Below, piece after piece: positions 1 to 64,000 of a DNA stretch of 64,000 nucleotides (the stretch's first letter is position 1; each line of letters opens with the position of its first letter). Where the stretch lies: assembly GCA_950295325.1 (NCBI GenBank), contig OX485807.1, forward strand, positions 22,541,666 through 22,605,665, read 5' to 3'. The DNA comes from Polytrichum commune. Taxonomy: Eukaryota; Streptophyta; Polytrichopsida; Polytrichales; Polytrichaceae. The position numbers were made by a program, and so were the translations under genes. The notes under the pieces were generated by a model. That model had not been told where the DNA came from and made no database searches. It worked only from the letters and a program-made list of their open reading frames with translations.

Positions 1-281
1 ATCAGAGACATTTCCTTCAAATTAAATTCCTACCTACCAACAGTAGGTTTTCCAATTAAAGACTGCATCTTCATTAGTGCAATCATATGAGCATTTTGAA
101 CATGTAAGCTCAGCACATGAATTCAGTTCGTGTGAAATTTGATATGGCAATAAATGTAGTGCTCACACACATACTAGGATCTTCCAAATGCCCATCAATG
201 AAGCAGTAAGCTCAAGAGCAGCACCCTGCTAACACCACACATCCAACCAATTCACAAAAGATGTCAGGAAAGAAGTAGTAC

Positions 282-2463
282 CCCAGTCTTCTCCTCCAGG
301 GCAATCGCATTGTGGAGGCAACTTTGGACAAATGTGGAGGGGTGTTCTCTCACACGTGGGAGCCTGGGTGGATGCGGTATGTTTGTCCAATACAATCTCT
401 TTCTCCTGCTTGGTGTGAGCTCTATCGAATCCAACTCAAGAGGTTGCACTCTCAGGTACTTAGAAATTTCCTCTCGATCAATCCAAGTCATGGAAGCAAC
501 ATTCTCCACTAAAAACCTGCCATGCATTCCAGCAAAATACTTTGGCATACACGGACATTCCAATCTAAATATTCAAAATATAACGCAAGGTGAAAGCGTC
601 AAAAGTCTGAACTGATTTCAGTGTTAAGATATAAATAAGGAGAACTAAATGCTACGAGTTGCATCAAACAAGTATTTGTTTATGATGAAAAATTAGGAAG
701 ATTTTAAATCATGCAGAAGTATCTGACATGAGTTCAGAAGAACTATGTACCATCTGGGAGCGAAGTCCTTTAATATTCCTAGGAGATCGAAAAATAGTTT
801 GCTTCGGGGTCCATGAAGCCTGATATTGGCCAACCATGACAAGGACATCAGAAACCGAGGAAAAATAAAACTTGGGGAATATTTACACAACTGCAAATAT
901 CAAACACCAACTTCTCCTTGGTACTACAACAAACGCAACAGTCTCCCAACAGAACCATACTCACGGTTGTCAAGCAATGGTCATAAGTTCTGAAAACAGA
1001 TATTAGAGATAGAAGGGAGACGATGACTTTAGGTTCACATATTAACAAAAGTTACATTTATATATATTAAGCTGCAAATGCTTTAAACTTAAACTTAAAC
1101 CTCTTCTTTAGTTCCATGACTAAAGGTATCAAAAACATAGTGAAATCATTTAGGTTTCCTTACATTGATCTCCATTAAAAGATTGAAGATCTAGATGACA
1201 TGGCAAGTACCATACAGAAAATGACACCTAACTGCCAATCACACTAAGTACGTTGTAATTGGTGAAACCAAATATGAATATTGTACCCACATGTTCAGTG
1301 TCAACAGGGATGTGGTTTCTAAGCTTGCCGTTTACTCTATAGTTGATGTGAAAACTGTGAAACATTCAGGACGCTACCTTTTAATTAGGAACACTCTGCT
1401 TAGTAACCCGTCAATTTCAAGGACAAGACTAGGTTAGACTTTGAAGTTGTGGAATAAGTAATGAGAAATCCAAAACAGTCATGCACAAAGCTGTTCTTCC
1501 CTTCGAGATAAGATATAAGAATCCTAGCAGCTAAAATACAAATGCCTAAATCAAACACAAGTGAGGAAAAATGTGAAACTTCAACAAACATACATCAGTT
1601 GGAAAGCATAGTGAGTAATATGGGCAGATAACACACCCTTCCTTTTTCCCCATGCAACTGAGATCTTGGCAAGGAAACCCACCAACAACGAGGTCGACCT
1701 TCTCTGGAATAGCTAATTTAGTAAGCTTTCTCACATCTCCAACATGACGCACTTCAGGAAATTTTGCTTTGACCACTTGAATAGCTGGCGCACTCTGAAA
1801 TTAAATAAGCTTTTGTTATCTTATCTCATTCACAACAACGACAGCGGCAGACCAGAACATCGCCTTCATGAGTACTGGCACATCACTTTTTCCAAATCAA
1901 AATTTTTAACAGATGTCTATAGCACATCCTTGCAAGGGTCCTATACATTACAAAATCTTGGATGGTTTCATAGCATTCTTACTACAATCACTAGAAATTG
2001 TATACTTACGTCCTCTACTTCCTAATTCTTTTCTCAATCTACACATTCGTATCCAGTGCAAGTACATGATTTCAGGAGGCCATCTTCGCTGAGACCGAGT
2101 ATGTTAGCTGAGTTCTTATGATAAAATTCACATCTAAAAGAGACACACACACACACACACACACATAAACACAGCAGAAAAAATTCATTTGTCCCAAGGT
2201 TGTTATAAATGAAAGTTGTCCTCTTCGTCATTTCAGAAAGCACAGAATCTAACCACTTCTGAGCTGTAGCCGACAAAAGGAATTCCAAGGCGTGTCAGAG
2301 CTGCCCAGATGCCACCAATTCCGTCGAAAAGGCTGAGTACCACGAGCTTTTTCCCCTTCCAAGGTCCCGCCTCAGTTTTAAAAGCCGTCCACCAATCTCC
2401 GTTTCCGTCTCCTTCGAAGGGCTCCTGCCAGCTCCAGTCCAATTCAAATATGGTCCAAAGCAA
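282..2463 (-). CDS. DNMT3: DNMT3-type DNA (cytosine-5) methyltransferase, catalytic exons, 3' end outside window
   Basis: Transfers a methyl group from S-adenosylmethionine to cytosine; the family does de novo methylation in the nucleus. Four exons join in phase. The motif I exon (about 2463-2254) has LSLFDGIGG and ends SSEV. The next (1794-1637) has VGDVRKLT and GGFPCQDLS, with the catalytic Cys codon at 1669-1671. The third (819-751) reads GLHGPRSKLFFDLLG. The fourth (516-282) has FLVENVASM (motif VI Glu) and LTPSRRKRLYWTNIP (motif VIII). All three joins use GT/AG sites and keep frame. Motif order I-IV-VI-VIII is that of DNMT3, not of plant DRM, where the order is rearranged. The C-terminal target-recognition region and motifs IX-X must lie left of base 1; a good donor follows base 282. 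The 5' limit of the motif I exon is unresolved. Very sure of the methyltransferase, fairly sure of the DNMT3 class. Confidence 0.87.
2143..2166. repeat. (AC)n microsatellite in a DNMT3 intron
   Basis: About eleven AC units in the intron between the motif I and motif IV exons. Confidence 0.9.
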
Positions 2464-2715
2464 ATATAGGACACAAAACTCAAAGCAGGATGTGTAAAAT
2501 GCTTATCTAAAACATTTAAAAGCAATACGGAAAATCTCCAAACCGTTAAGAGTTTGCCCTTCAGAGAGCAACATTAATGACAGAAGGACTTTTGGGGATC
2601 TGATCCAACCAGAGCCTGTGATAAGATAGCTCAAATCATAAGGACAGATTGAACAATTGCCTCTGGAGTGTCAATGAAGCAAATGGATCTATAACAAATC
2701 TATTCACATTCAAAG

Positions 2716-3018
2716 TCAACCACCAAAGGTTCTGAGAGTATCCATCAATGGCAATGTAGTGGGTTTAGGAGTACGAGAGTGCACCTTTCGCACTGTGTAA
2801 GGTGGAGGCGCTGGCGACGACTGAAATTTTTTCTCTAGCAAGGTTAAACTCCGAGCTGCCGTAGGTCGTGGAGGCGAACGACGATCTGGCCTCTCTCTTC
2901 GCAAACTCCAAATTGTCGATGGTTGAGTTGGCGGAGTCGAAACTTCTCTCAACTCTTTAGCTCTCAACCTCCGAGCCTCTCTTTCAAGATCCTGGATCTT
3001 CTTAATAAGACTATCCAT
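2716..3018 (-). CDS. candidate first coding exon of the DNMT3-like gene
   Basis: An open stretch of about 100 residues begins at ATG 3018, lies just upstream of the methyltransferase exons on the same strand, and has coding-like composition. It is rich in Arg, Pro and Ser, with an N-terminal charged amphipathic stretch (IQDLEREARRLRAKELRE) that could form a coiled coil. No PWWP or ADD domain is recognisable. A GT follows TTTG near the end, so it could be spliced forward. However, its phase (1) does not fit the two obvious acceptors of the motif I exon, so either an exon is missed or this belongs to a different transcript. Function unknown. Confidence 0.45.
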   Translation of the reverse strand: MDSLIKKIQDLEREARRLRAKELREVSTPPTQPSTIWSLRRERPDRRSPPRPTAARSLTLLEKKFQSSPAPPPYTVRKVHSRTPKPTTLPLMDTLRTFGG

Positions 3019-4759
3019 CCTTCTTCTTTTTCTCCACCGGACCGTTTACGTGGTGAGAAAGAAGACCTTTCTTAGATTTGGACCTCTGTTGAACACGATG
3101 CGTTCTGTAAATTATTCTGCTCGGCGATCCAACAATAATTTAATGTCGTCATTATCATAGCTACAATATGGAGGCAGTGAACAGCAGTAGGTCGATTATG
3201 CCACGCTAGGCATAGTGAATGTATAAAGCAGCCCTGCAGACAAAGCCACAGAGAAAAAAATTCAAGAGGATATTTCAACGAGGCAAGAATGTTACTAACA
3301 AGCATGCAATAGCACAGTGTCCAAAAAAGAAAGAAAATAGAGGGACCAACTGTGAAGGATTTCACTCTCGGTTTTACGGCGCTTCACCACATATATAGGT
3401 CAGAAAATGAGCAATCTACACAGAAAATTACATGCAACCAGCGGTCCTACAAGAATTCATGCCAAGATTTAGCTACGTAGAGTTAATCCTAAACTGACAA
3501 TATCTAAACGTATCTTAGAAGACGAATAGCTTATACTTGCAAAGCTCGTTGTCCAAGGAGTCAAAAAAAATTATCTCGTGAGTAACGCCTACATGACTAG
3601 TGGGTTTCTTCTGATGAAACTCTCCGTATCTAACCCCCCTCCCCCAAAAAAGGAGGACAGATTTCTAACCAATTAATACATAACAATGCTTTGAGGAAGT
3701 TGGAAAAGAACGACCACATATTTATGTAAGGGAGAGAGTGAGAGTAAAATCACTTCAGCTACGAGACAATGCACTCACAAGAAGTTTCCATCTCACTCGA
3801 GCAGACAAACTTTACAATATATTTTCAAAGATTAGGAGCTACAATTCAAAAAGGAATTGCTGTCGATCTCATCTCTCATTCGACATTGGTTAATACGCAA
3901 TGACTCGCATGATGAAGAGTGAAACTGGAAAGTCATCATTATACAGCCTCTAAGAAGACTAACCAGATGGTTTGAATTTGAATAGCTACTTAAAACAATC
4001 ATTACCAAAGTCCTCTAGAACATACAACTCCTCGTACAACTGAAGAGCATTTTACCTCGTACATGGAGAAAATTTACTCAAAGGACTCGGGAACTGAATG
4101 AATGCGCTGAGTTCACATCACATCACAGCTGAACTAAGGAAGCTGTCGTTGGAGAAGCGCAAAAATCGGAAACAAGTTCAGATAAGTCGAACATAATGAT
4201 ACAATTGCGAACGCACTGAGGAGGAGCGGGGAGCACATGTAGACACAATACCAGAAAGCTTCAGCATCCCTTCTCTCATCCACGGGAACAGTGAAATTCA
4301 AAACTCGAGCCACTCTTGATGAGTAAATTCCAAAAACTCTATTTCTTCCCTGGCGCAAAAGAGAAGTCGACAACGAAGATCATCACAACACCAACAACAA
4401 CAACAACCTATTGTACACAGTGATCAGCTTTCCATTTCCATCCAGCTAGCTAGTTTGCCTTACAAGAAAACCTCACAATTCACGAACATCATCACAATTC
4501 CCTCTTCAAGAATCCCACACATGATGTTCACCCTCCTCGTCCACCAGCTACCTACCTACCTACCTACCCAGCAAGAACAAACCAATTCTCCTTCGCCTGG
4601 ATTGACTATTATTAGCACAAGAACCTCACCCGAGCATAATGTGGCAGAGAATTTTTCCAGCGGACGTGAGGGCCGGTGGCGATGGATGGAAGAAGATGCG
4701 ATCAGAGTGCTGCTCAGTATCCTGCTGCTGCACTGGGAGGTCGGAGTGGAGTAAAGAAA
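3019..4759. other. upstream flank of DNMT3-like gene, no gene seen
   Basis: AT-rich sequence with no open frame that looks coding. It probably holds 5' UTR, introns and promoter of the methyltransferase gene. A short CTACC array lies at about 4551-4570. Confidence 0.5.
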
Positions 4760-5145
4760 AGGAATGGGGAAACAGGGAGCGTCGAGTGGATTTGTGGTGA
4801 AGTTGTCACTCATTCTTTTCTTTCTTTCTCTCTCTCTCTCTCTCTCCCCTCTTTTCTTTCTTTCGTTTCCGGCCTGGTCAATCTCGTCTGTGCTGTGGTG
4901 CGCGCGCGAGAGAGAGAGAATGAATATGAGAATGAGAATGAGAATGAGAAAGGGAGAGTCGCCACGCTGCAGTGGCATCAAATCCTGCCCTCTCCTGTGC
5001 ACGCATTAACTGCCTGGTGGGGGCTGCCCTTTCCGCCCTGCCGCGTCTTCGCTTCGGCGACCGCTTTCACACGGCGTTCGTCCGCAACGGTTCCGATGCT
5101 CCGGATGAACGCCGCCGCGCGGCGGACGCTAAGTGTAGGCTGTTC
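4760..5145. promoter_or_regulatory. microsatellites plus CpG-rich block, possible promoter region
   Basis: TTTC/TC runs (about 4803-4852) and a GAATGA-type array (about 4918-4951) precede a strikingly GC- and CpG-rich block (about 4990-5145, including CGCCGCCGCGCGGCGG). It is the only such block for kilobases, and it sits about 2 kb upstream of the first methyltransferase exon. This is compatible with a transcription start region, but no core promoter element was identified. The open frames across it are low-complexity and match nothing I know. Confidence 0.3.
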
Positions 5146-8010
5146 ACCTACCTGCCTTGGATCATTCATACACTCCGCGCTCCGCCTTGGATACCCTTTC
5201 CCTTGCGGCCTACGTGGTACACACTACCTCCTCCATTTGGATGTATTTTCAAGCTAAGGGAGGGCGCCCATTGGTTCACCTTGGAGCATGATCTTGGAAT
5301 TTGGGGTACGAGGTGGTGTTATGGGATTGGGATAGAGGACGCCTTTCACATAGCGTAAGTCGTTTCTTTTTTTCCATATCTTCAATCTAGATCGCTGATC
5401 TTCACGATTTGAAGGTCCAGAAGGAGAGGGTGTCAAAATGGTTATGTCCGGTAACTCTTGTCGGTCCTCCCCATGCCTTGCATGTTACCTAGTACCAAAT
5501 TAACAACTAGACTGATGTTAAATAAACCTTGAATTGGTATGTTTAGATTAGGTTAAATTATGATAAATAAAGCAAGAAATTTTTTAACCACCCACCTACC
5601 TGCCTTGGATCATTCGTACATTCAGACTTGGATCCCTTTTCCCTTGTGGCCTACGTGGTACACACTACCTCGATTGGATGTATTTTCAAGCTCAAAGGGA
5701 GGGTGCCTACTGGTTCATCTTGATGCATAACCATTTGGGGTACAAGGTGGTGTTATGGGATTGGGATAGAGGACACCTTTCACACAGCATAACTCTCTCC
5801 TTTCTTCCCATGTCCTCAATCTAGGCCGCCGATCTTCACAATCCAACGGTCCATAAGGAGAGGGTGTCATAATGGTTATGTCCGGTGACCTTTCTTGGTC
5901 CTCCCCGGGCCTTGAAGGTTACCCGGTACCAAATTAACAACTAAACCGATGTTAAATAGACCTTGAATTGGTATGTTTTGATTAGGTTAGATTATGATGA
6001 ATAAAGCCAAAAAAATAATTAACCACCCACCTACCTACCTTGGATCATTCGTACAGTCTGCCTTGGATCATGCGGCTTGCGTGGTACACACTACCTCCAT
6101 TTGGATGTATTTTCAAGCTCAAGGGAGAGCGCCCATTGGTTCACCTTGGTTCACCTTGGTGCACAACCATTTGGGGTACGAGGCGGTGTTATAAGATTGG
6201 GGTACGTAGAGGACACCTTTCACATAGTGTAACTCTCTCCTTCCTTCCCATGTTCTCAATCTAAGCCGCTGATCTTCATGATTCAACGGTCCAGAAGGAG
6301 AGGGTGTCAAAATGGTTATGTCCGGTAACTCTTCTTGGTCCTCCTTGGGCCTTGAAGGTTACTTAGTACCAAATGAACAACTAAATTGATGTTAAATAGA
6401 CCTTGAATTGGTATGTTTAGATTAGGTTGAATTATGATGAATAAAGCAAGAAACTTTTAAACCACCCACCTACCTACCTTGGATCATTCATACATTATGC
6501 CTTGGATCCCTTTTCCCTTGTGGCCTACGTTACACACTACCTCAATATGGATGTATTTTCAAACTCAAGGGAGGGCGCCCATTGGTTCATCTTGGTGCAT
6601 AACCATTTAGGGTACAAGATGGTGTTATGGGATTGGGGTAGAAGACGCTTTTCACATAGCGTAACCCTCTCCCTTCTTCCCATGCCCTTAATCTAGGCCA
6701 TCAATCTTCACGATGTGACAGTCCATAAGGAGAGGGTGTTGAAATGGTTGTGTCCAATAACTCTTCTTGGTCCTCCCCGGGCCTTGAAGGTTACCGAATA
6801 CCAAATTTAAAAACTACATTGATGTAAAAGCCATACGAGTACATGTAAACCAAGGAACAACTAGCTAAGCGTCTGCAGCTAGAAAAAAAAGGTTTTTTTT
6901 TTTTAATCAAGGTGTCAACTATAAAAAAGGGTATACCAATTTTTATTGGCTCGCTCATTGTAAATGTCGTGGAGGAAACAAAGAAAAGTAGATGTTAAAT
7001 AGACCTTGAATTGGTATGTCTAGGTTAGGCTAAATTATGATGAATAAAGCAAGAAACCCTTTCAACCACCCACCTACCCACCTTGGATCGTTCATACATT
7101 CCGCCTTGGATGCCTTCTCCTTGGGGGCCTATGTGGGGCATTACCTACATACATAAACATCCGATTTGGATGTGTCTTTGAGCTCATGGGAGGGCGCCTG
7201 GTGATCTTGGTACATTACCCATTTAACACACGAGGTGGCGTTAGGGGATTGGGGAAGAGGATGCCTTCCACATAGCATAACCACCTTCCCTTCCCATGCC
7301 CTCAGTCTAGGTCGTTGATCTTCGTGATTTAAAGGTCTAGATAAAGGGTGTCAAGATGGTTATGTCCATAAACTATTCTTGGTCCTCTCGAGCCTTGAAG
7401 GTTACCTAGTACTAAATTAACAATTAAATCAAGATCAAGGACGTTGAATTGGTATGTTTAGGTTAACTTAAATTATGATAGATAAGCAAAGATCCTTTCA
7501 ACTACCCACCTACCTACCTTGGATCCCTTTTCCTTGGGGCCTACGTGGTACATGACCTACTTTAGATCCAATTTGGATGTGTGTTGAAGCTCAAAAATGC
7601 CATTGATATTGGTACATAACCCATCTAGTGTTTGAGGTGGTGTTTAAGGATTCAAAATGAGAATGATTAACCTACAACTCTTTTTTGGGGGGGGGAAGAT
7701 CCTGAGGGGATGATGATTCATAGCAGCAACCATGGAGATTGAAAACGATGTTTGTTGTGCATAGCATGGAGATTGTAATTTTTAACCAAATTAACACATA
7801 AGTCATGTTAAAGACTTTGAGTAAGTCTCTTAAGGTTCAATTAAGATGAATCATGTACAAACCTTTAGGCTGCCCACGTACCTACCTTGGATCATTCATA
7901 TGCTCCACCTTGGATCCCATTCTTTGCGGCCTACAAGGTACATTACCTACTTGCATTCGATTCGGATGTATCTTGAAGCTCAAGGGTGTCGTGATCTTAG
8001 TACATAACCA
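5146..8010. repeat. tandem satellite, about seven copies of a ~435-bp unit
   Basis: Copies start at about 5148, 5590, 6022, 6463, 7066, 7503 and 7871 with CCACCTACCTTGGATCATTC or close variants. They share landmarks in order: CCTACGTGGTACACACTACC, TTTGGATGTATTTTCAAGC, AACCATTTGGGGTACGAGG, GGAGAGGGTGTCAAAATGG, GGTCCTCC, ACCTTGAATTGGTATGTTTAG. The periods are about 442, 432, 441, 603, 437 and 368. The long one holds an insertion. Divergence rises to the right, and the last two copies are degraded. Short open frames inside are by-products of the repeat. Confidence 0.93.
6826..6990. mobile_element. 165-bp insertion in one satellite copy, flanked by GATGT duplication
   Basis: The fourth satellite copy is interrupted exactly where the others read TTGATGTTAAATAG. 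GATGT occurs on both sides (6821-6825 and 6991-6995), so this is a 5-bp target duplication around a 165-bp insert. The insert begins AAAAGCC, ends GAAAAGTA, has no clear terminal inverted repeats and contains an A-run followed by a T-run. Class unknown; a small non-autonomous element or solo fragment. Confidence 0.6.
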
Positions 8011-11000
8011 TTTAGCGTATGAAGTGGCATTTCATAATTGGAGGAAGGGGATTACTTCCCCAAGAGTATAATTAAGGGAACACTTTCATGTGCCAGTCAT
8101 TATGACAAAGCAAAATAAAGTTTTGCCAAGAATGTAGAAGTGCCCAAATTTGACATTGGTTGAGCGTCACAAAGCCCCAACATTGGTTACAAGAAAATGT
8201 GGAAGAACTTTTTGACGCTCATATTTGTTTTTGTCTTGAAGGCCTGTTATAATGTTGAGAAAACAAATGGGGCAGACTTTTCACCTCCAACCCTCGACAT
8301 ATCCCTCAAACCATCAAAGTAGTATGTTTAAGGTGGCAATGATGGCAAATGTTGTTGATGCAATGCAACCTCCCATAACCTTGAAATGTGCACCTACAAA
8401 GTTGTGGCGCACTCTTGAAATGTCAAAGGTTCTAAGAACAACTTCCTTGAATGGTTTAGGGTCCATGAGATGCTTGGATCCATTAAAGACGAAAACATCT
8501 TTTTGACAATGTCCTTCTCAAAGTCAAAACTACGTAGCCGGCTATGCGATCACCTTGCAACATGTGTTGGGATCTATAGTCATAAGTTCTACACTTTGGA
8601 GACTTTTCTTTTGACCAAGTTATGAGGAATAGCATGTTGATTAGAAACATCAACCAGTTTACGTCCTAGCATAATGTGTTTTGAGCTCACTATCAATTTA
8701 TTTGTGATGTAATTAGGGGCTCAAGGATGTTGGGTCAGTTCAAAATTGCATTTCCATTGTCTCAGTGATTGTATCGTGCTTGTGGAAATTCAACTTCTTG
8801 TTGGTTCATGTGTTCATTTGGTTTCAATGGTGAACTCGGTGACAATTAGAATATGGTTACAACTACAATTTGGTGCAGCTTGTATTGTGCATTGTGTGTA
8901 GCATGAGTAGTTCGAGTTTCTATCTTCACTTGTGATGCAATTTTGTTGGTCAGCATTGGAGTCTGGACTTGGGGTTGCATTTAGAGTGGAGGTGCAAATC
9001 TGGATACACCATGGTAGAGGCCTTATGTAAGGGAACCAATGTTCTAAGTTTCAATTGTCACCAATGTCATGGACATGTTTTTATATATAAAAGTCAATGT
9101 GTTAAGTTCTTTGGACATGTAAAAGCCATCGGCCTAAGCTCTTTGTATATGTAAGACAAAATTTGGACACTATTAGTTTTCATATTCGCCTCCAATGATG
9201 TTTTTTATATATATTAAATTTTTATTAAATTTTTATACATACAACCACTTTGCATCTTGTGGAGCCTTTACAAAAAAACTTGTGGAGCCAACTTCTAAGT
9301 TCTCAAATAATATAGTAAAATAACATTGCAAATAACCAATTAAAAAAGCCATGAATGCCACGAGTATGCCCTCAAAGTGGCCCAACATTCAATATCACAA
9401 AATCCCCAAACAAATGGTTGGTTCATACTCCTTTTAGGTTTTTATAATCAACATAATCCCTTGACATAAACTACGTGAACTCGTTAATGGGTGTCAAGTT
9501 TAAGCGTAATGTGACTTCAAGTAGGATATCATGGACACATCCTAACCCATGGTTGTTTTGTGAACATTGAAGAAGATTATGTGCGTTAGCAAATACTTTA
9601 GAGCTCTACCATGTAATTGGTTGTATGTCAGAGAGATAATAATGACATAACTTGCAACTAAGAATGGGCATAAACTTGTGATTCTTGCTCAAGGTGTTGC
9701 CCATTCTAATGTTGGATAAGTTCCACACTATGCAATCAATTGATTTTTGGTATTGCACAAAGTATCAAATTTTAAGTCGAATTGAAACCACTGAATAAGT
9801 CCCATAAGTAAAGACAATGTGATCCAAAGCTCAAGATTGTATTCCAACATGTTTTCGTATAATAAGGTGATATTACCCTTAAAAACATTGTGATTATTTG
9901 CAACATATCTCAGAATTTGGGTCCATCTCAACTCGTCTAACTCCTCCTAGGATCACAAGCACTTACATAGACAACATTTTCTCTAGGCATTGCCATGACT
10001 TATGTGCTTTACTTGGAACCAAAAAATTACTTTAAAACATGCAATTTTTGTTTTTTGGTATTCTTGGGTGAGAGACAATTGTAAAAGACGAAAATTCTCT
10101 ATTTCAGAGGACCCTAACCCTAATTGGGCCCATCTTTACTTGACATGGGAAATAAGTTTTTGTTCCCTAATTTGACCAGTTCAAAACATGAAAGAACAAT
10201 AAAAACCCTTCCCCTACCCCCTACCCCTACCCTACCTCAGAACAATCCAAACCAAACGGAGAAAGAAAAAGGGGAGGGGGGTGTGGGTTCCTTATACCCA
10301 TGTCCCCATCTACATTTGAACACCGTTTCTCTATCATTGGGCCCCTACATCCCACTCACCCCACCCAACCCTGAGCTTGCCCCACACCCATGGTCCACTC
10401 CCCACATAGGCCATGTGCCCACCAATATGTGCCTTGGGTCATCAATTGCTTCCTCAAACTTGATCAATTGTATTAGAATTAGCTTGATTTGTTTTTAGCT
10501 TTGGTCTCAAGTTTTTCATATTGGCAATTACTGAACTAATTGCCAGTCATGTCAAGGTCATTGGTTGGTAGTCAGCCAAAATATTCATTATTAGAGAATT
10601 GAATGAAAAATGAACTAAAATACAATGTAGATCAACAAATAATATATTTGTCTATCCAAATTCCATAAATAGATTTCACCCTTGCAGGAGCCATCAATCC
10701 AACTAAATTGGTTTGGGAGCAAGCCTTGGCAAGGGCTTGAATGGCCATTTACAATGAGGGTGGTTGTTGCTTTCTTTGGCTCCATTTCCATGGAATAGGC
10801 ATATTAAATGTTGAACCACAACCTCAACCACCCTTCATCCCGATTAACCTCACTACATAATGTACTTAACCAACCTTGAGGTGGTTGTTCGTGATTATTT
10901 GATAATTCAAGGCCAAAGTAATGCGAGAAATTGAGAGAGGAACCACTTTAACACTACTTCCAATCCAAAGTCGAGAAGACCATAATTACTTTAATTCCTT

Positions 11001-14000
11001 TGAAGTTCAAGGCTTAAGCCAATGATAGTTTGAGAATTCTTTGCAATTTGAAAGACCGAGCCCACCATCAACCACAACCATAACCACAAGTAATTTACAA
11101 TACAAGTACGAATGAAAGAAACAGTAGTTGTGGTTGACTTTGGTGGGTAAGCACGACCAAAACTACACTAAACTATCCTAATACTGTGAGCCACAATAAT
11201 ATTCTAGAGCCCACACTAATGCTCATAATGAGAATCAATGTGGGCCACAATAATTTTTACCCCATGCTAAATATCTAGTAAAAAATTGGTGTGGGCCGTA
11301 GTAAGTGCTTTCCTGAAAATTCAATGTGGGTGAATATTTTTATTTTTTGTTACTTTTGTTCTGAAACTAATATTCAACGTGTTGGTCAGAAGTCTTCATG
11401 AAGACTTGGGGGAAGACCCTTGGTCTTGGACCCAAATATATTCCACCTTGACTAGAAAATCAGTGCGACCCGCGCTAATTTTCCACCCACATTATTAGGA
11501 CTATTTAGTTTTACCTACGCCTTTGTAAGTGTAAATGAATCTCGAGTGAATGTTCGGAAGAGACGGTGTGTTGATAAGCACCAAAATATGTGACACCTTG
11601 AGTTTGAAGACACATCCAAATTTAGATGTGGGTATTGTACCAAGCAAGTTGCTAGTTGGTTTGGGGAGCAAGTGTGGCAAGGGCTTGAATGATGTCTTAT
11701 GTAAAGAGATGCTCGAGAGATGGTGTATTCACGAGTGAAGGATTTGGTAAACCTTGAGGCCGGGGCCATGAGTGATGTTAGGGGGTTATTGGACATAACA
11801 TCATGGCACCGTCTCCTCTTGGCTCTATACAACTTAGAGTTAGGCCGTCGGAAGGCAAGAGCTAGGGCACACTTTCATGTGCCGGCAAAAACCACTAGAT
11901 GACAAGAAAATGAAGAATTTCATCATATGGAAGTGTGCAATAATTCATCCGGAAAACGAGAAATAGTGGCTGATGTAGTTGTAATGGAAAGTTGAAGTTC
12001 GAAGAAGAGGACTTGACCACCTCTCCATAATGCCGGAACCCCAAAATTTGACTTTCATTTGAGCAGAAAAAAACTTGATTTCCATAAACATATTGGTGTG
12101 AATATGAAATCGTTGTACACTATTAACCCTTAAAGGACAATGCTGCCCCACGGGTTTGGTATTATTTTGGGAGAATCTTGTTCAAAACTTCTACTCCATT
12201 GCACCAAATGGGGTTTTTAGAATGCCAAATCGAGCACCTTAGCAAGACCTATACTTCTTTAGAATAGAGCCTATGTAAATTAATTGGTTAATCATGCTTT
12301 AAATGAATTTTAGAAGATATTTTGGGTGTGGTATCGGGAAAGCATATGCCCTTTAAGGGTTAAACATTTTTTATGGGAAGTGTGAGGACGACCACATTCC
12401 AACTTGCATGTTAGACAACAAGACGATTCTATACTCGCAAATGCCCCCACCCCTACTTCTGTTTTCTACTCCACGTGGAAGTGCTTGGCCAACAAGATGC
12501 TTGAAGATGATGTAGAAGCAACTATCACATACACTTCGATCACTATGGTCCCTTACCTAGCTGGGACGATTATCCAATATTTTATTTGGACCATTAATTG
12601 CACTTTGAGCACAACATATTGATATCACATGAGTCAAATCATATCTTATTTATTTATAAGTATTCAAAGTCATAAACTTCATTTGACCCTTCTTAGTCAC
12701 ATACCCCCCTCCCTTTCAAAGTGAAAATTGTTGATCGTGGACATTTTGTCAATACCAACCAATGAGATGCGTTTATATAGAATCCATATAAAAAAATAGT
12801 TAGTGTTCATATCGAAATACAATGTACCCTCTCTAAGTGTTACATTTTTCATACTCCTTGAAAAATATACTAGTAAGCATAATTTTTTAACTCTATTACA
12901 AACCAAAAAAAAATTACTCCCTTCTTTGTTAATTTACAATGTATAATTGCTATTTGCACCAAAATCCATGAAACATATGTTAGTTTCCATGCTTTGTTAT
13001 AGTAGAGGTGCCTAATCCCAATTAGGACCCCATCAACAATCTATAGGGTACAAAATTTCAATAAGTTTGGGACTGAATTTTGATATGGCTAGGACAAAAT
13101 TTCAATTAGGCTTGAGCCAATGATGCCATGACACGTGTCTTGAGTTTTGAGAACTAAAGTGAGGAAGAACGAGTGGTTATGGTAGACTCTAGACATTGGC
13201 AATATGTTTGGGCCAACCTTTGGCTTCAAAAGTTCACAATAATTTCAATTTAAGGAATAAAATGACCAAAGAATTTGTAATCCTCTTGATTTCTATCTTC
13301 CTACATGGGAAAAATTTACACCGCTTTCTACTTCTTCATATATGGTGCAAAATCTCTAAAGTGATTGGTTATAGGCACCTCTACTCTACTTCTCCTCCTT
13401 TTCTCACAATATGGCTTATGTGGCACTCCATGTGTAAGTTCAAGCATCCATGAGTCAAAGTTTTGGCACAATCTTCTAAGACTCGGTCTGGTCCTCTAGA
13501 ACCCATCCCGGTCTTCTTACCCTCGCCATTAGCATATCTAGATTTAACATTATTCTTGCATTTAATTCTACTAAGCGTGCTACTAAGAAGCTTTTAGTTT
13601 AGAGGATCTTTTACATTGTGTTTAAGTAGAGCAATTGCTCACATCAATTCAAGCTCTCACTTGTAGTAAGTTCGGTAGTTAAATTCAACATGGTACTAGA
13701 GCAAGAGCATGATCAGCATGATTTGCAATTGCTAAACAACTACATATTTTCTTTTTCTTTTTGCGGCAGCAATTTTAGGAATTTGGAATAATAATTCATT
13801 GAAAGAATAATTGCATTAAAGAGTAGATTCGCACTTGCTACAATTTTAGCTTCATGTTTTTGTCCACCAAGGGTCTTAATGCAAAAATATACTAAGACAG
13901 TTGGTGAAGGACATGAAATATGTACCCATCCCCCCCCCCCCTCAAAACCCTTATAACCAAAGCCCCTCTTCATATTGACAAAAATAAGCAAAACTAATCC

Positions 14001-14584
14001 CCACACCAAATTTATGGACCCTAAAGATCCCAAATGTGGCTTCATTTCTCCTCTTAAAATATCACACTTTATTTCAATGCCTTGCCAAACGGAAAATCAT
14101 CATTAGATAATAGCTTAGATGATATGGTTTGAAATGGCTACCTCCCACCATGTTGTTCTTTTGAACCAACTTTGTACATTCCTTGCGTTACTTGACTTCA
14201 TGTTCATATACTCCTCGTCGAAGGCAGTCATAACCCATGAACTTCTTTAATTACTACCCACCCATATCCCAAGTTGGGACTCTACTTCATTGAGGTTTTA
14301 ATGCCATGATAAGATTTAGGATTGGCATGAGTGATTTAGGAAGTTTGTTTTCTTTGTTTTTATTTTCTATTTTTCTTGGAGTTGTCAAAAGACTTAGATC
14401 AATCCCAACGTGTGCTATATATTCCCAACGTGCATGTAACTCTTCTAGGTACCTAAAAGCTCAAGACAAAATGATCTTGATTTGAAAGCATGTCATCATG
14501 AACAATGTTTGGAATAGGCGAAGTTACTTTGTGGTACGTCACATTCCTACTCTTTGTACAATGACGATTCATTTATCTAGAGTA
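8011..14584. other. intergenic, AT-rich, no supportable gene
   Basis: No open frame here has recognisable domains or coding-like composition. A C-rich stretch (about 10200-10400), a short CCGGC-type motif (AGGGCACACTTTCATGTGCC near 11865, also near 8080) and a C12 run at 13930-13941 are the only notable points. Probably old, decayed repeats. Confidence 0.5.
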
Positions 14585-15082
14585 CGCCATTTATGGTATG
14601 TAGTGTCACATGCACTATTTGCGAAAAGGTCTAAACTAGATGTCTAGAGGTCTCAAAGTGTCACACTCGTTATTGTCAATTTGATTCCATTTGTCAATAT
14701 AAGTAACTTCTTTAAGTGAAATTTTATCTACATTATGACATCGAAAGTAGCACATTGGGATACGTTAGATGATAGTCTTGAGTATACCAGTGGCAAGTGT
14801 CATGTTTTACGTTTTAATATGCAAGAGGAAAATATACTAATGGCAAGTGTCATCTGTGTACACTTTAGTCTACTTGTACACCATTGTGGAGTATAGACAT
14901 CTACCTCACGACATTATTGAACATACTCATGCCATGATATTAGTAAGCGCACTTGAACATCAACTGTCGTGAGACAACACTTAGGATGAGATTGTTAATT
15001 ATCATCATCATAACATAGCATATGCCTCAATATAGGGTAAGTGACATTATAACACATGTGACACTAAATACCATAAACGGTG
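14585..15082. mobile_element. MITE family B, copy 1 (TIR CACCGTTTATGGTATTTAGTGTCAC)
   Basis: The left end reads CGCCATTTATGGTATGTAG and continues TGTCACATG. The right end, reverse-complemented, reads CACCGTTTATGGTATTTAG and continues TGTCACATG. The ~500-bp interior has no open frame. Its interior resembles the copy at 46512-46883 in opposite orientation. Target duplication not clear. Confidence 0.7.
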
Positions 15083-15694
15083 CAGTGCTATTTACACCTC
15101 ACATGGTAAACTACATCTTTTTATATCATATAGTAGAGTTTTCTAAAACATCCTATTTCACATATTTGTTTAATGAGCTATCTCTCACCCGATTCCTCTC
15201 AATTTCTTGAAACACAATGAGGTTTATAGTTCTTGATTTGTACGTTTTTGGTGATTATCATGTTCATATCTTACTAGAATGAAGTGAAGAGTTTATCATG
15301 CTTGCCTCCTCAAGAACTTCTCAATAATCAATCATCCATTAAACTCAACCCACTCATTTGAACACAATGATCCCAAGTTTAAAAAATGCATTGTTATAAT
15401 TGATGCTCATTTCTTGCTTCAATCTTGGTATGCTCATCTTCTCACAAGCATTCTATTAAGTTATTGCACAAACGCATTGTCTAGAAATTTGTTTATGAAC
15501 ATTCAAATATTGATGGCATCATCCTCCAAGAAAAGAAAAGAAAAAGTAGCAGCCGTAGCCATGTACCGGCGTGACAATGAGCATGTTAGCCTAGTGTTGA
15601 TCACGGTTGCCCGTCATGCAACATGAGGTGTTATGTCTCTTGTGAGGGGGGCTCGTTTGGTGTACAAATTATTTCAATTCATTAAGGTGGGGGG

Positions 15695-15936
15695 ACATGT
15701 GCTTGTTTGTTTTCAAGTTTCCTTTTGTTGAGGATAAGGTATGTGAGGTATATGATGGCATTCTGGTGGATTATTTTCACGAGGGTTTTTATGGCTGATT
15801 TTGGGAGTTCAAGGTTGGTGAATTTGTTAATGGAGTGTTCGTGTATGGCACCTCTTACACCAACTGTGATGGTAATGAGGGTATCGGTTTTCCAACCATC
15901 ATCCTCCATGCCTATAAAGGGGAGTTTCATAAACAT
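15695..15936 (-). pseudogene. relic of the C-terminal tail of a LINE-type reverse transcriptase protein
   Basis: A frame of about 80 residues on the minus strand reads GWKTDTLITITVGVRGAIHE and continues with a Leu-rich helix-forming stretch (LPKSAIKTL). The pattern GWxxxxxPxxVGxRGxxxxS is typical of the segment after reverse transcriptase in many non-LTR elements. No upstream RT survives nearby and the frame ends in low-complexity sequence. Old fragment, moderate to low certainty. Confidence 0.35.
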
Positions 15937-18900
15937 AGAAATACATGGCCACTACGTTTGATTTTTTGGTAAATAGTATTCTCAACCATCTCGTCACCGA
16001 ATATATTGAGAGCATCTTACTATAACATGCCTATACCCTACCAAGTTTAACCCACACCCCATTCATGCCCTACCTACCATCTCCCATGCACTCTACAAGT
16101 CCAATAATGATGATTCTCATCCCTCATTTGCATGCTCAACTCCTTAGACGTCATACCCATAACCAATCAAGCACCAAACCACCAATTGCCTAATACATCA
16201 CTAGGGGAGTCATAATTGTTATTTGACTTGGCATAGCTTTAGTGTTCAAATGTAATTTTCACATGAGATTCTCCAGGGTCTCAACTAATCAATTAGTGTC
16301 ATGAGACATGTGGCAATATTATTTAGAAAAGATTTGCATAACATTGAATCAAATAGCAAGGTACAACGATCTATGTTAAAAAATATATATATATAAAAAA
16401 AACATCTTTTGTGTAATTCTTGCATGTTCCAAACAAAACCTGCACATGGTCAAGCATCATTAACGCTTAAACATGGGAAAAACAATGAAGAGAGCAAAAA
16501 AAACATAAAATAGAATCACTCTTGAAATTACTAGGTCTAAGTGATAATGTAGTATTTACCTCAAATACTTGTCTCCGAATTCATCACCTAAAAACATGAA
16601 GAATGTGGAATCAAGGACATGTAGCTCATGTGCTCCTCAATGCATGATTTTTTTTTTGTAGCAAAGCAAGCAAATCGTTTGATAAGCCGACTAGGGTTCT
16701 CAGTAGATGTGGATTTATGGTGTAACATCTCCGATTCCTCTGCAATTCATATTAAATTGCTTTCGCAACTACCTTAATGAGACTAAACCTTGGGCTATAA
16801 TATACATGTAATCCCTCAGGCCAGGGTGCAATCATGCACTTAAAACCTCCATAATTCACGGTGTCCATAGGCAAGGGCGAAGCCAAGATTTTGACCACTG
16901 GGGGGGGGGTTGACCTTAGAATATGGAAATATCCAATTTATATCTTATTTTCAAATCTCAATAGGTAGTCAAAATAGAGTATTTATTGCAAGATTTGTAC
17001 TCATCGAGCTGACATCCCCATAGTTTTTTTTCGATAATGTTATCAATATCCAAAGCTTTGGTAATGGTTTTCTCGATATAGATGATCATCAAATTGACCA
17101 TCCAATCATCGTCAATAGACATTGCCATGAGTAAGCAGATGCCCAACTTTCCTTCAACGCACTAATAGAAACACATTGCGAGAAAGAACCGTAGTCGTTT
17201 CCCCATTGTGGTTCTTTTGACCACCCTGCGCTGCAATTGCTAAATGATTGCAGTTTTTTTTTTTTGGTTTTACCAACTGAAAATTCAGAACTTTAAGGGC
17301 TTGTAATATATCGTTGGAAAGGTCTTGAGACTACCTTTCCAACACTGTATTACACGCCCCAAAAAAAATTTAAAATTCGAGTCACAAAAAAAATAAAAAA
17401 TAAAAAATTATAGTCGTTTTAACATAGTTTTCTACTAATGATGTCAAGGGGGTTGAACTCTCCCCCCCCCCCCACAAAAATGAATGCTTGATGTCAACAA
17501 AGTGAACATGAAGAGTATGCACAAATGCAAGAGGTCGCAAATTAAACTAGGGATTCTACTTCCTAGAAGCAACAACACATGGGACCAATTCCAACTCCTG
17601 GCACATTCATCAAATGTCCTTGAAGGTCGAGATTTCCTTGGAGAATGCAACATCCCCCTGCCAGTGCCTGCCTGTGTTCTATATAATTGTATTCAGTGTC
17701 GTACAATTTGACAGTTTGACATTTGATGTTCAATTTCGTACAAAGAGCAAACATTTGACACATGCTATACTTGGCCGGTATACACTAGGAGTCGAGTCTA
17801 ATGTTGTGTGTCATAAGGTTGGAGTTTGTGCTTCTCAGTGGTGCAGTTTTTGAAATTGGTCCCAACCACGTCATATATAGATAGATAGATAGAAACTCCG
17901 GTCCCAATTAAGGGGCCGGCGTGAATAGAGTGTCCGTTCGTATTGTCAAATGACCCGATGTCTAACACGTCATATATATATATAGGGTGAGACCAAATTT
18001 TCCAAAGAAGTTTATTATTCGGAAACTTTGTGATCCGACATGGTCCAAACCCAATCACAATGTTTGGTTAAGGATTTTGGGCAAAATCTTAGTGTTTCCA
18101 AGTCCAAACTTGGTGATATGTTGTGGTCTTTTGGGGTTTCTTTATTGATTTGAGGTACATTCTATAACTTCCTGTAAACACTCAATAATTCTCCCAAATT
18201 CTTGAATTTCAACTGGTTATTTGCCAACTCAACTAATTCATCTGTAACTCGCGGTTGGTTTTGAGTGACATTTTAGTATATTTGGACAAATAAACCGCTT
18301 GTCCAAAAATAACAAGGGGTGTGCACTTGTAGGGGCAAAAAAATCGAAATGCCAATAGCAAAACTCAGGGAGGTCACTCCCGCTTATATTAATTCATACG
18401 TGTGCGCTCAAGACTTATTTATCGGGGGGCTATTTACCTTGTAGAAAAGATTATAAGGTATGGTATTTTCAAAATAAAGGTAAATGCTTGTATTTGAATA
18501 CAACCTATGAGTAATTATATTTTTTGGGGGAATCATCTAAAAATACCCTATTTTACTTATATAGCCAAAGAAAGTTGGGAAGAATATTGCAATTCAAACA
18601 ACGCGCTGAAATTTTCCCTCCCAGCACGTAGGTAGAGAACATTATCTTCACATTGGAAACATTGGTTCAGTAACGTTCAAGCCAACAAGCCTGCAAAGTC
18701 ATCTATCCAAGCTTTTTCAACATAAAATTACCTCTCATCCACTAGCATAGACCCTACCCTAGACCCGCCACCCCTAGTAATTGTTTCCACGCTATTTTAT
18801 ATGTATTGACTGCATAAAAGAGTCCATTACATGTGATGGTATTCTACATGTAAACATGTTTCATTATTTAAAAACCCCCTATATTATATGTACAGTTTTT

Positions 18901-20336
18901 GCAAAATTGATCCACAATGAATATATTAGACTTTAAAATCAAATAAAATAGTATGTTGTTTCTACGATTTTTGCTAGTGACCTCCCCGAGTAGCAAAAGC
19001 AACAACACAACAACCACAACTTCATAATTATGTATTCCATGTTCGCTAATCATTTATTATTTGCGTAGTTTTGCGATCCAGTGTACGTCATATTGGCGAT
19101 TCGAATTGTCCAAAATTCATGCATAAGTCTAGTTATAATTAAAATCCTAGTTTTCTCCATGTTCATTGCTCAAGCCAAGGAATGCACCATTCTTGGAAGG
19201 CCGATTCTTGACCTTGGACTGATTTTAGATTCGAATAATTTTATGATGTCGATAGGATTTTTTTTTGAGATGTGGAATTTTTTTTGTTGTGTTTGGACCG
19301 GTGTTGTTGATCTTGGTGGGTGGCTTGTGTAGGTTGCAGTTGTAAGAGGTGGGCTTCTTTTTGGAGTTTGATGTGGGATTACTAAGATGATTTTGAATTT
19401 GTTGTTGACTTACAATTAGGTAAAGGATTATTTTGGGGTAGTGCACCTCGCAGTGAATGTGAATATTGTTGAGTACCTTGGGGAGTTTCTTTATGGTTTG
19501 AGAGGATGCAAATTGACTTAGATCCTTGTTTGATGGTTGGTGGTAGAGATTTGGTTGAGATTATGGGGGTTGGCCCCTGGCAGGAGGAAGCTTGGTGGTG
19601 CAATTTGATGCAATGACTTCGGAAAAGGTTTTGCTTGTAGCAATATTAGGGCTTAAAATAAGAGTTCCTAGAGATCTAGTTTAAATGAGTACAAATTATT
19701 GTGTATTGATGGATCGTGGACAAATAGTGTGAGATGACATTGATGGCTTTTTCTTCTTCTTCTTCTTTATGGCAATCCCCTCCTAGAGGCTTCTTCCAAG
19801 ATCCATGATATAAAGTTATGTGAGAATGGGGCATAAGAAGACTTCCAAATTATTCTTAACCAATGAGGTTTGTCGCGTTCCTCCCATGTAGGAAGGAATT
19901 CAAAAAATAATAGCCCTAATCACAGGTTATGAAACCAATTAATATGTTCATTAGCATGTCACATGTAGACAAACAATATTGGACATATCTATTGTAGATT
20001 TGTTTTTAGCATGTGACCATAATGACAACCCTTTGTGAAACCATAAGCAATCAAATAAACATTGCGAATTTGTTTAACAACCATATGATGACCAAAGAAC
20101 CATTTGGTAGATAGATATAGATATAAACATTGATTCCCCTAGGAGCAAACATAAATGAAGAGCCTTTTCACATGCAATCTATTCCCCACTTTTGGGATTG
20201 GGCACTTTGTATATCATAAAGTGTTTGGCAACAACCCTGCAACGTGCAACTTGGGGCCCTCAATACAACCAACCCAACAACCTTAGGAACAATCCGCAGC
20301 CAAGCAACCACCTGTCGACCACAAGGTAAATGAGGC
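15937..20336. other. intergenic, no supportable gene
   Basis: AT-rich, with short simple repeats (GATA-type near 17876-17892, TATA near 17970), G- or C-homopolymers (16900-16910, 17462-17473) and an A/T-rich palindromic stretch near 17230-17410. No coding signal on either strand. Confidence 0.5.
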
Positions 20337-20339
20337 TAA

Positions 20340-23300
20340 GGGTCGGTTTACACTATGGACCGTGAAATCGGACCATGGAAGACGGTGTTTGTTAATGGTC
20401 TGAGTTCGTGGTCTGACTTCCATGGGCCCCTCATTAGGTGTAAATTGAATGTGGACCAAGAGAAAAGACCTTGGAGCAAAAAGCGAGGGTGCTGATTTTT
20501 TTAATATAAGCACCAAAAAGAGTAGTTTAAGAAAATAAATCAACTTTGACCATTCTTTTGGCTTCAATAGTCTTGTCTTAACCTCACTTCTTCTTTTTGC
20601 TTGTATTCACTTTGAATTACAACAAGCATGGTTGCAATAAAGGAAAAGATGAGGAGCCTTGTTTTGCTTTTAGGATTATACATGTATTTGTACATGTTTG
20701 TGAAGCATGATGTGGATATTCAAGCAATGATTTTGCAAGGAGAGTGGAAAAATGTTGTAATTTTGAGCTTGGTGTATGAGAGTATGGGGCATAGAGAGAG
20801 AAGCATACAGAGTCAAGAACGGATGTCCGGATTTATGAAACGCTTGTTGTTGGGATTGTGGACGGAGAATGAGTTTAGGAAGCGAACTCAAGTGACATAT
20901 AATACTTTCAGATTTTTTTGTGATATGTTGAGACCGTATTTGAGAAAAGAGCAAACATGATTTAAAATTACTAAATTGGTGCAAGAAAGGGTAGAAATGT
21001 CATTGCATAGGCTAGATAGCGGCGATGGACTGCAAAGTATAGGAGACTTGTCTGGAGTTTATAAGAGCACATTATAAAAAATAGTAAGGAAAATTTGTAG
21101 AGCTGTTAGGAAGCATTTGTAGCTAGTTTTTATACAAATTCCGGATGAATCATAGCTTAGGGTTTTAGCTAGAAGGTTCGAACAATTACATGGTATACTA
21201 TATGTTATAAGGCGATAGACGGTTCGAATATTCTTGTTTTAGCTTCGGTAGTCGGCAGAGAAAATTTTATTATTGTAGGAAATCATTTTACCAGGTAATT
21301 TTACAAGGGATCGTTGGACCAAATTATATGTTATGAGATTATAAATTCGGATGAACAGGAAGTCTACATGATAGGGCTGTATTCAAGGTGACAAAAATCG
21401 GACAGATTTATAAAGAGGAAAAATACCATCCATACAAACTTGTTGGAGACGCTACGTATTTAGTGAGGTCGTGGATGTATTGCCCGTTTAAAGATGGGAA
21501 AACTGTATTGTTCGGGAAAGAGACAAACTGGAAATTCACACAGTCTTTAATTAGAATGTGTGTAGAAATGACATTTGGTATACTAAAAGGTAGATATAGG
21601 TTGATAACGAAGCGATTGGAAATATCATAGGAATATGATAGATATTGTAGCCATATGTATAGTATTGCATAATTTATGTATTATGAACAATAAAGGTATT
21701 GGTGAAGATTGAATTGTGTAAGAAAAAAACAAACTAGCTAGAAGAATTACTAATAGAAAATTACAAGAATGAAACAAATTACGGAGGAAAAACATAGTAA
21801 AAAAAGTGATTTTGGCTAGAGATGATGTTCCAATTACAGACAAAATGAATGATGTAGAAACATATTTATTTTTATTGAAAGAAAATGAGAAGGCAACTGA
21901 CCTTCTAAGGGAAGCCACAATGTTGCATAATTTACTAGCAAAAAGTTTTTGGTTGTACAAAATACGGTATAAATCAGGTATATTGGATATAGATAACAAC
22001 ATTGATAGTGATATGATAGAGTAGTAACTAATATTTATCTAAGAAAGCAACAGAATTCTATCCATATTTATGAGAAAATTGGTGGATTTTTGGAATGAAG
22101 CAAAAGAGCTTTGAATTTGCCGATAACATGTTCCAGCAAACTTTCAATATTTTCTTGAATTTATATATATACCACATGTTGTTGGTGTAATAATTGATGT
22201 TGTTTAACATAATATAGGTGTAGCAGGAATAATATCTTGTACAAATGATTCCGTTGCACTTGCTGGAATTTGATTTTGTACACTTGCTCTGCTTTCATGC
22301 TATTCGTTCATTTATTGAAACCATTTACATTCTTACATTCTATTTGAACCAAAAACTTCATTTGCCCTCTTATCAAATTTGTATTACTTCAAAATGCTTT
22401 AATATGTTTTTTACATGATAACTAAGAACAATTAAAACCTTTGATTGAAGCTATTAAGCGAATGCAATTTAATCCAACTGCTTACACCTACATGTGAAAA
22501 AAAGATAATGTAAAAATACACATTTAATATAACAATACAATATTTACATAGTAACCACATAATATAAATTTCATAAATTATGTTGAACGAAGTAGGTGCA
22601 AGATATTAATGGTTAACTAGTTGGGCTGGTGGAATTTTAGAACCAATAAGTGAAGGGTTAAAACCTTATGTATGTGCATGCGCGAGCTTGAATAGAGCAA
22701 AATCTGAATTCTGAAGCCAACGCGGCAACGTCCGACTCTATTTTTGGAGGAGAGGGACATAAAGATTATATGGCCAAGGCCAAGGCCTTCTACAACCTCA
22801 TCATACCGCCCGCAATTAATCTCATTCAACTTAAATTTTATTAAATTTTAAATTTTAAAACTTTTAGATTGAAACATAATGTATCTTGTTTATTTGTAAT
22901 TTTTGCGAATTCTTCGTCCATCTCGCCTCCAATGGCAATGAGGTAATACACCTCAATATCCTTCCATTTTATCCTCACCGTCTCTTTTTCTTCTTCCTCT
23001 TCGGATTTATTCACTTGGATAATGTCATTATTCGTCTTCTTCGTTTTTTTCGGTTTTTCTTTTGTTTCTCTCCTTCTTTTCTACTTTGAAATAAATTTTG
23101 ATGTTGATGTTGGTGCTCGTATTGATATTGTTATTGTTTATGCTACTTCAGGTTACCCATTCATTTGTCAACCTTCTAAAAAAATTGAACATTGGTGGTT
23201 GTCAAAATACACTAGAAGGTGAAGGCAACAAATTAGGACTATCCAACATTTCCGAAATAAATGATTGTTTACTCCAAAAAAATGAAATTCTCATATATTT

Positions 23301-24053
23301 TTATCCATTGCGAATTTTGTGACCACTATTATTTTGAATTTATACGTGACTCTTCATGTGTAGTATATTCCTTCATTCTTGCAAAAAAAAATGAGACTAC
23401 TATACAATGTCACAATATGTTGACAAGAATAATGAGAGAATGTTGTATACAACAACCTTATATACAAATTTTAGTTCATTTCACGTTTTACAGTTTCATT
23501 GTTTACTATACTTTGTGTTTTTACTATCTTCATGTTAGTTATTATTCTTTAATGTTATAATGGTTTCCTTTTATTTAACGCTCTATTGTTTTAATTTAAT
23601 TTAATTTAATATTTTTATGTTACCGTTTTACTATCCGGTTAGTGTTTTATTCTTTTTAGTTAATTTAATGTTTTCCTACTTTTGAGGATCTAGACGTTAT
23701 ACTGGTTTTTTGAATTATAATGATTTTCTGTAATGAAGGGCACTCGCCATATCACGCACAACCCCCAAAAAAATTTCATGAAAATTTTATTAGCGCAACA
23801 TTTTTCTGCCATGGGCCCTTGCATTTTCCTAGTAGACCACCTCTCTTGCCTCTCTCAACGCAAAACCTGTTGGACCATGTCAGTGCATTTATTAAAAGCT
23901 CTAAAATTATATCTTGGGGACCTCGACCTTCATGGTCGCTTTGCCATTTTTTCTCTAATGTAAGCCGAAGTTGTCTCGGGACGACTTTAGCAACCAATTA
24001 ACACTCTTAGATAGCCATGGGACAAATTCATGGTCCATAGTGTAAACCAACCC
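20340..24053 (+). mobile_element. PIF/Harbinger DNA transposon, full length with TIRs and TAA duplication
   Basis: The left TIR begins GGGTCGGTTTACACTATGG; the right TIR reverse-complemented begins GGGTTGGTTTACACTATGG. Both go on to a GGACC..GAA...CCATGG block, so the TIR is about 39 bp. The trinucleotide TAA flanks both ends (20337-20339 and 24054-24056), as expected of this superfamily, which duplicates a TWA target. The element is 3714 bp. It holds a decayed transposase (20628-22024) and about 2 kb of AT-rich non-coding sequence after it, in which no second (Myb-like) gene is recognisable. Confidence 0.92.
20628..22024 (+). pseudogene. PIF/Harbinger transposase (DDE nuclease), degenerate
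   Basis: The reading frame is interrupted by several stops and small indels but is followed easily. An N-terminal region contains VTYNTFRFFCDMLRPYLRKE, then ERVEMSLHRLDSGDGLQSIG and a helix-turn-helix-like VYKSTL block. Next comes an LARRFEQLHGIPYVI-type stretch. Then KYHPYKLVGDATYLVRSWMY carries the second catalytic Asp (GDA), and CVEMTFGILKGR carries the catalytic Glu. The end is VAICIVLHNLCIMNN. These blocks in this order define the DDE_Tnp_4 nuclease of HARBI1-like transposases. The protein would cut and paste the element it lies in. It is clearly dead here: stops occur soon after RKEQT and within the central third. Confidence 0.88.
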
Positions 24054-24056
24054 TAA

Positions 24057-25152
24057 TTCGGTTAGCTTATTTAATCAAGCACTTATTTTTGGCTCTTAAT
24101 TGGCAATACAATCATTGTAATTTAGTGAGTGAGTGATACATGGTGATTTAGCTACCACCTTGTTAATATTTGAGTTAGTCACCTTTACAAAAATCAAACT
24201 ACACCCATCATCCTCCATAACTAGGAGTGTTATCCACTGAGATATGATGTGTTTGATTTTTGTGCCTGAGGTGGGCAAATTAGAAGGTGGCAATTCGGAC
24301 AAATTAGGAGGCAACATGTGGTTGTGAGGTGCCAACCAATTTGTGTCGTGAGTATTTTATAATGAAAAACTAATTTGGTAACATTTTATCTTACATGTGA
24401 CCACTTTAGAGACATGACATAACCAATATTGGTATTAAACTTGGTTTTCATTACCAAATGATCTACGTAGAATTTGCTAATGATGTTGTCCACTTACACA
24501 ATATTGAATGATTAAAAAAAATCCCTCTATAACAACACATTGTGAAGCAAAAATCTTTAATTTTGGAGCTTGAACACCTTCCTCAACTTTGATTTAATAT
24601 TTTTTGATCTTAATTCGCAATTGCTTACCTACTCAAGCTTTTATTGCTTGAATCCATCTCCTAGACAATTCCATAGAGCTGGAGGTGTCCATATTAGCCT
24701 CATCTACCTCAATGATATATATTTGAACCATTGAAAATCACATAATATTCCTCAGATAATGAGTTGTGTTCATGAGCCCTACAATAGATTCAAAAATAAA
24801 GCCTCAAGATGCCAAAATCCCAATGCTTCAGACCGACTTTGAAGTCAGGGCAATTGAACACAGCTCACCAGCTGAGTAATGTTCTGCACTACCACTTGAA
24901 CATTTGGCTCATTTTTATTCGCTAAAGTTGTTTACATAGTTATCAAAAGGGTTCCTTTGTAACCCCCAAAAAACTAGATGGGTATTAACAAGTGTGAAGT
25001 TTTTCTTGCGATTAATATGTGATAATTAGCAAATCCAAATCAAGGCCAAAGAACATTGAACACAAAACATTCTATATCAATTCATGTGGAGGCCATACAC
25101 GTTCAAAAACACCAATTTCAAAACAAAGTTTGGTAAGCCAAGGTAAAAAAAA
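24057..25152. other. intergenic, no supportable gene
   Basis: AT-rich, no coding frame and no clear repeat structure beyond short homopolymers. Confidence 0.5.
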
Positions 25153-25370
25153 TCGGCATTGACATGTGCTTGACTTCAAAGAACTTGGTTTTAAGGTTGG
25201 TCCATTTGTATTGGGTATAAACATCCATTTTCAACTCTGATCCAAGATGGAGGTTTGTGAGGCTTAAAACCTTCATTTCCTATCGGAGTTGGAAATGAAA
25301 GGTTTTAACCAAAAAAAGAGGGACCAACCTTGAAAGCAAGCTCCTCAAAGTTAGGCACATGTCAAGGCCA
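25153..25370. mobile_element. hairpin MITE / foldback, ~220 bp
   Basis: The left arm (CATTGACATGTGCTTGACTT ... AAGGTTGGTCC) pairs with the right arm, which is its reverse complement with mismatches (GGACCAACCTTGAAAGCAAG ... ACATGTCAAGGCC). An inner hairpin (AAAACCTT.CATTTCC against GGAAATGAAAGGTTTT) sits in the middle, so most of the element folds back on itself. One arm recurs at 63600-63669. Confidence 0.65.
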
Positions 25371-25764
25371 AAATTCTATCACAATCTTAGCAGAACAAAT
25401 ATATTTGCAGATCACATTTCCAATCCGAAGATTTCTGCAGCTGACGTACTTCAATTCATGCCCTCACCCCTGAGACTTCATTGCTAACAGGACTACAATC
25501 AGAAGATGCCTGACAGAAGCTCTTTGTACTTTTAAGGACAATACAGTTATGCCGTAAATTATTCATATGTTGGCATAAAAGGGATCAACTATATATCTGG
25601 AGAGAAAACAACATTGCCACATGTTTGGTCATTTCTGAGGCCCAAAGAATCCAAGACAAGCTCCAAATGATAGTTCCTTGTGACTCCTGCCATTTAAAAG
25701 TGGGCATTGAAAGTCACCTTGGAACATCATCTACAACAGTGTACTCACTCAGAACCTGTGTGTC
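25371..25764. other. 3' flank of the anthranilate synthase gene
   Basis: Lies directly downstream of the stop codon; probably holds the 3' UTR of the minus-strand gene. No exact poly(A) signal was assigned. Confidence 0.4.
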
Positions 25765-27805
25765 CTACTCATTACCTGCCTCTTTTGATTCCAACATCTT
25801 AATAAAATTGCCAACAATCTGCATACCATTTTGAGTGCGAATGCTCTCTGGGTGAAACTGTACTCCTTGGATATGTTTGTGGATACGATGACGAACACCC
25901 ATTACAAGTCCATCTTCAGTCCTTGCCGTGACCTCAAGCTGATCAGCAGGAAAGGTGTCTTCTTCAATCACCAAGCTATGGTAGCGGCATGCTATAAAGG
26001 GACTGCATCACACAGAACACATATATAGAATCAAATTCTACTGTTTAATGCCCTGACGTATACACCTTACACCTTACAACAGAACTCGAAGAACACAAGA
26101 TGGTGAAGCCTAGAAGTGACACATCAAGATTTTTTGATGATAGCCGACGGAAACAGATGGCAAAAAACATGAGCAAATCAGCTGTTTGGTGCAAGATTGG
26201 ACAATCTCAATCAATAGATCAGCCTGTTGATAAGGAAATCACTCTACAATCTGTAGAAGTTTGAACTGAAATGGAAAAAGATCCAGGACAATGCATCGGC
26301 TACAAGTCCAGTGACAACTTTTCAACCAACAGGGTAAATGTTCCAATCTTCTATGTTAGAAGCTGCTAACAGATGGCCTACACCAAATCGAATAGGATAA
26401 AAGGGATATTACGAAGAAATGAGGGCAAGCAGAGAAACGAGAACCAAAGAGAAGAACACTTGAAATGATTCAACTCTCAAAAGCATGAACCTGTAGGATC
26501 GTTCACAAAAACCACCTTGCACAGATGTATAATATCTTCAATAAACCCTATACCCTCCTATGGATAACCTCCCCAGGTCAGACCAGAAACAAAAGTACAA
26601 AGAGTAACGGGATGGGCTTTCTCACACAAAGATTGACTTGGAAAATCCATAATTTCTTTCAGGTATCCCTTATACACATACATACTGTTGTAGGAACACC
26701 TGCGATAAATTTCGAAGTCGTATAACATCTTCCTTAAACCCTAAACCCTCGCACAAATAATCTCCCCAGGTCAGACCAGAAACAAATGTAGAAAGAGTAC
26801 AGAGATGGGATTAGATTTCTCACACAAACATTGACTTGAAAATCACATTAACAATACAAGAGTTTGAATGTATCCCTCACATACATCAAACTCTTATAGG
26901 CAAACCAGCGAGCGATTTTGGGGATAACCCTCATATGAATAACCTCCCCAGGTCAGACCAGAAACAAAAGTAGAAAGAGTAGAGGGATGGGATAAGACTT
27001 CTCACACAAATATTCGCAAAAAAATTCATGTATCCTTACAAATATTCTTACTCTTAAAGGAAACCTGTAAGAAAATTCATAAAAGGTGTAATTTCTTGCA
27101 ATAACCCTAAACCCTCGTAATGTATATCCTCCCCAGGTGAGACCAGAAACAGAAGCACACAGAGTAAGAGTGACGGGATTCGAGAAAGTACTTGGGAAGA
27201 CCATCAAGAAGTCCAGGCTCCCCATGCTCGTCGTAGAAAACAGGGGATGTTTTCCCGTGCATAACCCCATGCGGAGCACGCACAATCTTCCCCCCAAACG
27301 CTTCCCCCATACACTGGAGGCCCATACAAACCCCAAACAACGGAACACTCGGGCCGAGCTCCCTGACGACCTGCAGGGAAATTCCAGAATCTTGTGGCGT
27401 CCCTGGTCCAGGAGAGATCAAAATCCCCCGGGGCTTCTTGGCTCTCAGCTCCTCCACGGTGATTTCATCGTTCCTGTACACCTCGATCTCGCATCCCAAG
27501 TCCCCCAGGTACTGCACCAAGTTGTAGGTGAAACTGTCGTAGTTATCAATCACCACCACCGGCTGTTTGACCTCCTTCCCTCTCACCACCGCCGCTCCAA
27601 CTCGCTCTTCTCCCACGGCCACCGCTCGAACCTGGACCAAATCCCGAGTGACGGCCTTCAAATGGGGTGTGGAGAGGCTCTGGGAGAAGCGGATTACAAG
27701 AGGAGACGAAGCTGTGAGACGGTGACGATGCCCCTGCGAAGCGTTGATATTGCGGCAGGCAATCTTGGGGCATGGAATTCGACCAAGAATGATGGAAGTG
27801 GCCAT
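25765..27805 (-). CDS. ASB1: anthranilate synthase beta subunit (glutamine amidotransferase), plastid-targeted
   Basis: Supplies ammonia from glutamine to the alpha subunit, which makes anthranilate from chorismate, the first step of tryptophan synthesis in plastids. Two exons: 27805-27192 and 26002-25765, joined at donor AA|GTACTT and acceptor GCAG|TCCC to give an in-frame LPNPFIACRYHSLVIE. Predicted length 283 residues. Residues 1 to about 75 are Ser/Arg/Ala-rich with no acidic start, like a chloroplast transit peptide. VVVIDNYDSFTYNLVQYLG (about 83-101) opens the class I amidotransferase domain, and SPGPGTPQDSG follows. The catalytic Cys is C160 in GVCMGLQC, with His255 and Glu257 in GVQFHPES. 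All triad residues are present and the frame is intact, so the gene is probably functional. Stop TAG at 25765. The single intron is 1189 bp and filled with tandem repeats. Confidence 0.95.
26530..27190. repeat. four-copy tandem repeat (~187 bp) inside the anthranilate synthase intron
   Basis: The landmark CCCCAGGTCAGACCAGAAAC recurs at about 26571, 26764, 26946 and 27131 (last copy CCCCAGGTGAGACC). Each is preceded by AACCCTAAACCCTC-like sequence and followed by an AAAGAGTA..GGGATGGG..TCTCACACAAA block. Spacing is 193, 182 and 185 bp. The copy nearest exon 1 ends within a few bases of the splice donor, so the array may have grown from the exon 1-intron junction. Not coding. Confidence 0.9.
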
Positions 27806-28249
27806 GGTTTGAATCTATTTTTTCACGCCGACACAACAGATTCGGTTGCGGCCATAGGTTGATTGGCGATGGTGGTCGAGCCCGGCAGGCTTCTCTGCTC
27901 GGCTCGCTCTTCCTTCCTCCTCGGATGGGCGCTTGGGGCTACCGGCTGGACCGGTCGCGTTTGCCTCCTCCTTCGCACTTCTGCACACTCCATAACTAAT
28001 GTTTTACTTTACATGCTCATTTCTTATTCATGTAGACATGCTCTCTTTGTCATTGCTAGGTAGAATGGTTTTTTTTGTTAAAATTACTGAAATTTATTTA
28101 TTTTAATATAAAAATGTTCACTTGTTAGAAAACCCATGCACACATACAAAGGTGCATCGGTTTCAGTAATTACATTTATGTTAAATTTGGTTGCTTGGGT
28201 TGTTATACCATGCGCCGTGTAAGGTGCCTTTGTTGCTATGGGGCATGTC
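27806..28249. promoter_or_regulatory. 5' flank of the anthranilate synthase gene
   Basis: A GC-richer stretch (27806-27990) directly upstream of the start codon on the gene's strand, then AT-rich sequence. A likely 5' UTR and promoter by position only; no defined element was recognised. Confidence 0.35.
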
Positions 28250-28540
28250 CTAGTGCTTCTCACGCACTCTCAAAGAGTGGGTTGAATTGCATATGGGGGG
28301 AGCCTCTTAATTTAGGGTTTGGGGAATATTATGGCAACCTTCACTGTAGAGAGAGGGTTGCCCTACCTCTTGAAGCAGGTTCATGTACCAATGTTGGCCC
28401 ATTGCGACTCTCCCCACCCACTTCAGAGAGTGGGTCTGGTCAAGCATGGGGAGAGCCCCTTATCGTGGGGGTGTGGCAAAAACTTGCTCCCCCTCCTAGG
28501 TTTGTTGACCCTAAATCAGGGTTTCAATTTCTTTAAATAT
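28250..28540 (+). repeat. two-copy direct repeat (~153 bp unit) of unknown nature
   Basis: The block CTC(A)AAGAGTGGG..GCAT(AT)GGGG(G)GAGCC(T/C)CTTA recurs at about 28268 and 28421. It lies in a C/G-richer island with a through-reading frame on the plus strand ending ..LAPPPRFVDPKSGFQ. The two halves encode similar peptides (SxSGLxxxWGEPLxxGxG), so the frame may be a by-product of the duplication. I do not recognise a protein family; a transcribed dispersed repeat is as likely. Confidence 0.4.
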
Positions 28541-29129
28541 ATTATATTAAGTATATAATGTCTCTATGTGTTTTTGTCTTCCAGGCACATTTCCCCTACC
28601 CCCTCTCCTCATGCAAGAGAGAAATATTGTATACAAGGGGATCTCTCATTCATCTGATAGAAAACCCTAAAATAGCATGTGGTCCAAAAGCTATTTTGGA
28701 GTTTATTTGACACCATAATTGTCTTCAAAGACTCTGAAATAGTGTACATGGAGATATTTGAGATGTCGCAACCACAAACATATAGGGGTCAAAGTTTTAC
28801 GTTGGATGGAGGAGAGGTACGGCAAATGGAAAGTTCACTTTATGATGCATGACCACAAATGACGATTTATGGGTCCGGTAATGGGACATGCCACTATTTC
28901 TTTCATCTTCATAAGACATGAATAATAATGAAGAACAATAGAAGCTTTATATAAGGTCATACTCGTGCTTCAACCCTACTTTTGCTAGGATATGCAATAG
29001 AATACTCCAATTATCTATAACTAGGTTTGCAAGAGATCAAAGCACTAGGTGTTCAACTCATTAAGTAGATACTCTTGGTTTTGCAAATTATACAAGGCCA
29101 TCTATCATGTGTGAGCAAGAATCCTCTTC
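28541..29129. other. intergenic, no supportable gene
   Basis: AT-rich; nothing recognised before composition changes sharply at about 29130. Confidence 0.45.
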
Positions 29130-29269
29130 CCCCTTGAATGCGTCCTAGTCCGGGGGGGAGAATCCTTCTTCACACATTCTAGGTCATAGTCGGGGTTCGG
29201 GGGGTGGTCGTGCGGGGGGTAGGTATCTTAGGTTAATTCTCCCTTTTGCCGTATCCATCCCCGAATCTA

Positions 29270-29746
29270 CACTAATGCCCTTTAGTGTTGGGGGGGTTCT
29301 CGTCTCTCGGGCCCCCTTGGACGGCTTACCGGGGCCTCGTTGGGTTATTTCCCAACGAGTTAGTCCTAGTGTTATCTTTCACTAGGTTTTAGAACGGGCT
29401 TTGTTCTAAGGGCAAATATTCGGTTGTCCTCTTTATTTATGTATAAATTGAGATTTTTTACACATCTCCCGGTAGGTGGTTGGTGCCGTCCTTGGTTCGG
29501 GACGGTCCTCACCTCCGCCGAGACGGGTCGTGGACCCCGACCTAGTCTTAACTTTATTAAATGATTGACTAAGGCCCGGAGGCGGATTTGAGAACCTAAG
29601 CTGATCTAGACCTAGTTATATGGGTGGCCGGACGGATGGCCTTATTGCCTATCCGTCCATCCTCCTGAACTCTTAGAGTAAGCACTACTCTAAGCCGTAA
29701 AAGACAGGCCTTTTACGGCTACTTTATTACTCTAAGATATTTGGAT
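29270..29746 (-). other. 3' UTR of the retrotransposon: chain of about eight hairpins
   Basis: Perfect or near-perfect inverted repeats follow one another: 29693-29720 (11-bp stem, 6-nt loop), 29672-29694 (9-bp), 29630-29658 (8-bp), 29486-29505 (6-7-bp), 29389-29409 (7-bp), 29365-29386 (7-bp), 29336-29359 (9-bp) and 29270-29287 (6-bp). R2-type reverse transcriptases bind a structured 3' UTR to prime cDNA synthesis, so this is a natural role here (inference). Further GC-rich sequence with an imperfect direct repeat extends to about 29130. Confidence 0.75.
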
Positions 29747-32700
29747 TTACGGCGGTGCTCCTTGCGCCCATCTAGCGGTGTTATTTAGCACTTTGTAGTA
29801 ATATTTGTCGATTTGTGTCCGGTTCGGCATTTGAGGTTGTTCCGCCGTCGCTTCTCGTGGTTGGACCTCCCACTCTTCACGTTGCCGTAGATTCTCACAA
29901 TATTTGAAATACTCCCTTCTAAGCCATCGGCAATGTGGGACCCACGTTCCCGCCGCTTCATTCGGGAAATTTCGACGTCGGTTGTATAGCTGATCGCGTA
30001 CTATCCACAACTTGTGGTTGTGATTGCCTATCGCCTGGATGATCTGATGGATCACCCCGGACGTTTGCGCTTGAGGTTGAATTTCGCGCAGGACTTGTTT
30101 AATCGAGGCCGGTATGGTTCCCATTACTCCAACTACCATCGCGCGGAACCGCACGTCACTATGCGGGAACCTGCGGCATAATACATCGACTAGCTCGTTG
30201 TACTTATCCGTTTTTTGCCATTTAGCCAATGCGATTGCATTGTCCATTGTAACCGAGATCTCTCATATCTCGATTTGATGGTTTCGTCGAATCATCTGCC
30301 CGTCGTCGCCTCGCCTCGCCGGGGGCTGATATTGAAATATCAGATCGGGCCTTCGACTTGTGATTTGGGCATCATTCAAGATGTCCGGGAATATTAGGGC
30401 ATTTTCTGCCGGAACGCCCCACGTATTCTCGGCCATCCAAATTTGGAACGAGTCGAGCCTCCCGAGTTTACATTTCTCCGCTCATAATTTTATCCAACAG
30501 TAAAATTCGCAAACTATCTTGTCGTGGTGTTTGGTACGGATTGCCTCGTATAACGGATATCTACACCTGCAAAATAGGTGTTTGACTGTTTCTCTCTTCC
30601 GTTCCCGGCAATTGTCATAGAAAATTTCACCGCGTCTCATCCAGGTTGTTACTACCGATTTTACCGGTAGTACGTTGAACGCCGTGGCGATCATCGTTTT
30701 GTATTCATGCATGCTTAGGCTCGCGGTCCGGATCCATTTTCGACTTCCCGCGGCGTGGGCCCCATTATGCGCAAACTGCTTCGGGGCGATATTCTCGACA
30801 ATTTCTAATTTGTCTCGATGGTGTACCGCCTCTTTCGTATACGCCTTCAGTTCTAACTTCTTTTGCGCATTTGGACCCGTCACGTCGCTGAATAATCCAA
30901 TGACTTTTACCCTTTCAAGCCCTTCGAGGTTCCCGTTGCGGATGTCCACCTTAAATGGGCCATCCGCCGTGATTCTTACCCCTAGGGCTTGACATGCGTG
31001 GTATAAAAATGCCACGTAAGTCCGGCCTTTACCATTGCCCTGCCATCCGATTTTACGCCTTGCCTTAGGGTCCGTCCGGGTTGGCTCCCAATACGCCAAA
31101 CTTTTAGTCTTCGTATTCTTGTCGTGTACGGTGTTGCCGTACGCCAAGTCCTAGTCCATGAAAATCTTGCCTTGCGGGTCCCACGGAATTCCAGCCGCCA
31201 CGCGTGCCTCTTCCACCATATGCCGAAATAGGGTTCGTATCTGCGGGTCTAGATTGTTTACGAACGCGTATGCCGTATTTACCAACATTGAATCCCGTAT
31301 TGTCCGGAAATTTGGTAACCTTAACCCGAGACGATCCGTGCTCATATTGAATTGTTGTTTGCCCCCTCTTCGAGATGGCCATCCCAAAATCCGCCTCGCC
31401 ACGCCGTGTTGGATCCTGGTTGCCTCGTCCAGGATATAATTCGGCGGCGGGTTCATCGGGCAAAGGATTTCTATCAACGGCCGCGCTGCCTGAGATAAGA
31501 AATCCAATTTCCCCGCGTAATGGAGTTTCTGGATGCGCGGGGTATCTAATTGAGTCACCCTCGCCTTAAATTTGGCGAGGGCCCGCTTATCTTCGTGGGC
31601 CTCCCGCCGTTCGTCATCCAGGCCCCGCGACAACGACGACTTTTGATTGGTCTTTGCGGATGCGGGGGCCTTATGTTTACCTAGATACTTAAAGGCTTCG
31701 TAACCCGCGAGCTGCGGGATTGCCTCGCCACAAAGGTTGAAGTTGGCTAGTTCCACATCTTCCCCTCGTTCCCGTACAAACTCCCGGCCCCAATACGGAC
31801 ATTTATGGATGCCGAAACGCATTCTCGACCACTCGGCGAATTCGCTTTGAATTGTCGTCATTTTACGTATTTCCTCCTCCGTATCGGCAACGCGCACTTC
31901 GTCATCCATATAATCCATTCATTTCACCTCGATTTCCGCTATCGCATATTCACGGCATTCCCGTTCAATCCACTTCGCCACCGTTTCCTTAACGACCGCG
32001 AAGGTCAAAGGACTGATGGTATTACCTTGTGCTACCCCCCTCGTTATCGTAATCGTTTCTGATGCCTCGCCATTCACGATTAATCTTACTTGATTACCCA
32101 GTGCCGTCTCTTTCCACATGTTACGTAGAATCGGACAGATGGGTAAAATATCAATCGTTTTTACGATCAAACCGAGGGGTAGCGAGGTAAACGCTCCCTT
32201 AAAGTCGGTAAATAGGCAATATAGGTTGTTTTTCCTATGCCTATTATCCTCCAAAACTGCCGTAAGTTTGAGGTTCGCATCCCGACAGCCTGCCACTCCC
32301 GGATTTACCCCCATCTGAAAAGTAAAGGGCGTATATATATACGTCCCCCGAACCGTTTCCCGCATCGTCTCGTACGCCACGAAAGTGATATACTTGCTGA
32401 AAATCTTAAAGAACACCGACAATAAAGTTACCGGCCGTAAATTTGGAGCTTGTGTATTTGGTGCTCCGGGTTTCGGGATATAGGACACGAATCCTAGCTT
32501 ATAGGCTGGGTAGATTAAACCTAGTTTAGTCTACAAGTTAAACGTGTGGATTAGCCACATTATGAGGGACATCTTCTCGCATTGCCGTAAAGTCCGATAC
32601 GTGATTTGATCGTATCCCGGCCCCCAGTTACCATCACCCTCTCGTAAAATCCGCCACAACTTCTTTATTACTGGGTCGTTTACGTCATTTTCAAGCGGCT

Positions 32701-33456
32701 CGATGCGGATTGGGGTCCTTGGCGCAGCTTCATTCTGCCATAATGCCTTTAAATATTCGTCGACCCTCGGGAACGGGGCGACTTGCTCCGCCGTTACAAC
32801 TTCTTCCGTAAAACTGGGGCGGGCGAAGTCGTATAACTCCGCCGTCGTGGCCTCCACATTGGTCCGACTCGCCCCCCCCCCCCCTCGTACATCCAGCGGT
32901 GGAACTTGTGTACCGAGCCGATGTATCTTCGGTTCAATGCGGCTTTACCTTCGCGGCGTAATCCGTTCACAGGGTGTTCGTCTTCGTGTGGCTCCTCTGC
33001 GTGGACCCCCCGCATCGACGTCGCCGGCCAGTGTTTTACCGTCCCGAAGATTCTAGTTGCCGCTAGGTTGAGGGCCCACCGTACTACCATATCTACCTTC
33101 TCCCCTTTAATGGCATCCATTTCCCTTTCTGCCTTTGCCAACTGTTTAAGGCCATATTTAAATATGGCCTTAGTTACACCTTTAAACCGTTTCCGCGTTT
33201 TTGGTTCAAAATTCTTTACCATCGCTGCCGGTCGAAAACGTAAATCTTCGATGCTTTCATTATTCCGTAAGATCATTGCCATCTTCGTCTTGAAGTCGGC
33301 AATGATCGTGTTATCATTTGTTATATCTCCTACTACCGGTTTTGTGGTCCATCGCATAGCCCGTCCAATTTGGCTATGCGTGGCCCGCCATTCCCTATTC
33401 TTAGGCATCCAGTCTCCCTCCCGAAGGTCGATCCATGCTCTCTCCTCCAGTGTCAT
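29747..33456 (-). pseudogene. reverse transcriptase / restriction-like endonuclease polyprotein, broken
   Basis: The frame starts at ATG 33456 (MTLEERAWIDLREGDW). It runs about 200 residues without recognised domain, shifts by one base at a 13-C run (32872-32884), then stays in one frame to TAA at 29747. Reverse transcriptase blocks: YIPKPG with NLRPVTLLS, FTDFKGAF (motif A Asp at 32204-32206), RGVAQGNTISPLTF (motif B) and YMDD (Asp pair at 31901-31906). The thumb has LDEATRIQHGVARRILGWP and LGLRLPNF. Then an R2-like zinc motif, CRERKRETVKHLFCRCR followed by KHHDKIV, in which the second Cys appears replaced by Arg. The endonuclease shows RRPDLIF and, about 25 residues on, EISVTMDN...KWQKTDKYNELV. 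In-frame stops: TAG 32531, TGA 31919, TAG 31151, TGA 30482, TGA 30263. Not functional as it stands. Confidence 0.85.
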
Positions 33457-33749
33457 CTTACCTCATACCTACATCCCACTTTCTTTTGGTTAGTAATTTC
33501 CGATTTTTACGCAACTACGCCTAGGTTGGTCCTTAGTGTACTCTCACTAACCCCGCCTACTCCTAGGCTAGTTCAAGGTATCTCCTCAGTCTCGTTATGA
33601 TTTCTCGCAAGTATGCGGTATCTATAATTTCGGTAATTCCCCGCTTGTGGTAACTTGGTAATTCCCCTCGCGTGGTAACTTTTTCCGGTAACTCCCTCCT
33701 CTATTGTTTCCCCTTTGCCTTTGGTTTTGCTTCTTTCCCCTCCTTGTCC

Positions 33750-34219
33750 CTCATTCCACCCGAAGGGAGGAATGAGTAACATTTTACCGTCCTCTTTGTC
33801 TCTATTGTTTCCCCTTAACCTTCTATCTTGCTTCAATTTACCTCCTTTGCCTCATTCCTGCCGGAGGGAGGAATGGGTAGCATGTAGCCGTCTCTTTGCC
33901 CTCATTCCTCCCGCGGGGAGGAATGAGTGGCATTTTACCTTCCTCTTTGCCTTTATTGTTTCCCCCTTAACCTTCTATCTTTGCTTCGTTTTACCTCCTT
34001 TACCTCATTCCTCCCGGAGGGAGGAATAGGTAGCATGTAGCCGTCTCTTTGCCCTCATTCCTCCCGCGGGGAGGAATGAGTGGCATTTTACCTTCTTTGC
34101 CTTTATTGTTTCCCCCTTAACCTTCTATCTTTGCTTCGTTTTACCTCCTTTACCTCATTCCTCCCGGAGGGAGGAATGAGTAGCATGTAGCCGTCTCTTT
34201 GCCCTCATTCCTCCCGAAG
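33750..34219 (-). repeat. tandem hairpin repeats in the 5' leader of the retrotransposon
   Basis: Seven hairpins built on CTCATTCCTCCC, a 3-nt spacer and GGGAGGAATGAG begin at 33750, 33851, 33901, 34004, 34054, 34154 and 34204; the last is a half. Stems are 12 bp when intact, and the spacer alternates mainly GGA and GCG. Two hairpins plus spacer sequence (GTAGCCGTCTCTTTGC; TTGTTTCCCCCTTAACC) make a unit of 150-153 bp repeated about three times. Confidence 0.92.
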
Positions 34220-34419
34220 CCTTTTACTAGTCCTTATGTTTATCGAAATTCCTCTTAGGGTGGCAACATTATTAGTTGCTCCCTTTCTTATTCATTTCGT
34301 AAATTCTCTTCCACCTCCCTTGATATCTTGAGCATATTAACCTCTCCCTCGGGTACGGGATGGTTCTACTTAGCGGGGCGTCTTTTCTTCCTCTTTGTTT
34401 AAGTGATTGTTATTTTCAT

Positions 34420-34500
34420 CGGCCTGGGGGGGCCTCGAACTTGGATTGTTCGGACGCACTTTAGACCGCGGAGACAGGCTAGGCGCTATGACCACCTCCG
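34420..34500 (-). other. short GC-rich segment with weak pol III box-like motifs
   Basis: Lies between the 28S-like piece and the hairpin leader. On the minus strand it holds TAGCGCCTAGCCTG (weakly A-box-like) and, about 50 nt on, AAGTTCGAGGCC (B-box-like). GCGGAG/CTCCGC can form a stem. No tRNA cloverleaf could be drawn: the T stem and acceptor stem do not pair. It could be a decayed SINE head or simply element leader. Confidence 0.2.
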
Positions 34501-34508
34501 CATCAATG

Positions 34509-34553
<45 letters not shown>
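34501..34553 (-). pseudogene. fragment of 28S/25S rRNA, sense orientation relative to the retrotransposon
   Basis: Bases 34510-34553 read, on the minus strand, GAGCTGGGTTTAGACCGTCG then TGAGACAGGTTAGTTTTACC then CTAC. This is the conserved eukaryotic large-subunit rRNA stretch in the 3' third of the molecule, upstream of the sarcin-ricin loop. A TGATG (34501-34505) that follows in rRNA is present after a 4-nt interruption. Neither side continues as rRNA, so this is an isolated piece, not a gene. Confidence 0.8.
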
Positions 34554-34836
34554 GGGGTTTAAACACATGCATCTTCGTTCCATTTAATTATGGGTGAAAT
34601 GGTGTGTATAACACCCTTTTCCTTTATTAATCTTGCAAGCATTTAAGAGTACTTGCATTACGATACAACATCAATGCGGCACATCATCTAATTCCTACCA
34701 TGATTAGCCCCGGTTCTTAGTTGTCTAGTCCTCACTGGGGTGATGATCTCAGCTTTGGAAAAGGTCTCCATAGCACCTTAACTTCACACTGTAGCTCCCT
34801 CTCCCGACGAACACTACACCACCATTACTTGCCACC

Positions 34837-35182
34837 ACTACACTAAATAGGTAGATTAGTGTTAGATGAAGATTAGTGTTAGATGCAATAGTTACCTAAA
34901 ACACTAATTTTCAACTGATATTACAATTAGTGTTTGAATAGGGTTTGAACAAATTATACCTTTTACGAGGTTCTCACATTCTTCTTCCTTCAATTCTTCA
35001 TTCCAAGACTTACAAAATATCATCTAACACTAAATGCGCTCATGTAAATATTTAAAATTACTACTTTGTACAAATAGTGTTAGAGTTGACATTTAGTGTT
35101 CTAACACTATAGAGACAATTTACATTTAGCGTTTTCGTCGACTATTAGTGTTTCCAACACTAATCTACCTATTTAGTGTAGT
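34837..35182. mobile_element. MITE family A, copy 1 (TIR ACTACACTAAATAG)
   Basis: The left end ACTACACTAAATAGGTAGAT (plus TAGTGTT) is the exact reverse complement of the right end (AACACTA plus ATCTACCTATTTAGTGTAGT). TIR of 27 bp, total 346 bp, no open frame. Interior repeats of the motif TTAGTGTT are frequent. The flanks (GCCACC and TGCTTCC) give no clear target duplication. It abuts the retrotransposon's upstream side. Confidence 0.9.
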
Positions 35183-36005
35183 TGCTTCCTCTTCTAGGCC
35201 CCTTAGCACTACTTCTTGTGACATTAATTGAACTTTGTCGCAGTCGCCTCCACAGATTCTTGAGGGATCAGCAGATTCAACACGATCTTGACCTCGGAAG
35301 CTCGATCCCTTGTAGGTTGATTGCCTAGCCTCCAGCTGAACTTTTGGTTTTTTCTCTTATCTTTTGGGTAATTCTCACCTTTTTTACTTGCTTCTTATTT
35401 CCAATATATTTCCTATTAGGATTAATTAACATGTGAGTACGGCCTTTTGGGCTCACACCATGTGGTGTCAGACCCTTAGCCCTAAACCCTTCCATGGGTA
35501 CAATCAAGTGTTACCTTCATCAATGTTAAAAATGCCTTAAGCGTTGTGAACATTGGTATTCCTTGATGCATGAAGTGCATCAATGTTAAATATCAATCTA
35601 GGCTCTCATATAGCTTCTGAGAATGACAAGCAAACTATACTTTGGTAATTGCACCATGGTGAAGGTAGCACTAGAGGAAATCATGTCCAAATCAACCATG
35701 TGCCATGGTGCTAGTAACGACCATGTTCACTGTTGTTATGACTAGAACTGTTATTTTGATTGTTGTTTCCGTTGGAATGTGGGTGATGACAACCCATTTC
35801 AAATTCGACTTGGTTTTGGTTGATACAGTTGCAATGTCAACCTTTATGGCTAAGGACTGCCGTTCCAATAGCACTTAAGTAGACATTTATGTTGACTGGG
35901 TACACTTATTCGATGGAGGGTGACCTGCGAGTTGCCGCTCCTCGCCGGTAAGGGTGGGACACAGGAGGGTCTACGCCTGTCCTGGCCGCCCGAGCCCAGC
36001 CCGAG
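35183..36005. other. intergenic, partly GC-rich, no supportable gene
   Basis: Nothing coding was recognised. At 35953-36020 a GTGGGACACAGGAGG segment and its inverse CCTCCTATGTCCCAC flank a GC-rich spacer, leading into the next foldback. Confidence 0.45.
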
Positions 36006-36350
36006 CCTCCTATGTCCCACCACTAACCAGCTGGTACACTAAATATAATATTTAGTGTCACCAATTATAAATGTCTTGCTGCATACTAATTGTAAACCGC
36101 GGTGTAGGTTCACCAACACTAAATGTTAACCCAACATTATTTATCATTCACAAGGAATGATAAATAATGTCAGGTTAACAATTGATCTTGGTGACACTAC
36201 ACCACAATTTACAATTAGCACGCAGCAAGACAATTTTAATTGGTGACACTACACCACAGTTTACAATTAGCACGCAGCAAGACAATTTTAATTGGTGACA
36301 CTAAATATTTTATTTAGTGTACCAACTGGTTAGTGGCGGGACACAGGAGG
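36006..36350. mobile_element. foldback element with extended inverted repeats (family A-like core)
   Basis: The core TACACTAAATATAATATTTAGTGTCACCAATT (36035 on) mirrors AATTGGTGACACTAAATATTTTATTTAGTGTA (to 36321). The inverted repeat continues outward through CCAGCTGG/CCAACTGG, ACTAACC/GGTTAGT and the CCTCCTATGTCCC/GGGACACAGGAGG blocks, about 65 bp per arm. The inner right half is itself duplicated: GGTGACACTACACCAC followed by TTTACAATTAGCACGCAGCA, twice. A central TCATTC..GAATGATAAATAATG palindrome completes the fold. No coding capacity. Confidence 0.85.
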
Positions 36351-36854
36351 CCGGGGATGGGCTTGGGTGGGCACGAGGTTGGGGCTGGGCTCAGGCGGGC
36401 AGGAGAGGCGCATGCCCTCTTGTGTCATGCCCATAGGGGCGAGGGTTGCCGCTCTTGGTTGCAATTTGTATTGGTCTTGGTGGTTGCCCTATGTGGGTTG
36501 TCTTCCACCATTTCTAGATATGGTTGCCACCCCTCACATGTCCACTTTTCAAGACTTTGTTGACGTTTTCTTTGGTGGACGTCGTCACTCCTCGGGTGGC
36601 ATCTTTTGTCACGGCTTATTAAGAATAACTTCAACACCTTAACCCTAAACCTTAAAACTTATATGTCATTGGCATCATCTATCTCCCTCCCTCTACTGTT
36701 GTTATTCTCCCTCCGTCCCTCTTCCCTTTGATACACATGTTGTTGGTGCTTTTGGTTGTAGTGACCATTCTTCATGGTGACTTCTCTTCTTCCTTTTTCA
36801 TTTGTGTTTTTTTGAGGTTCTTTAGATATGATTTCGGATGTCAAATGTGTGATG
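36351..36854. other. intergenic, no supportable gene
   Basis: Overlapping open frames on both strands look like chance; no domains. Confidence 0.4.
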
Positions 36855-37735
36855 ATGTTCAATTGTTGACGCATATTTTGAAGCCCAAAAGCTTTCATTT
36901 TGTGGGTTTTGGTTTTTTGAAGGTGCAGGAGGTTAAGGGTGTGCTAATGTACAATTGTTGATGCATATTTTGAAGACAAGAACCCAATGTTTGCAGGGTT
37001 TTGGTCTTTTGAAGTCGTAGTAGGTCAAATGTGTATTGATGTTCAATTGTTGATAAATATTTTGAAGCCCAAAAGCTTTAGTCTTTTGAAGGCGTAGGAG
37101 GCCAAATGTGTGCCGAATTTGAATGTTTAAGGCATATTTTGAAGCTCAAGTACTATTTTTTTGGTTGGTTTTGATTTTTTGAAGGTGTGAGAGGTCAAAT
37201 GTGTGCTGATTTCAAAATGTTTGAGGCGTGTTTTGAAGCCCAAAAGATTTTATTTTGTGGGTTTTGGTCTTTTGCAATTGTAGAAGGTCAAATGTGTGTT
37301 GATGTTTGGTTGTTGATATAGATTTTGAAGCCCAAGAGCTTTAGCTTTGTGGATTTAGGTCTTTTGAAGGCATAGAGGTCAACTGTGTTTGTGGCATATT
37401 TTGAAGCCCAAGAACTTTGTTTTTGTGAGTTTTAGCCTTTTGAAGTTGTAGACGGTCAAATGTGTAGTAATGTTCAATCATTGATGCACAAAAAACTTTA
37501 GGTTTGTGGTTATTGTTTTTTTGAAGGTGTAGGAGGTTAAATGTGTGTTGATGTTGACTATTTGATGCATATTTTGAAGTGCAAATGATATATTTTTGTT
37601 GGTTTTGGTTTCGGTTTCTTGAAGGTGTAGGGATTAAATGTATGCAAATGTTGAATATTTGATACATGTTTTGAAGCATAAGTGTTATATTCTGTAGGTG
37701 ATAATAGGTAGAGAATGTCAAGGACATTAATGCAA
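36855..37735. repeat. minisatellite, about ten copies of an ~88-93-bp unit
   Basis: The landmark TTGATGCATATTTTGAAGCCC or a variant recurs at about 36862, 36955, 37046, 37127, 37218, 37310, 37390, 37479, 37560 and 37656. Each is followed by AAAAGCTTT..TTTGTGGGTTTTGG, TTTTTTGAAGGTGTAGGAGG and TCAAATGTGTG. Copies are diverged and AT-rich. Frames across it are repeat by-products. Confidence 0.88.
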
Positions 37736-37904
37736 ACGAGGCAACACAAGCCCAATGTTGCATGTTGAAGGTTTTCACTTGAAAATTGTTTATTTAAAAT
37801 TATATTTCTTTTTCATTTCCCAATCTATGTATAAAGTAACTGCTAATTATTATCATGTGTCACCAAACAAGAACCAGTAATACCAAATCTGCCACTCAAT
37901 CACC

Positions 37905-38130
37905 AAACAACACCCAACACCATGACTCTCACTGATACCCAACCCAACAACAATCAACATCAACCTGGCAATACCCATAATCTACCCAACATCCACCAAG
38001 CAACACCCAAAACCCACCCAATATCAATTGGCCAATACCCACGATCCACTTAATATTCACCAAGTAGCATCCAACAACAACCCAATAGCACCCACAATCT
38101 ACCCAACATCCACCAAGCAACACCTACATG
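37905..38130. repeat. minisatellite, about three copies of a ~60-bp unit
   Basis: The unit CAATACCCA.AATCTACCCAACATCCACCAAGCAACACCCAA is repeated with variation across the interval. Strongly strand-asymmetric: C/A-rich on the plus strand. Confidence 0.8.
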
Positions 38131-39299
38131 TAAGCTTTGTAAACGTAAATCACAACCCATGATGGGGTGGAGAAGTGCATTCCAAACTCTTCACTTTGAC
38201 CACTTATAGCTTGTGCATCTCTACTCTCACTCTAACACTTGAAACAATCAACTTTTATGATTCGCAATTGCTAATTAATGGGATATATTTATTTATTTTT
38301 TCCTAATCCAATTCAATAGTGGAAATTATATGAGCCCACAATTGAGATACACCTTCTTCAAGTCACCTCCATTCTCCATGATACAACGGTCGCATAAATC
38401 TTGTGAAATACGTAAGGCCATAAATCAACAATGGCTAAGATTTGGCCTAAACCAATTAGGTGGCGACACGTGTAAGCATGATATGAAAGGGTCACCCAAA
38501 TCATGTATATGAATCGAAGCCTTTGTCGAGATGGCGGTGGTTGGAGCCTTTGTTTACTCATCCTTTCTTAGATCACATCATATGATTGCATGCATGTTCA
38601 TTCATAAGTATGTTTGATGTCATGGAGCGAAGGCACATCTTGCCGAGATCTAACGGTTGAGGGTGCATCTCAGGCATAATATGTGTGACACATGGTCAAA
38701 CAATAGTGGGCTATGAGGAATCTTCACTGCCTCTAATTTCTAGTAGCACAAAATATTGTATCCATTCCCTACATATATAGCAACACCTACAACATAGATT
38801 GCAAATCCTTTGTAGAAATGATGGCCATAAATATGATATATTGCATAGAAATATACATTGGAATCCTTTTACTTGGCCATACTCATACCCCAAATTCAAC
38901 TAGTTTCTTCGATCAAAGAATTTCATCTATAGCTCAAAGCTTTTTCAACAAGGATCATTTCACAAAGGAATACTAGAATTGAGGTCATCATCAACAAATA
39001 TATATATGTTTCTTATCTTCATACCCATATCGATGGTTTTTTAAAGCAGTTCATTCTTAAATGCTTGGGCAATCACCAAGTGGTTGATTTATTGTCAAAG
39101 GGTCAAAGTCATCAATTTTCCAAATCTTTGTCGGAGATGCTCCTTCCACAAGATGTTTAAGTTAGGTTATGATGCATCTTTTGACCACTAGGATTGAGCA
39201 AAATACCTAATTTGTAAATTTTATATCATTGAAAAAATTTGAAATTTTGCGTGTCCATAGTACAAGTTGGATTTTAGGGATGCTTCAATCATGTGCCTC
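38131..39299. other. intergenic, no supportable gene
   Basis: AT-rich sequence with no coding frame and no clear repeats. Confidence 0.45.
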
Positions 39300-40150
39300 T
39301 TGTAACGTCTACTGATTGGATTCACACAACAAAACTTTTGTGTTGCATTAGCAAATTCATAATGAAGCATCAACAAGAATTGAATTGAAAATCAAACCTC
39401 TATTGATTTGATTGCGATCATCATAAGTGCATGTTATCGATTCCTTAGAGGTTGTTTACATCATGGACCATAAAGTCGTCCCAAGGCCCTGTAAAACATG
39501 TGATTGGTTGTTGAATTTGTCTTGGGATTACTTCAGTTGACACCAAGGGGAAAAAATCAGAGTGACCATGGAGTTGAAGGTCCCCAAAAGACATATTTCA
39601 AGGCCTACATTGTCCACTAACACGGTCCAACATGATTTGCGGTGGGAGAGGCAAAAGACATGCTCTGGTAGAAAAAAAGACAAGGACCCATGGTAGAGAA
39701 ATGTTGTTATAATAAATTTTGAATGAAATTTTATTTGGGGAAGAGAAGACGAAGACAAGAGAAGACATGAGAATGGTCAAACTTGGATTTTTTTTCTTCT
39801 TCTTCTCAAAACTGACATTTTGGGGCATATTTAAAAAAAATAACCACATTCACTTGTTGGTGCATGGTCATTCCTCTTGGTCCACGTTTGGTTTACACCT
39901 AGTGAGGGGCCCAAGGGCTTTGTGAATTGATTTTGTAAGGAATCAGACCATGGAAGTTGGATCATCAAGTCAGAGAATGGAAAAATGGTCCGACTTCATG
40001 GTCCATGGTGTAAACTGGCTCTTATTAATTGAATAGAATACATGGGTCCTCCCAAATTTGTGTTTATTGTTGAGTGTGGAGCAGCTAATCAAATTTGAAG
40101 CGTAGTCCAATCTCATTTAAACACGTGTGTTTATGGTGTTCCATTGAAGG
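39300..40150 (+). repeat. dispersed repeat family E, copy 1, split by a Harbinger MITE
   Basis: The halves 39300-39447 and 40022-40150 are continuous in copies at 52000-52340 and 57530-57870. Shared landmarks: TTACACAACAAAA.TTTGTGTTGCATTAGCAAAT, CATAAGTGCATGTT, TGAGTGTGGAG, TAGTCCAATCTC.TTTTAAACA(C/T)GTGT.TTTATG. No coding capacity; nature of the element unknown. Confidence 0.75.
39448..40021. mobile_element. non-autonomous PIF/Harbinger MITE, 574 bp, TTA duplication
   Basis: The left TIR GAGGTTGTTTACATCATGGACC and the reverse-complemented right TIR GAGCCAGTTTACACCATGGACC match the ends of the 20340-24053 element. TTA flanks both sides (39445-39447 and 40022-40024). The interior (about 39600-39720) resembles, on the opposite strand, the stretch 23770-23950 of the larger element (GTTGGACC.TGT, TTGGGGACCT.AC.T.CATGGTC). 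So this is a deletion derivative of the same family. Confidence 0.93.
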
Positions 40151-40339
40151 AAGTTGCCCCCGCCAACTGCTGACGGAAGCAGGACAAAGGGCCCACCACC
40201 GCAAAGTGGGTCCCGCATCCCCAGATGGTTCTAGAGGGTGATGGGCAAGCTTGAACAAATTAGGGTTTGCAGAGGTTGGGGGAGGGAGACACACAGGCAC
40301 ACACGTACAGACACAGACACAGAGAGATTGGGGTTTGGG

Positions 40340-41014
40340 ATGGCGATGGAGGAGCCGGATGAGGAATCGCTTGCTGGAAGCAACAAGGATACGGGCATCG
40401 ACGCCGAGGCCAGAGCGGAGTCGACAAAGAAGGCATCCTCCTACACCTACTGGGTGCGCAACAATGACATGGCGGGGGCACCGGCTGCGGTTCCTAAGAA
40501 ACTGACGGCGTCGGAGGTGGTGACGGAGAAGGGGCAGCAGCCAACGCACCTAGGGTCGCGATGGAACCAAGCAGGTACGTGGGAGGAGAAGTGTCTGAAC
40601 TCGTGGGCGTGGAGCCGTGTGAAGGAGTTGCTTGCTGGTATAGAACCCATGCATTTCGAGGAAGGGACGGTGAGAGTTTTGGAGGTTTCGAGTTGTAGCG
40701 GCGATGCGACCCTAGTGACTGTGCGGCAGAAGAAGCGGGTGGGGTATTCGTTTGAGATAGAGATGAAGTACACGATGAATGTGAAGAAGCAGGGTGACGA
40801 AGAAGAGGAGAAGAAGGATGTCGAGGGGAAGATGAAAGTGACGGAGGCTTGTTACGGCGAATTGGATGATCTGCAGCTTGAGGTGAATGTGAGCTCGAAG
40901 GATGTGTCGGATTCTGTGCTGAGGAAAAAGATCACCCAATCCTTGGTGTCGTTGTTCTTACCTGAAATTCGGTGTAAGCTTGAGCAGTTCGAGGCAGAGT
41001 TGAAGGAGAGGTAA
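40340..41014 (+). CDS. Aha1 N-terminal domain protein (activator of Hsp90 ATPase type)
   Basis: The predicted protein is 224 residues from ATG 40340 (MAMEEPDEES), a start preferred over an in-frame upstream ATG because the upstream part is non-conserved. Residues about 1-70 are acidic then basic and low-complexity. From about 73 the Aha1_N fold appears: SRWNQAGTWEEK and WSRVKELL. Then a beta-rich stretch with KKRVGYSFEIEMKY leads to the closing helix LRKKITQSLVSLFLPEIRCK. This domain binds the Hsp90 middle segment and stimulates its ATPase in the cytosol. The usual C-terminal SRPBCC domain of ~330-residue Aha1 is absent. The stop TAA lies inside a consensus-like splice donor (GAGAG|GTAATG), so a longer spliced form cannot be excluded, though no SRPBCC exon was recognised in the next 2 kb. 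Intact single exon. Confidence 0.88.
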   Translation: MAMEEPDEESLAGSNKDTGIDAEARAESTKKASSYTYWVRNNDMAGAPAAVPKKLTASEVVTEKGQQPTHLGSRWNQAGTWEEKCLNSWAWSRVKELLAGIEPMHFEEGTVRVLEVSSCSGDATLVTVRQKKRVGYSFEIEMKYTMNVKKQGDEEEEKKDVEGKMKVTEACYGELDDLQLEVNVSSKDVSDSVLRKKITQSLVSLFLPEIRCKLEQFEAELKER

Positions 41015-43319
41015 TGGCTTGGGACATGCGGCTTTAATGATCTCCACATTACATTACTATCCCTCCAAGCCCCCTGTATCACCTTAGGGTGATATAGCAA
41101 TTAATCATCTATGACTTGAACAATATGGATGTCTACACTGTGATTTATTTTCACGTGACTGCAGACCATGGGTAACAAGGAAGGTTGATTCTTCAAGCTT
41201 GTGTCTCGTCTAGGTCGTTAGCTTGCGTTCTATCATCAATTTTTGAAGCCCAGGGATATGGCAGAGTAACACTATCAGGGACTTTGCATATGCAAAACTG
41301 CAATGGATGGCCATCTGAGGGTTCATGACCATTCCCTATTCAGTGGCTTCGAGCTCAGGGTTAGCTCTGAATTCCGGATGACCTGGGTAACTCGAGAAAG
41401 CGTATACTCTTTGATATAGATGCATCGAGTTTCAGACGAAACTGTCTCAATGTTTGGTATTGCATGTTTGCTCTCTAAACATAAGTGTTTCTCTTTGTAT
41501 CTTGCTTAAGGTCAATGTGAACGGTGCTCTTTCTGAAAATGCCGTATGGAGTATGTTTGGTTTTGACTCTCACAATGTTGAGAGTTTGCTTGAGTTCTAG
41601 GTATTTCACACTCAATGCTCATTTTGAATATACCAGCATGAGGGCATAGAGCTCACTAAATCGAGATTTCTCGCAATGTTCTCTGGCATCATGGATCAGT
41701 TCTGTTGGATTGAGTTGTTCATGTTGATTGATTTCGGATAATGTACCAGTCTCCACGCAGTCATATGCACAATCTTGGTATGCAACTACACCAGGGTCTT
41801 CATAAGCTTATGTACTGTTGCATTCGTACCATGTTGTTCTGTCATCATGTTCGAAAGCCCAGGGAAGTTTCACATTAATGGTTTCTCGAGTTAGTTGCTC
41901 GAGTTTTATGGGGCCCAGAAGACTGGGTGCTACCATTGCAGAAACTGTTATAGAGGAAGTTCCTGTTACAGCTACTATACATATGCAGATGGCTATCGTT
42001 TTCCCTTATCGTAAAGCTTGCAGATTCCCGGTGCGATCATTCATGGATTCTGAATATCTTAAACTATGTGTGTCGACATAAACGAGGTGACCATAATGTA
42101 TTCCGGTGTGTTTCACGAAGTCTGATTTTGTCTTGTATGTTGAATGCTTCTGATTTTTGTATTACTTGAAAGCTTTCACGTCTCCGCTGTAGTGCTGTTG
42201 TTTCAGTTCCTTGTGTATTACAATTGCAATCTGTCAGCGATGCTGATGGAAGAGCTGACATCGATTTTGTCTGGTTGAGCCGCCTTGTGCTACATGGACA
42301 ATTATATGAATTACAATTTCAGCTCAGTGCATTGGAGGAACTGAGAATACTGTTTCTACAAATCTCAGAAGTTTCATTGGATGGCAACTCCACAGTGCTT
42401 TTGTTAGTGCTTGTGACACCTGCATTGGCATTGTACTTGCGGTTGCTGCAGTGTATCAGTCATAATATGGACCTTGATTGACAGTATTAAATTCTGGCAA
42501 GTTTGATGTGAAGATTTTATGTCATGTTGGTCTTGCTGTTGTAGATGGGTTTGTTGGATGGGTTTCTGTTTAGTCTAAATCACTTCAGTTCTGTTAACAA
42601 GAATGAACTGATCCAATCCTAGTCAAAATTCGTATGTGCCAAGATGGGCAGTTCCTAATACAATTTTGACTAGGATTGGATTGGGGATAATCTTATCCTG
42701 TTAGCAATTATGAATTACTCAAATTGTCATTTCAAGTTTCAGAATTGGTGTTGAGATGCAAGGTCTTAAAGTGAAGATTCTCTTTCAGTTTAAGTGATCA
42801 CTTAGGTCCTTTTGGTTGTCTTAGGAATTGGACCTAGTATGGTTTTTAGATTCTGATTGCATTTGTGAACTGTCCGACCAACATGCTGCCGTCAATGGTG
42901 AAACCGATTGGCAAAGTTGGACATCAACATGCATTGGTGTCCATCCACCTTTGCTATTCAACCCTTCGAAAATGCATAATAGATATCGTTCTACTTCTTT
43001 TTGTGTTGTTTTGGAAACAACTCATCCATTTTAGTGTCTGTTCATGCCTTGCCATATACCACTCAAAGGTGGTCCTGCTTAGAAGAGTGACCACGTAAGG
43101 ACCATGTAAGGGACCTTAATCTGAAACGCCATTTCAACGAAGTCTACAGTATAGTGTAGACAAGCAATCTGTTGATGAGTTTATGTAAATTGTTGAGCTG
43201 CTGCCATGATTATGGGGAGTAATCTCCAGCATGTTGTGAAAGAATTTTACTTGTCTGTAGGTAGAATAATCTAAGGTATGCGGGTGTTAGTCGGTTACTT
43301 TTCTTAATCCGACACTTTT
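41015..43319. other. downstream flank of the Aha1-like gene, no further exon recognised
   Basis: The sequence looks less repetitive than the surroundings and may hold 3' UTR or introns. It was searched by eye for the Aha1 C-terminal domain signatures (GG.FS.FDG, W.F..W) without success. Confidence 0.4.
42595..42710. repeat. near-perfect hairpin (20-bp stem, 31-nt loop)
   Basis: GATCCAATCCTAGTCAAAAT (from 42610) is followed after 31 nt by its reverse complement ATTTTGACTAGGATTGGAT (to about 42682). Pairing continues imperfectly outward (TTAACAAGA against a CTAACAGGA-type arm), giving arms of about 35 bp. Size fits a small foldback element or a young miRNA-like precursor; nothing distinguishes them here. 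Confidence 0.8.
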
Positions 43320-43560
43320 ATTCAATTGGTGTGGGGTTGGGGGAGGATCAAAGAACAAACACCATAGAGACACATGTATTAATGAGGTTGGATTACGTCT
43401 TCAAATTTTATTAACTACTCCACACACAATAGTGAACACAATTGGGAGGACCTGTGTATTCATTCAAGAAATCCACAAACATGCACTTCCGATAACCTTA
43501 AGTAAAGTAGGGGAGCTTTGATCATCACTTTGATTTCTGCTGATGTTTCATCCTATTTTG
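43320..43560 (-). repeat. dispersed repeat family E, minus-strand copy
   Basis: Read on the minus strand it matches family E: TGCATGTTTGTGGATTTCTT, TAGTTAATAAAATTTGAAGA and TGTGTCTCTATGGTGTTTG correspond to landmarks in the 52 kb and 57.5 kb copies. Confidence 0.6.
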
Positions 43561-44989
43561 CGAATGCAACACAAATTTGAAGATGTAATCTGACCAATAG
43601 AAGATGGAAGACAAGAAAACTGTGCCATTTAACACCTGCATACCTTAGAGGCATTCAGCATGCATCCTCATTGAGTCGCTATGACATTGGTTGTGTATAC
43701 TTTACTTTTCTGAATGTGTGATACTAAATAATTTCTCCTTGTTTATAGACATTCTAGTGCTGGCTTCTTTGCACAACATGGATTTTGGTCATAATTGTTG
43801 GAGTGCTTTTTCTCCAAGGTATCTAGGATGTAACAAGAATCAAAGTTCTATGTGGACAAATTGGTACAGTAGGCTCATGGCTGTCTCTGCAAACCTTTAT
43901 CCAAACTCAAACTGGAAGTTGAAAACATTTGAAGGTGCCACCTGATTGTGATGGCCTGCGATCCATGCAAGATCATGTGTATTGATGGGACCTTCCATGT
44001 TTTGGAAATAAACGTGTAAGGAAGACGTGCCTGATTCAGTCACTTATCCAATGAATGGGGAGAATGGTGAATCGCTAGTTACAGATAAAGCAGTTGAGTT
44101 TGAGAAATCACCAGTTGGAGTTCCAGACTTCAGGACAGTTCCCCATCATTTTACAGGAATTTAGAGAATATACCTCATATTAATAAAGGAAAACCAAAAG
44201 ATGTCAACATGTAACCGGCTGGACTTGGAAACCCTAGGATCTTGGCCGATTGTGTTCAAAAATCTATCCTAGACATTGCACTTATCGTAACTCCTAATGT
44301 CATATGTGACCATAATCTGGTTGTGACCAATTTGCTTTGACCGCTTTGACAATAGTTCGAATGGTTTCTTGATTGTTTCAAGTACTCCTCTTGTTCATGT
44401 TCTACTTTGCTGTGTCTTATCACGTGGCTGCTTTTGATCCACCAAATTTATCTATTTTTGGATTAATTAAAATATGGGAGTTTGTTTTCAATTGGTTAGC
44501 AGTGGAACTAGTCCACGAATGCATGCTTGACATTTGTCACCTCCGTGGTGTAGGGGCAATGTATCCTAAACATGTTTTTTTTTTGTCGATCCCTATGTGC
44601 AAATGATTCCCAATTGATTTGAAATTTTGCATGACACTCAAACGCAACATATCTTAAACATCTACCGTTGGAATTTTTTGTTGGACATGTGGTGGTGGGT
44701 GTGAATCCGTGTGGAAGGTGCACAGTTGTGGCACTGCTACAAACCTCAAATTTCAAAGCTTCCCAAAAATCTAAAAATCATGGTTTCAAGATTTGTGAGC
44801 TGATTTGAATAGATGTTAACCCTAGATTTTTAAGCTCTCCACCTTCAGATCACAAATCACTTATAGATAGGGGTATGATCAAGAAAAGAAATCGATAAAG
44901 GTCCGTATACATTATGTGCTTAAAGGATATCAACCAATATATAGTAGGTTCAATAGTTAGCACAGTTGGGAGGACCACTTTGATCACTT
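43561..44989. other. intergenic, no supportable gene
   Basis: No coding frame with recognisable domains on either strand. Confidence 0.4.
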
Positions 44990-45181
44990 AGGGTTTCTCC
45001 ACTTGTGGAGCCACAAGCAAGCATCTACCATCGATATTTAAGGACTTTAGAGGCAAGATTGTAGGTATGTCCATTCATCAACCCCTATATATATCTAACA
45101 CCCCCCCCTTTTTTTTACCAATTATATCATAGATGGTAGAGGTCTGTCTACGGCTCCATGAGTGGAGATGCTCTTAACCCT
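44990..45181. mobile_element. MITE family C, copy 1 (TIR with CATCTCCACTCATGGAGCC)
   Basis: Left end TTCTCCACTTGTGGAGCCAC ... CATCTACCATCG; right end reverse-complemented GAGCATCTCCACTCATGGAG ... CTCTACCATCT. About 190 bp, no open frame, contains a C9T9-type homopolymer pair. Similar ends occur at 56898-57235. Confidence 0.65.
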
Positions 45182-46511
45182 AAATTTTGTCGAGGCCGAT
45201 TTGTGTCTTTGCTTTGGGCAAACTACCAAAATGAAGGTAGACATTAGATTCAACCAATCATGAGTGTAACTAATAGAACATAAATCCTCAACTTAAATTT
45301 ATCTTTACATCTTTGACAATCCCAAAATCATTTTGGAATTGAAGCAACTTTGGATTTCTATAAGCAATGCATGGTTTGGTGCTCACGAAATAACCAACTG
45401 TTTTGATACGACTTGCTCTTTCAAATTAGAGTCTTTAAACCGTAGTTTTTTGGTATTATTCACAACACAAGGTGTTTATCTCACATTGGACATTCACAGA
45501 CAGTCAATATGATATTAACATAGACCTCATATGCCTTGAAGTTTTATAAATCATAATATCTAGAAACCACTCAAAAAAATCTCAAAAAAATGTAGACATG
45601 AAGTTGATGTGTTTTGAATTATGCGGGAATAAATTAAAGATAAAGTCACTCAATTTAACAATTGAGAATTAATCCTAAACTTATGACAATGATAATTTTG
45701 CTGCTCCAAAAGAGCCAATGACATCTATGGACTAAAAAAGGGGGGGGATCCTCACTTTAATCTCTTATATTTTTTGTTTCACATTTGATTCATGAACTAG
45801 AAAATGACAATCTTTGTGATTTGCAATTGCTAACCGGATGGGACACATATGATTTGAACCACCATACAAAATAATATGTGCAGTTGGGAGTGCCCACAAT
45901 AAGATCACATACCTTATTTTCATGATTGAGTTACAATTTACACTAGCATGAGTCACTATGATCTAAAATAACTATGAGGCAAACAATGGATTCTTCATTC
46001 ATTGAACTAATATAAGATAAGTGGGCCTTCAATGAACGCTTTTATCTCTGCATGCAAGGATACGAAATGCATAATGAGTGCAAGACGATTAATGAACTCA
46101 AAACGTCCATGTAGCCATTTTTTCCATAGCTTTTGAAGCTCATACACACATCTTGTTCATTGTCAAAGTGTAAATTCTCTTCTCATTAAATGAGCATATA
46201 GAGTCCCTTAATTATGTTGGTTATTTGAGTAGAGACTATTAGTTTTGAGCATCGAGTGAAATCTCTTGGAAACACATGTCAATCTAGTGTTCGTTTGTAG
46301 ATAACACTTCACCACACACCACTCAAATGTAGGAGTCCGATGAAGATAAGTGAACAAATTAGACCCACTTACGATAGTGTTTGAGATTGGTTCGGTTTCC
46401 AAGGTGTTGTTTGCCCTAATTTTGATGTGTGAGAGGTTGCTACAATATTTTATTGATGTTATGTCTAAACCGTTTTGGAGGGCTGCCTCATAAAAGTAAA
46501 CTATATGTCTA
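45182..46511. other. intergenic; contains a weak partial copy of repeat family E at about 46236-46360
   Basis: No gene seen. The stretch near 46310-46360 (CACCACTCAAAT, GATGAAGATAAGTGAAC) resembles 60810-60860 and the ends of family E copies. Confidence 0.4.
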
Positions 46512-46883
46512 GACCGTTTATGGTATTTAGTGTCACTTACCTTATTTTGAGGTGTATGGTAGGTTACACTATGAGTATGAGTATGTTCAATAATGTTATG
46601 AGGTGCATTGCCTATGTTACACAACGGTCTACAAGGTGTCTGAAGTGTACACAAATGACACTTGGCATTAGTATGGTCAAGAATATCTCAACTATCATCT
46701 CAAGTATCCCAATGTGCTACGCTAAATGTCATACTGTAAGTAAGTTTTCACTTAAAAGAGTTACTTACATGACAAATAGTGTTATTATATTGGCAATTAG
46801 TGAACGTGGCACTTTGAGACTTCTAGGCATCTAGTTAGGCCCTTCAGAGATAGTGTACATGACACTAAATAACATAGACGGTG
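46512..46883. mobile_element. MITE family B, copy 2
   Basis: Left GACCGTTTATGGTATTTAGT plus GTCAC; right, reverse-complemented, ACACCGTCTATGTTATTTAG plus TGTCATG. 372 bp. Interior landmarks (AAGTAACT.TTTAAGTGAAA, TTGGGATAC, GGCAAGTGTCAT) match the 14585-15082 copy when one of them is inverted. Confidence 0.7.
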
Positions 46884-49800
46884 TAATGATTCTTATTGAA
46901 GAGATTGAGTAAGGTATGTTGACCTATAACGGATATTTGTAACTTCACATACACTTTTGGCGGTTGGAAGGGATCGCAAATTGTGAATCATGAAGATTAT
47001 CGTTTCAAGTGCCAAAATTGGAGTTGAGATGCAAAAGTTCTGAGAAGTCAAAAGTGAAGATTCTTCTTTTCTTTAGACTTTACTGCCCACGGGTGCAATT
47101 CCAACGACTTGGAGCTTTCATATCATCCTCGATGTCACGGGCAATTCAATCCACTATCTCTTTATGACCGACCACTTTGTATGTGGAAACTTGCTCCATT
47201 TTGAAGATTTGGAAAGAAAATCTTCTTCATTTCAAAACAAATTGAGAAAATCGAGTGGTCGCAAAATTGAATTTCCCAAGTTGTGCCAATAGTGAAGACC
47301 TTATCTTTTCCTAAATGTGGATGACGGCATGGATGGGAAGTTCAAGATATAAAGAAACAATTGTACGGATTTAGAATACACATATGTGAGAAACTGGATT
47401 AATGAATTTAGAGTTTCTTTTCTTGGTCACATTGAGCTTGAATGCTAGTGTTGAAGTATTTTTAGTTTGAGATGTTGCCATACTTCTAAAATGGCCGATC
47501 CTCCAATGGGCAACATCCCAAGCATGAAAATTTTCTTCCTCCTTCAAGTCTCAGTGACCTTCTATGAATTTCAAAAGAGCTTCAAAACATCATTATCCTT
47601 CAAGCTAAAGTGAAATTTCCACTTGTCTATCCTTGAAACATTTGAGTATCTCCATGCCAAGTGGGGCCCCTTGTTGAAGACATGACGTGATTGCACAGTG
47701 GCTTGTCTGTTAAATGGGAGCCCGCTCTTGCGGGCAAGAAAGGGCTAACAATCAAGGTGTGTATATTTTGAGCACTATCATTACAACATGTGTCTTTTGG
47801 TTCCCATTCTTAACTACAAATTTTGCCATAGTTTATACCACTCAAATATAGGCATCTACATAAGTCTACATTAAATAATCCTCACTGTCTTGGGGTGTAC
47901 TCTTCAATGCACGTGGAACCATACGTTAGTGCACTGGAGGGGGTTATATTGAGAAAATAATGTACTAAAATATACTTAGTCTATGCATATTGTGAGATGT
48001 AGATATTTACGTATATGGGATGGTTAATTATGCCTAGCAATAAGCAATGTGTTGAGGCGAACATAATTTAATAGTATGGTAGGGCTTAGGGACCTTAATA
48101 ACAATTATTCATATATGAATGAAGACATGAGGGAAATGTTTTTACACAATGTGATCTTTAATACACATTCATCCAATGGCCTATGTACAAAGAGGGAGGT
48201 CATAAGATTTAGGGCTAGAGGGGGAAGATGATCTCAATTCTTGTGAAGGCAAACTACCTTGTGACCACAAGAACTTTGTACTTCTATGATACACTTATGT
48301 CAAAGGTATTTTTCGGGGCCAAATAGCGATGTAACATTATATACTTCTATTACCCCCTTTAAGTAAAGGCTTTTGTAAGACTAACTTTTTGTTATCCTTA
48401 GTCCAATGAGAAATCATGTGGAAATAGAACCTGAAATGGACCAATAAAGTTCAAATGGACTGGGAAGTACGAATAGGCCATTGGCTTGAGATTTTCGGAA
48501 GTAGCGATTGAAAGGACTATGGTATGATTGAAAGAGGTGTGCATGCTGAAATCCACATGTTCTAGATATATAAGTTAGTGATTTTAAACACTCTCTCTCT
48601 CTCTCTCTCTCTCTCGGCGAGCATTTCCCTTAAGTGATTCAGAGTAACTTTGATTTTCATTGAACAAGTCTTAATCTATGAGAGATGTAGTCTCCAACAT
48701 TAGAGGAATCTATTCCTCGGTGGGAAATCTATTTCTATTAGTAATCGATTGCCCATCTTGTGACTTAACTTGAACTCTTTGGACTAATGTGATTTGCCAT
48801 TACATCACTAATTGGGAAGAGATTGAAAGTGGAAATTCAAATGTAGTAATGTTTGTGTGCATAAGTTTGGAAGATAATTCTCCATTTTGAGGTCCATAGT
48901 TTGTATCTTAATTGAAATGGGTCGAGGAACCATGAAGGATTGTACACCCATGAAGGCATTCTTGAGAGCCGTTTATACCTTTTGTTTTGAGGAGAATATT
49001 ATATGAGGGATTGCGTGAAGCTAATTATCTATCTCATAAAAAACCTTATTATTAATTATAATTGAGTGAGTTGCGAAGGCTATCCTCTTAGATTGTCTCA
49101 AAAAGAGGTTTGTTGAGGTCATGGTATATCCATGAAAGTGATTTCATGACTTGAGAAAAAAGAATTAATCGATGCGAATGCATTGTGATACTTGTGAATT
49201 GAGGGAGAAAAGATGAACAAAACTAAGAAAGGCTAGTAGTCAAGTATGTTGAGGCATTGTGTACCTCAAGAGGGGGGGGGGGGTTGACCGACCAAAAAGT
49301 AGAAACCACGTGAGAACAACTATAGGGTGCTTTTTAATCATTGGCAAGAAAAATGATATAAACTTTGGATCTACCATAGCCTACTTAAATTGTGAAACAT
49401 GTGATTATATATAATTTAAGTGTAAGGGGAAAATCCCCACTTTAGGTTTGAGGTAGAAAGAAATTCGTATGACAAAAATAATAGAGGAATTCTGGAAAAT
49501 AAATAGAATGAGTATATTCACATGTAATACATGCAAAATGGATGAAATTTTGAATGACCGGGTTATGATGTGTACACTCTTCTTTCATCAATATACAACA
49601 ACGTGGATATACACCATGTCATATTGGAGTCTTAAGTTTGCCTTCATACAAAACGAGTAAATCAAATTTTTTCAAGTAATTTAGCATCATTTGAAATAGT
49701 CTAGGTTTTCTTTTTATAATTATCTATAGGGTCTTGAATATTTGGTGAAGTAGTTTTTTTTTCCTACTTAAAGGGTTCCCTAAAATCCAAATGAGAAGGA

Positions 49801-51999
49801 TAATAGCCCCCATCAAATTACCCTTTATACGCACGTGGTTACATAAGATAAGGGGGAGTGACCCCCTGAGTTGTGTACATGATCAAAAATCAGATTGCAA
49901 AGAATTGATTAGTCTTTGAGATGGGATGTTAGGTTCATAAATTAAAATGTGTCATCATAATAAGTGAAATTTCTTCTTTGAGTCTCGAAGGAAATTGTTT
50001 AATCAAAGGTCCGTGGTGTTAATCGAGACTATTGTCTTCACAATTGTGGTTGAGTAGTCCAAAGGTATCCTTAAATTGCCTTGTTAATCCTAAAGAGAGG
50101 GAAAGGTCTTTGGAAAGACCTTACAAGAACAAGAAGTAGACACAACAAATAAAGAGCTGCGACCATAGCGAAGGAGTTGGAAGATTTCAATGTATGATTT
50201 TATGACTTGATTGTAACTACAAGGATAAAAGAAAAAAAGATAAATGAACCACTATGATGAATATACTTGCTCCTTCAACAATAGTCTTTATGTATATATG
50301 GCCTCTTAACTTGAAAAGTAGTTTGGCCTATTGTTGCAATCGGTGAACATAATGGTTACTCGGGCCATGACTATGTAAAACATTATTGTTGGACATCATA
50401 ACTAAAATCATATTAATCAAGGAGAATTGAAAATCTTGTTAGCATGAATGCATTGTAATTTTAAGTTGCATTAAAATGGATTGATTAAAAAAAGATTATT
50501 TACTACACCAAAGTGTCCTTGTCTTTGGTAAAGAGACAAAAATGGGATACTTTATGCAAGTCAATTGACTGTGGTTGTGCCTATGCTTGAGCACCGCACT
50601 TGGTCTAATTAAAATGAACTCATTGCCAAACTATTGCTTAGGTAAATAATGTGAGTTGAGAGACAACCATAATTTACACTACACTGTTGTTGAGAGTTTG
50701 TTAAACTTTATCCCATAAATAATCATTCAATTTTCAATTCAAATCGAAAACAATCTAAAATCAAGATTTTTTTGGTTTTTTTTTTAAATAATTTTTTTGG
50801 GGATGTTGCCCTCTATTAGTACTTTTCAGTTAAGCATTCAACTATAAAATATGAAGAAGAGATCTTTAAAACTTGTAATCAAAAGTAGTGCTCAAAAGCA
50901 AATGGCTCAATTTGGTTATGGATGTAAATTTCATAATCTCAAATATTTCTAACTTGGATATTTTTCATATTCCTTGAAGTCAGTATAAACTTGAAGGCGT
51001 CATCCACAATAATGTAGAAAACCATCAACTTACTGTAATTTTATTGTACTATGAACATATTTCTAAAAATATGTGTTTAATATCACCTACTTGCACTTTT
51101 GCACACCACTAGCACCATCTTCTAAAACATGTCTACTTCTTTTGAGATTATTTATGTCAACATAAGTTGCTTGGCTTCTTAGAAAAGTATTTATTTTGAA
51201 ATTTTATGAATTTGTTTCACAAGATTCAAATTTAGTACCCTTGACCTTCAAGAGTGAACAAAAGTGCACGATTTCCAATCAAATTCAAACTTCCACACCA
51301 CACGTGACGTTGAGGGCATTTGTTGCCATTCAGCCAACATTGTTCTGAACTTGTCACTAGCATGTCAACAAAATCTCCATAATGAGGATGTGGGTAGCAA
51401 TCCCTTTTCATCACAAAAGTTGAGAAAATATAACGGTCACAAAGGTGAAGTTTTCAAGTTGGGACAACTAAATAAAATCTTGTTGTAAATTTCAGACGAC
51501 AAAATGGATAAGACTCTTAGAAAATTTTCTAACCAGTAGATTTATTAGCAATGCATGCATGAGATATTACAAATCATCAAATGTTCGATTTCACATGCCA
51601 CTATAGAGGGGATGATGGACCCATATTGCTTACAACAAACTTGAATCCTTGTGAAGCATATGTATTTGGGTTGTGGTAGTCACTTCCGAATTCTATAAAA
51701 CGATGTGCAAATAAATGTAGGGAAGAAAATACACTTTGCATGTAAAATCTACTATAATCTTTGATAGTAATACGGGGTGCTCATTTGACATCGTTATACC
51801 AATAGGTCAATATTGCTCCAAGATGTAACATGCAAAGCCTTCATGTGATTGTGGGGCCCACATTGACTAGATGATGGAGCCCAAGTTCACATGAGAGGAG
51901 GGGGAGCCATAGCTCACGTGCTTCATTCTTGTCACCCTCGTGTTGTTGCTCTCAAGCGTCTTTACCTCCCCACAACTAATGTATGTGGGTGTTATTTGG
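46884..51999. other. intergenic, no supportable gene
   Basis: AT-rich. Contains a (CT)n microsatellite (48590-48616), a G12 run (49272-49283) and a small GCCCGCTCTTGCGGGC hairpin near 47720. No coding signal. Confidence 0.45.
48590..48616. repeat. (CT)n microsatellite
   Basis: About thirteen CT units in otherwise AT-rich sequence. Confidence 0.92.
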
Positions 52000-52340
52000 T
52001 TCCTTTTTCATGTTCTCTAAAATCTATTTATTAGATTTACACAACAAAATTCGTGTTGCATTAGCAAATCTATGATGAAATATGTACAAAAATTGGATTG
52101 AAAATTGGACCTCCCCTGCTCTAGTTATGGTTGCCGGAAGTGCATGTTTGTTGGTTTCTTAACTAGATACTTAGGTTCTCCCAGTGGTGTGTGCATTATT
52201 GAGCGTAAAATGGTTATTGATAGTTAAAGACATAGTCCAATCTCCTTTTAAACATGTGTCTTTATGATGTTTGCTCTTTGATCCTCACCAAACCACATAC
52301 CAATCAAATCTAGGGATTTGATTAAGAAAAGTAATTGCAT
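52000..52340 (+). repeat. dispersed repeat family E, copy 2 (empty site for the Harbinger MITE)
   Basis: Parallels copy 1 across TTACACAACAAAATTCGTGT, TGCATGTTTGTTGGTTTCTT and AGTCCAATCTCCTTTTAAAC. The single TTA at 52159-52161 occupies the place where copy 1 has TTA-MITE-TTA. Confidence 0.75.
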
Positions 52341-55300
52341 AACACTTGCATACCTTAACATGGTTGGGTGATTCATGCCACATAAAATGTTCTAAGCTTT
52401 ACAAATTGATGTAACAATTGAGACTAGGTTTGAAGTAAAAAAACGTGAACTATAGATGTGACTCAAAGTTGAATCTCATGACTAAGAACACAACCAAATT
52501 TATTATGAATGTTTCCAAGGATTGTTGATTACTTTGTCAGGTGCCCAAATTACCTTGTTATCACCAACGATCTCCCAAATACACACATAGTGACATATCA
52601 ATGTTCACAACACTTACCGATGGGGAAGGCGAATTGGGGGAGGGGAGGGTGAAAACATTGATACCTATTGTAGAGCTTGAGATTATTATCTAAAACTGAA
52701 CATCTTGTAAATTGGGGTCATAGATCTCTTGGGTACTTCACTACCTCATAGTTATGTATTTATATGCATCAAAACTTTCTTATTCTTCTTCTTCGGGTTG
52801 GTGGTGGTGGTGGGGGGGGGGGTGCAATTTATCGAATATTCTCTTTTTGTAATTCCTTTTTTCCCCTACATCCACTTTGCCCCATTACTTGATGCTTTGA
52901 ACGTTACAAAAATAAAATAAAATAAAAATTTCCATTTAAATGTTCAAGCATATGTTAAGTAAAAAATGCCTCTTCTATGTAAACCATTGGCAACTAGCGT
53001 TGATTGTACGAGACAGTCTGAACTCGATGAAAGGAGTATCCGGGTACAAATCTTCATCCACGTTGTGTACATCTTAGGGAAGACTCTTTACAAGGTTTGT
53101 ACCTACCCTATATGTAGTTTTTCTTTAAAATAATACATCATTATTTAAATACAATATGTGAATATAAATGATGCTATATTACATTGAATATTTTTCAATT
53201 TTTTCTTCCACTAATAAAGAGGGCCCTACAATAGGTCTCAGCCTATGTTTGATATTTAGCTAGTGAAATACATGGAATACACCTTGAATTAGTCCTAGTT
53301 AGCTTAAATTGGGATGAACCAACAACCAATTTCTAGGGAGTTAATTTTTACTAGTACCCCCTCGGTGGGTGTAAGGAAACCAAATTGCATAGTGACTTGT
53401 ATTGCCCAACGTGCTAAAGTTAATTAATAATGACACGACATGCAATACTCATGGGCAATAGTATAGCTTTCAGCATTGCTCAAGTCTTGGTGACATGTTC
53501 TAGCATCACATGCACATATGAGCATCCAAAATATCATTTAGTCATGTGGGTTGGTTCCATGACCCTAGAATATGCCAATTATATTCCCCTTGAACAAAGT
53601 AAGAATATTCATTCATCATTCATACATTCAGGCTAACACTTTAAAATTTTGATGGAGTTACACTCCCAACACTATTCACAAGAATCATTGTTCATCCTCG
53701 TATTGTGTATTGAAAATACTATTCACGGCAACATTATCATTAAAAATAGCAACATTATTCACAATATTCTTACTATTCATACCCGCTTCAATTTCTCCTT
53801 ATTTTCTGAAGTTTCTCCCTATGAAAGTAAGATAGTGGAGGCCCATGTCAGATGCTAAATGTAGAATGGAACACAACCATGCAACTCAATAATCTTATAT
53901 GTGATTCTCCTTAAAATCAATCAAAATTTCTTGCAAGCTTTGCACTTCAAGTTTGTCTTCGTGGGCGGGTTGGGGATGACATTAAGTTATCTCCTCCAAG
54001 AATTAAAGAATTGAACAAGCAAATGAATCCAAAAGCATACGAATGTCATTAGTTGTTTCGAAGCAAATCAGACACTTACAATTTTGGTTGTGAATAGTAA
54101 CTTACATAGAAATATAGGTAAGAAAACATTCGAGTAACAATGGGAGATTTTATTTAAGAATAATATGACTCGCATGTTTTATACGATTGTGTGATTTGAT
54201 CATGACATAAGGTAATTTGCATGGGTTAAGAGTTTATCTATTCACAAGGTCAATCTAATTGCACACGTTATTGTACATCACTTGTATCTTCACCCAAAAT
54301 AACCTTGAAACGACAAGACTAACTTAGTTTACAACTAATCCAATAATTGTTTCAAACAAGATCACCAATTTGATCTCAATAGTAATTTAAAGAATATGGA
54401 AAACCCATCTATCCAAATTTAATAATATATATGAATGTATTCTTTGCATTGTCGGTACATGCACATTGCCGAACAAATAATATGAGGGCATTAAATTAGA
54501 AGATATGATGGAAACCCTAACCCTAAATTAAAAGTAGTGTGGTTGAAAGGCACCAATCTTGATGAGTGCTCTTAACAACAACCACATTGTGCATGCAACA
54601 AAAGCATGTTTGCAAAGATACACTCCACATCTAAGGTTGGCTTATATCAATTCTATCAAAGGGTTAACCAATAGAGCTATGTGTATAAAGTTTCATAATG
54701 CTCAAAGTTCATGTTTTAAGTCTAAATTAACTTGAGAATTGGTTGATGCTTTGACTTAGGGAAATCTCCTTATGCCACAATTCCCTCCAAATCCTACTCC
54801 AAATTGGCAACACGTGATCTTGTGGAGTACAAACCCATGGAGCCTTAAAGCTATAGTGACAAAAGCACAACACTACATTACCAATTGCTAACTAGACATG
54901 ATATTATTAAAATATGTGTGTGATAAAAGAAATTAAGCAAAGTTATGGAAAGTGTAATCTTTAACATAGAGTGCTATGAAGGTAACACTTTTTATCATCA
55001 TAAGAGATTTCCTAGGATTTGACCGTTGTAGAAAAACTTATAATTTCACATGTCAATGTAGAGTGACCTCTTTGTTTTAGTCCTTCCAAATTTGCGTTGA
55101 GCATTGTGGAGGTAGATGTGAAATGTGGTAGTGACCCAATAGTGATCATTATGCATGTGCTCTCTCTAACATAGTGTTGGATTGACATCCCTCCGCTCCT
55201 TCATTAAATCCTTAAAACTCCCAAATGAGAAGCAAGCGATTGGGCCTCATGGTTGGACCCATTTGATTCATTTCCTTTGAACATGTGCTTACATATCCAT

Positions 55301-55570
55301 AGAATATCCTCTAAAGTTGAATCAATGTAAGTATTGGATAACTAATGAAAAATATATTAGAAATACACCTATTTTGATATGATCATAATCATGTGCATAA
55401 CCAAATCTATCAAAGGGTTCTACAATTCAACTTATGCACGTTGTAAATCCGGATTGGAAATGGTCCAATTTTATTTAAATGTGAGTTCAAGGCTTGTAAT
55501 CCTTGTAAAATAAAAGGGTCACAAGGGGTGCACCCTCGGACAAATACAAGGTAGTTGTCTTATGTGCTAA
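52341..55570. other. intergenic, no supportable gene
   Basis: AT-rich; a G11 run (52812-52822) and a short CCCTAACCCTAAATT telomere-like stretch near 54514 are the only landmarks. Confidence 0.45.
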
Positions 55571-56893
55571 TTAAGAGCATCTCCATTGTTGCCTTCGTAT
55601 CTCCCTACAACAATATTGTAGAGGGAGTAGAGGCATAATGATGACCACGGCATCCCAATACATCCCCCTCTACACCCATCAAATGTAATTATGAGCCACC
55701 AAATTAAGAGGGGAGTCTATGTGTGTGTTGCAATATAGTGGCTCCTCTACCCAAGTCAAACCTCTTTCAATGCTAGAAAGTGGTCTTTTGATAACAAATC
55801 ATGTTTTATATTAAGTTGTACATGCTTACTTTATTGATATTAACACATGCACATTAATGTCTTACAAAGTTTGGGTTTATCATACCAAATATAAGGAAGC
55901 TATTGGTGTTGTAGCAATATGGTGCCTCCACCACTATAGTCTTAAGGCCTCTCTATGCAATACTACAGAAGTTCATCCATTGTTGTTGTGTAGGAATGGA
56001 GGGAGATGTGGTGGCGACATCGGATTTGCCCCAACAACATCTCCATTTGGCTCATAACTTGGGCCTATAACTCCAACTGGCAATGTCCATATGTAATCAA
56101 TCTTTAGAGTACCACCATAGGGTCTCTAAACTTACTTTGGAAAGTCAAAGGCCTCCAAAACCTCCAACCCTCTATTATAGGAGAGAATTCCAAGGCACCT
56201 TTATTTTTGCTCTAAAAAGTTTCGGCACTTATACAAGATCTTCATTTAGAGCACCCTCTATTTTCTTTTCTTTTCCTCTACATGTTGTTCCCGATGCCAT
56301 TACAATTAGCTAGTCCAACTCTACATCATAGATTAATTTTTCAAGAAACACCTCGTTTTAAGAAAGACATGTTGTTGGATTACTTCGATTTAATATGGAC
56401 CTTTCCCTCATACAATAGAGGGATTACGGTTGCTGGTCATGTTAGCATAGTCCTCACTTGTCCAAAAAAGACCCTCCCACCTTGGCATTTGTAGTGGCAG
56501 GTTGGCATAGGTGCTCTAGCAACAACGAGGTAAGTGAGCCTTATCCACTGAACGGACACCCAAAACACATATGTTGAATAAAGATTGGACTATATCCTCA
56601 ACATTATTTATCCATTCTAGACTCTCAATAGTCTACATAATTGGGGGGGGGGGACCTATATGAAAACTTAATAAGAAAGAGAATCTTCACTTTAACACTT
56701 TGAGAAATACTCATTATGAGCGTTGAAACCATGAGGAAAATGGCTACGGACATGATTTGGATTCTCTAATCATGCATCACTAATTGCATGTTTCATATCC
56801 TACAAGCATTGGGTGCAGTGCTAAATGTGTCCAACTAAGCCACACTTACTTGTGTTGGAAAGAGATGTAGTGGCATTGGTAGAGATGCTCTTA
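55571..56893. mobile_element. candidate larger member of MITE family C (~1.3 kb)
   Basis: The left end TTAAGAGCATCTCCATTGTT and the reverse-complemented right end TAAGAGCATCTCTACCAATG agree over the first dozen bases and then loosely. The interior has overlapping frames without recognisable domains. It could instead be two unrelated ends. Confidence 0.35.
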
Positions 56894-56897
56894 GAAC

Positions 56898-57235
56898 ATC
56901 CCCACTCATGGAGCCACAAACGACCCTCTACTATCAGCTTTTCATGCCCTTTTCAAAGCAAGGCTGCATGCTCCATCCTTCCCCAAAGTCCACACATATC
57001 CTTAATTATACGATTACCCACCAATTATGTTATAGAAGGCCCTATCTCTCAAGCCCTTCGGCTCTTCAAATGTATGGAATTGGAACATTTTTTGAGAGAG
57101 GACCCTTTATAACATAATCCAATGGGCAAAGTAAGGATTTAGTGACACATGTGGACTTTGAAGAAGGACGTTACATACGACCTTGCCTTGAAAAGTCCTA
57201 AAAAAAACCCGATGGTAGAGGCCCATGAGTGGGGA
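56898..57235. mobile_element. MITE family C, copy 2
   Basis: Left CATCCCCACTCATGGAGCC..CCTCTACTATC; right reverse-complemented GTCCCCACTCATGGGCCTCT plus ACCATC. 338 bp. It directly abuts the preceding candidate. Confidence 0.6.
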
Positions 57236-57529
57236 CAATATATACTCACTCTCATGCTTCACCATTGCACATCGTAAAAACAACTTGAGGAAATAACGGG
57301 ATCATTGCATCAAAGTGATAGGCTTGGGAATCGTGAAAGCCAATAAGGTCATAAAGCACTTGCGTCCTTTGGCAGGCATTGCGAGACCGATCTTTAGTTT
57401 TTTCTTTTACTCCTCGGACCATTTCCGTCTTCAAATCGGCTTGAAACTTGAACCTTTGGCATGTAAGTTAGGGTTTGAGGAGATCAAAATGATGGTGTCT
57501 ATTTTAAGGTACGTGGGGTGTTACTTGGT

Positions 57530-57870
57530 TTGTTTTTCATGTTCTCCAAATTCTACCATTTGGATTTAAACCACAACAAAACTCATGTTGCATTAGCGAA
57601 TCTATGATGTAAAATCTACAAAAATCGGATTAAAAATTGAACCGCCTCTTATTTGGTTATGGTTATCATAAGTGCATGTTTGTTGATCTCTTAACTGAAT
57701 ACATAAGTCTTCCCAATCGAGTTCATTACTGAGTGTAGAGTAGTCATTGACATTTGAAGACATAGTCCAATCTCTTTTGAACATGTGTCTTTATGATTTT
57801 TTTTCCCTTTGATCCTCAACGAGCCATATACTGATCAAATATAAAGGTCCAATTAAGAAAGCAAACCGCT
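57530..57870 (+). repeat. dispersed repeat family E, copy 3 (second empty site)
   Basis: Same landmarks as copy 2. The undisrupted TTA is at 57691-57693 (GATCTCTTAACTGAATAC), corresponding to the Harbinger MITE insertion point in copy 1. Confidence 0.75.
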
Positions 57871-58417
57871 CAAGACCCATTTACTTTATATGGCATTAAT
57901 GATTTCTTGTCTTTCTCATCAATTGGAACCAAGGCAAGGCAACGTCGGATGAGAACTTTTGAAGGGCCGTTAAAACACAAACTACTAGAGAGGTCGTGGT
58001 TGTTTGGGTCCATCTTCAATCGTAGTTACAAAAGTAGTACATTTACATACAAATGTTGTAGTTGAAGAGCGGTTTTGACTTAAGTATCGTCCGTCCTATT
58101 GGTATAACCCTTAGAATGCCCATGGAATGGGGGGACATGAAGAATCTATGAATCTTATTGCAAAAGTTTAAGTGAGGCTTAATATTGCCTCCTACATCGG
58201 TATGTAAACTTCACCCATTAACCACCGTGGTTGTGGTGTGTATAATCGGCCCTTTGGCCTTCAACATTTTCCACTTTGTTAACGAACTACGGAAAAGAAA
58301 CTTCTTAATGGATTTTCAAAAGTAGTATTGTGTCAATGACATTATGCAAGCGTAAAACATAAATTGAATGTCACCTGTTGAGCAGACAAGATGCAAGTTA
58401 CATTGTTTAGGGTTCAA

Positions 58418-59152
58418 CCGCACCATCTAGTTAGGAGAATTAGCTAACTTACGAGTCACTGAGGATTAGCTAACCATGATTTAGGTAACTAAAATCATGG
58501 CAGCACCACCTAGTAAGGAGAATCATATAATAAATGAGTCCATGAAAATCAACCAAATCATATGCTAGTTGACAGATTGCATGCTCGCACATCCTAGTTT
58601 TCATTAACCAAAGGTTGAACAACTTAAGAGAGGAGTTAAGGTTGACTAACTGAAGTTTTGCTCAACTTGCCCAAGTTTTGAGCACGACACTAAGTATGAT
58701 AAATTCTGATTTTGTGGTCCACACCAATTAAAATCTTATTAAGGTTAATTTATTAAATAATAATACTAATTTAACTCAAACATTGAAAAGACACATAATT
58801 TTTATTAATCATCAAATATTATTTTATTGTAAAAAATGTATGCCAATTCAAGATGATGCAAGAAATAGTATGGTGCACCTCATAGTGGAATGGAGAAGAG
58901 GCAAGGAAAATGAGAGGTTGGTATTCAAGAAAACAATTGGACTAATCATTTATAAAAGCTTGTTAGCAATAGGGCTATGGACGAGTTAAGATTTCTTCAC
59001 ACAAACAAGGTCCTAAAGTTAGCCAATTTACATTTTGATAAAGTTTATTTAAACCTGAATTTGTAGTATCTGTTGCGGCCGTGAGATAAATTGGCTCTCA
59101 TATTGGTTCGCTACTTCATATGTTAGCTGATTCTCTTAACTGGGCAGTGTGG
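58418..59152. mobile_element. candidate MITE family F, ~735 bp
   Basis: Left CCGCACCATCTAGTTAGGAG plus AATTAGCTAAC; right reverse-complemented CCACACTGCCCAGTTAAGAG plus AATCAGCTAAC. About 31 bp with a handful of mismatches. The left end is partly repeated at about 58502 (GCACCACCTAGTAAGGAGAA). A 68-residue frame inside has no recognised domain. Confidence 0.55.
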
Positions 59153-59162
59153 CCACAATACA

Positions 59163-59493
59163 ACTACACTAAATAGGATATTTAGTGCTTGATACACTAA
59201 ATATGAACGCATATACTAAATATCAATAACCCTATGAAAGTAAGTAACATCAAATGCAAACGCAAACAATAAATATCAACTCTAGTAATATGGGGAAGTT
59301 ACATGTTTGAATTTAGTGTTAATAAGGATATGAAAAAAAAAAAAAAAAAAAATGATGAAAGGAGAATTCCAACATATCTTCTAGCATATATTCTAACATT
59401 AATTGTCAAAAAATTGAACATTAGTGTTGAGCGTGGTAAGGTAATAACAACATTAATTATAATCAAAACACTAAATATCCTATTTAGTGTAGT
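59163..59493. mobile_element. MITE family A, copy 3
   Basis: Left ACTACACTAAATAGGATATT plus TAGTG; right reverse-complemented ACTACACTAAATAGGATATT plus TAGTG. The terminal 25 bp are identical. 331 bp, with an A20-class run inside. It lies 10 bp from the end of the preceding candidate MITE. Confidence 0.9.
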
Positions 59494-59916
59494 TTGAGTG
59501 GTTACTTACTGTAACCAAAGCCTTAATTGAGAAGTGCAAGTGGACCCTTAAGGTGATGTTTCGTAGCACCTAGCGAGGTGGAGGGTGAAAGAAGTTGATT
59601 GCTAGATAAAGCCCAGGGATTACTATTTCTAGCCAAATCAAGAGACTAAATGAAGGTCCAAGACTATGAATCAATCTATTGTAATTAAATTAAGGTCGAT
59701 CGGCCACAAACCTAAATGGGAGAGGTTTTTATTGGACCCCCCATGGTAGGCGTTGAGCAATAAAATTCCATCGCTTATAATTATTAGTGTGGGTGGATGA
59801 ATTAGTGTGGCTTACCTCGAGAAGTGGAAAACACTGGTCATGAATATGACATAAAATTGTTGTTAGGTTATCTTAACATGATTAGAACACTTGTTAATCC
59901 CCATCATTATACCTCT

Positions 59917-59922
<6 letters not shown>

Positions 59923-59950
<28 letters not shown>
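59923..59950. repeat. (AT)n microsatellite
   Basis: About fourteen AT units. Confidence 0.9.
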
Positions 59951-60106
59951 TAGAATTATATTACATCATTTCAATTTTGAAATATTATTATTGAGCAACT
60001 ATTTATCCCAAAATTACATTACAAAGTGTTTCATAAGATAATACTTTATAAGAAAAATATTTAGCAATCAACTACTATGGGCCACGTCATCTTGATCTTC
60101 ATGACG

Positions 60107-60420
60107 AGTATATTAAATATTTTTTTAGTGTCATCTGGTGTTTTATATTGTTGTGGCCGCTTTTGTGATGACGACACTTCTTCTAAATAGGTTTGCTAGT
60201 GTTGTCATCCCAAAATTACATTTTTGTAATGAAATACTCACAAAGTTTGATATCTTATGCATCCTAAAATTCTATAATGAAATATTATCATGAATGATTG
60301 ACAATTGGATGATAAAACACTTAGTAGGTGATAATAAATGCAAAATTGTAACTCTAAAATGCCCACATTTTTTAAACGAATAACAATTAATGATGGCACT
60401 AGATACAATATTTAGTGCAG
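60107..60420. mobile_element. degenerate MITE related to family A
   Basis: Left TATTAAATATTTTTTTAGTG plus TCATC; right reverse-complemented CTGCACTAAATATTGTATCT plus AGTGCCATC. The arms match imperfectly and carry the same ACTAAATA..TAGTGT signature. Confidence 0.4.
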
Positions 60421-60739
60421 CGTGTGTATTGTTCCGGCTAGTGTGACCTATACTAAGTTATACCCATAAGTAGTGTACATGAATTGTCGGTGGTTCGTGG
60501 TGTCAACATAAACTCGTTCGTTTATGAAGGTGGAAACACAACAAAGTATTCTATAACGTGAAAATGATATTCTGAGATGATTTGACTCTAGAATTGGCCT
60601 CAATGATCTCAATATAGTCCATAAATATAACTAAGTAGCTATATGATGGTCTCTTTCCAAAGAAAAAGGCTGTAATTATACAAAACAAAAACAAAAAATG
60701 CCAAATTTATACCTTGGACCTAGAGTAATCATAATATTT

Positions 60740-61480
60740 TGAGCAAGAGTGTGTAGTCCAATCTCTTCTAAACACATATCTTTTTGTAATTTTTTTTGGA
60801 GCCACACCTAATTACATACCACTCAAATACAAATGTTTGATTAAGATAAGTAACTAGATTAGGCATATCTATCTCATCACTTGGGTGAGTTTGAAATCCA
60901 TATTCTTAGCAAGAAGGAATTGTTGCATACAAACATATCCTTCATCCCATTGTTCAAAAAAACTTTACCCTTGTGTGTTTGTGTGTTTGTGGTTGATTCA
61001 TTTCATTTGTGTCCCACTAGATTGATTTGGGTCTCTGAAGTGGACTCCAATGTCAAGTTGTTTCTAAAAACAAATCTCCGACCTACATACTATTTCAAGG
61101 CGCATTTGTTGGATCTATGAAAGGTACATTCACATCATATATATATATGCAATAGTGCCCTCTCGCCAAATTATTGTTGTTGGAGGAGTCGAGCTCATGT
61201 CTTGTTGTAGGTGTGTTGTGTCATTCGGTGCCTTTTCTTAATGGGACATTTCTTAACATGCATTTGATTGGTGTTTGATTTGGCGAAGATCAAAGACCAA
61301 ACACCATAAAGATGCATGTTTTAAAGAGATTGAACTACATCTTCATTTGTTTTGAAATTCCTCCACACTGAATAGTCAACACGACTGGGAGGGCCTAGGT
61401 ATTCATTTAAGAAATCAACAAACACGTGCTTTTGGTAACCTTAACTAAAAAAAAAAGGAGCTCCAATTTTCGTTGACGCT
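60740..61480. repeat. partial copies of dispersed repeat family E in both orientations
   Basis: 60745-60860 (TAGTCCAATCTCTTCTAAAC, GATTAAGATAAGTAACTAG) is on the plus strand. 61255-61480 on the minus strand matches TGTTTGTTGATTTCTTAAAT and TGTAGTTCAATCTCTTTAAA. Short frames between are not coding-like. Confidence 0.5.
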
Positions 61481-62390
61481 TCGTTGTAGATTTGTTAATG
61501 TTACACAAGTTTTGTTTTGTAAGTCTAGTCGGCATAAGTGAGTTGGAGCCGAACATGGAAAACAAACCGGATAACTCCACGCCCACATACCTTACCTTAA
61601 GTTGGATTTTCCCCACTCAAAAAAGCATTCACGTGATTCAAGGGTTTGTTGCGGGAAACAAGGAAGGTACATTGTTCACCCCCTTTTAAGACACTTTGTG
61701 CCAAAGGCCCATGTTATCAGTTAAGGAATCAACAAACATGCACTTATGATAACTAAAGCAAGGGAGCTCTCATTTTCAATACGAATTTTTGTTGACACTT
61801 CGTTGTAACCATAACTCAAACAACGGAGCTCCGATTGTAGATTTGCAAGTTCCGTTTCGTAAGTCTACTTGGCATAAGTAAGTGGGAGCCGAACATGGAA
61901 AACAAACCGAAGAACTCCATGCCCACCATCCCTCACCTCACCTCAATAAGTTGGTGTTTCTCCCCACCCAAAAAGCATTCACGCGATTCGAGGGTCCGTC
62001 GCGGGAAACAAGGAACGTACACCGTTCATCCCCCTTAAGGCACTTCGTGCCAAGGGGCCTATGTATGTTATCAGTTAAGGAATCAACAAACATGCACTTC
62101 CGATAACCAAAACACAAGGGTCCGGAACTCTCATTTTCCATCCGATTGTTGTTGATGCTCCATTGTAGATGTGCAAGTTCCGTTTCGTAAGCCTAGTTGG
62201 CATAAGTAAGTGGGAGGCGAACATGGAGAATGAACCGGATAAGTCCAAGCCCACCATCCACACCTCGCCTCACCTCAATAAGTTGGTGTTTCTCCCCACC
62301 CAAAAAGCATTCACGCGATTCGAGGACTCGTTGCGGGAAACGAGGGAGGCACATTTGATCCCCTTCGTGCCAACACCCAAAGCCATTTTG
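61480..62390. repeat. tandem repeat, about three copies of a ~330-bp unit
   Basis: The landmark TTGTAGAT.TG(C)AAGTTCCGTTTCGTAAG recurs at about 61484, 61836 and 62164. Each is followed by GGCATAAGTAAGTGGGAG.CGAACATGGA, CTCCCCACCCAAAAAGCATT, GCGGGAAACAAGGAAGGTAC and AGGAATCAACAAACATGCAC. Copies 2 and 3 are closest. The tail of the unit resembles the family E end, so the array may derive from it. Confidence 0.85.
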
Positions 62391-64000
62391 GATTGGCTTG
62401 GTTTGGTTTCGATGGGTTAATTACTTCGCTTGCTCTTCCTTCTTCCTCCTTCCTTCCTTCCTTCACATGTGGGCGAGGGATGCACAATGGGCATGGCCGG
62501 CCTCGTTTTCATTGAATTTGCGAAGTGGGGGTGGCCCGTATAATAAGGACACACACACATGTGTCGTGTGGCAAGGGAAAGGGCTACGTGCAAGAGACAA
62601 AAAGCTTTTGGGCGAGGAACGAGTGAAGGTGTCATGAAATAAAAAGGGAATGTTTTTTTTTCCCTCATAATAAAACCAGCTAAGCTATAAGAGGAAAGAA
62701 AACTTTTGCTTTTCTGGCTGGCAGGGGAGGGGGAGGGGGGGGGGGGGCGTGAGCCTCCAGACGTGGCTCTCGAAACACTTTAACTTATTTACTAAGCTCA
62801 CTCATCATAAATGCCTTCGTCGTCGTATAGCAGCAGCAGCAGCAGCAGCAGCAGTAGCAGTGGTAGTAGTAGACTAGTAGTAGGAGTACTTCTTCTTCTT
62901 CTTCTTCTTTGGGTGGGACCCTACCCTCGAACGTTTTTACACAATGTCGGCCCCAGTGGGGTTCGCATACAGTATTGGGGCTCATTGGCTCATTATGTTG
63001 GAGGTGTTGTCACAAAGATTCGAGAGTCTCCAAACACATTAAATACGGCTCATGATCTTTTGGTTATAATATCAAGCAAAATGCCCGAGATGGCTCTTTA
63101 TTCTGACACAAGCCAATGATTTTCCCCTCTGCATTTGCCACATGTCGTGCTCACATTCGTCGAGACTCCCACATCCTACGTGGAAACGACATTCCGGCAC
63201 AGATGAAGATGAGAGGAAGAGAGAGAGAGAGAGCCCTCTTGTGTTGGCGAATAGTGTCTCCTTCCATCCTGGTACTATTCGTAGCAACACTGTTCACTGG
63301 GAATACCGGCATTGTTCACCATATCCGTATTATTTGTGTCAGCAACATTCATTATTGATATTGGCGTTGGTTTGTTTCTGGTATCTACGTTCGTTTCCTC
63401 CCATGAAGGTAAGGGGGCTCTCAAATTTGGGGCTCCCCAATTTCCAAGTGTTGGCATGTGTGTATGAATTGTAACCGAATACTAGTACTTTGTTCAGGGG
63501 GGCGCAAAATATATTCATTTTAGTACAAGGTCTAGCGAACTAACCTAGATAAATGAAGTGATGTAATGATTAGAGTTGGAAACATGCAATTTTAACCCCC
63601 AAAAAAGAAAGAGAGACCAACCTTGAAACCAAGCTCCTCAAAACTAGGCACATGTCAAAGCCAAAATTCTTTTACTATGGTCCACTGAACACCGTTTCGA
63701 AACCATTTTTTTTTTTGAACGTGTGTGGCCTCCCCTTCAAGTGTTGCCAACCTTTAGATGCTTGCAAATGTATGTGGAGAACAAGAAAAATAATAAGTGG
63801 GGGTTTGTTCTTTGTGGGACATTTATGTGATTATTCTCTCGCTCGTTAAATAGCCATGTAGCTCCCCCCCCCCCCCAATAACTAAATGGCTATGTTGCCT
63901 AACAATGACTCTTTGTCACCCCCTGTTGAGCCGCGTGTTTCACAATGTGGGCATGCATTCATCATAAAAATTGGGCACTCAAGCTATGTACATAAATTAT
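62391..64000. other. intergenic with microsatellites, no supportable gene
   Basis: Contains (AGC)n/(AGT)n about 62830-62875, (TTC)n about 62888-62908, (AG)n about 63218-63231, and long G and C runs (62737-62748, 63866-63876). Frames across these are low-complexity. Confidence 0.45.
63600..63669. repeat. single arm of the 25.2-kb hairpin MITE family
   Basis: AGAGACCAACCTTGAAACCA, GCTCCTCAAA.CTAGGCACATGTCAAAGCCAAAATTCT closely matches 25310-25376 in the same orientation. The matching left arm is not seen. Confidence 0.7.

Follow-up and report, generated by a model that had tools for sequence, protein, structure and literature searches.

Pieces of 28S rRNA gene at the ends of several copies suggest a ribosomal-gene-targeting retrotransposon family in Polytrichum commune

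Both the tools for insertion into rDNA and the standard model of target-primed reverse transcription are built on site-specific retrotransposons with a restriction-like endonuclease (RLE). R2 carries a C2H2 zinc finger and a Myb domain at its N-terminus. To our knowledge R2 has been reported only from animals, and ribosomal-gene-targeting retrotransposons of the R2 style have so far been described mainly from animals. Many R2s are described as keeping 28S sequence at the 5' end, their RNA being cleaved within the 28S as far as 36 nt upstream (PMC3774820). Another 28S site is given for R9 of rotifers, also an RLE element (PMC5035012), with an unusually long duplication of 126 bp (PMC6895275). 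The NeSL-clade elements LIN9, LIN24 and LIN26 of planaria, as well as Utopia, are presented as RLE elements whose targets are RNA genes present in many copies (28S and U2), where Utopia has N-terminal zinc fingers and is reported from Amoebozoa, SAR and Opisthokonta (PMC4640811). In the green lineage an RLE is described for Dualen/RandI of green algae (PMC4438587), Dualen carrying both APE and RLE (PMC4640811). The LINE superfamilies of plants are given as L1 and RTE in a 2022 review (PMC9033089).

The element presented here lies on the minus strand of a stretch of 64 kb, hereafter the window, and belongs to a multi-copy family. The family resembles R2 in its single ORF, reverse transcriptase (RT), CCHC motif, C-terminal RLE and tie to 28S; like many R2s it has 28S retained at its 5' end. 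It differs by the missing N-terminal zinc finger, by an RT outside the R2 clade and apparently by its 28S site, the R2 site presumably lying some hundreds of bases upstream of the family's junctions. Compared by their descriptions, R9 shares the RLE and, apparently, a non-R2 28S site and a long duplication, but has an animal host and 126 bp against the approximately 68 bp pieced together here; LIN9, LIN24, LIN26 and Utopia share the RLE and, probably, a multicopy RNA gene target, with the zinc fingers of Utopia as a difference; and Dualen/RandI share an RLE in the green lineage, whereas our family has no APE domain. Plant L1 and RTE LINEs likewise combine a non-LTR RT with a plant-type genome, but they are APE-type. 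Our main reading, to which we assign a probability of roughly 0.7, is that of a multi-copy, R2-like family of RLE non-LTR retrotransposons, which inserts into 28S rDNA, is co-transcribed with rRNA and sometimes inserts off-target.

The earlier note had placed an element at 29130..34555. The element was found there, but the 3' limit of 29130, which includes about 56 nt of flank, was not retained. Positions 34508-29186 hold one full-length, decayed non-LTR retrotransposon, preceded by 45 nt of 28S at 34553-34509 (GAGCTGGG...ACCCTACT) directly adjoining its 5' end. The top Rfam match of this piece was LSU_rRNA_eukarya (34546-34523, 24/24 identical, below the gathering score), and the exact 45-mer was present at 14 loci in other collections, in 28S context. 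No second 28S piece was apparent in the window, the listed matches being weak or simple-sequence, and no further copy of the element was found there by tblastn. The 5' UTR (33457..34508) is homologous in copies L023 and L031. The single ORF (29747..33456, approximately 1239 codons), delimited by translation and by alignment with the retrieved proteins P0001 and P0002, terminates with TAA at 29749-29747; its length of 1239 residues was counted with X at stops. It is interrupted by a single frame change, in the G run around 32884-32872, as well as by five in-frame stops (32533-32531, 31921-31919, 31153-31151, 30484-30482 and 30265-30263), and the window copy is dead. The 3' UTR (29186..29746) is strongly structured (fold z -8.1 against 20 shuffles, 29090-29750) and shows 97-98% identity over approximately 550-569 nt with L023, L027 and L031, while its terminus, ...CCCCGACTAT, is common to L023, L029, L031, L032, L034 and L037.

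The RT (31679..32629, limits from tblastn with P0005) matched Pfam RVT_1 with an E of 3.9e-10 and is of the non-LTR kind according to Pfam, PDB comparison and the RT tree. The motifs read previously were recovered on the minus strand, i.e., FTDFKGAF at 32212-32189, AQGNTISP at 32032-32009 and YMDD at 31912-31901 in the RT, and KHHDKI at 30532-30515, RRPDLIF at 30355-30335, EISV from 30262 and KTDKY at 30214-30200 in the C-terminal part. Among the retrieved proteins reaching the motif, YMDD is common to P0001, P0002, P0003, P0006, P0012, P0013 and P0018, with YIDD in P0010 as the sole exception. The CCHC zinc knuckle with its R/KHDK motif occupies 30505..30630, the knuckle stretch lying where it had been read, at 30619-30569; by alignment all four zinc ligands are intact in P0001-P0003 and the first Cys is lost in the window copy, and zf-RVT matched P0001-P0003 below the Pfam cut-off. 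About 262 residues ahead of the RT (32671..33456) contain no cysteine and no Pfam domain. In five members, two of them lacking the true N-terminus, the first 200-262 residues had zero cysteines. The earlier note had recognised no zinc finger in this part, and indeed there is none, because the N-terminus is without cysteine; Myb, judged solely by Pfam, gave no match there.

The RLE was placed by hhalign at 30150..30481, with approximate outer limits. Against a profile built from R2 and two other RLE proteins the C-terminus reached 96.5% with a score of 69.8, while 30 column shuffles gave at most 23.3 and five APE-type C-termini at most 11%. Both AlphaFold models were poor (mean pLDDT 36 and 34); from the first we kept no more than the RLE stretch, where blocks of ten had a pLDDT of 53-78, and the N-terminal/RT model was set aside altogether. 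Foldseek of this predicted stretch gave weak structural support for a restriction-like endonuclease. The proposed non-LTR retrotransposon with a C-terminal RLE is thus borne out by the profile comparison and, more weakly, by structure, and the combination of a C-terminal CCHC with a PD-(D/E)xK restriction-like endonuclease is supported.

A divergent lineage of L1 (APE) type, resembling RLE elements by chance, would agree with several of the comparisons. Human L1 ORF2 outscored R2 in PDB with the RT both as single sequence (8e-16 vs 7e-10) and as profile (1.4e-18 vs 2.6e-14). Compared by single sequence, the C-terminus of the family is inconspicuous: neither R2Bm nor R2Tg by itself scored better than the APE-type controls, and P0003 had no relative in PDB. 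Furthermore, AU p-values for joining the family with the RLE rows versus with L1 were 0.36 (0.363) and 0.17 in the first RT tree and 0.235 and 0.317 in the second, so that neither grouping is rejected. However, no APE endonuclease (PF03372) was detected N-terminal of the RT in P0001 or P0002 with Pfam, the APE-type C-termini stayed far from the RLE profile, and six L1s from the same genome formed a separate 100/100 clade with the family RT outside it. We therefore regard an L1-type origin as scarcely credible. In both trees the family RT was its own lineage with 100/100 support, in line with the separate clade proposed earlier, among named RLE references consisting of three R2s. These R2s made up their own clade without the family (98/97 and 100/100); of the R2-superclade-like reading the RLE architecture stands, whereas an RT within the R2 clade itself does not.

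Our sample from the 408-Mb genome comprised 24 loci of the family, all of them dispersed on large contigs, with all seven large contigs represented and none of the copies seated inside an intact 28S gene. The family is thus present in many copies, and a contaminant contig was ruled out by this spread, as well as by the position of the window element between host genes. Two relatives have uninterrupted reading frames, P0001 of 1239 aa and P0002 of 1236 aa, with 84% and 68% identity to the window protein over residues 300-1100; P0003 has 66% over 73% of these residues. In tblastn against the window P0001 gave 84% over both halves and P0002 64-66%. The likeness of the window element to these relatives is far beyond chance, and dN/dS values of 0.16-0.40 in five pairs of close copies show selection on the ORF. 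Protein searches of genome-contig and viral-contig collections returned 41 and 47 pattern matches, none confirmed as relatives.

A clear 28S piece (at least 39 bits, where none of 20 block-shuffled sets exceeded 25.6 bits) was found at an end of 11 of the 24 loci; 12 had none and L040 a weak one of 30 bits, loci being counted whether or not their ends were kept. Rfam LSU matches in the window, L023, L031 and L032 were all below the gathering score. At the 3' end all five pieces (L029, L031, L032, L034, L037) begin at GTTCACCC, directly preceded by ...GAC(T/A)(A/T)T with one or two shared T in front, while four of the nine copies with a visible 3' terminus (window, L023, L033, L035) have no 28S continuation. 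At the 5' end the 28S stops at ...CCCTACT, before CATTGAT, in four copies (window, L023, L024, L031); a second subgroup (L029, L030, L034, L036) has another junction, 9-20 nt earlier in 28S. In L031, L029 and L034 each end carries 28S, so that the same 28S bases occur twice.

These pieces could stem from a single capture of 28S by an RLE retrotransposon without present-day specificity for rDNA, and thus be inherited parts of a dispersed element. The dispersed position of every locus examined and the 13 of 24 loci without a clear piece fit such a history, which we nevertheless hold to be unlikely: the outer 28S ends differ by copy, with lengths of 45, 50, 72 and 76 nt inside a single 5' subgroup and between 20 and 58 nt at the 3' side, against an invariant inner junction, although captured internal sequence would end alike, and the 98-100% identity to the reference 28S stretch in the window, L023, L024, L031 and L032 fits repeated fresh copying from rDNA. 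More improbable still is that rDNA pieces and element were scattered together as DNA in the course of recombination or repair, with no reverse transcription involved. Seven of the nine copies tested had no flanking repeat over 10 nt, and thus no visible target-site duplication, as would be expected of such movement; the same held near the boundaries of the window copy. Against it, no 28S flank among the copies seen exceeds 76 nt, the outer ends vary as RNA ends would, and in L029 a direct repeat of 91 bp (92%) surrounds the whole 28S-element-28S unit, which therefore arrived as one unit. L029 is an ectopic insertion with a 91-bp target-site duplication.

The 28S scraps suggest a retrotransposon targeting ribosomal genes, and from the dispersed copies we infer residence in rDNA, the order of nicks and co-transcription as follows. 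In the 28S rRNA gene the enzyme would nick the bottom strand between GGATT and GTTCACCC, where reverse transcription of the 3' UTR would be primed, and the top strand would be cut about 68 bp downstream, between ACCCTACT and GATGA. A canonical insertion would then have left 28S up to CCCTACT and right 28S from GTTCACCC, i.e., a target-site duplication of probably about 68 bp, a length pieced together from several dispersed copies. The junctions expected in rDNA would be ...TTTTACCCTACT joined to CATTGATG at the 5' side and ...CCCCGACTAT joined to GTTCACCC at the 3' side. The element would be transcribed within pre-rRNA, and a 28S-element-28S transcript would occasionally insert elsewhere, giving dispersed copies with short 28S ends, of which the window copy may be one.

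We lean towards a further reading, in which the family is a deep and new clade among the RLE non-LTR retrotransposons. It would be the first of these from a land plant, and plants would have in it their first retrotransposon aimed at rDNA, with a 28S site not used by R2, a stagger of about 68 bp and a target found without an N-terminal zinc finger. Since that finger is absent, the target would be chosen by the CCHC/RLE part or through RNA-DNA pairing via the 28S ends. If true, the targeting of rRNA genes would have either arisen or persisted in plants, and such a lineage, with its different 28S site, long stagger and lack of a zinc finger, would allow a test of which part of the protein selects the target. 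For plant genome engineering it would also provide a native rDNA integrator for study, and it would add a LINE superfamily to the L1 and RTE named in the 2022 review (PMC9033089).

Some smaller observations concern the 5' end and surroundings of the window element. No HDV-like ribozyme was found at 34300-34600 with a strict double-pseudoknot descriptor (40 shuffles averaged 0.125 solutions), nor any ribozyme at the 5' end with Rfam, and a tRNA-like promoter there was rejected, ARAGORN finding no tRNA in the window. Hairpin-bearing repeats lie within the 5' UTR at about 33699-34216, and its first approximately 60 nt are able to pair with the 28S piece (fold z -3.35, 34380-34560). The neighbouring host genes have GATase and Aha1_N domains.

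The window holds a single element on the minus strand (34508-29186), immediately preceded at its 5' end by a 45-nt piece of the 28S rRNA gene (34553-34509, minus strand). Its ORF, likewise on the minus strand, runs from a start at 33456 to a TAA at 29749-29747 and is broken by in-frame stops at five points and by a single frame change at a G run; translation with these read as X gave 1239 residues. All protein motifs listed for it by the earlier note were recovered when their positions were checked. RVT_1 was the sole Pfam domain above its own cut-off (E 3.9e-10 for the window copy and 1.4e-15 for P0001, an unbroken family protein), and zf-RVT stayed below the Pfam cut-off in P0001-P0003. The 5' UTR of the element contains repeats of about 150 bp (window 33699-34216), each with a palindrome ATTCCTCCC..GGGAGGAAT; copy-versus-copy matches here show multiple overlaps. 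A long hairpin (ATGTGTGAAGAAGGATTCTCC / GGGGGAAGAGGATTCTTGCTCACACAT, window 29110-29180) lies in the flank, directly past the 3' end of the element, and was perhaps part of the insertion target. The CpG observed/expected ratio was 1.32 in the ORF (29747-33456) versus about 0.5 in the host flanks, which is odd given that the copy is already broken; this richness may mean that the element arrived recently or came from a compartment with different methylation.

Residues 300-1100 were searched against 5.8 billion proteins, and the family relatives found were P0001 (1239 aa, 84%), P0002 (1236 aa, 68%) and the shorter P0003 (701 aa, 66%). Two more protein searches added 13 family fragments with 59-90% identity to P0001. 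The genome of the window itself (407.8 Mb in 64 contigs, seven of them of 42-78 Mb) yielded 150 scored matches to the RT query out of 700 candidates. By our count, 33 rows belonged to the family (E ≤ 1.4e-12, 38-100% identity) and fell into 24 places, one of which, on contig C50, was apparently a double of another; one extra short family fragment stood lower in the match list. The 24 loci examined (the window, 20 others and three more) comprise all places minus the double, plus the short fragment. The family has many copies in this genome, and this count is a lower bound. The remaining 116 rows showed 25-34% identity; all ten that were fetched matched human L1 RT, and the others were taken to be alike. 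The unplaced contigs C50 and C24 of this genome (G000) had match scores identical to those of stretches of C4 and C3, respectively, suggesting that part of the unplaced contigs are residual duplicates.

The family formed a clade of its own (100/100) on a long branch in an RT tree of 17 rows, where R2 made up a separate clade (98/97). A second tree, of 25 rows, took in six diverged copies of the family and six L1s out of the ten from the same genome, and left out P0006, P0007, P0023 and P0024; it gave support of 100/100 to each of the family, the L1s and R2, and did not fix the deep order. Both trees support the separate clade proposed earlier; membership of the R2 superclade is a possible placement. 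The cost of forcing the family together with the RLE rows was 0.7 log units in the first tree and 7.2 in the second (AU p 0.363 and 0.235), and that of forcing it together with the L1 rows was 6.1 and 5.5 (AU p 0.17 and 0.317); neither placement was rejected. Among PDB entries the family RT scored best with human L1 and second with R2. The closest full-length proteins outside the family were P0004 (1e-11) and P0005 (1.4e-7), both judged to be of RLE type, and another search, with the family profile, matched an APE-type protein at 6e-4.

The C-terminal motifs follow the order C-x2-C-x8-H-x4-C, R/KHDK, RRPDLIF, E(I/V)SV and K-x2-KY, and Pfam found no APE domain in P0001 and P0002. A profile of P0001-P0003 matched a profile of R2Bm, R2Tg, P0004 and P0005 with a probability of 96.5% and a score of 69.8, against a maximum of 23.3 in 30 column shuffles and 0.3-11% for five APE-type C-termini. 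With the reference proteins compared one at a time, P0004 reached 60% and P0005 40%, while R2Bm (3%) and R2Tg (2%) did no better than the APE controls. No PDB relative of P0003 was found by sequence alone. Its AlphaFold model was poor overall (mean pLDDT 36), with 53-78 in the RLE stretch, and Foldseek returned no match under E 0.001. An R2 protein came first, at E 0.017 and a probability of 0.84, though its rmsd was 18 Å over 261 columns; among the next matches, PD-(D/E)XK cap-snatching endonucleases aligned to about 2 Å across 52 residues and were interspersed with cofilin-type folds. We regard these model-based matches as supporting, not decisive, for an RLE fold. No RLE element of land plants is described in the available passages of PMC9033089, PMC5035012, PMC4640811 and PMC4438587, nor in any of the open-licence titles listed by the searches; within this literature, RLE elements appear new for land plants.

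The best Rfam match in the element region was LSU_rRNA_eukarya, which agreed at all 24 bases (22.6 bits versus a gathering score of 50, E 0.029). The exact 45-mer of the window 28S piece occurs at 14 loci of other collections, where it is preceded by ...AGGGAACGT (only ACGT where the contig begins there) and followed by a AGTACGARAGGAAC-like stretch. Across the 24 family loci, the 28S piece reached at least 39 bits in 11, was weaker in L040 (30 bits) and was not listed in 12; the maximum in 20 shuffled sets was 25.6 bits. The window and three other loci (L023, L024, L031) share the 5' junction CCCTACT|CATTGAT, and in a second subgroup (L029, L030, L034, L036) the 28S ends 9-20 nt earlier and a different 5' sequence follows. 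Nine copies have visible 3' termini. Five of them end in ...GAC(T/A)(A/T)T and run into 28S starting at GTTCACCC, over 20 nt in L029, 29 in L031, 58 in L032, 26 in L034 and 40 in L037, with the one or two T that precede the G assignable to either side of the junction; the other four (window, L023, L033, L035) end without 28S. The inner ends of the 28S pieces are fixed, and the outer ends vary from copy to copy. Pairing between the 28S strand and the first bases of the element is possible in the window copy (fold z -3.35) and may form a processing structure; an HDV-like fold was not found at the 5' end. A SCARNA8-like match below the gathering score (L032 6396-6527, stored strand) overlaps the 3' 28S piece of that locus.

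With the two inner junctions of dispersed copies combined, a canonical insertion would have the 68 bp GTTCACCC...ACCCTACT repeated on either side, as expected if the bottom strand is nicked at GGATT|GTTC and the top strand cut 68 bp downstream. None of the 24 loci examined was seen to sit in an intact rRNA gene. In L031, 28S stands at both sides with 29 nt repeated. Long duplications exist among RLE elements, as in R9, with 126 bp (PMC6895275), as against the 68 bp inferred here from combined junctions. The dispersed copies would derive from transcripts bearing 28S at both ends, an origin best supported by L029, where a 91-bp repeat of 92% identity surrounds the whole 28S-element-28S unit. On the 5' side, a CCTAAA-rich, telomere-like filler (L029 559-595) separates the target-site repeat from the 28S leader. 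R2 RNAs in many species likewise keep 28S at the 5' end (PMC3774820). The repeat of L034 is 21 bp long and not flush with the ends, and no flanking repeat over 10 nt was found in the window, L023, L031, L032, L033, L035 or L037.

Among 13 dN/dS pairs computed, in seven of which dS was saturated, the close copies window, L023, L027 and L031 gave 0.16-0.40 (five pairs, 1223-1234 codons), and the ORF has therefore been kept by selection; the pair L029-L034 gave 0.25. The element neighbours a GATase gene, which we take to resemble plant anthranilate synthase beta, and it is on this ground that we call the host plant-type. Adjoining this gene are four copies of a sequence of about 70 bp (CCTCCCCAGGTCAGACCAGAAACA...), spaced by 182-193 bp (window 26539-27167). 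Upstream of the element, window 35980-36376 and 36823-37611 contain a 137-bp inverted repeat of 86% and a seven-copy repeat of about 93 bp. At another family locus, a U5 snRNA match above the gathering score (Rfam RF00020, L030 91-209, minus strand) lies about 1.3 kb upstream of the family copy.
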